This document shows, in pieces, positions 1 through 35,798 of a stretch of 35,798 nt of DNA. Both the position numbers and the translations under genes were made by a program. Position 1 is the stretch's first letter. Each line of letters starts with the position of its first letter. This DNA is from Acidobacteriota bacterium (GTDB taxonomy: Bacteria; Acidobacteriota; Terriglobia; Terriglobales; Acidobacteriaceae), in NCBI GenBank assembly GCA_028872955.1, contig JAGWNX010000035.1:1-35798 (forward strand), given 5' to 3'. The notes under the pieces are model-generated. The model saw only the letters and a program-made list of their open reading frames with translations. It did not search any database and was not told the DNA's origin.

Positions 1-1557
1 CAGGACGAAAAGGCAGAGGAACGGCACGGTGAAGTAGTTCTCCGTCGTCACCGCGTACCACACCGTCCACGCAAAGTAGCAACCGATGCCGAGCTCGATC
101 CATGGCACCAATCCCAAACGCTTGCGGTATTTCTTAGCCTGGCTCTTCTCGCCCTTGGTCTGCACGCGGTACTTGGGGGTGCGGGCAAAGGCTGACTTGA
201 CGCCGAACAGCGCCTCCAGCACGGCCTTGGCGTTGGTAATGGTCAGGCCTACGCCCAGCGCCATCAAAAACGGGACGTACAGAAAGGTCTTGTACCAGCT
301 CTTGGGATACAGCTCCTTCTGGCTGACCAGGTAGAACGTCGAGATGGAGCAGGTGCTGGCGATGAACAGCGGCATATCGATCAGAAGCATCTGGATGTAG
401 CCCTGCCAGCTGCGAATGATCATGGCCGGCATCAGCAGCACGCTCAGGATGATCATGAGCGGGTAGCTGATGTTGGCGGTCAGGTGATACCAGGCCTCCA
501 GCTTGGTGTGCCAGGGCTTGTCGCTCCGCAGCACGCGCGGCAGGATCTTTTTGCCGGTCTGGATGAGTCCCTTGGCCCAGCGTGCCTGCTGCGTCTTGAA
601 GGCCGTCATCTCAATGGGCAACTCGGCCGGGCATTCCACGTCCTGCAGGTATTTGAACTTCCAGCCCACCATCTGGGCGCGGTAGCTCAGGTCGGTGTCC
701 TCGGTCAGCGTGTCGTGCTGCCAGCCGCCCGCGCTGGCGATGGTCTCGCGGCGCCACATGCCGGCGGTTCCGTTGAAGTTGAAGAAGACCCCCGCGCGGG
801 AGCGGCCGCCGTGCTCCAGCACAAAGTGGCCGTCCAGCAGAATCGCTTCCACCTGCGTCATAAAGCTGTAGTCGCGATTCAGGTGAGTCCAGCGCGTCTG
901 CACCATGCCGATCTCCGGCTCGGCAAAGTGGTGGATCACCTGCATTACCCACTCGCGCGGCGGCACAAAGTCCGCGTCGAAGATGGCGATAAACTCGCCC
1001 TTGGCCACCTTCTGGCCAGCGTCGAGCGCACCTGCCTTGAAGCCGTGGCGGTTGCTGCGATGCAGGTAGACGATGGGCTGCGGCTCCATGCCCGCAAAGC
1101 CTGCCGCATAACGTGCGACGATGTCGCTGGCCACCTTCACCGTCTCGTCGGTGGAGTCGTCCAGCACCTGAATCTCGAAGCGGTCACGCGGGTAGTCCAG
1201 ACGGCAGCAGGCGTCGATCAGGCGATCGATGACGAACTGCTCGTTGTAGATCGGCAGCTGGATGGTGACATACGGCAGCTCCCCCTCTGGCCAGCGCATC
1301 GGCGGATTATCCCAGCGGGCGGCGTTCTTCTTGTTCTTGAAGTACAGCCACACCAGCTGATAGCGGTGCACGCCGTAGAACGCGAGAATCACCATCACAA
1401 TGAAGTAGGGAATGAGCAGCAGAACATCAAACGTGTTCCAGCGGTACAGATGCTCAAACGTGCGATCCGCATAGTGCGTTCTGATGTAGTGCGTCAGTCC
1501 CTTGGAGACGAGCAGCAGGGCCGGCAGCGATGGCAGATTGGCGACGAGGGAAGGCAG
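1..1557 (-). CDS. Membrane glycosyltransferase family 2 (cellulose synthase-like), 3' end outside window
   Basis: Processive-type GT2 that would transfer a sugar from a nucleotide donor at the inner membrane; the product cannot be told from sequence. About 519 residues are visible and the frame stays open at the left edge. The GT-A catalytic set is complete: VLDDSTDET, FDADFVPP, LTEDTDLSYRAQ and QQARWAKG, i.e. the D,D,D,QxxRW signature. A hydrophobic segment precedes the GT domain (LLLIPYFIVMVILAFYGV) and several membrane segments follow it. The start is odd: no ATG, GTG or TTG fits. I chose CTG at 1557-1555, which has GGAG seven bases upstream and gives an N-terminus of reasonable length. 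An in-frame ATG at 1680 lies inside the upstream gene and upstream of a TAGAAT box (1592-1597), so I consider it unlikely. Family call is secure; the start is not. Confidence 0.9.
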   Translation of the reverse strand, partial: MPSLVANLPSLPALLLVSKGLTHYIRTHYADRTFEHLYRWNTFDVLLLIPYFIVMVILAFYGVHRYQLVWLYFKNKKNAARWDNPPMRWPEGELPYVTIQLPIYNEQFVIDRLIDACCRLDYPRDRFEIQVLDDSTDETVKVASDIVARYAAGFAGMEPQPIVYLHRSNRHGFKAGALDAGQKVAKGEFIAIFDADFVPPREWVMQVIHHFAEPEIGMVQTRWTHLNRDYSFMTQVEAILLDGHFVLEHGGRSRAGVFFNFNGTAGMWRRETIASAGGWQHDTLTEDTDLSYRAQMVGWKFKYLQDVECPAELPIEMTAFKTQQARWAKGLIQTGKKILPRVLRSDKPWHTKLEAWYHLTANISYPLMIILSVLLMPAMIIRSWQGYIQMLLIDMPLFIASTCSISTFYLVSQKELYPKSWYKTFLYVPFLMALGVGLTITNAKAVLEALFGVKSAFARTPKYRVQTKGEKSQAKKYRKRLGLVPWIELGIGCYFAWTVWYAVTTENYFTVPFLCLFVL

Positions 1558-1648
1558 AGGTCCGCTCCAGCGTAGGGAATCGATTGCTCCGATTCTACGC
1601 GATGCCGGCGATGGCCCGGCAACCTCTTTTGCGTTGCCAGCCAGCGGG

Positions 1649-2596
1649 TTACTGCAGCAGCAGCATCCGGTAGGCACCATCGCGCTGCACCGGGCGGAAT
1701 CCAGCGTCGCGAATCACCTGGCGCAGCTGCTCCTCGGTGGCCGCGACGGCGCGATCGGCGTTCTCCGGCGGTACGGAGCCCACGTCGTTGCCGCCAAAGC
1801 GCAGCGTCATCTGAAGAATCTTCAGTCCCTGGGTCTCCAGGTCACCCGCCAGGTTGGGAATGGTGTCCAGAAACATGCGGCAGATGGCCAGCGTCTTCAG
1901 GTACTCAACAGCGGTGGTCTCCTCAAAGCCCTGGATTCCGGCACGCAGCGGCTCCACGGCGCGCGGCGTGAAGGCGGTAAAGCCGCCGGTCTCCTGCTGC
2001 AGTGCGCGCAGCCGCTCCAGGTGACGCACACGATGCTCCAGGGTCTCGCCGCCTCCAAAACGCATGCTGGCAGTGGTCAGCATGCCGGTGCGATGCGCCG
2101 CGCGGTGTACGCGAAGCCAGTCCTCGGCTGTGCGACCGTTGCGACCGGCGGCGGTTTGCACGGCGTCGTCCAGTATCTCGGCGTCCTCGCCGGCCAGCGA
2201 CTCGATACCGGCATCGCGCAGGCGCGCCAGCGTGGTCTCCAGCGTGGAGCCGCTTCGCGTGGCCAGCGTCAGCACCTCGTGTACGGAGCCTGCCTGCAGC
2301 CATAGCTCCGGGAAGCTTTGCTTGATGCCGGAGACCAGTGCGACGGCAGCGTCCAGGTCGCGGCCCTCCGCGTGCAGACCACGCAGCACGGCCCCGGTGC
2401 CGGAGCGGTCCAGGATCGCCTCGGCCTGCACGGCCCGGGCTTCGTGATCCCCCGCGCACTCCAGCAGGCCATCCACGGCGTAGCTCACCACGCCCTCCGG
2501 ATGCAGGCGCCGACGCACGGCATCAGCCTCCATCCCGACACCGATCAGATCCTCGCTCCGGAAGCACTCCAGAGCCTCATTGCTGCTGATTGCCAT
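1649..2596 (-). CDS. MqnC/CofH-family radical-SAM homologue lacking the iron-sulfur cysteines
   Basis: Protein of 315 residues clearly related to MqnC, the cyclic dehypoxanthine futalosine synthase of menaquinone synthesis. Family-like stretches include GMEADAVRRRLHPEGVVSY (about 21-39), TTASMRFGGGETLEHRV, LQQETGGFTAF, AVEYLKTLAICRMFLD, LRFGGNDVGS and the C-terminal IRDAGFRPVQRDGAYRML. The segment that in MqnC carries NxNYTNxCxxxCxFCAFYR, expected after HPEGVVSY, is missing: only Cys47 is present there and no CxxxCxxC exists. The protein is correspondingly shorter than the usual 360-380 residues. It therefore should not bind the SAM-cleaving [4Fe-4S] cluster. The frame is intact, so it looks maintained rather than decayed. 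A TAAAAT box (2603-2608) sits six bases before the ATG with no Shine-Dalgarno, suggesting a leaderless mRNA. The function is unknown. Confidence 0.8.
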   Translation of the reverse strand: MAISSNEALECFRSEDLIGVGMEADAVRRRLHPEGVVSYAVDGLLECAGDHEARAVQAEAILDRSGTGAVLRGLHAEGRDLDAAVALVSGIKQSFPELWLQAGSVHEVLTLATRSGSTLETTLARLRDAGIESLAGEDAEILDDAVQTAAGRNGRTAEDWLRVHRAAHRTGMLTTASMRFGGGETLEHRVRHLERLRALQQETGGFTAFTPRAVEPLRAGIQGFEETTAVEYLKTLAICRMFLDTIPNLAGDLETQGLKILQMTLRFGGNDVGSVPPENADRAVAATEEQLRQVIRDAGFRPVQRDGAYRMLLLQ

Positions 2597-2602
2597 AGGA
2601 TA

Positions 2603-2608
2603 ATTTTA
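2603..2608 (-). promoter_or_regulatory. Candidate -10 box (TAAAAT) of the MqnC-like gene
   Basis: TAAAAT on the minus strand lies six bases before the ATG at 2596. Transcription would begin at or next to the start codon. No convincing -35 was found. Confidence 0.4.
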
Positions 2609-2641
2609 CGCGCTCTGTTGCCGGGCTGGGGTTCCGCGGGG

Positions 2642-3025
2642 TTAGTGACTTCCATGCCATAGCGACCACGCGAGCAGCGCGAGCACGGCAAGCAGCAGAA
2701 CGACGGCAGCCTGCAGCCAGCGGGTCAGCCCACGGAGCCGGGTGTCCAGCGCATCCAGCCGTTGCTCGTGGTGCTGCACCGCGGCGTGAGTGGCGCGGAC
2801 CTCGCCGCCCAGGGTGTCCACCTGGGCGCTCAGCTCCTGCAGGTGTCGGTACAACGCGGCGTGGGCACGGGTCACCTGGCCCAGGTCACGGTGCACCTCC
2901 TCGGCGACTGCGGTCAGGCGCTCGTCGCCCTGGGAGCGACCGCTCAGAAAGCGGTCAAGCTGCGGGATCAGCCGCGTGAGATGCGGCAACAACTCGAACA
3001 ACTGTGCCAGCAGCCTGGGCCACAT
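2642..3025 (-). CDS. Small coiled-coil protein with C-terminal membrane anchor
   Basis: A 127-residue protein of unknown function. The N-terminal part is amphipathic (MWPRLLAQLFELLPHLTRLI), the middle is a predicted coiled coil rich in heptad Leu/Val (LSAQVDTLGGEVRATHAAVQ and following), and the C-terminus is one membrane helix (AAVVLLLAVLALLAWSLW) with a short WHGSH tail. I chose ATG 3025 because it has GAGG eight bases upstream and begins five bases after the VKOR stop codon; an upstream extension would overlap VKOR. It is probably co-translated with VKOR. A structural or scaffold role at the membrane is only a guess. Confidence 0.7.
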   Translation of the reverse strand: MWPRLLAQLFELLPHLTRLIPQLDRFLSGRSQGDERLTAVAEEVHRDLGQVTRAHAALYRHLQELSAQVDTLGGEVRATHAAVQHHEQRLDALDTRLRGLTRWLQAAVVLLLAVLALLAWSLWHGSH

Positions 3026-3030
3026 GGTCT

Positions 3031-3501
3031 CTACCTCACCGGCGCAGGCTGTGCCTTGCGACCGCTCCACCACCGAACCAGCAATGTCGCGCCGGTGACC
3101 AGCAGGATCGTCGCGACGATGCCCTGCGACCACAGGCAGTAGATGCACCACTTCTCAATGACGAAGGCCTCCAGATAGCTGAGCATCGCGGCAAAGAAGA
3201 AGCCGATCTGCGCCATCTCCAGCACAATCCAAAGCCGCCCGGTCAGCGCGACGATGGCGAGCAGCCCGTACCAGACGATGCCCATGGTGGCGATGGGGAT
3301 GTGGAGCTTTTTGCTGGCGTCATCCTCGTCAAACGAACGCGGCGGAAAGACGGCGAAGCGGCTGTGGTTGACCGTGCCGCAGTCGAACTTCTCGGTGACG
3401 GCGCAGGGTGGCGCCTCACCCGGAGCCTGGTTGTGCACCCGCAGCGCGAGCACGCTTACGTAGAGTCCTGCCAAGGCCAGCAATGCGATCAGATACTTCA
3501 T
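3031..3501 (-). CDS. Vitamin K epoxide reductase (VKOR) family disulfide-bond oxidoreductase
   Basis: Integral membrane enzyme of 156 residues that in bacteria reoxidises a DsbA-like thioredoxin and passes electrons to quinone, replacing DsbB. All diagnostic residues are visible: the loop cysteine pair in CAVTEKFDCG (Cys-x7-Cys), the following Ser in NHS, and the quinone-proximal CxxC in WCIYC. Four or five hydrophobic segments match the family bundle, starting with MKYLIALLALAGLYVSVLAL. No fused thioredoxin domain is present, so the DsbA partner must be encoded elsewhere. ATG 3501 was preferred over an upstream GTG at 3579 because it begins at the first membrane helix and has a TAGAAT box (3509-3514) seven bases before it. 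It is followed after five bases by the coiled-coil membrane protein. Confidence 0.9.
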   Translation of the reverse strand: MKYLIALLALAGLYVSVLALRVHNQAPGEAPPCAVTEKFDCGTVNHSRFAVFPPRSFDEDDASKKLHIPIATMGIVWYGLLAIVALTGRLWIVLEMAQIGFFFAAMLSYLEAFVIEKWCIYCLWSQGIVATILLVTGATLLVRWWSGRKAQPAPVR

Positions 3502-3508
3502 GGCTACG

Positions 3509-3514
3509 ATTCTA
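3509..3514 (-). promoter_or_regulatory. Candidate -10 box (TAGAAT) of the VKOR gene
   Basis: TAGAAT on the minus strand is seven bases upstream of the ATG at 3501, with no Shine-Dalgarno between them. This fits a leaderless transcript for the VKOR operon. Confidence 0.45.
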
Positions 3515-3666
3515 TCCCCGGGCCGGTGGTCGCGGGGGTGTCGGCAGGGTACAGCGCAATCAGGTATGCTGTTGGCCACTCGCGAGGCGCAGCCCCGGCA
3601 CCCGCCGCGCGAGCCTTACCGAGATTCGGGCCCGCGCAACCAGACCGCAGTGCAGGAGCCTCACCT

Positions 3667-4071
3667 ATGAGCGAATCGTTTCCTCCGCAGCCCCCCGCGC
3701 CCCAGTCGCCACCCCCAGCCCCGGGTGGCCTGGCCGATAACGTCGCCTCGGCCCTGGCGTACTTCACCATCATCCCGGCCGTCCTCTTCCTGCTGATCGA
3801 GCCGTATAAGAGCCGTCCGCTGGTTCGGTTCCACAGCTTTCAAAGCATCGCCTTCGTCGTGGCCTCGTTCCTGCTGCATGTGGTTGTGCACCTGACGCGC
3901 ATGATGCTCCACTGGATCCCGCTCATCGGGTTGGCCTTCATGCTGCTGGATGTGATGGTGGCCCTGGTGCTGTTTCTGGTGTGGCTGTTTGTGGTCTACA
4001 AGGCCAGCCAGGGCGAGTGGTACAAGCTGCCGGTGCTGGGCGACTTTGCGGAGCAACAGGCTCGCGCCTGA
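3667..4071 (+). CDS. DUF4870 (Tic20-like) small membrane protein
   Basis: A 134-residue protein with a Pro-rich cytoplasmic N-terminus (SESFPPQPPAPQSPPPAPGG), then NVASALAYFTIIPAVLFLLI, a loop with PYKSRPLVRFHSFQS, and two further hydrophobic stretches. The order of first helix, RxLVRFHSFQS loop and two helices is the DUF4870/Tic20-like signature; members are membrane proteins of unknown function found near many unrelated genes. The ATG has AGGAG about nine bases upstream. It is divergent from the VKOR gene across 165 bases and convergent with the DNA methyltransferase 32 bases downstream. The family is recognised with good confidence; no function can be given. Confidence 0.85.
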   Translation: MSESFPPQPPAPQSPPPAPGGLADNVASALAYFTIIPAVLFLLIEPYKSRPLVRFHSFQSIAFVVASFLLHVVVHLTRMMLHWIPLIGLAFMLLDVMVALVLFLVWLFVVYKASQGEWYKLPVLGDFAEQQARA

Positions 4072-4103
4072 ACCCTGAGGCCAGCCACAGCCAGCGCAAC
4101 CGG

Positions 4104-4931
4104 CTACAGCCAGCGCGCCAGCCGCTGTTGCATCACGGCGATGGCCTCCGGGTTGTCATCTACCAGGCAGAAGCGTCGGCCGTGCCGTGCAGCGGCCTCG
4201 CCGGTGGTGCCGCTGCCGGCAAAGAAGTCCAGCACCAGATCGCCTGGCTTGCTGTGTACTTTGACGATGCGCTCCAGGATGCCGAGCGGCTTCTGCGTCG
4301 CGTAGCCGGTCTTCTCCCGGCCCGTGGGAGAGACGATGGTGTGCCACCAAACGTCGGTCGGCGTCTTGCCACGCGCGGCCTTCTCTGCGCCCACCAGGCC
4401 CGGTGCCATATACGGAATGCGGTCGCACGCCTCCAGATCAAAGGTGTACTGCTCGGGGTCTTTGGAGTACCACAGGATGTTGTCGTGCTTGGCCGGCCAG
4501 CGTTTGCGGGCGCGGGCGCCGTAGTCGTAGGCCCAGATGATCTCGTTCTGGAAGCACTCGCGGCCAAAGATCTGATCCAGCATCACCTTGCAGTAGTGCA
4601 CCTCGCGGTAGTCGATGTGGAAGAACAGCGAGCCGTGGGCGGCCAGCACACGGTGGGCCTGCTGCATGCGCGGCTGCAGAAAGGCGGGCAGGTCGGCAAA
4701 GCTGTCGTGGTAGCCTCTGCCACTTTCGAGTACCTCGGTGCGGTAGCGTCTGCCGCCAAAGCCAACCCGGTCGCCCGTGGCGTCGCGCACGGTGCGCAGG
4801 CGGCTTCGCGTCTGGCGTCGCCCGGTATTAAAAGGCGGGTCGACGTAGATCAGCTGGGCTGAGCCTGCCTCCATTCCGCTCAAAAACTCCAGGTTGTCCC
4901 CAAGGACGATCTGGTTTGGACTCTGGTTCAT
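4104..4931 (-). CDS. Orphan beta-class DNA (adenine-N6 or cytosine-N4) methyltransferase
   Basis: A 275-residue SAM-dependent DNA amino-methyltransferase. Motif IV DPPFNTG is near the N-terminus (about 31-37) and motif I FFAGSGTTGEAA is near the C-terminus (from about 236), the circular order of the beta class. YATQKPLGILERIVKVHSKP between them is the usual motif X region. The central section (about 40-190) probably holds target recognition; its DNA site cannot be read from sequence. The start at 4931 was chosen for AGGAG five bases upstream; an upstream ATG (5012) would run into the promoter of the divergent PP2C gene. No restriction endonuclease or specificity subunit is adjacent, so this is an orphan enzyme, possibly with a regulatory or mismatch-strand role like CcrM or Dam (inference). 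Confidence 0.9.
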   Translation of the reverse strand: MNQSPNQIVLGDNLEFLSGMEAGSAQLIYVDPPFNTGRRQTRSRLRTVRDATGDRVGFGGRRYRTEVLESGRGYHDSFADLPAFLQPRMQQAHRVLAAHGSLFFHIDYREVHYCKVMLDQIFGRECFQNEIIWAYDYGARARKRWPAKHDNILWYSKDPEQYTFDLEACDRIPYMAPGLVGAEKAARGKTPTDVWWHTIVSPTGREKTGYATQKPLGILERIVKVHSKPGDLVLDFFAGSGTTGEAAARHGRRFCLVDDNPEAIAVMQQRLARWL

Positions 4932-4968
4932 CGCGACTCCTGTCGGCAACTCCACACTAACGTAGTAT

Positions 4969-4997
4969 TTGGTGCGTCTGTCGGTTGCGTGTATTGT
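4969..4997 (+). promoter_or_regulatory. Candidate promoter of the PP2C phosphatase gene
   Basis: TTGGTG (4969-4974), a 17-base spacer and TATTGT (4992-4997) form a plausible sigma-70 promoter in the short gap between the divergent methyltransferase and phosphatase genes. Transcription would start near 5004. Confidence 0.4.
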
Positions 4998-5014
4998 TTT
5001 GTGCGGGCGCAAAC

Positions 5015-5839
5015 TTGATTCTGCAGGCTACCCAACTCGTGCACGCCATGCGTACGGACCCCGGGCTGATACGCCGGGGTAATGAAGACGCGTGCGATGC
5101 CAGTCCCGAACACGGCATCTATGTGGTGTGCGATGGCATGGGCGGCGCTGCCGCGGGAGAGGTGGCCAGCCACCTTGCCACCCAGACCGTGCTGGATCAC
5201 GTCGCCGCATCAGCCGGACGCAACGATCACCGCGCGCGGCTGAACGAGGCAGTCCACGCAGCCAACCACGCTGTCTTTCAAAAGAGCCTGACCTCGCCGG
5301 AGCTGGCCGGCATGGGTACCACGTTGGTGGCGCTGCTGCACACCCCAGCCGAGACCCCAGAGGCCGTGCCAGAGGTGCAGGACGACCCCGGCGGCGTGAC
5401 GCTGCGACCGCGACCGCCCTCACTTTGGCTGGTCCATGTGGGCGACAGCCGCTGCTACCGGCTGCGCGGCAGAGATCTGGCGCTGCTGACCAGCGACCAC
5501 TCCCTGGTCGAGGAGCAGGTGCGCGCTGGCCACATTACCCCGGCCGAGGCGGCCGTCTCGCCCATGCGCAACTACATTACGCGCGCCGTGGGATCGATGC
5601 CCGAGGTTGACCCCGAGGTTCAGGCTCACCGCCCACACCCGGGCGACATCTATCTGCTGGCCTCTGACGGCTTGACGACGGAGCTGACCAACGAAGAGAT
5701 TGCGGGGATTCTTGAGGACATTCCCAACCCGCCCACCGCGCCTTATCTGGCGGCGGCCTGCGACACTTTGATCCGCGCCGCGAAGACCTGTGGCGGACGC
5801 GACAACATCACGGTCCTGCTCCTCGCATTTGCCGTCTAA
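5015..5839 (+). CDS. PP2C-family serine/threonine protein phosphatase
   Basis: Metal-dependent Ser/Thr phosphatase of the bacterial PrpC/Stp type that reverses Hanks-type kinase phosphorylation. Visible PP2C motifs in order: DPGLIRRGNEDACDA, VVCDGMGGAAAGEVAS, GMGTTLVALL, VHVGDSRCYRLRG, LTSDHSLVEEQV, RNYITRAVGS, YLLASDGLTTELTNEEI and GGRDNITVLLL. The metal-binding aspartates (CDGMGG, ASDGL, GGRDN) are all present. Length is about 274 residues with no extra domain. An insertion of about 25 residues (TPAETPEAVPEVQDDPGGVT) separates two strands. The start is uncertain: TTG 5015 is just downstream of the proposed promoter, TTG 4985 lies upstream of its -10 box, and GTG 5039 or ATG 5048 would clip the first strand. 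No kinase gene is seen in the window. Confidence 0.92.
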   Translation: MILQATQLVHAMRTDPGLIRRGNEDACDASPEHGIYVVCDGMGGAAAGEVASHLATQTVLDHVAASAGRNDHRARLNEAVHAANHAVFQKSLTSPELAGMGTTLVALLHTPAETPEAVPEVQDDPGGVTLRPRPPSLWLVHVGDSRCYRLRGRDLALLTSDHSLVEEQVRAGHITPAEAAVSPMRNYITRAVGSMPEVDPEVQAHRPHPGDIYLLASDGLTTELTNEEIAGILEDIPNPPTAPYLAAACDTLIRAAKTCGGRDNITVLLLAFAV

Positions 5840-5965
5840 GGTCTCAGCGGCATCTGTACGGCGCTCTGTTTATCGCACACAATCCCTGGCATCGCCCCCG
5901 GCAGCCCGGCTGCTCGCGCTAAGATGGCAGGTAATGCTGCCCGACGGGCAGCCCACGGAGAATCC

Positions 5966-6421
5966 ATGCCGCAAGAGCTCTACTTTGAAGACTTTTACGT
6001 TGGCCAGACGATGAACTCCATCGGCACCTACAAGGTGACCGCCGAGGAGATCAAGGAGTTTGGACAGAAGTACGACCCCCAGCCTTTCCACCTGGATGAA
6101 GCCGCCGGTGAGAGCTCGTTCTTCAAAGGGCTTGCTGCCTCTGGCTGGCTGACGGCTGCCATCGTCATGCGCCTGCGCGTGCAGTCGATTACGGTAGCAG
6201 GCGGTATGATCGGCGCCGGTGTGGAGGAGATGCGCTGGACGATGCCCGTACGCCCGGGCGACAGCATTCGCACGGAGATCGAGGTACTCGGCGTGCGCCA
6301 CTCCAGCTCCCGTCCGGAGTTTGGCATTGTGCGTACCCGTACCCTGGCCTACAACCAGCACGATGAGGTGGTGCTGCGCTCGACGGTCAACTTCCTGGCT
6401 CCGCTGCGGCCGAAGTCTTAG
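5966..6421 (+). CDS. MaoC-like (hot-dog fold) dehydratase/hydratase
   Basis: A 151-residue single hot-dog protein of the MaoC family, which hydrates enoyl-CoA or related thioesters. The catalytic region is visible as EFGQKYDPQPFHLDEAA, the Asp-Pro-x-x-x-His version of the R-hydratase motif, followed by GLAASGWLTAAIVMR. The later RWTMPVRPGDSIRTEIEV is the usual central strand region. The start at 5966 has GGAG a few bases upstream; an upstream in-frame ATG (5924) adds a low-complexity stretch and was rejected. Substrate cannot be predicted: neighbours (a phosphatase and an MBL hydrolase) give no pathway. It may form a dimer, as family members do. Confidence 0.88.
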   Translation: MPQELYFEDFYVGQTMNSIGTYKVTAEEIKEFGQKYDPQPFHLDEAAGESSFFKGLAASGWLTAAIVMRLRVQSITVAGGMIGAGVEEMRWTMPVRPGDSIRTEIEVLGVRHSSSRPEFGIVRTRTLAYNQHDEVVLRSTVNFLAPLRPKS

Positions 6422-6490
6422 GGCTGGGCAGGCCGCTGCGGCTGGATGCTGCAGCGGTCTGTGCCCACGGTTCCACACCCGCTGACGGCG

Positions 6491-6496
6491 TATCGT
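6491..6496 (+). promoter_or_regulatory. Candidate -10 box (TATCGT) of the YycJ-like gene
   Basis: TATCGT is seven bases before ATG 6504. The same hexamer and spacing occur before the penicillin-binding protein gene. No Shine-Dalgarno is visible. Confidence 0.4.
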
Positions 6497-6503
6497 AGAG
6501 GCT

Positions 6504-7499
6504 ATGCGCCTCACTGTGCTCGCCTCCGGCTCCAAGGGCAACAGCTCCGTTCTCTCGTCGGGGCGCACCCGCATTCTGGTGGATGCGGGCCTCTCGTGCC
6601 GCGAACTGACGCGACGCATGGCAGCAGCGGGAGAAGATCCCGCAACGCTGGACGCGGTTGTCCTGACCCACGAACATATCGACCACGTCGCCGGGCTGGC
6701 CGTGCTGGCGCGCCGCTACAACCTGCCGGTTTACTTTACTGAGGCGACCCACCGCGCCTGGGTGCGCATGGTGCGTCCCCGCACCACCATGACCTACACT
6801 CGCTGGCTGGAGCAACTGCAGCAGCAGAAGGCCGCCCGTGCTGAGGCGGTCGCCGGGCAGGGGGGCGAAGTTGCTGCGCTGGCGGCGGTGGCCATTCCTG
6901 AGGAGCCGGCCCGTGCCACGCCCGCTGTGCCAGACGACTCTGACGGCGCACCGGATGACCCAGCCACAGCTCTGCCCCAGCAGGCGGACCCCGCGTACCT
7001 GCCCGCCGTGGAGTACTTCCGTCCCGGCGCAGGCTTCTCGATCGGCGACATCGAGATCATGCCGTTCACCATCCCCCACGACGCTGCCGATCCGTGCGGA
7101 TTTGTCTTTCAGGCCGAGGGTGTGCGCGTGGGCTTCGCCACGGACCTGGGCTATGTGCCGCAGAATGTGAAGGCTGCCCTGCGCGGGCTGGACCTGCTGT
7201 TGCTGGAGTCCAACCATGACCTGGAGATGCTGCGCGACGGCCCGTATCCGTGGTCGGTCAAGCAGCGTGTGCTGTCGCGGGTGGGGCACCTCTCCAACGA
7301 CGCCACGGCGGAGTTTCTGCGCGAGGACTACGACGGCTCGGCGGCCTGCATCATTCTGGCGCACCTCTCCGAGTCCAACAATGAGCCGGAACTGGCCCTG
7401 CACGCGGCGGAGCAGGCCCTGAGCCGACACCCCAAGCTGCTGGGGAACCGGGTGCAGATCGCCCGTCAGGCCGAGCCGTTGCCCACGATTGCACTGTAG
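6504..7499 (+). CDS. YycJ/WalJ-like metallo-beta-lactamase-fold hydrolase
   Basis: Cytoplasmic MBL-fold protein of 331 residues, opening with the YycJ-type MRLTVLASGSKGNSSVL. The metal ligands are in THEHIDHVAGL; later ligand regions are FTIPHDAADPCGF, ATDLGYV and LLLESNHDLEML; ILAHLSESNNEP closes the fold. Family members are about 260 residues and include phosphodiesterases/nucleases linked to cell-wall regulation or DNA repair. This one is longer because of a roughly 65-residue Ala/Pro/Glu-rich insertion (about 112-170, containing AIPEEPARATPAVPDDSDGA) between the first and second halves of the fold. The start follows a TATCGT box by seven bases. No WalRK genes are nearby. The family call is firm, substrate unknown. 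Confidence 0.9.
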   Translation: MRLTVLASGSKGNSSVLSSGRTRILVDAGLSCRELTRRMAAAGEDPATLDAVVLTHEHIDHVAGLAVLARRYNLPVYFTEATHRAWVRMVRPRTTMTYTRWLEQLQQQKAARAEAVAGQGGEVAALAAVAIPEEPARATPAVPDDSDGAPDDPATALPQQADPAYLPAVEYFRPGAGFSIGDIEIMPFTIPHDAADPCGFVFQAEGVRVGFATDLGYVPQNVKAALRGLDLLLLESNHDLEMLRDGPYPWSVKQRVLSRVGHLSNDATAEFLREDYDGSAACIILAHLSESNNEPELALHAAEQALSRHPKLLGNRVQIARQAEPLPTIAL

Positions 7500-7685
7500 T
7501 CCCGGGCAAGGGAAGCCAGCCTGAGTTCAGAGTGGACGGCCGCTTCGCCGCCTTGAGCGCGGCGGGTGACGGGGCTGCGGTCGGGTGGCAGGTGACGTCA
7601 GGCCGGTTTTTCGCGTCCTAACATTCAGGCCCCAGGCACTACCCGTTTGGGGGAGAAACGCGGTAAGATGGAGGGTAGATAACTT

Positions 7686-8177
7686 ATGGGAAACACAGTG
7701 CTTCAATCCGTCGCTCGACCGTTTCGTCGCACGCCCCATTGCACGGACCCAGTGGTTGGGAACATCCTCTCCGGCTGGCGCTACGACATCTCGGGCCTCT
7801 CTGAGGCGATGCGCACCGACTACGACCAGCACCTTGCCGAGTGTGCCTACTGCCAGCGACGCCAGCGTGTGGCTCGCAGCATGGAGGTCCTGCTGATCTC
7901 GGTCAGCACGCTTTCGATGGCGGCGTTCCTGCTGGCCGCGCTCGTCATTCACCGGGTAGAGATGGTGACGCACATTGGCACCTTCCATGTACGTCTGATG
8001 CAGGAGCACTTTGTCGCTATCTCGCTGGAAGCAGTTGCCATTGCAGGGCTGGTGGTCTCCACGCTGCTGTGGATTCTGGTGGCCATCGCGACTCCGCTGC
8101 CGGCGCTGGCGCGTGAGGTGGTGCAGCGGGTACTGCCAGACCACGTGCTGCAGGAGATTCGCCAGCGCATTAACTAG
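7686..8177 (+). CDS. Membrane protein with N-terminal zinc-finger-like motif
   Basis: A 163-residue protein of unknown function. The N-terminal half contains HLAECAYCQRRQ, a His-x3-Cys-x2-Cys motif as in zf-HC2 anti-sigma domains, but I see no adjacent sigma factor and the upstream cysteine (TPHCTDP) is only a possible fourth ligand. Two hydrophobic helices follow: LLISVSTLSMAAFLLAALVI and FVAISLEAVAIAGLVVSTLL with its continuation. A short amphipathic tail ends in HVLQEIRQRIN. GGAGGG lies 10-15 bases upstream of the ATG. The gene is 97 bases before the rhomboid gene and in the same direction, so a shared transcript, and possible control by intramembrane proteolysis, is conceivable but unproven. 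Confidence 0.7.
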   Translation: MGNTVLQSVARPFRRTPHCTDPVVGNILSGWRYDISGLSEAMRTDYDQHLAECAYCQRRQRVARSMEVLLISVSTLSMAAFLLAALVIHRVEMVTHIGTFHVRLMQEHFVAISLEAVAIAGLVVSTLLWILVAIATPLPALAREVVQRVLPDHVLQEIRQRIN

Positions 8178-8274
8178 GCGCACCCTGGTTCTCCCGCGTC
8201 GGGAAACGATGCAATCCGCTCTCCATCTGGTTCTTGCTTCGGGTGCGTCGCTACGATAGCGTACTGATATCCGC

Positions 8275-9084
8275 ATGTCTTTTTCTCCGCAGGGCGAAGT
8301 GATGCCGCCGGGCTCTGACGGCGACGGCATGGGTGCGTTTGCCCAGCCACCGGAGCCTGCAGCGGCGCGGCGACGGTTCCATGCCCCGGCGACGTATGCG
8401 CTGGTCGGCATCAACTGCCTCGTCTTTCTGGGGATGGTGGTGCAGGGCGTCTCCCCGACCAGCCCCAGCACGGCGCAACTCATCCACTTTGGTGCCACCA
8501 ATCCATTTCTGATTCTGGCCGTGTCGCAGTGGTGGCGCGTGCTGACGGCCACCTTTGTGCACGTCGGCATCATCCACATTGCCACCAACATGTGGTGCCT
8601 GTGGAACCTGGGAATGCTGGGAGAACCCCTGCTGGGCCCTCTGGGGCTGGTGGCGGTGTATGTGCTGACGGGTGTGGCGGGCAATCTGCTGTCGCTCACG
8701 CTCTCCGTGCTGACGCGCGACTTTGCGCTCGTAGGTGCAGGTGCCTCAGGCTCGGTCTTCGGCATCGCTGGCATTCTGATTGTCTTACTCTCCAACAAGC
8801 GTCTCCCCATCCCCTGGGGCGAACTGCATCGTCTACGGCGGTCGGTCATTCAGTTTGCCGCTCTGAACCTGGTGATCGGGCTGGCGGCAAACTACACGTG
8901 GTTCGTGCGCATCGACAACTCGGCCCACGTGGGCGGCTTTCTGTGCGGGCTGGCACTGGGCGTGCCCCTGGTGCCGCGCATGACCTCGGGCCGCACGCGG
9001 TATCTGCGCCGGCAGAAGCTCACCTTTGCCGGGGCGGCGTTCTGCCTGGTGTTGTTTGCCTACTGGATCCTGAATTTGCGCTAA
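8275..9084 (+). CDS. Rhomboid-family intramembrane serine protease
   Basis: A 269-residue inner-membrane protease that cleaves substrates within or next to the membrane. After a cytoplasmic N-terminus of about 40 residues come six hydrophobic helices. Diagnostic sites: the WWRVLTATFVHVGIIHIATN segment (L1 loop and the HxxxN of helix 2), the nucleophile Ser in GAGASGSVFG, and the general-base His in NSAHVGGFLCG on helix 6, so the Ser-His dyad is intact. WWR replaces the common WR motif before helix 2, a normal variant. The C-terminus adds a further hydrophobic segment (AGAAFCLVLFAYWILN), consistent with the six-plus-one topology. A substrate cannot be named; the membrane protein directly upstream is a candidate only by proximity. 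Confidence 0.92.
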   Translation: MSFSPQGEVMPPGSDGDGMGAFAQPPEPAAARRRFHAPATYALVGINCLVFLGMVVQGVSPTSPSTAQLIHFGATNPFLILAVSQWWRVLTATFVHVGIIHIATNMWCLWNLGMLGEPLLGPLGLVAVYVLTGVAGNLLSLTLSVLTRDFALVGAGASGSVFGIAGILIVLLSNKRLPIPWGELHRLRRSVIQFAALNLVIGLAANYTWFVRIDNSAHVGGFLCGLALGVPLVPRMTSGRTRYLRRQKLTFAGAAFCLVLFAYWILNLR

Positions 9085-9128
9085 GGGTGGCATCGCCTTT
9101 TCTGCCTGCCCGTACTATCCTGTAGCCC

Positions 9129-10118
9129 ATGTTTCCGCGACAGCGCCATGCGCTCCGTCTTGTGTTGCCGCTGCTGCTGGTTGTGGTACTGGCTGGCACG
9201 GCGGTGGCGCGGCATGATGATATGGCCGATCCAAACCCGGAGCCCGCCATACCGGCCCTGCTGGCTGCGTTTGAGGATGTGCCGGTGGTGGCCATTGGCG
9301 AGGCCCACGGGCTGCAGCAGGCAGGCGACTTCTACGTCGCGCTGGTGCAGGCGCCTGGCTTTGCCGACCATGTGAACGACATTGTGGTGGAGTGGAGCAC
9401 GCCGCGCTACCAGAGCGTGCTGGATCGTTATGTGAACGGCGAGGACGTGCCGCCTACCGAGCTTGCCGAGGTCTTTCGCAACACCACCAAGGTCTTTGCC
9501 TGGGAGTCACCGATCTACCCCAGGCTGCTGCAGGCCGTGCGGGAGCTGAACCGGTCGCTGCCCGCCGAGAAGCGCGTGCGCGTGCTGGGCGGCGATGCGC
9601 CGATCGACTGGTCGCAGGTGAAGAACTATCGGCAGTGGAACCACTTTCAGCCCAACAACAAAGCCTTTGCCGACGTGATTACGACGCAGGTGCTGGATCG
9701 CCACCGGCATGCACTGGTGATTCTGGGCAGCAATCACCTGACGCGTGGCGGCGACCGCTGGGGCTCGGCCGATGTGACCACCATGCTGGAGAAGCGATAT
9801 CCGCATGCGACACGGGTGGTGCTGCTGGCCTCGTCGTGGAGCTTTGGCATGGATCCTGACCTGATGCACAACTGGCCGGTGCCGTCGCTGGCGGCGACCA
9901 GTGGCAAGTGGGCCTCGCGTATCAGCTTTGACCGCGGCTCGCTCAAGGACTCTGGCGATGCGGTGCTGTATCTGGGGCAGGACCTGAACGAGGCCCAGCC
10001 GGACTGGAAGAGCCTGACTCCTGCGTACCTGCGCGAGATCGACCGGCGCTCGCGCATCGAGTGGGGTTGCCCGTTTGACGTGAATCGCTGGAGACGCAAC
10101 CTGGGACCGTGCGGGTGA
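9129..10118 (+). CDS. Secreted EreA/ChaN-like hydrolase-fold protein
   Basis: A 329-residue exported protein. The N-terminus is a classic signal peptide (RLVLPLLLVVVLAGTAVA followed by RHDD). VVAIGEAHGLQQ resembles the GExxHG/GExH motif of the erythromycin-esterase/ChaN/TIKI superfamily, where Glu and His are catalytic or metal ligands; further family-like motifs are IVVEWSTPRYQ, RVRVLGGDAPIDW and LVILGSNHLTRGG. These suggest the same alpha/beta core, but the substrate is unknown and an antibiotic-resistance role is not implied. TACTAT (9113-9118) lies ten bases before the ATG. It is convergent with the HTH regulator, with a long hairpin between the two genes. Superfamily assignment is moderately sure. 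Confidence 0.72.
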   Translation: MFPRQRHALRLVLPLLLVVVLAGTAVARHDDMADPNPEPAIPALLAAFEDVPVVAIGEAHGLQQAGDFYVALVQAPGFADHVNDIVVEWSTPRYQSVLDRYVNGEDVPPTELAEVFRNTTKVFAWESPIYPRLLQAVRELNRSLPAEKRVRVLGGDAPIDWSQVKNYRQWNHFQPNNKAFADVITTQVLDRHRHALVILGSNHLTRGGDRWGSADVTTMLEKRYPHATRVVLLASSWSFGMDPDLMHNWPVPSLAATSGKWASRISFDRGSLKDSGDAVLYLGQDLNEAQPDWKSLTPAYLREIDRRSRIEWGCPFDVNRWRRNLGPCG

Positions 10119-10129
10119 CCTGAACGCCG

Positions 10130-10151
10130 CAGGCCCCGCATGCGGGGCCTG
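10130..10151. terminator. Perfect 22-base palindrome between convergent genes (probable bidirectional terminator)
   Basis: CAGGCCCCGCA followed by its exact reverse complement can fold into a nine-pair GC-rich stem with a four-base loop. It lies 11 bases after the secreted-protein stop and 28 bases before the HTH regulator stop. There is no U-tract on either side, so it is not a textbook intrinsic terminator. Confidence 0.5.
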
Positions 10152-10178
10152 GCAGGGCAAGGAATCGTGTCGCTCCGG

Positions 10179-10604
10179 TTAGCTCAGGCTGGTCTGGGCA
10201 AATTTGCGCACCATGGCCAGCAGCAGCCGGCGGTCACTGTCGCTCAGGTGGGCAGAGTAGCGCTGCACCTGGGTGAGGAAGCGGATCTCCTCCTCGCCGA
10301 GGTTGAGGCCTGACATCTCCTTGCTGACTGCCTCTTCCGCAAAGAACTCGGAGAGCTGCAGGTCGAGTGCGCGGGCGATCTTCTGCAGCGTCTCCAGCGA
10401 GGGGATGGTGTGGCCGTTCTCGACACGCGAGAGGTAGCAGCGCAGCAGGCCCGTCTTCTTCTCAATATCGCCCTGGGACATGCCCTTCTGCAGGCGGTAA
10501 CCGCGGATCGTGGAGCCGATATTGATGGAAAGCGGCTCGTTCTCTTCCACGGTTTCCATAGGAGCGTTCTGAGCGGTGGTTGTGATTGTTTGCATAGCAG
10601 CCAT
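10179..10604 (-). CDS. XRE-type helix-turn-helix transcriptional regulator
   Basis: A 141-residue DNA-binding protein. After a 25-residue flexible N-terminus, the HTH_3/Cro-C1 domain runs from INIGSTIRGYRLQKGMSQGD through KKTGLLRCYLSRVENGHTIP to LETLQKIARALDLQLSEFF. Here SQGDIEKKTGLLRCYLSRVE is helix 2-turn-helix 3. The C-terminal 55 residues (LGEEEIRFLTQVQRYSAHLS and following) form a helical region with no known ligand domain. The start codon has no Shine-Dalgarno. A good promoter (TTGACC, 17 bases, TACTTT) places transcription start at or one base before ATG 10604, so the message should be leaderless. A perfect dyad overlaps the -35 element, which suggests self-repression (inference). Confidence 0.9.
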   Translation of the reverse strand: MAAMQTITTTAQNAPMETVEENEPLSINIGSTIRGYRLQKGMSQGDIEKKTGLLRCYLSRVENGHTIPSLETLQKIARALDLQLSEFFAEEAVSKEMSGLNLGEEEIRFLTQVQRYSAHLSDSDRRLLLAMVRKFAQTSLS

Positions 10605-10611
10605 TGACCAC

Positions 10612-10640
10612 AAAGTAACGAGGGCGCGTGAGGCGGTCAA
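10612..10640 (-). promoter_or_regulatory. Promoter of the HTH regulator gene
   Basis: On the minus strand TTGACC (10640-10635), a 17-base spacer and TACTTT (10617-10612) form a near-consensus promoter. Seven bases then separate the -10 box from ATG 10604. Confidence 0.6.
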
Positions 10641-10656
10641 TGCCATTTTTTGACCG
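10634..10656. promoter_or_regulatory. Operator-like dyad over the -35 of the HTH regulator
   Basis: CGGTCAA (10634-10640), nine bases, TTGACCG (10650-10656): perfect seven-base arms. The proximal arm is the -35 hexamer itself, and a third TTGACC half-site lies at 10604-10609 over the start codon. This is what an autorepressor site would look like; binding is not shown. Confidence 0.45.
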
Positions 10657-10738
10657 GCCCCCAGATTCCCGTACCACGGCAGGTACATCCTGTGCTTCTT
10701 CAGCCATTTGCAGTGGTGGGAGTTGAAGCGGCACTTGA

Positions 10739-10753
10739 ACCCGGTGACCGGGT
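10739..10753. promoter_or_regulatory. Perfect odd-spaced dyad ACCCGGT-G-ACCGGGT
   Basis: Seven-base arms around one central base, about 135 bases upstream of the HTH regulator start. It may be a protein binding site; no regulator is known for it. Confidence 0.3.
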
Positions 10754-10782
10754 GGAACCAGCGACGCCATCAGCAAGCTCGC

Positions 10783-10827
10783 CAATAGCGACCTGGTCGA
10801 TAGCCGTCTGGTTGATAGCGCTCTGGC
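10783..10827. repeat. Three tandem copies of a 15-base unit
   Basis: The units CAATAGCGACCTGGT, CGATAGCCGTCTGGT and TGATAGCGCTCTGGC follow each other without gaps and share the pattern (A)ATAGC-x-x-x-CTGG. They are non-coding as far as I can judge. Confidence 0.6.
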
Positions 10828-10913
10828 TGTTAGAGGATATGCCAACCCCCTGGGTCGCTGGAGGTTGGCAGGCGCGATGCGCCGCGGCTCCTTCAGGCCC
10901 GCGCCGGAGCTCC

Positions 10914-11651
10914 TTACGCCATGTGCATGCCGCCGTTCACGTCCAGGGTATGGCCGGTAATGTAGCCGGCCTCTTCACTGGCCAGAAAGGCCACGGCGTG
11001 GGCGATATCCAGGTCTGTGCCCACGCGGCCCAGCGGAATGTTCTGGGTCATGGCGCCCTTCTGCTCGTCGGTCAGCACGGCGGTCATGGCGGTCTCAATG
11101 TAGCCCGGAGCCACGGCGTTGACCGTAATGGAGCGGCTGGCCAGCTCGCGCGCCAGAGACTTGGTGAGTCCGATCAGGCCCGCCTTGGAGGCGGCATAGT
11201 TGGCCTGCCCGGCCTGGCCCAGCTCGCCCACGACGGAGGTGATGTTGATGACACGGCCCCAGCGGTTCTTGATCATCTGCATCATCAGGGCCTGCGTCAG
11301 CAGAAAGGCGCCGGTCAGGTTTGTGGTCAGCACGTCGTCCCAGTCGGCGCGCTTCATGCGCATGGAGAGGATGTCGCGGGTGATGCCGGCGTTGTTGACC
11401 AGGATCTCAACCTTGCCAAAGTGATCGACGACGGCCTTGGCACCGGCCTTGATGGAGGCCTCGCTGGCAACGTCCAGGGCAAAGGGCTGCGCGGTGCCAC
11501 CGGCGGCGCGAATCTCAGCTGCGACGGCCTCCAGCTTCTCCACGTTGCGGGCAGCCAGCGCGACGGAGGCGCCGCGCCGTGCCAGTTCCAGGGCGCAGGC
11601 GCGACCAATGCCCTGCGATGCTCCGGTTACCAATGCCACTCGACCATTCAC
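10914..11651 (-). CDS. fabG: 3-oxoacyl-[acyl-carrier-protein] reductase
   Basis: NADPH-dependent short-chain dehydrogenase that reduces 3-oxoacyl-ACP in fatty acid elongation. It has 245 residues, the usual length. Visible: cofactor motif VTGASQGIGRA near the N-terminus, NNAGITRD, the Ser-Tyr-Lys triad in ITSVVGELGQAGQANYAASK, NAVAPGYIETAMT, and the C-terminal GHTLDVNGGMHMA. These, including the GITRD and GGM endings, favour true FabG over a generic SDR. The start was placed at GTG 11651 because GGAG lies nine bases upstream and the product then begins VNGRVALVTG; an ATG at 11687 would add an atypical extension. It is divergent from the ThyX-like gene across 114 bases. No other fab genes are in the window. 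Confidence 0.92.
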   Translation of the reverse strand: MNGRVALVTGASQGIGRACALELARRGASVALAARNVEKLEAVAAEIRAAGGTAQPFALDVASEASIKAGAKAVVDHFGKVEILVNNAGITRDILSMRMKRADWDDVLTTNLTGAFLLTQALMMQMIKNRWGRVINITSVVGELGQAGQANYAASKAGLIGLTKSLARELASRSITVNAVAPGYIETAMTAVLTDEQKGAMTQNIPLGRVGTDLDIAHAVAFLASEEAGYITGHTLDVNGGMHMA

Positions 11652-11751
11652 GATGTCTGTCTCCTTTGAATCCAAAGCCTCTCGCATTATACGAATCCGG
11701 TAATCGGCTGGGGCAGGGAATCAGCCGCGTTCTCCTCAGCCCGGTCTCACG

Positions 11752-11757
11752 TATCCT
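11752..11757 (+). promoter_or_regulatory. Candidate -10 box (TATCCT) of the ThyX-like gene
   Basis: TATCCT lies eight bases before ATG 11766, with no Shine-Dalgarno in between. This suggests a leaderless message. Confidence 0.35.
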
Positions 11758-11765
11758 GCTCGCGT

Positions 11766-13334
11766 ATGTCTGACCCGTTCAAGCCTGTTGCCCCCTCTGC
11801 CAGCAAGACCGACGTCTATGCCATCCACGGCGCAGACCCTGAGGTGCTGGCCTATGCCATGGCCAAGTACTCGCGCTCGTCGCTCAGTATGCGCGAGTCG
11901 CTGGCCGAGATCAGCTCGCAGCGGGCTGAACAGTTCCTGAACACCTTCTACTTCCAGTATGGGCATCGCTCCATTGCGGATCTGGCGCATATTCCGTTCG
12001 CCATCGAGCGGCTCTCGCTGCTGGCGGCCATTGCGCTGGTGGATGAGCAGCGCTGGGATGGGCAGGAGCGCTCCACGCGCTACCAGAACTTTCGTACCTC
12101 AGGCTGGTACACACCGCAGCTTGGCGGGCAGACTGGTGCGTACACCGCAGCCATCGAGGCGCTCTTCCGCGCCTACGACCACTTGAGCGGTGGCATGCTG
12201 CAGGCGCTGCAGCGCGCGATTCCACGGCCTGAGGCGATGAAGGAAGAGGCGTACGTGCGCACGCTGAAGGCGCGCGCCTTTGATGTGGCGCGCTATCTGC
12301 TGCCGCTGGCCACCAACACCTCGCTGGGCCAGATTGTGAACGCCCGCACGCTGGAGACGCAGATCTCGCGGCTGCTGACCAGCGAGTTTGCCGAGATTCG
12401 CCAACTGGGCGAGCAGCTGCGCGAGGCCTCTGCCGGTGCGGCGTGGAACGTGCAGCACGACGAGGCCCGCGTGCTGTGCCAGGAGGCTGGATCTGTGGAC
12501 GCAGCCTGCGGCGAGCGCCTGCAGGCCGTGCTGTTGCGCGAGGTGCGCACTGCGCCCACGCTGGTGAAGTACGCGACGCCCAATGCCTATCAGGCCACCA
12601 CCCGCCAGGAGCTTGCCGCCGCCGCCGCTGAGCTGATGGCCGGGCAGGCGATTGCCCCCGCGCCGGTGGTCGATCTGCTGGACGACGACGAGCCGCTGGA
12701 GGTGGAGCTGGCGACCTCGCTGCTGTACCCGCACTGCCACTTCAGCTATCGCCAACTGCGCAGCCACGTGGCCGGGCTGGCTGCGGCGCGTGTGGAGGAG
12801 CTGATTGCGCTGGGTACGCGGCATCGTGGCCGCCACGACGAGCTGCTGCGCAGCTTCAGCGCCGGGCAGGTCTTCCGCTTCGACATTCTGATGGATATCG
12901 GCGGCTTCCGCGATATGCATCGCCATCGCCGCTGCGTGCAACTGCTGCAGGGCTTTACTGATCTGCATGGCTACGAGCAGCCGGAGTGCCCCGGGCAGCC
13001 CTCGCTGGCCGAGGCTGGCCTGGCCGAGGCCTACGACGGCGCGATGGCTGCCGCATACTCCAGCTACCGCGCGCTGCGTGACTCCGGCGAGCCGGAGGCA
13101 GCCCAGTCGGCCCAGTATCTGCTGCCGCTGGGCACGCGCTGCCGGTCCATGTTCAAGATGGACTTTGCCGAGGCGCTGTACATTGCAGAGCTGCGCTCTG
13201 GCGTGGCCGGGCACTTCAGCTACCGCCGCGTGGCGTGGGAGATGTACCGGGCCGTGGCGGCGCGGCACCCGGCGCTGGGACGGCTCTTCCGAATTGAAGA
13301 TGTGAACCAGCCGGTAGACCTGTTGAAGAGATAA
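11766..13334 (+). CDS. Double-length ThyX-like (FAD-dependent thymidylate synthase family) protein
   Basis: A 522-residue protein made of two ThyX-related halves; ordinary ThyX is about 220-250 residues and methylates dUMP with methylene-THF and FAD. In the N-half, QYGHRSIADLAHIPFAIERL is followed by QERSTRYQNF (about 100-109), which matches the ThyX (N/Q)ExSxRY element. However, the RHR tripeptide normally 11-13 residues before the Tyr is DEQ. In the C-half, FDILMDIGGFRDMHRHRRCV (RHR near 386) keeps RHR, but the downstream SxRY is replaced by QLLQGFTDLHGY. Each half thus keeps a different part of the active-site signature. Whether it makes dTMP is uncertain. A TATCCT box precedes the ATG by eight bases. 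recA follows 78 bases downstream with its own promoter. Confidence 0.8.
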   Translation: MSDPFKPVAPSASKTDVYAIHGADPEVLAYAMAKYSRSSLSMRESLAEISSQRAEQFLNTFYFQYGHRSIADLAHIPFAIERLSLLAAIALVDEQRWDGQERSTRYQNFRTSGWYTPQLGGQTGAYTAAIEALFRAYDHLSGGMLQALQRAIPRPEAMKEEAYVRTLKARAFDVARYLLPLATNTSLGQIVNARTLETQISRLLTSEFAEIRQLGEQLREASAGAAWNVQHDEARVLCQEAGSVDAACGERLQAVLLREVRTAPTLVKYATPNAYQATTRQELAAAAAELMAGQAIAPAPVVDLLDDDEPLEVELATSLLYPHCHFSYRQLRSHVAGLAAARVEELIALGTRHRGRHDELLRSFSAGQVFRFDILMDIGGFRDMHRHRRCVQLLQGFTDLHGYEQPECPGQPSLAEAGLAEAYDGAMAAAYSSYRALRDSGEPEAAQSAQYLLPLGTRCRSMFKMDFAEALYIAELRSGVAGHFSYRRVAWEMYRAVAARHPALGRLFRIEDVNQPVDLLKR

Positions 13335-13351
13335 TAGCTTTCGCTTTTTCT

Positions 13352-13380
13352 TTGCTTTGCCCCTTTCCCGGTGCTACTAT
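13352..13380 (+). promoter_or_regulatory. Candidate recA promoter with extended -10
   Basis: TTGCTT (13352-13357), a 17-base spacer and TACTAT (13375-13380) preceded by TGC, an extended -10. I see no classical LexA box of the CTGT-N8-ACAG or GAAC-N4-GTTC type here, so SOS control is not evident. Confidence 0.5.
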
Positions 13381-13412
13381 TCGCAATGACTTTCCCCTGA
13401 GGAGAACGACAC

Positions 13413-14480
13413 GTGGCTGATGAACGCAGCAAGGCAATTGAACTGGCCCTCTCCGGGCTGGAGAAGCAGTTTGGCAAGGGCTCCATTATGCGGCTGGGCT
13501 CGCGCGATGTGGTGCCGATCTCGGTCATCTCGACGGGGTCGATCTCGTTTGACGCGGCGCTGGGTGTAGGCGGTGTACCGCGCGGGCGCGTGGTGGAGAT
13601 CTTCGGGCCGGAGTCTTCGGGTAAGACGACCATTACCCTGCAGATTGTCGCCGAGGCGCAGCGCAGCGGCGGCCTGGCGGCGTTTGTGGACGCCGAGCAC
13701 GCGCTGGACCCGGCCTATGCGGCCAAGCTGGGCGTGGACATCGACAACCTGCTGGTAAGCCAGCCGGACTATGGCGAGCAGGCACTGGAGATTGTGGAGG
13801 CGCTGGTGCGCACCAACTCCATCGACGTGCTGGTGGTGGACTCCGTTGCGGCGCTGGTGCCTAAGGCCGAACTGGACGGAGAGATGGGCGACTCCCACGT
13901 GGGCCTGCAGGCCCGCCTGATGTCGCAGGCGCTACGCAAGCTGACCGGCACGGTGTCGAAGTCGCGCACCTGCCTGATCTTCATCAACCAGATTCGCGAG
14001 AAGATCGGTGTCATGTTCGGCAACCCGGAGACGACCACGGGCGGCAAGGCGCTCAAGTTCTACTCGTCGGTGCGAATCGACATCCGCCGCATTGGCGCCG
14101 TGAAGGATGGCGACGTGGTGGTGGGTTCGCGCACCAAGGTCAAGATTGTGAAGAACAAGGTGGCCGCACCGTTCCGCGACGCTGAGTTCGACATCCTGTA
14201 CGGCGAGGGCATCTCCCGCGAGGGCGACGTGCTGGACCTGGCGGTGACGCACAACATCATCGACAAGAGCGGCGCGTGGTACAGCTTCCAGGGCGAGCGC
14301 ATCGGCCAGGGACGCGAGAACGTGCGCAACTTCCTGAAGGACAATCGGGAGATCTTTGCGCGGGTCGATAGCGAGTTGCGTCGCAAGCTCGGCATTGTCG
14401 CCGCAGCAGGGGACGATGTGCCCGCGGCACCGGCCAACGCCGAGGTGCTGGCCAAGGAAGCGGCCAAGCCACGCAAGTAG
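13413..14480 (+). CDS. recA: Recombinase A
   Basis: Central strand-exchange ATPase of homologous recombination and co-protease in the SOS response. It has 355 residues and is unmistakable. Features: N-terminal [18 protein letters not shown], Walker [10 protein letters not shown] (about 66-74), [11 protein letters not shown] with the catalytic Glu, Walker [13 protein letters not shown], the L1 region [38 protein letters not shown] covering loop L2, and [13 protein letters not shown]. The tail ends EAAKPRK, less acidic than in E. coli. Start is GTG 13413 with GAGGAG a few bases upstream, a strong ribosome site that contrasts with many neighbours. A long hairpin follows, whose U-tract serves the opposite strand. 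Confidence 0.99.
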
Positions 14481-14524
14481 GCCGTCGAGCAGTCGGTTCC
14501 TGAGCAATGCGCGAGTAAAAAAAT

Positions 14525-14550
14525 ACGCCGAGGGAAGGTCCCCTCGGCGT
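14525..14550 (-). terminator. Strong intrinsic terminator of the sigma/anti-sigma/Spy operon (also behind recA)
   Basis: ACGCCGAGGG, six-base loop, CCCTCGGCGT: a perfect ten-pair stem. Read on the minus strand it is followed by ATTTTTTT, a proper U-tract ending transcription from the operon at 14595-16334. On the plus strand it may weakly stop recA transcription. Confidence 0.85.
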
Positions 14551-14594
14551 CTCTCGTTGTTGCTGCTCCGGAACGGCTGGAGGCAGGAACCCTG

Positions 14595-15212
14595 TTAGGG
14601 CTGCAGCTCGGCCAGCATGGGCGGCGCGGCTGCGGCAGGAATCTCGGAGTGATCTGCAGAGGGCGGCGGAGGTGGCGCGGGGTGATCCATCGGCTCACCC
14701 GGGTGCCGGTCTGGGCCACGGAAGCCGTGCCGGTGCTCGCGGTCTTCGGCCTGCAGCCTGGTCCACTGGTCAGGCGTCAGCACGCTACGCAGCGTCAGCA
14801 GCATGTGCGTGTTCGCCTTCTCCAGGTCGGCCCGCAGGTCGGCGATCTTGTCGAGCTGCGCCTGCACCTTGGGGGTGTCCAGCGGATTGGCGGAGAGCAG
14901 CGGCTCCAGTGTGACCTGTGCCTCTTCCAGCGAGGCGTGCATGTGGATGAGTTGGATGCGGTTCTGCTGGAAGATATCCTCCATCTTCTTCTGCTGGTCT
15001 GCGGTCAGGCCGATCTTCTGGGCGAGATCGGGGTTCTTCCACCACAGGCCAAAGGGCAGAATGCCCATGCCGCCATGAAAGCCTCCGGGGCCCATCTCGC
15101 CGCCAGCCCACTTGGGGTGCGGCTCAGGTGGGCCACTCGGGCCCTGCTGTGCAATGGCAGCCGGGACAAGCAATCCGGCGGCAAGGATCAGGGTAAGTGC
15201 TGTGCGGTTCAT
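14595..15212 (-). CDS. Spy/CpxP-like periplasmic LTxxQ-motif protein
   Basis: A 205-residue exported protein. Signal peptide: MNRTALTLILAAGLLVPAAIAQQ. A Gly/Pro-rich linker (GEMGPGGFHGGMGILPFG) leads into an alpha-helical domain. That domain has two family repeats, IGLTADQQKKMEDIFQQNRI and the later LRSVLTPDQWTRLQAE, the LTxxQ motif of Spy, CpxP and CnrX-type proteins. These bind misfolded proteins or metals in the periplasm and often dampen envelope-stress signalling. The C-terminus is His/Pro-rich (HGFRGPDRHPGEPMDHP), which might bind metal. It is one base from the anti-sigma gene and the last gene before the terminator, so it is most likely both a product and a feedback element of the sigma regulon (inference). 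Confidence 0.85.
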   Translation of the reverse strand: MNRTALTLILAAGLLVPAAIAQQGPSGPPEPHPKWAGGEMGPGGFHGGMGILPFGLWWKNPDLAQKIGLTADQQKKMEDIFQQNRIQLIHMHASLEEAQVTLEPLLSANPLDTPKVQAQLDKIADLRADLEKANTHMLLTLRSVLTPDQWTRLQAEDREHRHGFRGPDRHPGEPMDHPAPPPPPSADHSEIPAAAAPPMLAELQP

Positions 15213-15213
15213 A

Positions 15214-15738
15214 TCAGTTCTTCCTTTGCAGGGTCTCCTGCGATGCGTTCTGGCTCGCGCTGGCCGTGGGGTCGGCCAGCGGTTGCAGTGCGGTTGGAAT
15301 CTCTGCCGAGAGGTCCTGATTGACCCCTTCGAGCAGTGCTTCGTCCGAGATGGATGCCTCTGGTGGTGCCTGGCGGGTGGCCGTTACGCCGGGTGCCGCA
15401 ACGGGCGCGTGCCGGTGCAGGCTGGCGGGAATGGCGATGGCGATGACCGTGGCGGCAACTGCGGCCCAGGCTACCGGCTGCAGCCAGAGGCGCGCGGTGC
15501 GGCGGGGGCTGAGCACGGTGCTCGCCGTGTCCACGCGGATCGAGCCGGTGGCCAGGCGACGCTCCGCGTAGGCCGTGGCAGAGTCGCGGAAGAGCGTGAC
15601 CGTGCGGCGCATGGCCTCCAACTCGCTGGCGCACTGCGGGCAGTGGCTCAGGTGCTCGCGCAGGGGCTCGTTGCCGGGGTGTTGGGAGCTCTCCAGCAGC
15701 AGATCACTCAACTGGTGATGGTTCAGGTGGCCGTTCAT
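15214..15738 (-). CDS. Anti-sigma factor with zf-HC2 domain
   Basis: A 174-residue single-pass membrane protein expected to hold the ECF sigma factor inactive. The cytoplasmic N-terminus has the zinc-binding anti-sigma motif HLSHCPQCASEL (His-x3-Cys-x2-Cys) preceded by LNHHQLSDLLLESSQ. A membrane helix follows near residue 90 (VAWAAVAATVIAIAIPASL), then an Ala/Pro/Thr-rich periplasmic tail of about 65 residues. Its ATG overlaps the sigma factor stop (15735-15738, four-base overlap), giving translational coupling. The Spy-like gene starts one base downstream. The context makes the role secure, though the zinc motif alone is short. Confidence 0.88.
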   Translation of the reverse strand: MNGHLNHHQLSDLLLESSQHPGNEPLREHLSHCPQCASELEAMRRTVTLFRDSATAYAERRLATGSIRVDTASTVLSPRRTARLWLQPVAWAAVAATVIAIAIPASLHRHAPVAAPGVTATRQAPPEASISDEALLEGVNQDLSAEIPTALQPLADPTASASQNASQETLQRKN

Positions 15739-16334
15739 AGTGTTTCCTTTGCCGATCGGGTAAGGCTGTGGTGCCGCTTACGGATAGCGCCCAGCGCGCG
15801 ATACAGGTGACTCTTGACCGTGCTGAGGGGCAGCCCGGTGACGGTGGCGATCTCGCCGATCTCCATCTCCTCGACGAACCGCAGCAGAAAGACGCTGCGC
15901 TGCTTCTCCGAGAGCTTGCCCACGGTCTCCCAGATCAGGGTCATCTCCTCGCTGGCGATCAGGCGCGACTCGACGGAGCTGTCCGGGTGGGCGATCTGGA
16001 CCTCGGGCTCTGCGGCGTCGATCGCTTCGGCCGCCACTTTCTTCCAGAAGCGGAAGCGGTTGGTGCGGGTGTGGTCGCGCAACAGGTTCATGGCGATGCG
16101 CATGAGCCAGGTGGCGATGGAACAGTCGTTGCGAAAGCTGGCGCGGGCCAGCCAGGCCTTCAAAAAGGTGTCCTGGGTCAGGGTGCGGGCGGCGTCCGCA
16201 TCGCGAGTTGAGGCCAGCAGGAAGCGGAAGACCTTGCCCTCATACAGGGCGAGCACGGCCTCGAGATCGTCGAACGGTGTTGCGGGCGCCTGCTCGACGG
16301 GTACGCTCTCGGAGATCATCGCTTGATACGGCAT
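15735..16334 (-). CDS. ECF-type RNA polymerase sigma factor (RpoE family)
   Basis: A 199-residue sigma factor. Region 2 is visible as LTQDTFLKAWLARASFRNDC with SIATWLMRIAMNLLRDHTR after it (core binding and -10 recognition). Region 4 follows as LSEKQRSVFLLRFVEEMEIG and EIATVTGLPLSTVKSHLYRA (the -35 helix-turn-helix). The linker of about 40 residues contains no extra domain. Overlap with the anti-sigma gene by four bases is typical of cognate pairs. ATG 16334 is used; ATG 16319 is also possible and no ribosome site decides. With the Spy-like protein this is an envelope-stress or metal-stress module; its inducer is not readable. It is divergent from coaD. Confidence 0.93.
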   Translation of the reverse strand: MPYQAMISESVPVEQAPATPFDDLEAVLALYEGKVFRFLLASTRDADAARTLTQDTFLKAWLARASFRNDCSIATWLMRIAMNLLRDHTRTNRFRFWKKVAAEAIDAAEPEVQIAHPDSSVESRLIASEEMTLIWETVGKLSEKQRSVFLLRFVEEMEIGEIATVTGLPLSTVKSHLYRALGAIRKRHHSLTRSAKETL

Positions 16335-16446
16335 CGTTGGATTCGGAACCTCGGCCTTGCCTCTCGTTCTGCTATTTTCACTGACGCGCCCCTCGCCGGG
16401 CAGGACTACAACCCGGACAAATTATTTTTCCAGCGGCAAATCAGAG

Positions 16447-16452
16447 TATTCT
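16447..16452 (+). promoter_or_regulatory. Candidate -10 box (TATTCT) of coaD
   Basis: TATTCT lies nine bases before the coaD ATG at 16462. It supports this start rather than an earlier one. Confidence 0.35.
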
Positions 16453-16461
16453 GCCTGTGGC

Positions 16462-16965
16462 ATGCATACCGTCAAGGCCATCTATCCCGGCACCTTTGAT
16501 CCGCTGACGAACGGTCACCTGGACCTGATTGCGCGTGGCTCCAAGATCGTCGATCACCTGGTGGTCGCCATCCTGCGCAACAGCGAGAAGGGCACACCGC
16601 TGTTTACTGTGCCGGAGCGGGTGGAGATGCTGACCGAGGCGACCCGCAGCTTCGGCAACGTCTCGGTTGCCACCTTCAACGGCTTGCTGGTGGATTTTGC
16701 CCGCGCCCAGAACGCGCGCGCGGTGCTGCGCGGTATCCGCGCCATCAGCGACTACGAGTATGAGCTGCAGATGGCGATGATGAATCGCAAGCTGGACCCC
16801 GAGCTGGAGACGCTGTTTATGATGCCGGCCGAGAAGTACACCTACGTCAGCTCGCGGCTGGTGAAGGGCGTCTTTCAACTGGGGGGCGATGTCTCCTCGC
16901 TGGTGCCGCAGCTGGTGATGGAGCGGCTGAAAGCCCGCATTCCCGCGGCCCAGGAGGCGCGCTAG
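16462..16965 (+). CDS. coaD: Phosphopantetheine adenylyltransferase
   Basis: Transfers AMP from ATP to 4'-phosphopantetheine, the penultimate step of coenzyme A synthesis. It has 167 residues, the family length. Visible: the nucleotidyltransferase motif YPGTFDPLTNGHLDLI (the T/HxGH site is TNGH), FNGLLVDFARAQNARAVLRG with the phosphopantetheine-binding region, MMNRKLDPELETLFMMP, and the ISSRLVKG-like YTYVSSRLVKGVFQLGG. I chose ATG 16462 because the protein then begins MHTVKAIYPGTFDP as in the family; the frame is open 35 codons further upstream without motifs. It is followed six bases later by a methyltransferase gene. Confidence 0.96.
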   Translation: MHTVKAIYPGTFDPLTNGHLDLIARGSKIVDHLVVAILRNSEKGTPLFTVPERVEMLTEATRSFGNVSVATFNGLLVDFARAQNARAVLRGIRAISDYEYELQMAMMNRKLDPELETLFMMPAEKYTYVSSRLVKGVFQLGGDVSSLVPQLVMERLKARIPAAQEAR

Positions 16966-16971
16966 CGCAAC

Positions 16972-17580
16972 ATGGCAACTACACTCCAGCAGCAGTTCGG
17001 CAACCTCGACATCTACGTCTTTGACCTGCTGCTGCGCGGTCTAATCGCCCCGGGCATGCGCGTGCTGGACGCTGGCTGCGGTGGCGGTCGCAACATCCAG
17101 TACCTGCTGCGCGAGGGCTACCAGGTCTTTGGCATCGACCGCAGCGAGGAGGCGATTGCCGCCGTGCGGGCGATGGCCGCCCAACTGGCGCCGCACCTGC
17201 CGCCCGCAAACTTTCAGGTGGGCGAGGTGGACGCCATGCCGTTCGACGAGGGCTTTGCCGACGTCGTGCTCTGCCACTCTGTACTGCACTTTGCCCGGGA
17301 CGATGAACACTTTGCCGGCATGCTGCGCGAGCTGTGGCGGGTGCTGCGGCCGGGCGGACTCCTGTTTGTGCGGCTGGGCTCGCGGATCGGCCAGCAGTTT
17401 GAGCCGCTGGGGGGTGGCCGCTATCGGCTGCCCAGCGGTGTGGAGTGGTATCTGGTGGACGAGGCGCAACTGCACGCGTGGACGGCCGACCTGGGTGGCG
17501 AACTGGTGGACCGGGTGAAGACCACCCTGATTACCGGCCTGCGCTCCATGACGACCTGGGTGGTACGCAAGCCACTGTAG
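16972..17580 (+). CDS. Class I SAM-dependent methyltransferase
   Basis: A 202-residue Rossmann methyltransferase, substrate unknown. Motif I is VLDAGCGGGRNIQYLLREGY followed by the acidic strand end VFGIDRSEEAI. Motif II/III regions are VGEVDAMPFDEGFADVVLCH and LRPGGLLFVRLGS, as in Methyltransf_11/25 proteins. The C-terminal 50 residues (RLPSGVEWYLVDEAQLHAWT and following) are typical of the small-molecule subfamily that resembles UbiE or tellurite-type enzymes; no further call is possible. It begins six bases after coaD and likely shares its transcript. No clear Shine-Dalgarno precedes it, so coupling to coaD translation is plausible. Confidence 0.88.
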   Translation: MATTLQQQFGNLDIYVFDLLLRGLIAPGMRVLDAGCGGGRNIQYLLREGYQVFGIDRSEEAIAAVRAMAAQLAPHLPPANFQVGEVDAMPFDEGFADVVLCHSVLHFARDDEHFAGMLRELWRVLRPGGLLFVRLGSRIGQQFEPLGGGRYRLPSGVEWYLVDEAQLHAWTADLGGELVDRVKTTLITGLRSMTTWVVRKPL

Positions 17581-17636
17581 ACCGGGCCGGGGCGGCGCGG
17601 CTTTATCTCGCCGGGTAAATCTGCCACACTATAGGT

Positions 17637-18833
17637 ATGAGCACAGCCGCCGCTACCAAGATCTTTGCCGACCGTATCAACCGTATTGAAGTCTCCGCCA
17701 CCATGGCCATCACCGCCGCCGCCCTGAAGCTCAAGTCCGAGGGCATCAACCTGGCGGACTTTGGCGCCGGTGAGCCGCACTTCGCCACGCCGCGTCACAT
17801 CAAAGACGCTGCCATCGAGGCGATTGAGAAGAACTTTACCCGCTACACCAACGTGGCGGGCATCCCCGAGGTTCGTAAGGCGATTGTGGATCGCCACACG
17901 GCCGACTTCGGCACGGACTATACGCCCGAAGAGTGCGTCTTTACCACCGGCGGCAAGCTGGCGCTGTTCAATGCCATCCAGGTGCTGGTGGACCATGGCG
18001 ACGAAGTCATTCTGCCGGTGCCCTACTGGGTGTCGTTCAAAGACATCATTCAGTACGCGGGCGGCAAGGTGGTCTACGTGGAGACCGAGGAAGCCGACAA
18101 CTTCCGCGTGACGGCCGCCATGATCGAAGCTGCGATTACGCCGCGCACGAAGTGCATCATTCTCAACACGCCCTCCAACCCCTCGGGTGCCGTCGTCTCG
18201 CCGGAGGACCTGGAGGCGATCGTGCGGCTGGCGCACAAGAACAACATCTTTGTGCTGCTGGATGAGTGCTATGTGTATTTGAACTTCAATGGCCAGATCG
18301 TGAGCGGCGGCTCCTTCAAGGATTGCAAGGAGCACGTGATTGTGCTGGGTTCGCTGTCGAAGACCTATGCCATGACGGGCTGGCGCGCGGGCTTTGCGCT
18401 GGGACCGAAGAACGTCATCGGCGCGATGAGCAAGCTGCAGTCGCAGAGCACGTCCAACACGGCCAGCATGGTGCAGCGGGCTTCGATTGCCGCGCTGACG
18501 GCATCGCAGGAGTGCGTGGCGGAGATGCGCGCCGACTACATCAAGCTGCGCGACCGGATTCTGGAGGGCTTCAAGACGATTCCGGGGCTCACCTGCACGG
18601 TGCCGCAGGGCGCGTTCTACGTGTACCCCAACGTCAGCAGCTTCTTTGGCAAGGGTGGCATCAAGACGGCATCGGACGTAGCGGCGCGGCTGCTGAGCGA
18701 GGCGCATGTGGTCGTCGTGCCGGGCGAGGCGTTTGGCACCAAGGATCACATCCGGCTTTCGTACGCGGTCTCCCACGATGTGGTGGACGAGGGCGTGAAG
18801 CGGATGCGGGAGTTTTTTGCAGGACTTAGTTAA
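17637..18833 (+). CDS. PLP-dependent class I aminotransferase (aspartate aminotransferase type Ib-like)
   Basis: A 398-residue fold-type I aminotransferase. Active-site Lys is in SLSKTYAMTGWRAG; other cofactor and substrate residues are in FTTGGKLALFNA, PYWVSFKDI, NTPSNPSGAVVS, DECYVYLNF and the C-terminal HIRLSYAV with the carboxylate-binding Arg. The N-terminus has GAGEPHFATP where most family members have GEPDF(x)TP, a Asp-to-His substitution worth noting because this Asp/Glu-Pro-Asp region contacts substrate or the domain interface. Sequence pattern fits aspartate or aspartate/prephenate aminotransferases; the exact substrate is not determined. A well-formed terminator follows directly, so the gene is monocistronic or last in a transcript. 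Confidence 0.9.
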   Translation: MSTAAATKIFADRINRIEVSATMAITAAALKLKSEGINLADFGAGEPHFATPRHIKDAAIEAIEKNFTRYTNVAGIPEVRKAIVDRHTADFGTDYTPEECVFTTGGKLALFNAIQVLVDHGDEVILPVPYWVSFKDIIQYAGGKVVYVETEEADNFRVTAAMIEAAITPRTKCIILNTPSNPSGAVVSPEDLEAIVRLAHKNNIFVLLDECYVYLNFNGQIVSGGSFKDCKEHVIVLGSLSKTYAMTGWRAGFALGPKNVIGAMSKLQSQSTSNTASMVQRASIAALTASQECVAEMRADYIKLRDRILEGFKTIPGLTCTVPQGAFYVYPNVSSFFGKGGIKTASDVAARLLSEAHVVVVPGEAFGTKDHIRLSYAVSHDVVDEGVKRMREFFAGLS

Positions 18834-18853
18834 AAGAAGAAAGTCTCGGATCG

Positions 18854-18882
18854 GCCGCACTCTTCAGGGAGTGCGGCTTTTT
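18854..18882 (+). terminator. Intrinsic terminator after the aminotransferase gene
   Basis: GCCGCACTC, loop TTCAGG, GAGTGCGGC, then TTTTT: nine perfect pairs and a U-tract, 20 bases past the stop codon. It separates this gene from manC. Confidence 0.92.
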
Positions 18883-18905
18883 CCGTCTCTCTCGAGAGAG
18901 GCCTC

Positions 18906-20072
18906 ATGCTGGAACAACGTAGTTCTGGTCCACGATTTATCCCGGTCATCCTGGCGGGTGGCAGCGGTACGCGATTCTGGCCGCGCAGCCGCAAGGCTCG
19001 TGCCAAGCAGGTGCTGGCGCTCGATGGCGAGCAGACGATGATTCAGCAGACCGTGGAGCGGCTGCTTCCGCTGTGCGCTGCGCAGGACATCTGGGTGCTG
19101 ACCAACGATCTGTTGGCGGAGACCATTGCCGAGCAGCTGCCGCAACTGGCGGCAGACCATATTCTGTCAGAGCCGGCGGCGCGCAACACGGCTCCGGCCT
19201 GCGCCCTGGCGGCCTTTCTGATGGCGCGCATCGATCCTGCGGCTGTGCTGGGTGTCTTTCCTTCAGACCATGTGGTGCGCAATCCGCACCGCTTTGCCGA
19301 GGTGCTGCGAGCGGGTATTCAGGTGGCTGCCCAGCCCGGCAGCATTGTGGTGCTGGGCGTAACGCCGACCCACGCCGAGACCGGCTACGGATACATCGAA
19401 CTGGGCGAGACGCTCCCGACGGAGCAGGCCGGGCCGCCATCTGCCGAAGCCGCGCTCCCGGTGCGCCGTGTCCGCCGCTTTACGGAAAAGCCAGACAAGG
19501 CACTTGCCCAGCAGTTTCTGGAGGCTGGAAACTACGCCTGGAACGCGGGCATCTTCCTGTGGTCGGTGCAGACTCTGGTGGCGGCGATTCGCGAGCACTG
19601 CCCGGAGATGGTTCCGCTGCTGGAGCAGATAGCCGCAGCGTGGGGCACTCCAGAGTTTGAGCGCGTCTTCGCGGAGCTGTATCCACGCTGTGAGAACATC
19701 AGCATCGACTTTGCCGTGCTAGAGCCCAGGTCGCGCCAGGGCGAGAGCAACTCGCGCCTCTTCTGTCTGCCCGGGGACTTTGGCTGGAACGATCTGGGCT
19801 CGTGGTCTGCGCTGCATGACTACCAGCTGAACCTGCCGAGCTGTGTCGATCCGCAAACCGCGAATATCGTGCAGGCCCATACCGATGTGGTGATTGATGC
19901 CAAAGGCAACTACGTGTTTGCGCCGGGCATGGCCGTAGCACTGGTGGGCGTGGAGAATCTTGTGGTTGTCCAGACGGAAGATGCCTTGCTGATTACCACG
20001 CGCGACCGGTGCCAGGATGTAGGCAAGGTGGTGAAGCATCTGGCGGAGCAAGGCAGGAGCGAACTGATCTAG
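18906..20072 (+). CDS. manC: Mannose-1-phosphate guanylyltransferase
   Basis: Makes GDP-mannose from GTP and mannose-1-phosphate, the activated sugar for polysaccharides and glycoconjugates. It has 388 residues. Visible motifs: LAGGSGTRFWPRSRKARAKQ (pyrophosphorylase signature), ILSEPAARNTAPACALAAF, GVFPSDHVV, ETGYGYIELGE, RRFTEKPD, GNYAWNAGIFLWSV, SIDFAVLE and GDFGWNDLGSWSAL. It lacks the C-terminal phosphomannose isomerase domain of the roughly 470-residue bifunctional type, so isomerisation must be done elsewhere. pmm begins three bases after its stop, which gives a two-step mannose-6-phosphate to GDP-mannose unit. Start ATG 18906 follows a weak GAGAGG. Confidence 0.95.
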   Translation: MLEQRSSGPRFIPVILAGGSGTRFWPRSRKARAKQVLALDGEQTMIQQTVERLLPLCAAQDIWVLTNDLLAETIAEQLPQLAADHILSEPAARNTAPACALAAFLMARIDPAAVLGVFPSDHVVRNPHRFAEVLRAGIQVAAQPGSIVVLGVTPTHAETGYGYIELGETLPTEQAGPPSAEAALPVRRVRRFTEKPDKALAQQFLEAGNYAWNAGIFLWSVQTLVAAIREHCPEMVPLLEQIAAAWGTPEFERVFAELYPRCENISIDFAVLEPRSRQGESNSRLFCLPGDFGWNDLGSWSALHDYQLNLPSCVDPQTANIVQAHTDVVIDAKGNYVFAPGMAVALVGVENLVVVQTEDALLITTRDRCQDVGKVVKHLAEQGRSELI

Positions 20073-20075
20073 ATC

Positions 20076-21518
20076 ATGAACGAGACGACCTCAATCGTAA
20101 AGTTTGGTACCGATGGCTGGCGCGGGATTATCGCCGATGACTTTACCTACGCGAATGTGCGCGTCGCTGCGGCGGCAATCGCGAACTACATCCTGCACCA
20201 CGAAGACCCCTCGGCTGGCGTGTGTATCGGCTGGGACACACGGTTTGGTTCGCGCTCGTTTGCGCGCGTGGTGGCCGGCGTGCTGGCTGGCGCAGGCATC
20301 CCGGTCTGGATTGCAGCAGCCGAGACCCCGACCCCGGCGCTGTCGTTTGAGGTGCGCCGCCGCAAGGCCGCCGGCGGCGTGATGATTACCTCCAGCCACA
20401 ACCCGGCGGAGTGGAACGGTGTGAAGTACAAGGCCAGCTATGGCGGCTCTGGCCGCCCGGCGATTATGTCGGCGGTCGAGGGCTACCTGAACCATCCGCT
20501 GCCATCCGCTGCAACGCCCGCGCCGGTGGAAGAGGCCGATTTTGCTCCGGCATACCTTGAGGCGGTGGCGGGGTTCGTCGATCTGGCCAAGATCAAGGCC
20601 TCTGGCTACCGGTTTCTGGTGGACTGCATGTATGGCTCGGGTCGCGGCGCGGTGGCCGGCATTCTGGCGCGCGCGGGAATTCCATGCGTGGAGATCCGCG
20701 GCGAGATCAACCCATCGTTTCCAGGCATCAACCCGGAGCCGATTCTGCCGCACATTGCCGCCACCCAGAGCGCTGTGGTGGCGGAGCGTTGCGATGCAGG
20801 CCTGATTACCGACGGCGACGCAGACCGCATTGGCGCGGTGGACGAGCACGGCAACGTGGTGGACGCGCACAAGATCTTCGCGGTGCTGCTGCACTGGCTG
20901 CTGGCGCGCAAGCAATGGCCGGGCGATGTGACACGCGCCTTCAATACGACCAAGATGCTGGATCGCATCTGCGCGAAGTATGGCCGCCGTCTGCACGAGC
21001 ACGGCATTGGCTTCAAGTACGTCTGCGACCTGATGCTGGACCACGAGATTCTGATCGGCGGGGAGGAGTCGGGTGGCATCGGCATTGCGCGGCATCTGCC
21101 GGAGCGCGACGGCATCTTGAACTCGTTGCTGCTGGCCAACGTGATGGCCGACGAGGGCAAGACGCTGGGGCAACTGGTGGCCGCGCTGCAGCAGGAGTTT
21201 GGCGAGCACCAGTACGGCCGCGTGGATATGCACATTACCGAGCCCTTGAAGCAGTCGGCGATTCGCCGGGCTGGCTCTGGACTTACCCACATGGCTGGCA
21301 TGCCGGTGCTGCGCGTGGAGACGCTGGACGGCATCAAGTTCTTTTTACAGAACCCGGCCTGCGAAGGTAAGCCGAACGCGGCGGAGACGTGGCTGCTGCT
21401 GCGTGCCTCCGGTACAGAGCCGCTGTTGCGCGTCTACTGCGAGAGCTGCTCGCAGGAATCCGTGCAGGCGATTCTGGCCGCGGCCAAGGCCTTTGTGCTG
21501 CAGGGAGACGCGGCGTGA
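20076..21518 (+). CDS. Phosphoglucomutase/phosphomannomutase (alpha-D-phosphohexomutase)
   Basis: A 480-residue mutase interconverting hexose 6- and 1-phosphates. The phosphoserine loop MITSSHNPAEWNGVKYKASY and the metal loop DGDADRIGAVDE are intact. GGEESGGIGIARHLPERDGI is the sugar-binding loop, and RASGTEPLLRVYCES is the C-terminal phosphate-binding loop. The N-terminal VKFGTDGWRGIIADDFT is typical of the ManB/PgcA-like group. Because it starts three bases after manC, mannose-6-phosphate is the likely main substrate; glucose phosphate cannot be excluded. Its last codons overlap a 25-codon small ORF (GTGA overlap) that leads to the HAD gene. Confidence 0.94.
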   Translation: MNETTSIVKFGTDGWRGIIADDFTYANVRVAAAAIANYILHHEDPSAGVCIGWDTRFGSRSFARVVAGVLAGAGIPVWIAAAETPTPALSFEVRRRKAAGGVMITSSHNPAEWNGVKYKASYGGSGRPAIMSAVEGYLNHPLPSAATPAPVEEADFAPAYLEAVAGFVDLAKIKASGYRFLVDCMYGSGRGAVAGILARAGIPCVEIRGEINPSFPGINPEPILPHIAATQSAVVAERCDAGLITDGDADRIGAVDEHGNVVDAHKIFAVLLHWLLARKQWPGDVTRAFNTTKMLDRICAKYGRRLHEHGIGFKYVCDLMLDHEILIGGEESGGIGIARHLPERDGILNSLLLANVMADEGKTLGQLVAALQQEFGEHQYGRVDMHITEPLKQSAIRRAGSGLTHMAGMPVLRVETLDGIKFFLQNPACEGKPNAAETWLLLRASGTEPLLRVYCESCSQESVQAILAAAKAFVLQGDAA

Positions 21519-21592
21519 GCAACAGCGTCGCTATGACCGAAGCGCGCGATGACAATCGGAGCGCAGTAACGATCTACGTGGGGGTTCGGTGA
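21515..21592 (+). CDS. 25-residue small ORF overlapping both neighbours
   Basis: GTG 21515 overlaps the stop codon of the mutase gene (GTGA) and has GGAG seven bases upstream, an ideal ribosome site. The frame encodes VSNSVAMTEARDDNRSAVTI plus five more residues and stops at TGA 21590-21592, which overlaps the GTG start of the HAD gene (GTGA again). It has no recognisable domain, signal or membrane segment. It could be a real micropeptide, or a translational relay that carries ribosomes from the mutase gene to the HAD gene. Sequence alone cannot separate these two options from chance. Confidence 0.45.
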   Translation: MSNSVAMTEARDDNRSAVTIYVGVR

Positions 21593-22257
21593 AGGAAGTT
21601 GTGGTTGCAACGCAGGGCATTCTGTTTGACATGGATGGCGTGCTGATCAGCTCGATTGGTTCGGTAGTGCGCTGCTGGCGGCGCTGGGCGCACATCTATG
21701 GCGTTCCAGACGCAGAGAACTACAACGTGCCGCACGGCAAGCGCGCCATCGACATTGTGAAGATGCTGCGGCCGGACATTGACCCGAACGAGGGGCTGAA
21801 GGTGATTGAGGACATGGAGATCGAGGACACGGCGGACCTGACGGTTCTGCCCGGCGTGCCGGATCTGCTGGCGGCCCTGCCGCCGGATCGCTGGGCGATT
21901 GTGACCTCTGCCACGCACCGCCTGCTGCTGGGCAGGCTGGCGGCTGCCGGGCTGCCGGTGCCGCAGCGCATCATCAGCGCAGATATGGTGGAGCGGGGCA
22001 AGCCGGATCCCGAGCCTTATCGTCGTGGCGCGGAGCTGCTGGGGTTTGCGCCAGGCCAGTGCCTGGTGGTGGAGGATGCCCCCTCAGGCGTGGGTGCAGG
22101 ACTGGCTGCGGGCGCGCCCGTGCTGGGCGTACTGGGCACGCACACCGCAGCGGAGCTGGCGCATGCCACGTGGATTACGCCCTCGCTGGCCGAGGTGCGC
22201 GTGACGGTGACGCCGCAAGGTATCGAACTGCGCTTCCCGCTGGTGGATCGCAACTAG
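21589..22257 (+). CDS. HAD-superfamily sugar-phosphate phosphatase (beta-phosphoglucomutase-like)
   Basis: A 222-residue subfamily IA HAD hydrolase. Motif I is ILFDMDGVLISS with nucleophile Asp and acid/base Asp; motif II is IVTSATHRLL; motif III/IV are ADMVERGKPDPEPYRRG (Lys) and CLVVEDAPSGVGAGLAAG (acidic pair). An alpha-helical cap lies between motifs I and II. The pattern of VEDAPSGV and GKPDPEPY is that of sugar-phosphate phosphatases such as GPP or 2-deoxyglucose-6-phosphatases rather than a mutase, but the substrate is a guess. Downstream of manC-pmm it may remove sugar-phosphate side products (inference). GTG 21589 overlaps the small ORF stop; a run of G (21580-21584) is the only ribosome site. 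Its stop overlaps the convergent kdsB stop by four bases. Confidence 0.88.
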   Translation: MKEVVVATQGILFDMDGVLISSIGSVVRCWRRWAHIYGVPDAENYNVPHGKRAIDIVKMLRPDIDPNEGLKVIEDMEIEDTADLTVLPGVPDLLAALPPDRWAIVTSATHRLLLGRLAAAGLPVPQRIISADMVERGKPDPEPYRRGAELLGFAPGQCLVVEDAPSGVGAGLAAGAPVLGVLGTHTAAELAHATWITPSLAEVRVTVTPQGIELRFPLVDRN

Positions 22258-22967
22258 GCGCGCTGGCGCAGCAGAGCCGCGACACGCTGCAGGTCCTCTT
22301 CGGTGTCCACGCCAACAGTATCGAACTCCGTAGCGGCGACGTGTACGGGGATGCCGTTCTCCAGGAAGCGTAGCTGCTCCAGCCGCTCGGTCTGCTCCAG
22401 CGTGCTGACCGGCAGGGCGGGGAAGCGATCGAGGATTGGCTTGCGATAGGCGTAGAGGCCGATGTGCTTCCAGTACGCGGCGCCGCAGCCGTCGCGGTCA
22501 TACGGAATGGTGGCGCGGGAGAAGTAGAGCGCGCGGCCGTCAGATGCGGTGACGACCTTGACGGCATTCGGGTTGGTGACGTTCTCCGGCGTGCAGCGCA
22601 CTTTGAGCGTGGCCACCTGTACGTCGTCGCGCTGGAAGAGGTGCAGCATGGCCGATAGATGCTCGGGCCGCAACAGGGGCTCATCGCCCTGGATGTTGAC
22701 GTAGATCGTGGCATCCAGCAACTGGGCGACAGCGTGCACGCGGTCGCTACCGCTGGGCAGCTCGGGCGAGGTAACGACGACCTGCCAGCGGTGGGCGCGG
22801 CACAGCTCGGCCACCTCGTCGGAGTCGGTCGCCACCACCACGGAGTCCAGTTGCGGGCACCGTTGTGCGGCCTCCACCACCCAGGCCAGCATCGGCTTGC
22901 CTGCGATCTCGCGCAGAACCTTGCGCGGCAGGCGGGTGGAGGCCAGGCGGGCCGGGATGACACCCAC
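22254..22967 (-). CDS. kdsB: 3-deoxy-manno-octulosonate cytidylyltransferase (CMP-Kdo synthetase)
   Basis: Activates Kdo with CTP for lipopolysaccharide inner core synthesis, so the cell is a diderm with LPS. It has 237 residues, near the usual 245. Visible: VIPARLASTRLPRKVLREIA (nucleotide binding), VVVATDSDEVAELC, ELPSGSDRVHA, YVNIQGDEPLLRPEHL, ALYFSRATIPYDRDG, YWKHIGLYAYRKPIL and EFDTVGVDTEEDL. The GTG at 22967 is taken as start, giving VGVIPARLAS directly; no good ribosome site is seen. The gene ends four bases inside the end of the HAD gene, an unusually tight convergent pair with no room for a terminator. Confidence 0.95.
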   Translation of the reverse strand: MGVIPARLASTRLPRKVLREIAGKPMLAWVVEAAQRCPQLDSVVVATDSDEVAELCRAHRWQVVVTSPELPSGSDRVHAVAQLLDATIYVNIQGDEPLLRPEHLSAMLHLFQRDDVQVATLKVRCTPENVTNPNAVKVVTASDGRALYFSRATIPYDRDGCGAAYWKHIGLYAYRKPILDRFPALPVSTLEQTERLEQLRFLENGIPVHVAATEFDTVGVDTEEDLQRVAALLRQRA

Positions 22968-23087
22968 GACGCGGGGGCTGTGCTTTCCGCGCTGCGTGGA
23001 ATCAAGTATGATGTTGTTAGCCGGTTCCAGTGGTGCGTCTCCTTGCGTGCGTGCTGCTTCCTACCCAGGCCGGTTCCGAAGAAACAA

Positions 23088-23164
23088 GGCGGCGTAGCTC
23101 AGATGGTTAGAGCGACGGACTCATAACCCGTAGGTCGGCAGTTCGATTCTGCCCGCCGCCACCA
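23088..23164 (+). tRNA. tRNA-Met (anticodon CAU)
   Basis: A complete 77-base cloverleaf with encoded CCA. The acceptor arm is GGCGGCG pairing with CGCCGCC, the D-arm is GCTC-AGATGGTTA-GAGC, and the anticodon loop is CTCATAA. The T-arm is GGCAG-TTCGATT-CTGCC, and the discriminator is A. The anticodon stem ACGGA/CCCGT closes with an A-C mismatch next to the loop. The acceptor starts with a G-C pair, so it is not the initiator type; elongator Met is likelier than the lysidine-modified Ile2, which cannot be fully excluded. A TATGAT at 23007-23012 may be its -10. Confidence 0.95.
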
Positions 23165-23494
23165 GTACCTTGCCCTCTGCCGGAACGGTCCGGCATCCTC
23201 GTCCAACCTTCACGATTCTAGCAATCCTGCTGCCGAGTATGGCCCAAAGGGTCTCTACGTCGGGGGTGCGGGTCGCACTTCGGCCGGGAATCGTGTATAA
23301 AATTTTGAAATAAAGGGAATAATCTACCTAGGCACCGTAGCTGGGGCCGAACGTTGAACTCCGCTGGCTCTTTGGCCTGCGGCTTAACCCGGTTCCGCCC
23401 CGTCCGCGGACGTATGGTTCTCCTGCGCAGTGCACTTCGGCTGCGCTGCAAACGCAGCACATTTGTGGAAGCAAAGGAGTGATCTCTCCGCACT
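23165..23494. other. 330-base intergenic region between tRNA-Met and the LysR gene
   Basis: It contains the tRNA hairpin and an AT-rich block (about 23294-23332, including TATAAA and TTGAAA) that stands out in GC-rich surroundings and may hold the LysR promoter. There is also a GC-rich leader with a repeated GCACTTCGGC element (about 23275 and 23439). I support no gene here. Confidence 0.5.
23178..23195 (+). terminator. Short hairpin after the tRNA gene
   Basis: TGCCGGA, loop ACGG, TCCGGCA: seven pairs starting 13 bases after the CCA end. The following bases (TCCTCGTCC) are only moderately U-rich, so termination strength is uncertain. Confidence 0.4.
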
Positions 23495-24379
23495 ATGGAC
23501 TTTGAGCAACTCAATACCTTTCTGGAAGTCTGGCGCCAAAAGAGCTTCTCGCGGGCGGCGGAGAAGCTGCGCATCACGCAGCCGGCAGTCTCGGCGCAGA
23601 TTCGCTCGCTGGAGCGCGAGGTGGGTGATCGCCTGTTTGACCGTAAGGGAGGCAAGATCACCTTTACGGCGACGGGCCGCGTGTTTGAACCCTTTGCCGA
23701 GCATGTGCTGGATTGCCAGCGCCACCTGATGATGATGGTCGCCGAGCAGCACATCTCTCCGCGCGGCGAGATCGCCATCAGCGCGCAGGAGTCAACCAGC
23801 CTGTATGTGCTGCCGGATATCTTTGCGGAGTTCAAGCGGCGCTATCCGAAGGTTGCGCTCAAGATTATCCGTGCTGAGCGGGCGCGCACGCTGGAGGCTC
23901 TGCTGAGCCGCGAGATCGACTTTGGCGTCGTGTCGCTGCCCGTACGCGACGGTCGCTTCCGCGTGCATACGGTGCACAAGGACGAGGTGGTGCTGGCCGT
24001 TCCCAAGGGCCATGCCCTGCGGCAGATGGCCACTGTGACCGTCCGCGATATTGTGAAGTACTCGTTGCTGCTCCCGAAGCAGGGCCGCCAGCGCGAGCTG
24101 CTCTCCAACATCTTCCGCATGCATGACCTGCACCCCAAGACGGTGATGGAGGTGGAGAGCACGGAGCTGATGAAGCGGTTCATCATCGCTGGGCTGGGCA
24201 TCGGCTTCCTGCCCGGAGCCAACATTGCGCAGGAGCTGAAGTCTGGCGTGCTGGAGGTGGTGCCGCTGGAGTCGATCCGGATTTCGCGTGACCTGGGACT
24301 GGTGCACCTGAAGGAGAAGTCGCTGACGCGCGCCGCGCAGGCCTTCATGGAGATTGCGATCAACCAGGAAGAGGAGTAG
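23495..24379 (+). CDS. LysR-family transcriptional regulator
   Basis: A 294-residue regulator. The winged HTH occupies residues 1-60: LNTFLEVWRQKSFSRAAEKL, then RITQPAVSAQIRSLEREVGD and RLFDRKGGKITFTATGRV. The remaining 230 residues form the periplasmic-binding-protein-like effector domain, with ISAQESTSLYVLPDIFAEFK and DFGVVSLPVRDGRF in the first lobe and RFIIAGLGIGFLPGAN near the end. The effector cannot be predicted. No divergent target gene is next to it: upstream is the tRNA, downstream is the PII gene on the other strand. A bidirectional hairpin separates it from glnB. AAGGAG lies 15 bases upstream of the ATG, rather far. Confidence 0.93.
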   Translation: MDFEQLNTFLEVWRQKSFSRAAEKLRITQPAVSAQIRSLEREVGDRLFDRKGGKITFTATGRVFEPFAEHVLDCQRHLMMMVAEQHISPRGEIAISAQESTSLYVLPDIFAEFKRRYPKVALKIIRAERARTLEALLSREIDFGVVSLPVRDGRFRVHTVHKDEVVLAVPKGHALRQMATVTVRDIVKYSLLLPKQGRQRELLSNIFRMHDLHPKTVMEVESTELMKRFIIAGLGIGFLPGANIAQELKSGVLEVVPLESIRISRDLGLVHLKEKSLTRAAQAFMEIAINQEEE

Positions 24380-24401
24380 CAGGCAGTCGTCTGCAGCAAA
24401 A

Positions 24402-24427
24402 AACGGCTGCCCGGGTGGGCAGCCGTT
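24402..24427. terminator. Bidirectional terminator between LysR gene and glnB
   Basis: AACGGCTGCCC, loop GGGT, GGGCAGCCGTT: eleven pairs. On the minus strand a run of six T follows, ending the amtB-glnB transcript; on the plus strand TTCTGTTGT follows, a weaker U-tract for the LysR gene. Confidence 0.88.
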
Positions 24428-24448
24428 CTGTTGTGGGGCGAAGCAGAG

Positions 24449-24787
24449 TTACAGTGCGATCTCGCCGCGCTCCTGGTTGCGGATGCGGATGGCATCCTCA
24501 GCCTTGTACAGGAAGATCTTGCCGTCGCCGATCTTGCCGGTGGCAGCGTGCTTGATGATGGTGTCCACGATCGCCTCGACGCGGTCATCCTTGACGACCA
24601 TCTCCAGACGGATCTTGGGAATGAGTCCTACTTCGTACTCGCGTCCGCGGTAGGTCTCGGTGTGTCCCTTCTGGCGGCCATGCCCGCGCGCCTCGGAGAC
24701 GGTCATGCCTTCGACGCCAAGCTCGGCCAGGGCTTCCTTTACTGCCTCAAACCGGTTGGGCCGTACAATCGCCTCTACCTTCGTCAT
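24449..24787 (-). CDS. glnB: Nitrogen regulatory protein PII
   Basis: Trimeric signal protein of 112 residues that senses ATP/ADP and 2-oxoglutarate and controls AmtB, GlnE or NtrB. Visible: MTKVEAIVRPNRFEAVKEAL, GMTVSEARGHGRQKG, the T-loop TETYRGREYEVGLIPKIRLE with uridylylation Tyr exactly at residue 51, the B-loop KHAATGKIGDGKIFLYKAED and the C-terminal RIRNQERGEIAL. It lies downstream of amtB and is probably cotranscribed, the reverse of the common glnK-amtB order. By context it is GlnK-like; sequence does not separate GlnB from GlnK. GAGG is eight bases upstream of the ATG. Confidence 0.95.
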   Translation of the reverse strand: MTKVEAIVRPNRFEAVKEALAELGVEGMTVSEARGHGRQKGHTETYRGREYEVGLIPKIRLEMVVKDDRVEAIVDTIIKHAATGKIGDGKIFLYKAEDAIRIRNQERGEIAL

Positions 24788-24816
24788 GTTTTTCCTCGCA
24801 ATCTCTTGGGGTTTGG

Positions 24817-24841
24817 GCCGGGAGTGATGCTCACTCCCGGC
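24817..24841 (-). other. Long hairpin in the amtB-glnB spacer
   Basis: GCCGGGAGTGA, three-base loop, TCACTCCCGGC: eleven perfect pairs, with no U-tract on the minus strand. It may protect the 3' end of amtB mRNA or attenuate read-through, giving different levels of AmtB and PII. Confidence 0.6.
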
Positions 24842-24904
24842 ACAGATCCGTATCGCTGTCGTTTCCTAGGATACGAGCAGGCGCATCCAGTATGCCAGTT
24901 TCCC

Positions 24905-26482
24905 TTACCGCAGGCCGACGGTCTCGGTCGGGGCACCAGCAGGGGCACCGAGCGACGAGATGACGTACTCCGGATAGGCCGAGATGCCATGCTCATGCAG
25001 GTCGAGGCCGTAGAGCTCGCCCTCCTCCGAGACACGCAGCGTGCCCGTCAGGTTGACAAGGTACATCAACAGCAGCGAGATAGCGAAGGTGGAGACGGTG
25101 ATGATGACGTTGCCGATGATCTGCGCCTTGAGCAGGCCGAACCCGCCGCCGTAGAACAGACCCTTCAGCGGAGCCGAGTTGTCTGCACCCAGCGGGCCGG
25201 TCGCGCCGTACTTGCCGACGGCGAACAGACCCAGCGACCACGTTCCCCAGATGCCGCAGAGGCCGTGTACCGGGACGGCACCGATCGGATCGTCGATGCG
25301 CAGGTACTCCAGCAGCTCGACACCGGCGACTACGACGACGCCAGCGATGGCACCCAGAATGATGGAGCCGGTGGGGCTGACCCAGTAGCACGGGCAGGTG
25401 ATGGCCACCAGACCGGCCAGGAAGCCGTTCACGGTAAAGCTGACGTCCCACTTCTTCGACATGAAGTAGGCAACGAACATGGCGGAGAGGCCACCGGCGC
25501 AGGCGGCCAGCGTGGTGTTGGCCGAGATGCGGCCGATGCCCTCAAAGTCCATGGCCGAGAGCGTGGAGCCGGGGTTGAAGCCGTACCAGCCGAACCAGAG
25601 CAGCAGACCGCCGGAGGCCGCGATGGTCAGGTCGTGCGGCAGCATGGGGCCACCGCCGTCGCGCTTGAACTTGCGGCCCAGGCGCGGTCCTAGAACGATG
25701 GAGCCAGCCAGCGCCACCATGCCGCCGATGGTGTGCACCACGGTGGACCCGGCAAAGTCGTGGAAGCTGTTGCCGAGGGTGGGCAGGAAGTAGCCGGGGC
25801 TGCCCATCAGCGCCAGGAAGCCGTCCGGACCCCAGGCCCAGTGACCGATGATCGGGTAGATGAAGCCGGAGACGCCGACGCTGTACAGCAGGTCGCCGAC
25901 GAAGCCGGTGCGGCCGATCATGGCACCGGAGGTGATGGTGGAGCAGGTGTCCGCAAAGGCGAACTGGAAGATCCAGAAGGCCAGGAAGGCGACGCCGGAG
26001 CTCTCATAGGTGGACGGCGCATCCTTCAGGAAGAACCAGTGGTATCCGATGAAGCCGTTGCCGTGGCTGAACATGAAGGCGAAGCCAACGGCGTAGAAGA
26101 GCAGACCGCAGAGACAGGTGTCGACGATGCACTCCATCAGCACGTTGACCGTCTCGCGGGAGCGGCAGAAGCCTGCCTCCAGCATGGTGAAGCCAACCTG
26201 CATTCCGAAGACCAGGAAGGCGGCGACCAGAGTCCATGTGGTGTTGACCGGGTTGACGATGTCCGCAGCCTTGACGGCGGGTGCATCGGCGGCCAGCACG
26301 TTGGTCAGGCACGGCTTGATGACCAGTGCCGCGATGGCGAGCACAGCCGCCACACCGAGCAGCTTGCCTGCCCATAGCACGGCGCCGTAGCGGCGCCACT
26401 CACGATCTTTGAGACGTACTCCCAGGCGGCGAAGCTTGTCAGAAAATGAAAGCGATACAGCGTTGCGTTTGCTTCGAGGCAT
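24905..26482 (-). CDS. amtB: Ammonium transporter
   Basis: Inner-membrane ammonium channel of 525 residues, longer than the roughly 400-430 of E. coli AmtB because of its N-terminus. Basic residues 1-35 (PRSKRNAVSLSFSDKLRRLG and on) are followed by a hydrophobic segment (WAGKLLGVAAVLAIAALVI), perhaps a cleaved signal, and then the Amt core. Core signs: FGMQVGFTMLEAGFCRSRET, FWIFQFAFADTCSTITSGAM, pore His in DFAGSTVVHTIGGM, GFNPGSTLS, and the second pore His in AVPVHGLCGIWGTWSLG. The tail ends YPEYVISSLGAPAGAPTETV, without an obvious regulatory domain. ATG 26482 has AGGAG seven bases upstream. glnB follows 117 bases later, so PII-controlled blocking of AmtB is expected. Confidence 0.95.
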   Translation of the reverse strand: MPRSKRNAVSLSFSDKLRRLGVRLKDREWRRYGAVLWAGKLLGVAAVLAIAALVIKPCLTNVLAADAPAVKAADIVNPVNTTWTLVAAFLVFGMQVGFTMLEAGFCRSRETVNVLMECIVDTCLCGLLFYAVGFAFMFSHGNGFIGYHWFFLKDAPSTYESSGVAFLAFWIFQFAFADTCSTITSGAMIGRTGFVGDLLYSVGVSGFIYPIIGHWAWGPDGFLALMGSPGYFLPTLGNSFHDFAGSTVVHTIGGMVALAGSIVLGPRLGRKFKRDGGGPMLPHDLTIAASGGLLLWFGWYGFNPGSTLSAMDFEGIGRISANTTLAACAGGLSAMFVAYFMSKKWDVSFTVNGFLAGLVAITCPCYWVSPTGSIILGAIAGVVVVAGVELLEYLRIDDPIGAVPVHGLCGIWGTWSLGLFAVGKYGATGPLGADNSAPLKGLFYGGGFGLLKAQIIGNVIITVSTFAISLLLMYLVNLTGTLRVSEEGELYGLDLHEHGISAYPEYVISSLGAPAGAPTETVGLR

Positions 26483-27014
26483 GCAGGCACTCCTTAGTCT
26501 TGGTAATGAGTCGTCGGGATGTGAACGGATCCCAGCAGCTACCGTGGCGCGGATAGCTGCACGTCTGCGAGGTCGCACCGGGTAGGGTGCAACGCCTGCG
26601 GATGGGATCACGTTGTGCTTTGTTATCCGTACCCTACACAGGCTTCTGGGGCGCTGCAAGCGAAAGTAGGCTTTACAACTTTTTTATATATTCCCCATCA
26701 GTTTTGTTTACCTGTGCGCGACGATTCGGCCCCGTGGAGACGGAGGAGCGGCCAGTGTCGCTATCTCAGAGCAGGCGACATAAAGAAACCATTAGGCCTG
26801 AAAAATTTATCGGCGCTATCGAATGCGTTGATACCGCGTGAATCGTGTGGAACTACCCCGGTCGCGATGCTATACACAAGTCACGCACTCATTTTGAAAC
26901 ACCCGAACGGGCCCAGGGGACTAGCCGCAGGAAACGGCGAGCACTCATTACAGCCGTACTGCGCCCCGGACCCAACTACTTTGCTGTACATCACCGAAAG
27001 GAAATCAGACAAAG
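26483..27014. other. 532-base divergent regulatory region between amtB and the porin gene
   Basis: No gene can be supported here. It has an AT-rich block (about 26671-26705, CTTTACAACTTTTTTATATA) unlike the rest of the window and a dyad resembling a NtrC site (26572-26593). It also holds long untranslated leaders on both sides. Promoters for amtB and the porin must both lie in it. Confidence 0.55.
26572..26593. promoter_or_regulatory. NtrC-site-like dyad upstream of amtB
   Basis: GTCGCACC, six bases, GGTGCAAC: arms match at seven of eight positions. The core GCACC-N6-GGTGC resembles the enteric NtrC site GCACC-N5-GGTGC but with one extra base. It lies about 90 bases upstream of the amtB start. 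No sigma-54 promoter was found between them. Confidence 0.35.
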
Positions 27015-28244
27015 ATGCCAATTTTTCAGAATAAGACCGCATTTGTGAGGACGACGGCCAGCGTTCTCTTCAGCATCTGCGCCGCTGCAGCAGCCCAGTC
27101 CACACCGGCTTCCTCCTCCGCGACCGATGCGCCCGCGAAGCCGGCGGATACTACCGCCGCAGCCCCTGCACCTGCTCCAGCAGCGGCCCCAACCTGGAGT
27201 GTTGGTCCTATCGATTTCAGCGGCGTGGTTGACGGCTACTTTACCGGCAACTTCAACAATCCCACGAATGGCACCAATCAGCTCTACAACTTCAACCTGC
27301 AGCCTAATCAGTTCAGCCTGAACATGGCGAAGGTCACTCTGTCGCACAGTGCAGACCCGATCGGCTACCAGCTGGACCTTGGCTTCGGCAAGGCGTTTGA
27401 TCTGATTCACGCGTCGGAGCCTTCGGGTTCGTCGGGCTACCTGCGCAACATCGAGCAGGCGTACGTCTCCTGGAAGCCCACCAAGGGCAAGGGTTTCGAG
27501 GCGGACTTCGGCCAGTTCACCACCTCCGCCGGTGCTGAAGTGATCGAGACGATGAACAACTGGAACTACTCGCGCTCCATCCTGTTTGCGTGGGCGATTC
27601 CGTACTACCACACCGGCCTGCGCACCTCCATGCCGCTGACCAAGACCTTTACGGGTGGCGTGCAGGTGGTGAACGGCTGGAACAACACCGAGGACAACAA
27701 CACCGGCAAGACCATTGGCCTGACCGGCGCGCTGACCAAGCCCAAGTACACCTGGAACCTGAACTACTACACCGGGCCGGAGAACGCGGGTACGAACGTT
27801 GGCTTCCGCAACCTGATTGACACCACGCTGCTGCTGACCCCGAGCGGGAAGTTCAATATGTACCTGAACTACGACTACGGCCAGAACCGCAATGCCGTGG
27901 CGACAGAGAACCCCAGCGGCGGCACCACCTACACCAAGGGCAGCCTGGGCCACTGGCAGGGCGTTGCGGTTGCCGCACACTTCCAGGCATCGGCCAAGTC
28001 GGCCATCACCCCGCGCTTCGAGTACTTTGTCGATCCGCAGGGCTTCTCGACCGGCACGGCGCAAAAGCTGAACGAGTTCACCATCACCTACGAGTACAAG
28101 TGGGTGGAGGGTCTGCTGGCCCGCATCGAGTATCGGAATGATCACTCGAACGTAGCCTTCTTCCAGAAGAATGCGACCGGCACGTCGCAGAACCAGTCCA
28201 CGCTGACGCTGGGCATGGTGGCCTTCTTCGGACCGAAGCGCTAA
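27015..28244 (+). CDS. Outer-membrane beta-barrel porin (BBP2/OmpL-like)
   Basis: A 409-residue exported protein. The signal peptide (FVRTTASVLFSICAAAAAQS) is followed by a 40-residue Ala/Pro/Thr-rich linker. A barrel of alternating aromatic-rich strands comes next: FSGVVDGYFTGNFNNP, YQLDLGFGKAFDLIH, IEQAYVSWKPTKGKGFEADF, FTGGVQVVNGWNNTEDNN, KYTWNLNYYTGPEN and FNMYLNYDYGQNRN. The last strands are LLARIEYRNDHSN and STLTLGMVAFFGPKR. The segment FGQFTTSAGAEVIETMNNWN and RSILFAWAIPYYHTGLR is characteristic of the BBP2-type porins of Acidobacteriota and Planctomycetota. It ends in KR rather than Phe. It is divergent from amtB, so uptake of ammonium or a small nitrogen compound across the outer membrane is a reasonable but unproven role. 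Confidence 0.85.
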   Translation: MPIFQNKTAFVRTTASVLFSICAAAAAQSTPASSSATDAPAKPADTTAAAPAPAPAAAPTWSVGPIDFSGVVDGYFTGNFNNPTNGTNQLYNFNLQPNQFSLNMAKVTLSHSADPIGYQLDLGFGKAFDLIHASEPSGSSGYLRNIEQAYVSWKPTKGKGFEADFGQFTTSAGAEVIETMNNWNYSRSILFAWAIPYYHTGLRTSMPLTKTFTGGVQVVNGWNNTEDNNTGKTIGLTGALTKPKYTWNLNYYTGPENAGTNVGFRNLIDTTLLLTPSGKFNMYLNYDYGQNRNAVATENPSGGTTYTKGSLGHWQGVAVAAHFQASAKSAITPRFEYFVDPQGFSTGTAQKLNEFTITYEYKWVEGLLARIEYRNDHSNVAFFQKNATGTSQNQSTLTLGMVAFFGPKR

Positions 28245-28291
28245 TCGGATAGACCGGGCTGCCAGTGCAGCGGCCCGGCGCTTGACTCTGC

Positions 28292-28318
28292 GAGGCCGGC
28301 ATCTTGCCGGCCTCATTT
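28292..28318 (+). terminator. Intrinsic terminator after the porin gene
   Basis: GAGGCCGGC, loop ATCTT, GCCGGCCTC, then ATTTTCTTG: nine pairs with a moderate U-tract, about 50 bases after the stop. Confidence 0.8.
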
Positions 28319-28462
28319 TCTTGCTATCAGGGCATTTACGTGCCGCTCCACCAAAGTCGTAATCCGGCTCCGGATGCCGGCTGCGGCCGCAAGAGTATCA
28401 TTATGGCTACAGCGTGCGTCTAACTGCTGATGAGTAGCGCCGCGCGGAGACCCACTCGAACC

Positions 28463-29692
28463 ATGCCCAAGCTTTCCAAGATTCTGCTGCTTACTACCTC
28501 AGTCCTCTTCGTCCTGGCAATCTTTCTCGGGGTCAACTCGAGCGGCGTCAGTGCGGCGTCTGAAGAGGACAATGCCTATCGGCAGATCAATGTGTACAGC
28601 GAGGTTCTCCGCCACATCCAGAGCGACTATGTGGTGGACCCAAACATCAGCAAGGTGACCAACGGTGCGCTGCGTGGTCTGCTGGAGTCACTGGACGCGG
28701 ACTCCAGCTACCTGACCCCGGACGAGTACAAGCTGTACAAGGCAGGGCAAGCCGGCAAGGCACAGGTTGGGCTGAGCGTCTCCAAGCGCTTTGGCTATGC
28801 CACGGTGGTAACGGTCTTTCCGGGCAGCCCGGCAGACAAGGCCGGCCTGGCCGATGGCGACATTATTGAGGCAGTCGGCAGCCAGGATACGCGTGAGCTC
28901 TCGCTGGCGATGATCGATTTCCTGCTGGCCGGGGAGCCGGGTTCCACCCTGACGCTCTCGGTGGTGCGTCCGCGCAAGGCGACTCCAGACAAGATTGTGA
29001 TGACCCGCGTGTTGCCCAGTGCGCCCCCGGTGATTGAGACCATGCTGGAGAATGGTTCCATTCTGGAGCTGCGTCCGCTGACGCTGGATCATGAGCACGT
29101 GCAGCAGATGGAGCAGAAGTTGAAGGCTGCCTCGCGGAGCGGCAACAAGAAGGTGATTCTGGATCTGCGCGATGTGGCCGTGGGCGATATGTCCGAGGCG
29201 GTGCGCGCGGCTAACTTCTTCCTGGCCAGCGGCACCATCGCCGCACTGGAGGGGCAGAAGGTTGCGCGGCAGACGTTTACTGCCGAGGCCTCGAAGGCCA
29301 TTGATACCACCGGGCCGATCGTGGTGTTGACCAATCGCGGCACAGCGGGCCCGGGCGAGCTGCTGGCTGCGGCGCTGCAGGACAATCACCGTGCGGAACT
29401 GGTGGGAGAGAAGACCTTTGGCGAGGGCACGCAGCAGCGGACCTTTGATCTGCCGGACGGCAGCGCGCTGATTCTCTCGGTCGCCAAGTACGAGTCGCCT
29501 GCAGGCAAGAAGTTTGAGGACGAAGGGGTCACGCCCTCGGTGCTGGTGGCCTCCACCCCTGAGGACGCCGACGCTGCCGATGACGACGATAGCGCCGCTA
29601 CCACGGCAGCCGCACCCGCCGCTAAGCCGACCGTGACGGTGGATGAGCAGTTGAACAAGGCGCTCGATATTCTGCGCAGCAAGCCCGCGTAG
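28463..29692 (+). CDS. S41/CtpA-like PDZ protein with both catalytic residues replaced
   Basis: A 409-residue membrane-anchored or exported protein with the carboxyl-terminal processing protease architecture. It has a signal/anchor helix (LLLTTSVLFVLAIFLGVNSS), a helical region IQSDYVVDP...LLESLDADSSYL, and a PDZ domain (GLSVSKRFGYATVVTVFPGS, KAGLADGDIIEAV). The S41 core is LDLRDVAVGDMSEAVRAANF, IVVLTNRGTAGPGELLAAAL and VGEKTFGEGTQQ. In CtpA/Prc the nucleophile is the Ser of (S/T)A-S-A-S-E and the Lys is in FGKG, 25 residues later. Here these are Gly296 (TAGPGE) and Glu321 (FGEG), with the later Gln kept. It should be catalytically dead, perhaps a binding scaffold. ATG 28463 begins the family-like MPKLSKILLL; ATG 28430 is also possible. 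The PBP gene follows. Confidence 0.85.
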   Translation: MPKLSKILLLTTSVLFVLAIFLGVNSSGVSAASEEDNAYRQINVYSEVLRHIQSDYVVDPNISKVTNGALRGLLESLDADSSYLTPDEYKLYKAGQAGKAQVGLSVSKRFGYATVVTVFPGSPADKAGLADGDIIEAVGSQDTRELSLAMIDFLLAGEPGSTLTLSVVRPRKATPDKIVMTRVLPSAPPVIETMLENGSILELRPLTLDHEHVQQMEQKLKAASRSGNKKVILDLRDVAVGDMSEAVRAANFFLASGTIAALEGQKVARQTFTAEASKAIDTTGPIVVLTNRGTAGPGELLAAALQDNHRAELVGEKTFGEGTQQRTFDLPDGSALILSVAKYESPAGKKFEDEGVTPSVLVASTPEDADAADDDDSAATTAAAPAAKPTVTVDEQLNKALDILRSKPA

Positions 29693-29733
29693 GCAGACGG
29701 CGGAGCGATCTGCTCGGGTGGCTGGCGCCGTGC

Positions 29734-29739
29734 TATCGT
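29734..29739 (+). promoter_or_regulatory. Candidate -10 box (TATCGT) of the PBP1A gene
   Basis: TATCGT, seven bases, then GTG 29747: the same box and spacing as in front of the YycJ-like gene. It supports the GTG at 29747 over 29738, which overlaps the box. Confidence 0.4.
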
Positions 29740-29746
29740 GAGGGCT

Positions 29747-32110
29747 GTGCAGAGCCTCTTCTCCAGCGAGCAGCCCCCTCTCCGGGGCAAGACGCGCGTG
29801 CGTCACACCGCGTTTGCCAACCTGCTGCGCCGTGCGTTTCTGGTCGGGCCGGACTATCCCTCGCGCCGCGTGGCACGCCGAACAACCTATGGCATTCTGC
29901 TGGGCCTGTCTGCCGTCTTCGGTGCGCTGTGTGGGCTGATGCTGGTCTACTCCATCGACCTGCCGCAGATGGACGACCTGGCCCGCTATCGTCCGAACAC
30001 GACGACCGAGCTGTATGACATTCACGGCCGGGTCTTTGGATCGTTCGCTCTGGAGCGTCGCATGATTGTGCCTTACGGCGACTTTCCGCCCGTGTTACGG
30101 CAGGCAATCCTGGCGATTGAGGACAAGTCGTTTGAGCGGAACTGGGGCGTCAACCTCATCCGTGCGGTGGGTGCGGCCTATCGCGACATCCACAGCAGCG
30201 GCAAGACGCAGGGCGCATCCACGCTGACGATGCAGCTGGCCCGCAATCTCTTTCTATCGTCGCAGAAGACCTATGCGCGCAAGCTGCAGGAGATCATTCT
30301 GGCGTTGCAGATCGAGCGGCGGTTTACCAAGCAGCAGATCTTTGCGCTGTACGCCAACCAGATTTATCTGGGCCACGGGACGTATGGATTTGAGGCCGGC
30401 GCTCAGTTTTACTTCAGCAAGCATGTGCGAGACCTGACGCTGCCGGAGGCTGCACTGCTGGCAGCGCTGCCGAAGGGGCCGGAGTACTACTCGCCGCTGA
30501 AGTATCCGGAGCGGGCGCTGCGGCGGCGCAACCTGGTGATTACCGAGATGCTTGCCGACCACCGCATTACGCAGCAGCAGGCGGATGCCGCGAAGGCCGC
30601 TCCGCTGGGGCTGCATGTGGACTCCTCGCCGAACAGTGTGGCGCCTTACTTTGTGGAGGAGGTTCGCCGCCAGCTGGAGAAGGAGTATGGCGTGGACGAG
30701 GTGCATGGCTCCGGACTGCGCGTGTACACCACGCTGGATCTGGATCTGCAGACCGTGGCCAACCAGGCGGTGCTGGACGGTACCGCCGCCTACGAGCGCA
30801 GGCATGGCTGGAAGGGGCATCTGCAGAATGTTGGGGTGCAGGGCTACGATCCGGCGACCTATCAGCATCCGGACTGGAGCGACACCTTGCACAAGGGCAG
30901 CTATGTGCACGGCGTGGTGATGCAGGTAGCCGCGAGGCGCGTGACCGTGAAGCTGGGACGACAGCAGGTGGTGTTGCTGCCGGAGGACTGGAAGTGGACG
31001 CAGAACACGGACGCCGACAGCTTTCTGCGGCTGGGAGACATCGTCTACGTGCATGTGGAGTCGATCAGCGGCGACGGTGCGCTGCACGCAACGCTGCAGC
31101 AGGACTCGGGCGCGCAGGCCTCGCTGATGGCCGTGGACAATTCGGATGGCGAAGTGGTGGCCATGGTGGGAGGGCGCGACTTCGCGCTCTCGCAGTTCAA
31201 CCGTGCTACGCAGTCTGAGCGGGAGGTGGGCTCCTCGTTCAAGCCCTACGTGTACACCGCTGCGATGGAGGCCGGAGCGAAGCCGACCGATACCATTGTG
31301 GACGGGCCAACCAGCTTCCCCACGCCCAACGGCCCGTATACGCCGCACAACTACGAGGGCGACTACAAGGGCACCATGACGCTGCTGAACGCCTTTGCCG
31401 AGTCGCGCAATATACCGGCGCTGAAGCTGGCCGACCGGGTTGGCATCCGCAAAGTGATTGAGGTGACGCATCGCTTCGGTGTCACCAGTAACATTCCTGC
31501 GTTTCTGCCGGTCGCGATCGGCGCTGCCGACATCAGCCTGTATGAGCAGGTGAGCTCCTACTCCGTCTTTCCGAACGATGGCGTACGCATTGAGCCGCAC
31601 TACATCCGCAAGGTGACGCAGGCCGATGGCGTGGAGCTGCCCCAGCCTGTGCCTGCGGTGAGTGCGGTGATCTCCGTAGAGACGGCGCGCATGATGATGC
31701 AGTTGCTGCAAGCCGTAACGCAGATCGGCACGGCTGCCTCGGCCGCGCAGCTCCATCACCCGCTGGGCGGCAAGACCGGCACCACCAACGACTTTACGGA
31801 CGCGTGGTTCCTTGGCTTCTCCCCCTCGGTGACGTGCGGCACCTGGATCGGTTTCGACGACCGGCAGTCGCTGGGAGAGAAGGAGACCGGTGCCCGGGCT
31901 GCGCTGCCCATGTGGATCGACTTTATGCGGGCAGCGATCGCGGGGCATCCGAACGAGACGTTTCCAGGTCAGAACGAGCCCTCGCAGTCACAGCCGCCCG
32001 GGCCTGTGCACGGCGGCATGCCGGCCGCAGGAGCTAAGACGACACCTGCAGCGACGCCTGCTCCGCGGCCGGCGCAAGCACCTGCGGCGCCAGCCGCTGG
32101 CAAAGACTGA
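29747..32110 (+). CDS. Class A penicillin-binding protein (PBP1A type)
   Basis: Bifunctional peptidoglycan synthase of about 787 residues, anchored by one helix (YGILLGLSAVFGALCGLMLV). The glycosyltransferase 51 domain has AIEDKSFERNWGVN (catalytic Glu kept; the His of the usual EDxxFxxHxG is Asn), QGASTLTMQLARNLFL, KLQEIILALQIERRFTKQQI and ANQIYLGHGTYGFEAGA. The transpeptidase domain has EVGSSFKPYVY (SxxK), FAESRN (SxN) and GGKTGTTNDFTDAWFLG (KTG). The C-terminal 60 residues are low-complexity Pro/Ala/Gln. GTG 29747 fits the upstream box. The dead CtpA-like gene ends about 50 bases upstream. The last 77 bases overlap the 3' end of ribF on the other strand, so the Pro-rich tail is antisense to it. 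Confidence 0.95.
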   Translation: MQSLFSSEQPPLRGKTRVRHTAFANLLRRAFLVGPDYPSRRVARRTTYGILLGLSAVFGALCGLMLVYSIDLPQMDDLARYRPNTTTELYDIHGRVFGSFALERRMIVPYGDFPPVLRQAILAIEDKSFERNWGVNLIRAVGAAYRDIHSSGKTQGASTLTMQLARNLFLSSQKTYARKLQEIILALQIERRFTKQQIFALYANQIYLGHGTYGFEAGAQFYFSKHVRDLTLPEAALLAALPKGPEYYSPLKYPERALRRRNLVITEMLADHRITQQQADAAKAAPLGLHVDSSPNSVAPYFVEEVRRQLEKEYGVDEVHGSGLRVYTTLDLDLQTVANQAVLDGTAAYERRHGWKGHLQNVGVQGYDPATYQHPDWSDTLHKGSYVHGVVMQVAARRVTVKLGRQQVVLLPEDWKWTQNTDADSFLRLGDIVYVHVESISGDGALHATLQQDSGAQASLMAVDNSDGEVVAMVGGRDFALSQFNRATQSEREVGSSFKPYVYTAAMEAGAKPTDTIVDGPTSFPTPNGPYTPHNYEGDYKGTMTLLNAFAESRNIPALKLADRVGIRKVIEVTHRFGVTSNIPAFLPVAIGAADISLYEQVSSYSVFPNDGVRIEPHYIRKVTQADGVELPQPVPAVSAVISVETARMMMQLLQAVTQIGTAASAAQLHHPLGGKTGTTNDFTDAWFLGFSPSVTCGTWIGFDDRQSLGEKETGARAALPMWIDFMRAAIAGHPNETFPGQNEPSQSQPPGPVHGGMPAAGAKTTPAATPAPRPAQAPAAPAAGKD

Positions 32111-33041
32111 AGTAGCGCTGCGCCTGGTCAACATCACGTCCGATCTGCTGCTTCAACGCCTCCGGGCTGGGCCAGCGGATCTCGCCGCGCAGCCGCTTGA
32201 GGAAGGTGAGCCGCAGAGGCGTGCTCTCGCTCAGGTCGACGGGGTGGAAGTCGAGCAGGTGCGACTCGACGCTGAAGGAGTCTGCGCCGAAGGTTGGCCG
32301 GTTCCCCACATTGGTCACGGCCCGGAAGGTCTTTGCCGCCTGCCCTGTGCCGATGGTGAGGGTGGTGACGTAGACGCCGTGCGCGGGCAGCAGCTCCTCA
32401 TACGGGGCCAGGTTGATGGTGGGCACCGCGTAGCGCGTGCCATATCCCCGTCCGCGAGCCGGGGTGCTGGCAATGGCGAACGGCCGGCCCAGCAGGGCGC
32501 GGGCCTGGTGCATCTGGCCGCCCTGGATGAGCGTGCGAATGCGGCTGGAGGAGATAGCGTCGCCACGTGCGGTGCGTGGCGGGTAGGCGTGCACGGTAAA
32601 GCCAAGTGCCGCGCCGATGCTGGCCAGTTGCGCCATGTCGGCCTCAGCGTTGCAGCCCAGGCGGAAGTTTTCGCCCTCGTGGATCTCGCGTGTGGCCAGG
32701 GTGTGGCACAGCACCTGCTGGGCAAACTCCAGCGCGCTCAGGCCAGCAAACTCCGGGGTGAAGGGCAGCACCAGCGTGGCGCTGATGCCGGTGGTCTGCA
32801 GCAGGCGCAGCTTCTCTTCCAGGGGCGTAATCAGCGGGCGGGTGCGCTCCGGAGCCAGCACACGGCCGGGGTGGGGATCAAATGTAACCGCCACCGGCGT
32901 GGCCTGCAGCGCGGCGGCGCGCGCGATGACCTGGGCCAGCACCTGCCGATGGCCACAGTGCACGCCGTCAAAGTTGCCGATGGTGACAACACTGGGCCCA
33001 AAGTGCGCTGGTACTTGCGATAGTGCTCGGTAGATCTTCAT
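32034..33041 (-). CDS. ribF: Bifunctional riboflavin kinase/FAD synthetase
   Basis: Converts riboflavin to FMN and then FAD. It has 335 residues. The FAD synthetase domain starts VVTIGNFDGVHCGHRQVL (the GxFDGxHxGH nucleotidyltransferase site) and includes VTFDPHPGRVL and the substrate loop SSSRIRTLI. The riboflavin kinase domain has GRGYGTRYAVPTINL, the PTxN/T metal site, TNVGNRPTFG and VESHLLDF. The last roughly 25 residues (VLAPAAEQASLQVSS) are antisense to the PBP gene and beyond the conserved domain. ATG 33041 shares one base with the stop of the upstream MBL gene (TGATG), so translation is probably coupled; GTG 33044 is also possible. It supplies FAD, which ThyX-type enzymes use. Confidence 0.95.
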   Translation of the reverse strand: MKIYRALSQVPAHFGPSVVTIGNFDGVHCGHRQVLAQVIARAAALQATPVAVTFDPHPGRVLAPERTRPLITPLEEKLRLLQTTGISATLVLPFTPEFAGLSALEFAQQVLCHTLATREIHEGENFRLGCNAEADMAQLASIGAALGFTVHAYPPRTARGDAISSSRIRTLIQGGQMHQARALLGRPFAIASTPARGRGYGTRYAVPTINLAPYEELLPAHGVYVTTLTIGTGQAAKTFRAVTNVGNRPTFGADSFSVESHLLDFHPVDLSESTPLRLTFLKRLRGEIRWPSPEALKQQIGRDVDQAQRYFSLCQRLAPQVLAPAAEQASLQVSS

Positions 33042-33826
33042 CACTCGATCTCAAACTCCAACTGCAGCCCGTCATAGGCCAGGCGGATGTGTTCCGGCAA
33101 GGTTGCTTCAGTCTCAGCATGATCCAGATCGTGGCTCATGTGGGTGAAGTAGGCGCGCTGCGGCTTCAACTGCTCAACAAAAGCCAGGGACTTTTCCAGG
33201 TGAGAGTGGCTGGGATGCGGCTCGCGGCGGAGGGCATCCAGAATCAGGATGTCGAGCCCGGTGAGCAGCGGTACGCTGGCCTCCGGAATGTCGCTCATGT
33301 CGGTGAGGTACGCCACCCGGCCGAAGCGGTAGCCGGTGATCTGCTGCCAGCCGTGGGTGACCGGGACGCGGAAGAATGGCACGCCGCAGACCGTAAACGG
33401 CACCCCGGGCTCCTTGGGGATGCGTTGCAAGGCGACGCGGGCGCTGGTGGGGTAGCGGCCAGCCTTGCGGAAGGTGTAGTCGAAGATGCGCTCGAGGGTC
33501 TCGGCGGTCGGCTCGTCGCAGTAGATGGGCAGGCTGCCCTCCGCCTGAAAGCTCAGCGGGCGCAGGTCGTCGAAGCCCAGCACGTGGTCGGCATGGCCGT
33601 GGGTGTACAGCACGGCGTCCAGGTGATGCACGTCCTCGCGAATGGCCTGCGCGTGGAAGTCCGGCCCCGTATCGATGACGACGGTGCTGTCGCCATACTG
33701 CAGCTTGAGGGACGTACGGGTGCGGCGGTTGCGCGGGTCACTGGAGCAGCAGACCGCGCACCGGCAGCCCAGTGTCGGTACACCCATCGACGTTCCGGTG
33801 CCTAGAAATGTCAACGTCGCTCGCAT
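33041..33826 (-). CDS. PhnP-like metallo-beta-lactamase-fold phosphodiesterase
   Basis: A 261-residue MBL-fold protein. The N-terminus TLTFLGTGTSMGVPTLGCRC followed by AVCCSSDPRNRRTRTS carries the extra zinc-binding cysteines of PhnP-type proteins. Metal ligands are YTHGHADHVLGFDDLRPLSF, then FRVPVTHGW, YLTDMSDIP and the terminal YFTHMSHDLDHA. PhnP hydrolyses cyclic ribosyl phosphates in phosphonate breakdown, but no phn genes are here and many homologues act on other phosphodiesters or cyclic nucleotides. ATG 33826 was chosen because the protein then starts at the fold; an upstream ATG (33937) runs into the DUF1844 gene. Its stop overlaps the ribF start. Confidence 0.9.
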   Translation of the reverse strand: MRATLTFLGTGTSMGVPTLGCRCAVCCSSDPRNRRTRTSLKLQYGDSTVVIDTGPDFHAQAIREDVHHLDAVLYTHGHADHVLGFDDLRPLSFQAEGSLPIYCDEPTAETLERIFDYTFRKAGRYPTSARVALQRIPKEPGVPFTVCGVPFFRVPVTHGWQQITGYRFGRVAYLTDMSDIPEASVPLLTGLDILILDALRREPHPSHSHLEKSLAFVEQLKPQRAYFTHMSHDLDHAETEATLPEHIRLAYDGLQLEFEIE

Positions 33827-33893
33827 GGAGAGACAGGGTTCCCTTCTCACAGACGTGCTGTTATGTACGGCAGGGCCAGCCTGCCCGGCCACA

Positions 33894-34547
33894 CTACTTG
33901 ACGATCGTCGGTCGGCCGCCGGGTGCAGGTGCGCCACCGGGGTTGCGTGCGGCAGCGGAGCGTGCCAGGGCCTGCGTAACCTCCAGGAAGCCCATGCGCA
34001 GCTCGAACAGCGCGCTCTCGACCAGGCGGCTCTCGTCCGGGGTAAGGTTGCCGCGCGTCTTCTCTTCCAGCACGGCCAGCATGTCGATGCTCTGCCGCGC
34101 GCCCATCAGGTCCACCTGGGGCTGCTGGCCCTCCATGGCGGTGCCGCCCAGCTGCATCAGCGCTGTCATGTAGAAGGACTGAATGAGCTGGACGAAATCC
34201 ATGGCGGGTGGGTGGTCTGCGCCCGGGTTGGCCGCGCGGATCGCCGTCTCCAGGCGGTCGGCGGTGGCGGCGTAGGCGGCACGGACCTGCTCGATCTGCT
34301 CGGGATTGGGGCCTGTGGGCGGCTCTGGCTCGGCCTGGGGCTCGGGCGCGAGGGGAGCAGGCGGCTCGACGGCCTGCGGGCCGCTGGCGGCGGGCTGCGG
34401 CGTGGGTTCGGGGGTTGGCTCCCGGGCTGGCTCCCGGGCTGGCTCCGGGGCCGATTCCGGTTCTGGGGCAACATCCTGGCGAGGCTCACCCTCCATGGTA
34501 AACTTGCGCCGGTCAGTCACAACAAACGGTCGATTCTGGTCAGACAT
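33894..34547 (-). CDS. DUF1844 protein with Glu/Pro-rich linker
   Basis: A 217-residue cytoplasmic protein of unknown function. A short N-terminus (SDQNRPFVVTDRRKFTMEGE) leads to a roughly 60-residue low-complexity segment of Glu, Pro and Ala (EPAREPAREPTPEPTPQPAA). The conserved DUF1844 helical domain follows: MDFVQLIQSFYMTALMQLGG and RQSIDMLAVLEEKTRGNLTP, then DESRLVESALFELRMGFLEV. DUF1844 is common in Acidobacteriota and related phyla. Tandem 12-base DNA repeats encode part of the linker. It begins ten bases after ygfZ ends, in the same operon. Confidence 0.88.
   Translation of the reverse strand: MSDQNRPFVVTDRRKFTMEGEPRQDVAPEPESAPEPAREPAREPTPEPTPQPAASGPQAVEPPAPLAPEPQAEPEPPTGPNPEQIEQVRAAYAATADRLETAIRAANPGADHPPAMDFVQLIQSFYMTALMQLGGTAMEGQQPQVDLMGARQSIDMLAVLEEKTRGNLTPDESRLVESALFELRMGFLEVTQALARSAAARNPGGAPAPGGRPTIVK
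34417..34452. repeat. Tandem 12-base repeat inside the DUF1844 gene
   Basis: GGCTCCCGGGCT occurs twice exactly (34417-34428, 34429-34440), followed by a degenerate third copy (34441-34452). Each unit codes for EPAR-like residues in the linker, so length may vary by slippage without a frameshift. Confidence 0.75.
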
Positions 34548-34557
34548 GGTCACACTC

Positions 34558-35565
34558 TCAGTCGTGCTGTGATGTTGCATCCGGTTGGATACGTGCTGCG
34601 GTGTAGGGAAGGGAGAGCGGGCGCGCGACTCCGCCGGCGTAGGCCAGGGTGCTGCCGCGCTCCAGCGCCTCGCGACGGACGTAGCCTAGCGCCAGCTGCA
34701 GGCCGGAGCCCGCCAGCGGGAGGTCGGCACAGCTGGTCAGCTCGCCCACGGGCTTGCCCTCGCTCTCCAGCACGGTGCCGGGTGCGGGCAGTGTGCCCTG
34801 CAAGGCAAAGCCCTGGAAGACGCGATGCACATTGCCCCGGGAGCGGATGCGCTCGACGATCTCCTGGCCCAGGTAGCAGCCCTTGGCAAAGTGGAGCGCA
34901 CGCGTCTGGCCGGTCTCCTGCGGCAGCTCCTTGTCGCGGATGTCGATCCCGAAGCGGGGCGTGCCCTCCAGCAGCCGCAGCAACTCCAGGGCTTCGTCGC
35001 TGCACGCCACGGCGCCAGCGGCCGTTGCGGCCGTGCCGAGAGCCTCGACCACCTCTGCCTCGCCCCACAACTCATAGCGCGGCACCAGCGGGCTGTGGGC
35101 GTGTACCAGCTCTACCGAGTGGCCCTGCCAGGGAACGGCCCGACGCGTGGGGGCGGCAGATGCGGCTTCCTCGCCTAGGCCCAGAGCAGCCAGCAGCCCG
35201 GCAGAGTGTGGGCCCGCCAGCAGCAGACCGCGTCGCGACTCCGGCATTGGCTCCAGCGCAACGTCGTCCATGATGATGTAGTGGTCGAGCGTGCGCATCA
35301 CGGCGTCAAGCTGGGCTGTGTCGGTCTCAGCCAGCAGCGCTTCCGCCTCGGCAAAGATGGTGACGTCGCCCTGGATACGGCCTTGCGCGTTCAGCAGAAA
35401 GCTGTAATTGCCCTGGCCCGGCTGCAGGTCCTGAATACTGTTGGTGACCATGCCGTTGAGCCAGCGAACGCGATCCTCGCCGGTGATGCGGAACCAGGCG
35501 CGCGCATCCAGCCGGGTTGTACCGGAGTGGTGCAGCAGGGCATCCAACTCGGTCTTTCGCTGCAT
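34558..35565 (-). CDS. ygfZ: YgfZ/GcvT-like folate-binding protein (Fe-S cluster maturation)
   Basis: A 335-residue protein of the GcvT/YgfZ superfamily. The hallmark YgfZ motif K-G-C-Y-x-G-Q-E is present as FAKGCYLGQEIVERIRSRG, with the functional Cys. Other regions: WFRITGEDRVRWLNGMVTNS, GNYSFLLNAQGRIQGDVTIF and TPRFGIDIRDKELPQETGQT, plus a C-terminal beta-barrel. YgfZ binds tetrahydrofolate and supports assembly or repair of certain iron-sulfur enzymes. The residues of true aminomethyltransferases of the glycine cleavage system are not combined with other gcv genes here, so GcvT proper is unlikely. ATG 35565 was preferred over a TTG at 35622; AAGGAACGGGG lies upstream. First gene of the ygfZ-DUF1844-MBL-ribF run, with TATAAT at 35640-35645. 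Confidence 0.9.
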   Translation of the reverse strand: MQRKTELDALLHHSGTTRLDARAWFRITGEDRVRWLNGMVTNSIQDLQPGQGNYSFLLNAQGRIQGDVTIFAEAEALLAETDTAQLDAVMRTLDHYIIMDDVALEPMPESRRGLLLAGPHSAGLLAALGLGEEAASAAPTRRAVPWQGHSVELVHAHSPLVPRYELWGEAEVVEALGTAATAAGAVACSDEALELLRLLEGTPRFGIDIRDKELPQETGQTRALHFAKGCYLGQEIVERIRSRGNVHRVFQGFALQGTLPAPGTVLESEGKPVGELTSCADLPLAGSGLQLALGYVRREALERGSTLAYAGGVARPLSLPYTAARIQPDATSQHD

Positions 35566-35639
35566 GCTGCCAACCCCGTTCCTTTTGGACTCGCTCACAA
35601 ACACCGTGCTCAGCCGTTCCAATCTATGCGTACACTGGC

Positions 35640-35645
35640 ATTATA
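35640..35645 (-). promoter_or_regulatory. Candidate -10 box (TATAAT) of the ygfZ operon
   Basis: A perfect TATAAT on the minus strand, 74 bases upstream of the ygfZ start. The matching -35 position (CAATCC) is poor. It lies in the short divergent gap to the next gene. Confidence 0.45.
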
Positions 35646-35665
35646 AAGGTGCGCGGAGGCGAGGA

Positions 35666-35798
35666 TTGCAGCAGCTTGGTAGGGTCACACTTCTGGCAGT
35701 GCTGGTGACAGCATCGGCAGCTATGCCTGCGTGGGCGGCACAACAGCAGGCGGTGCCGGGCGCGGCAGATCCGCCCGCAGCCAGCGCGTCGGCCGAGC
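35666..35798 (+). CDS. N-terminus of a secreted protein, continuing outside the window
   Basis: TTG 35666 has GGAGG about six bases upstream. The 44 visible residues form a clear signal peptide (QQLGRVTLLAVLVTASAAMP, then AWA before AQQQA) and the start of an Ala/Pro-rich mature chain. The frame is open to the right edge. Nothing of a functional domain is visible, so family and function are unknown. It is divergent from ygfZ. Confidence 0.65.
   Translation, partial: MQQLGRVTLLAVLVTASAAMPAWAAQQQAVPGAADPPAASASAE

Follow-up and report, generated by a model that had tools for sequence, protein, structure and literature searches.

An MqnC orthologue without the radical-SAM cluster loop in Acidobacteriaceae that carry a further MqnC-like protein

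In part of the Acidobacteriaceae the old MqnC has probably turned into a pseudoenzyme after a transferable relative, referred to below as the third protein, took over its chemistry, while its barrel would have been kept for a non-radical job. The gene considered here lies in the window, i.e., the whole stretch of 35,798 nucleotides that was analysed (contig JAGWNX010000035.1, assembly GCA_028872955.1), as an open reading frame with an ATG start, 315 codons and no internal stops. Its parts and neighbours are as follows.

1..1575, minus strand: family-2 glycosyltransferase gene downstream of MqnC, serving to trace how the locus descended; it runs off the window
1649..2596, minus strand: MqnC orthologue (315 aa and a stop codon) that lacks the [4Fe-4S] cluster loop
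1652..1930, minus strand: residues 223-315, CofH_C region; TAVEYLKTLA, LRFGGNDVGS and AGFRPVQRD strongly conserved, EENVV stretch gone
1931..2431, minus strand: residues 56-222, mid-barrel, with eroded active-site motifs (GGTGV.MQGG, PGGGAEIL)
2432..2467, minus strand: residues 44-55, short one-Cys stretch (C47) in place of INYTN-CxxxCxxC and the next loop of the cysteine forms
2468..2596, minus strand: residues 1-43 (MAISSNEALECFRSEDLIGVGMEADAVRRRLHPEGVVSYAVDG), comprising the N-terminal helices and the beginning of the first strand; strongly conserved in both cluster-less and cysteine forms
3031..3579, minus strand: VKOR-family gene upstream of MqnC (71.6 bits)

The cluster-less protein and its locus

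The original prediction described an MqnC/CofH-like frame at 1649-2596 in which a shorter stretch with a single Cys replaces CxxxCxxC, and the alignment with cysteine-bearing orthologues confirmed it. INYTNFCTEYCTFCAFYRPLKGKLAAEGYIL is absent from the window protein, a short one-Cys stretch (...VDGLLECAGDHEA...) is found instead, and the gap extends from INYTN through CTEYCTFC up to GYIL. Three more motifs that the prediction had not listed, GGTGVLMQGGIHPDL, PGGGAEILDDEVR and MLEENVV, are lost as well. The protein lacks the CxxxCxxC expected of MqnC and of radical-SAM proteins and, as judged from its sequence, cannot hold the cluster in the known way. Its top NCBIfam match is MqnC (TIGR03699) at 223.6 bits, about half of the cut-off of 428.1, which four further cluster-less members (239-295 bits) do not reach either. 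While the CofH_C domain (PF19288) is recognised at 44.4 bits, above its gathering score of 27, Radical_SAM (PF04055) reaches 23.1 bits over residues 111-196, below its gathering score of 29.5. The window protein thus shares with MqnC the orthologous gene, the fold, the N- and C-terminal motifs and the neighbours of the locus, and differs from it in the missing CxxxCxxC, the eroded motifs and the low score.

Among the loci examined, whose flank lengths differ, a same-strand glycosyltransferase gene was found downstream of 17/17 cluster-less and 30/41 cysteine forms, and a gene of the VKOR family, a redox family linked to quinones, upstream of 14/17 and 15/41, respectively. Because these neighbours are shared and no genome among the 62 of genus g1 has two MqnC-locus genes, the cluster-less and cysteine states are read as forms of one orthologous gene.

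Distribution of the two forms and number of losses

The survey covered the window genome with 60 relatives and then all 62 genomes of genus g1. MqnC was present in 59 of them, 38 being cluster-less and 21 carrying CTE[YH]CTFC by sequence. The three genomes with no MqnC match are 63-73% complete; in one of them, G026, the terminal part of a cysteine-type gene borders a gap in the assembly. This 102-aa match was considered as a remnant and rejected, since it lies behind a stretch of N and carries GWDEATS and MLEENVV, the end of the cysteine form, and it was not counted as a loss. Cysteine-bearing homologues at this locus in close relatives had been named in the original prediction as the mark of a decaying or mis-assembled copy. 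Such homologues do exist, in the 21 genomes just mentioned, but the copy in the window is intact and is not a lone error: the 38 cluster-less genes of the genus, none with an internal stop, rule out mis-assembly or a single decaying copy. The cluster-less MqnC is a real, well-replicated feature.

Among named relatives, Edaphobacter lichenicola, several Granulicella sp. and strain KBS 89 have this form, and the genes of Granulicella mallensis, Terriglobus roseus and Edaphobacter modestus are of the cysteine type; 80 named loci divide into 11 cluster-less and 69 cysteine forms (L110 scored by a looser pattern). In a protein database search, CxxxCxxC was found in none of the 120 closest proteins (the best 120 of 5429 matches, 314-325 aa), which come from isolates (Tunturiibacter, Granulicella) and metagenomes and many of which are labelled cyclic dehypoxanthinyl futalosine synthase in the source databases. 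Outside the genus, the MqnC state covers the listed or fetched rows of the family survey, and 20 sequences were added to the trees (19 chosen cysteine forms and G343). A search for counterexamples, in 13 genomes of the family whose MqnC matches are weak and in three almost complete genomes that lack a match at 1e-39, revealed no cluster-less gene. The weak matches were partial on short frames, looked like MqnE or, in G238, came from a cysteine form interrupted by N runs, and several end short of the cluster region. Three other observations were made in this survey. A cysteine-form MqnC in a metagenome-assembled genome (L104:5951-7100) has one in-frame stop, possibly a sequencing error. In genus g48, G273 has two neighbouring CofH-family genes (C1:4818566-4821430) and lacks an MqnC at the usual score, and G247 (99% complete) matched neither the window protein at 1e-12, a threshold that elsewhere also catches MqnE, nor the third protein at 1e-10.

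The number of losses was approached through trees. In the MqnC-locus tree all 52 cluster-less sequences group together with support of 99, on very long branches, and so do the 38 of the genus (99/96). The monophyly that the original prediction asked about is not borne out by other genes. The glycosyltransferase tree (73 rows) requires at least nine changes of state, five of them forced by starred branches; the genus tree built from rpoB DNA needs six changes, two forced, and the rpoB protein tree five, just one forced. In addition, the cluster-less genes of genus g80 start much like the cysteine genes of g80 (MGITRQQALDC). Since the state is scattered over the trees of rpoB and of the neighbouring gene and the g80 forms share their N-terminus, the cluster loop was probably lost repeatedly and independently, and one old monophyletic group is unlikely; we infer that the grouping in the MqnC-locus tree reflects long-branch attraction together with loss of the same constraints. 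A single origin followed by horizontal transfer of the cluster-less gene to other lineages would yield the same grouping at 99 and would account for the common preferences F219L, S257A and M97L. However, the glycosyltransferase, which accompanies all cluster-less loci and most cysteine loci examined, has a tree that scatters the state, the cluster-less genes of g80 and g82 have N-terminal residues in common with the cysteine genes of their own genus, and, with the third protein and MqnC lying apart in the genomes, two coordinated transfers would be needed for each switch. Such an origin is very unlikely.

The third protein and the order of events

The third protein is a further family member besides MqnE, with the motif CVAQCDYC (CVAQCNYC in G077). 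It is present in some Acidobacteriaceae and order mates; the MqnE of the window genome is a separate gene with CVASCRLC. The third protein belongs to the same family branch as MqnC and has TIGR03699 as its best family, at 298-316 bits; these scores lie below the cut-off of 428, so its MqnC activity is putative. In contrast to the cluster-less protein, it has complete motifs, retaining those that the former has lost, shows stronger conservation (identities of 70-100% in the genus) and is apparently transferable. It was found in 40/62 genomes of the genus, namely in 38/38 with the cluster-less form, in 1/21 with the cysteine form (G035) and in G004 (MqnC not found, 63% complete); the p value for this co-occurrence takes relatedness as absent, and a count of independent pairs gives five, too few to reach 0.05. 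In the wider family 30/299 sampled genomes have it, 16 of them outside the genus: 12 with a clear cluster-less MqnC, G124 with a very diverged one, G348 with one split over two frames, G285 with a cysteine form and G182 with none. G343, with a cluster-less MqnC, had no third protein in a search at 1e-10 (93% complete, 350 contigs). Absence was scored at E 1e-70 in the genus and family surveys and at 1e-10 in 11 genomes.

In a quick tree of the third protein, G000 and G014 of g1 are joined by one g80 sequence (SH-aLRT 94), and the remaining g80 sequences fall among those of g1 (85), a pattern expected of horizontal transfer. At two loci (L147 and L250, in G021 and G016) it lies within about 1 kb of the stronger PF02621 protein, and its neighbours vary at the other loci examined.

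Loss of the whole futalosine pathway was ruled out, as MqnE and two PF02621 proteins remain in the window genome; the MqnB model (TIGR03664) gave sub-cut-off matches alone, in 24/41 genomes. We infer that the third protein now carries out the step of MqnC, which lies between those of MqnE and MqnD. Among order mates of family f2 (n=14), 12 have one family match and two have none, and the five matches that were fetched are all the third protein. Eight of these genomes (G037-G043 and G047) have two PF02621 matches each (MqnA/MqnD type), and a search for MqnE gave one model match in each, at 200-217 bits, far below the cut-off of 434.55, the five fetched (L142-L146) being the third protein. Family f2 has the third protein without MqnC, and the eight genomes examined for MqnE lack that enzyme too, so the former does not always depend on the old MqnC, and a single radical-SAM enzyme of the MqnC family in a futalosine-type pathway would be unusual. 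These findings bear on the idea that the disarmed MqnC is the inactive half of an obligate heteromer with the third protein. Although the near-perfect co-occurrence across several switches and the conserved terminal regions agree with it, f2 and G182 have the third protein with no MqnC found, G343 shows the reverse, and the residues conserved in the cluster-less form were already conserved in the cysteine form, the new preferences being the three given above. We consider an obligate subunit quite unlikely.

Two genomes, G285 and G035, have both the third protein and an intact cluster motif. Compared with a sister without the third protein, the MqnC of G285 accumulated changes at 30:4, 29:6 or 25:5, depending on the outgroup, and that of G035 at 26:5 (21:8, p 0.024, when the outgroup was remote), while the neighbouring gene was not accelerated (12:9 for one comparison; 22:23 and 25:20 for the other). 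In G035 nine changes fall on positions that do not vary among the remaining 40 cysteine forms, and six of these lie around the cluster (N46, N49, Y54, Y61, R62 and G72); G285 has five such changes, all outside the cluster loop. Other single cysteine forms have at most four such changes, except for the outgroup G053. Because MqnC sped up in both genomes while its motif was still intact, in G285 and G035 the third protein seems to have arrived ahead of any cluster loss.

Selection and possible role of the disarmed protein

The data support the original proposal that selection acts on the protein despite its missing radical-SAM cluster. In 15 of the 19 closest disjoint cluster-less pairs dN/dS was 0.08-0.37, and among the pairs listed in another comparison 0.07-0.13; the remaining four of the 19, all of distant genomes, gave 0.44-0.86, their synonymous sites probably being saturated. 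Purifying selection thus followed the loss of catalytic residues, as in a pseudoenzyme, and appears weaker in distant pairs. Over all pairs with dS of 0.1-1.2, the median was 0.36 for the cluster-less form (231 pairs) and 0.09 for the cysteine form (517 pairs); disjoint cysteine pairs gave 0.00-0.19, the maximum involving G285. Residues 1-43 had a lower dN than the middle in 19/19 pairs and the C-terminal region in 17/19, and the same polar residues are conserved across the cluster-less lineages. When neutral evolution of the window gene was simulated (300 runs), 53% of the copies were free of stops at 90% identity and 4% at 60%, frameshifts uncounted. Because dN/dS is below 1 and neutral copies are rarely stop-free at 60% identity, the gene is judged to be retained in most lineages, under weaker constraint than formerly.

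The same data can be turned towards a slow relic, a displaced and unneeded MqnC whose frame and motifs decay slowly since stops are rare in GC-rich genomes. The raised median dN/dS and the simulated copies at 90% identity suit this explanation, as do the split frame in G348, the very diverged, barely recognisable gene in G124 and the lack of an MqnC match in G182 (85% complete), and in some lineages the cluster-less gene may be on its way out. As a general account a relic is nevertheless unlikely: dN/dS of close pairs is far below 1, all 38 cluster-less copies found in the genus are free of internal stops, few simulated copies survive to 60% identity even before frameshifts are counted, and identical polar residues persist across lineages.

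The structure prediction agrees with retention, as the (beta/alpha) barrel persists with complete strands. The interpretation originally offered is supported as to selection, the barrel and a coexisting cysteine-bearing MqnC-like protein, the third protein found in all cluster-less genomes of the genus; its refuting condition of cysteine-bearing relatives did occur, monophyly is unlikely, and the roles it suggested, a partner of the true MqnC or ligand binding, are candidates. The closest solved fold is MqnE with bound aminofutalosine (PDB 6xi9, 6xig), an enzyme that, unlike the window protein, retains its cluster motif. This likeness, the complete strands and the invariant polar residues would fit a new kind of catalysis, without radicals, on a futalosine-type ligand in the remaining pocket (N270, D271 and conserved His/Arg/Lys). 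However, motifs on both the SAM and the substrate sides are eroded, and by our reading of the model many invariant residues seem to sit on the terminal helices. A new activity is highly improbable.

The explanation we favour, an old MqnC that became a pseudoenzyme, runs as follows. An MqnC-like radical-SAM protein with full family motifs, the third protein, would have been acquired, with signs of horizontal transfer; the old MqnC would then have evolved faster and, probably several times independently, lost three further active-site motifs along with the cluster loop, while purifying selection kept the leftover barrel. Least certain is the last step, in which the disarmed protein would be retained for a job that needs no radical chemistry and that MqnC had before, since retention over several switches points to a role older than the switch. 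The likeliest job would be to serve the futalosine pathway as a regulator or binding partner that does no catalysis itself, acting through the conserved N-terminal helices and C-terminal region, a guess from the conservation pattern. The higher median dN/dS, the four pairs at 0.44-0.86, the split, diverged or missing copies in G348, G124 and G182, G343 without the third protein, the joint grouping in the MqnC-locus tree, the single forced change in the rpoB protein tree and the sub-cut-off score of the third protein count against this explanation.

A published survey (PMC3914697) counts MqnA, MqnC and MqnD in 5/5 Acidobacteria and characterises MqnC through the Radical_SAM domain; no mention of "cysteine" was found in its main text. 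A cluster-less MqnC was not described in the literature searched, a scope with most subscription journals outside it. Pseudoenzymes in general share with the present case a fold that outlasts the catalytic residues. We know of no radical-SAM pseudoenzyme that arose repeatedly after displacement by a relative, and the literature searched by title listing gave no such case.

The label cyclic dehypoxanthinyl futalosine synthase on many cluster-less proteins is very probably wrong for their chemistry, and menaquinone pathway calls in Edaphobacter, Granulicella and Tunturiibacter may lean on the wrong gene. The repeated switches and the two part-way genomes form a natural series from radical-SAM enzyme to pseudoenzyme. 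In some soil Acidobacteriaceae an enzyme for making vitamin K2 persists without its iron-sulfur centre, apparently following takeover by a transferable relative, and selection on the disarmed protein suggests that it serves a second task. It is nearly as likely as not that MqnC in Acidobacteriaceae has a second, non-radical function, which takeover of the chemistry would isolate as evolution strips away the iron-sulfur site. The switches point to this possible second role of MqnC, which can be tested in cultured strains.
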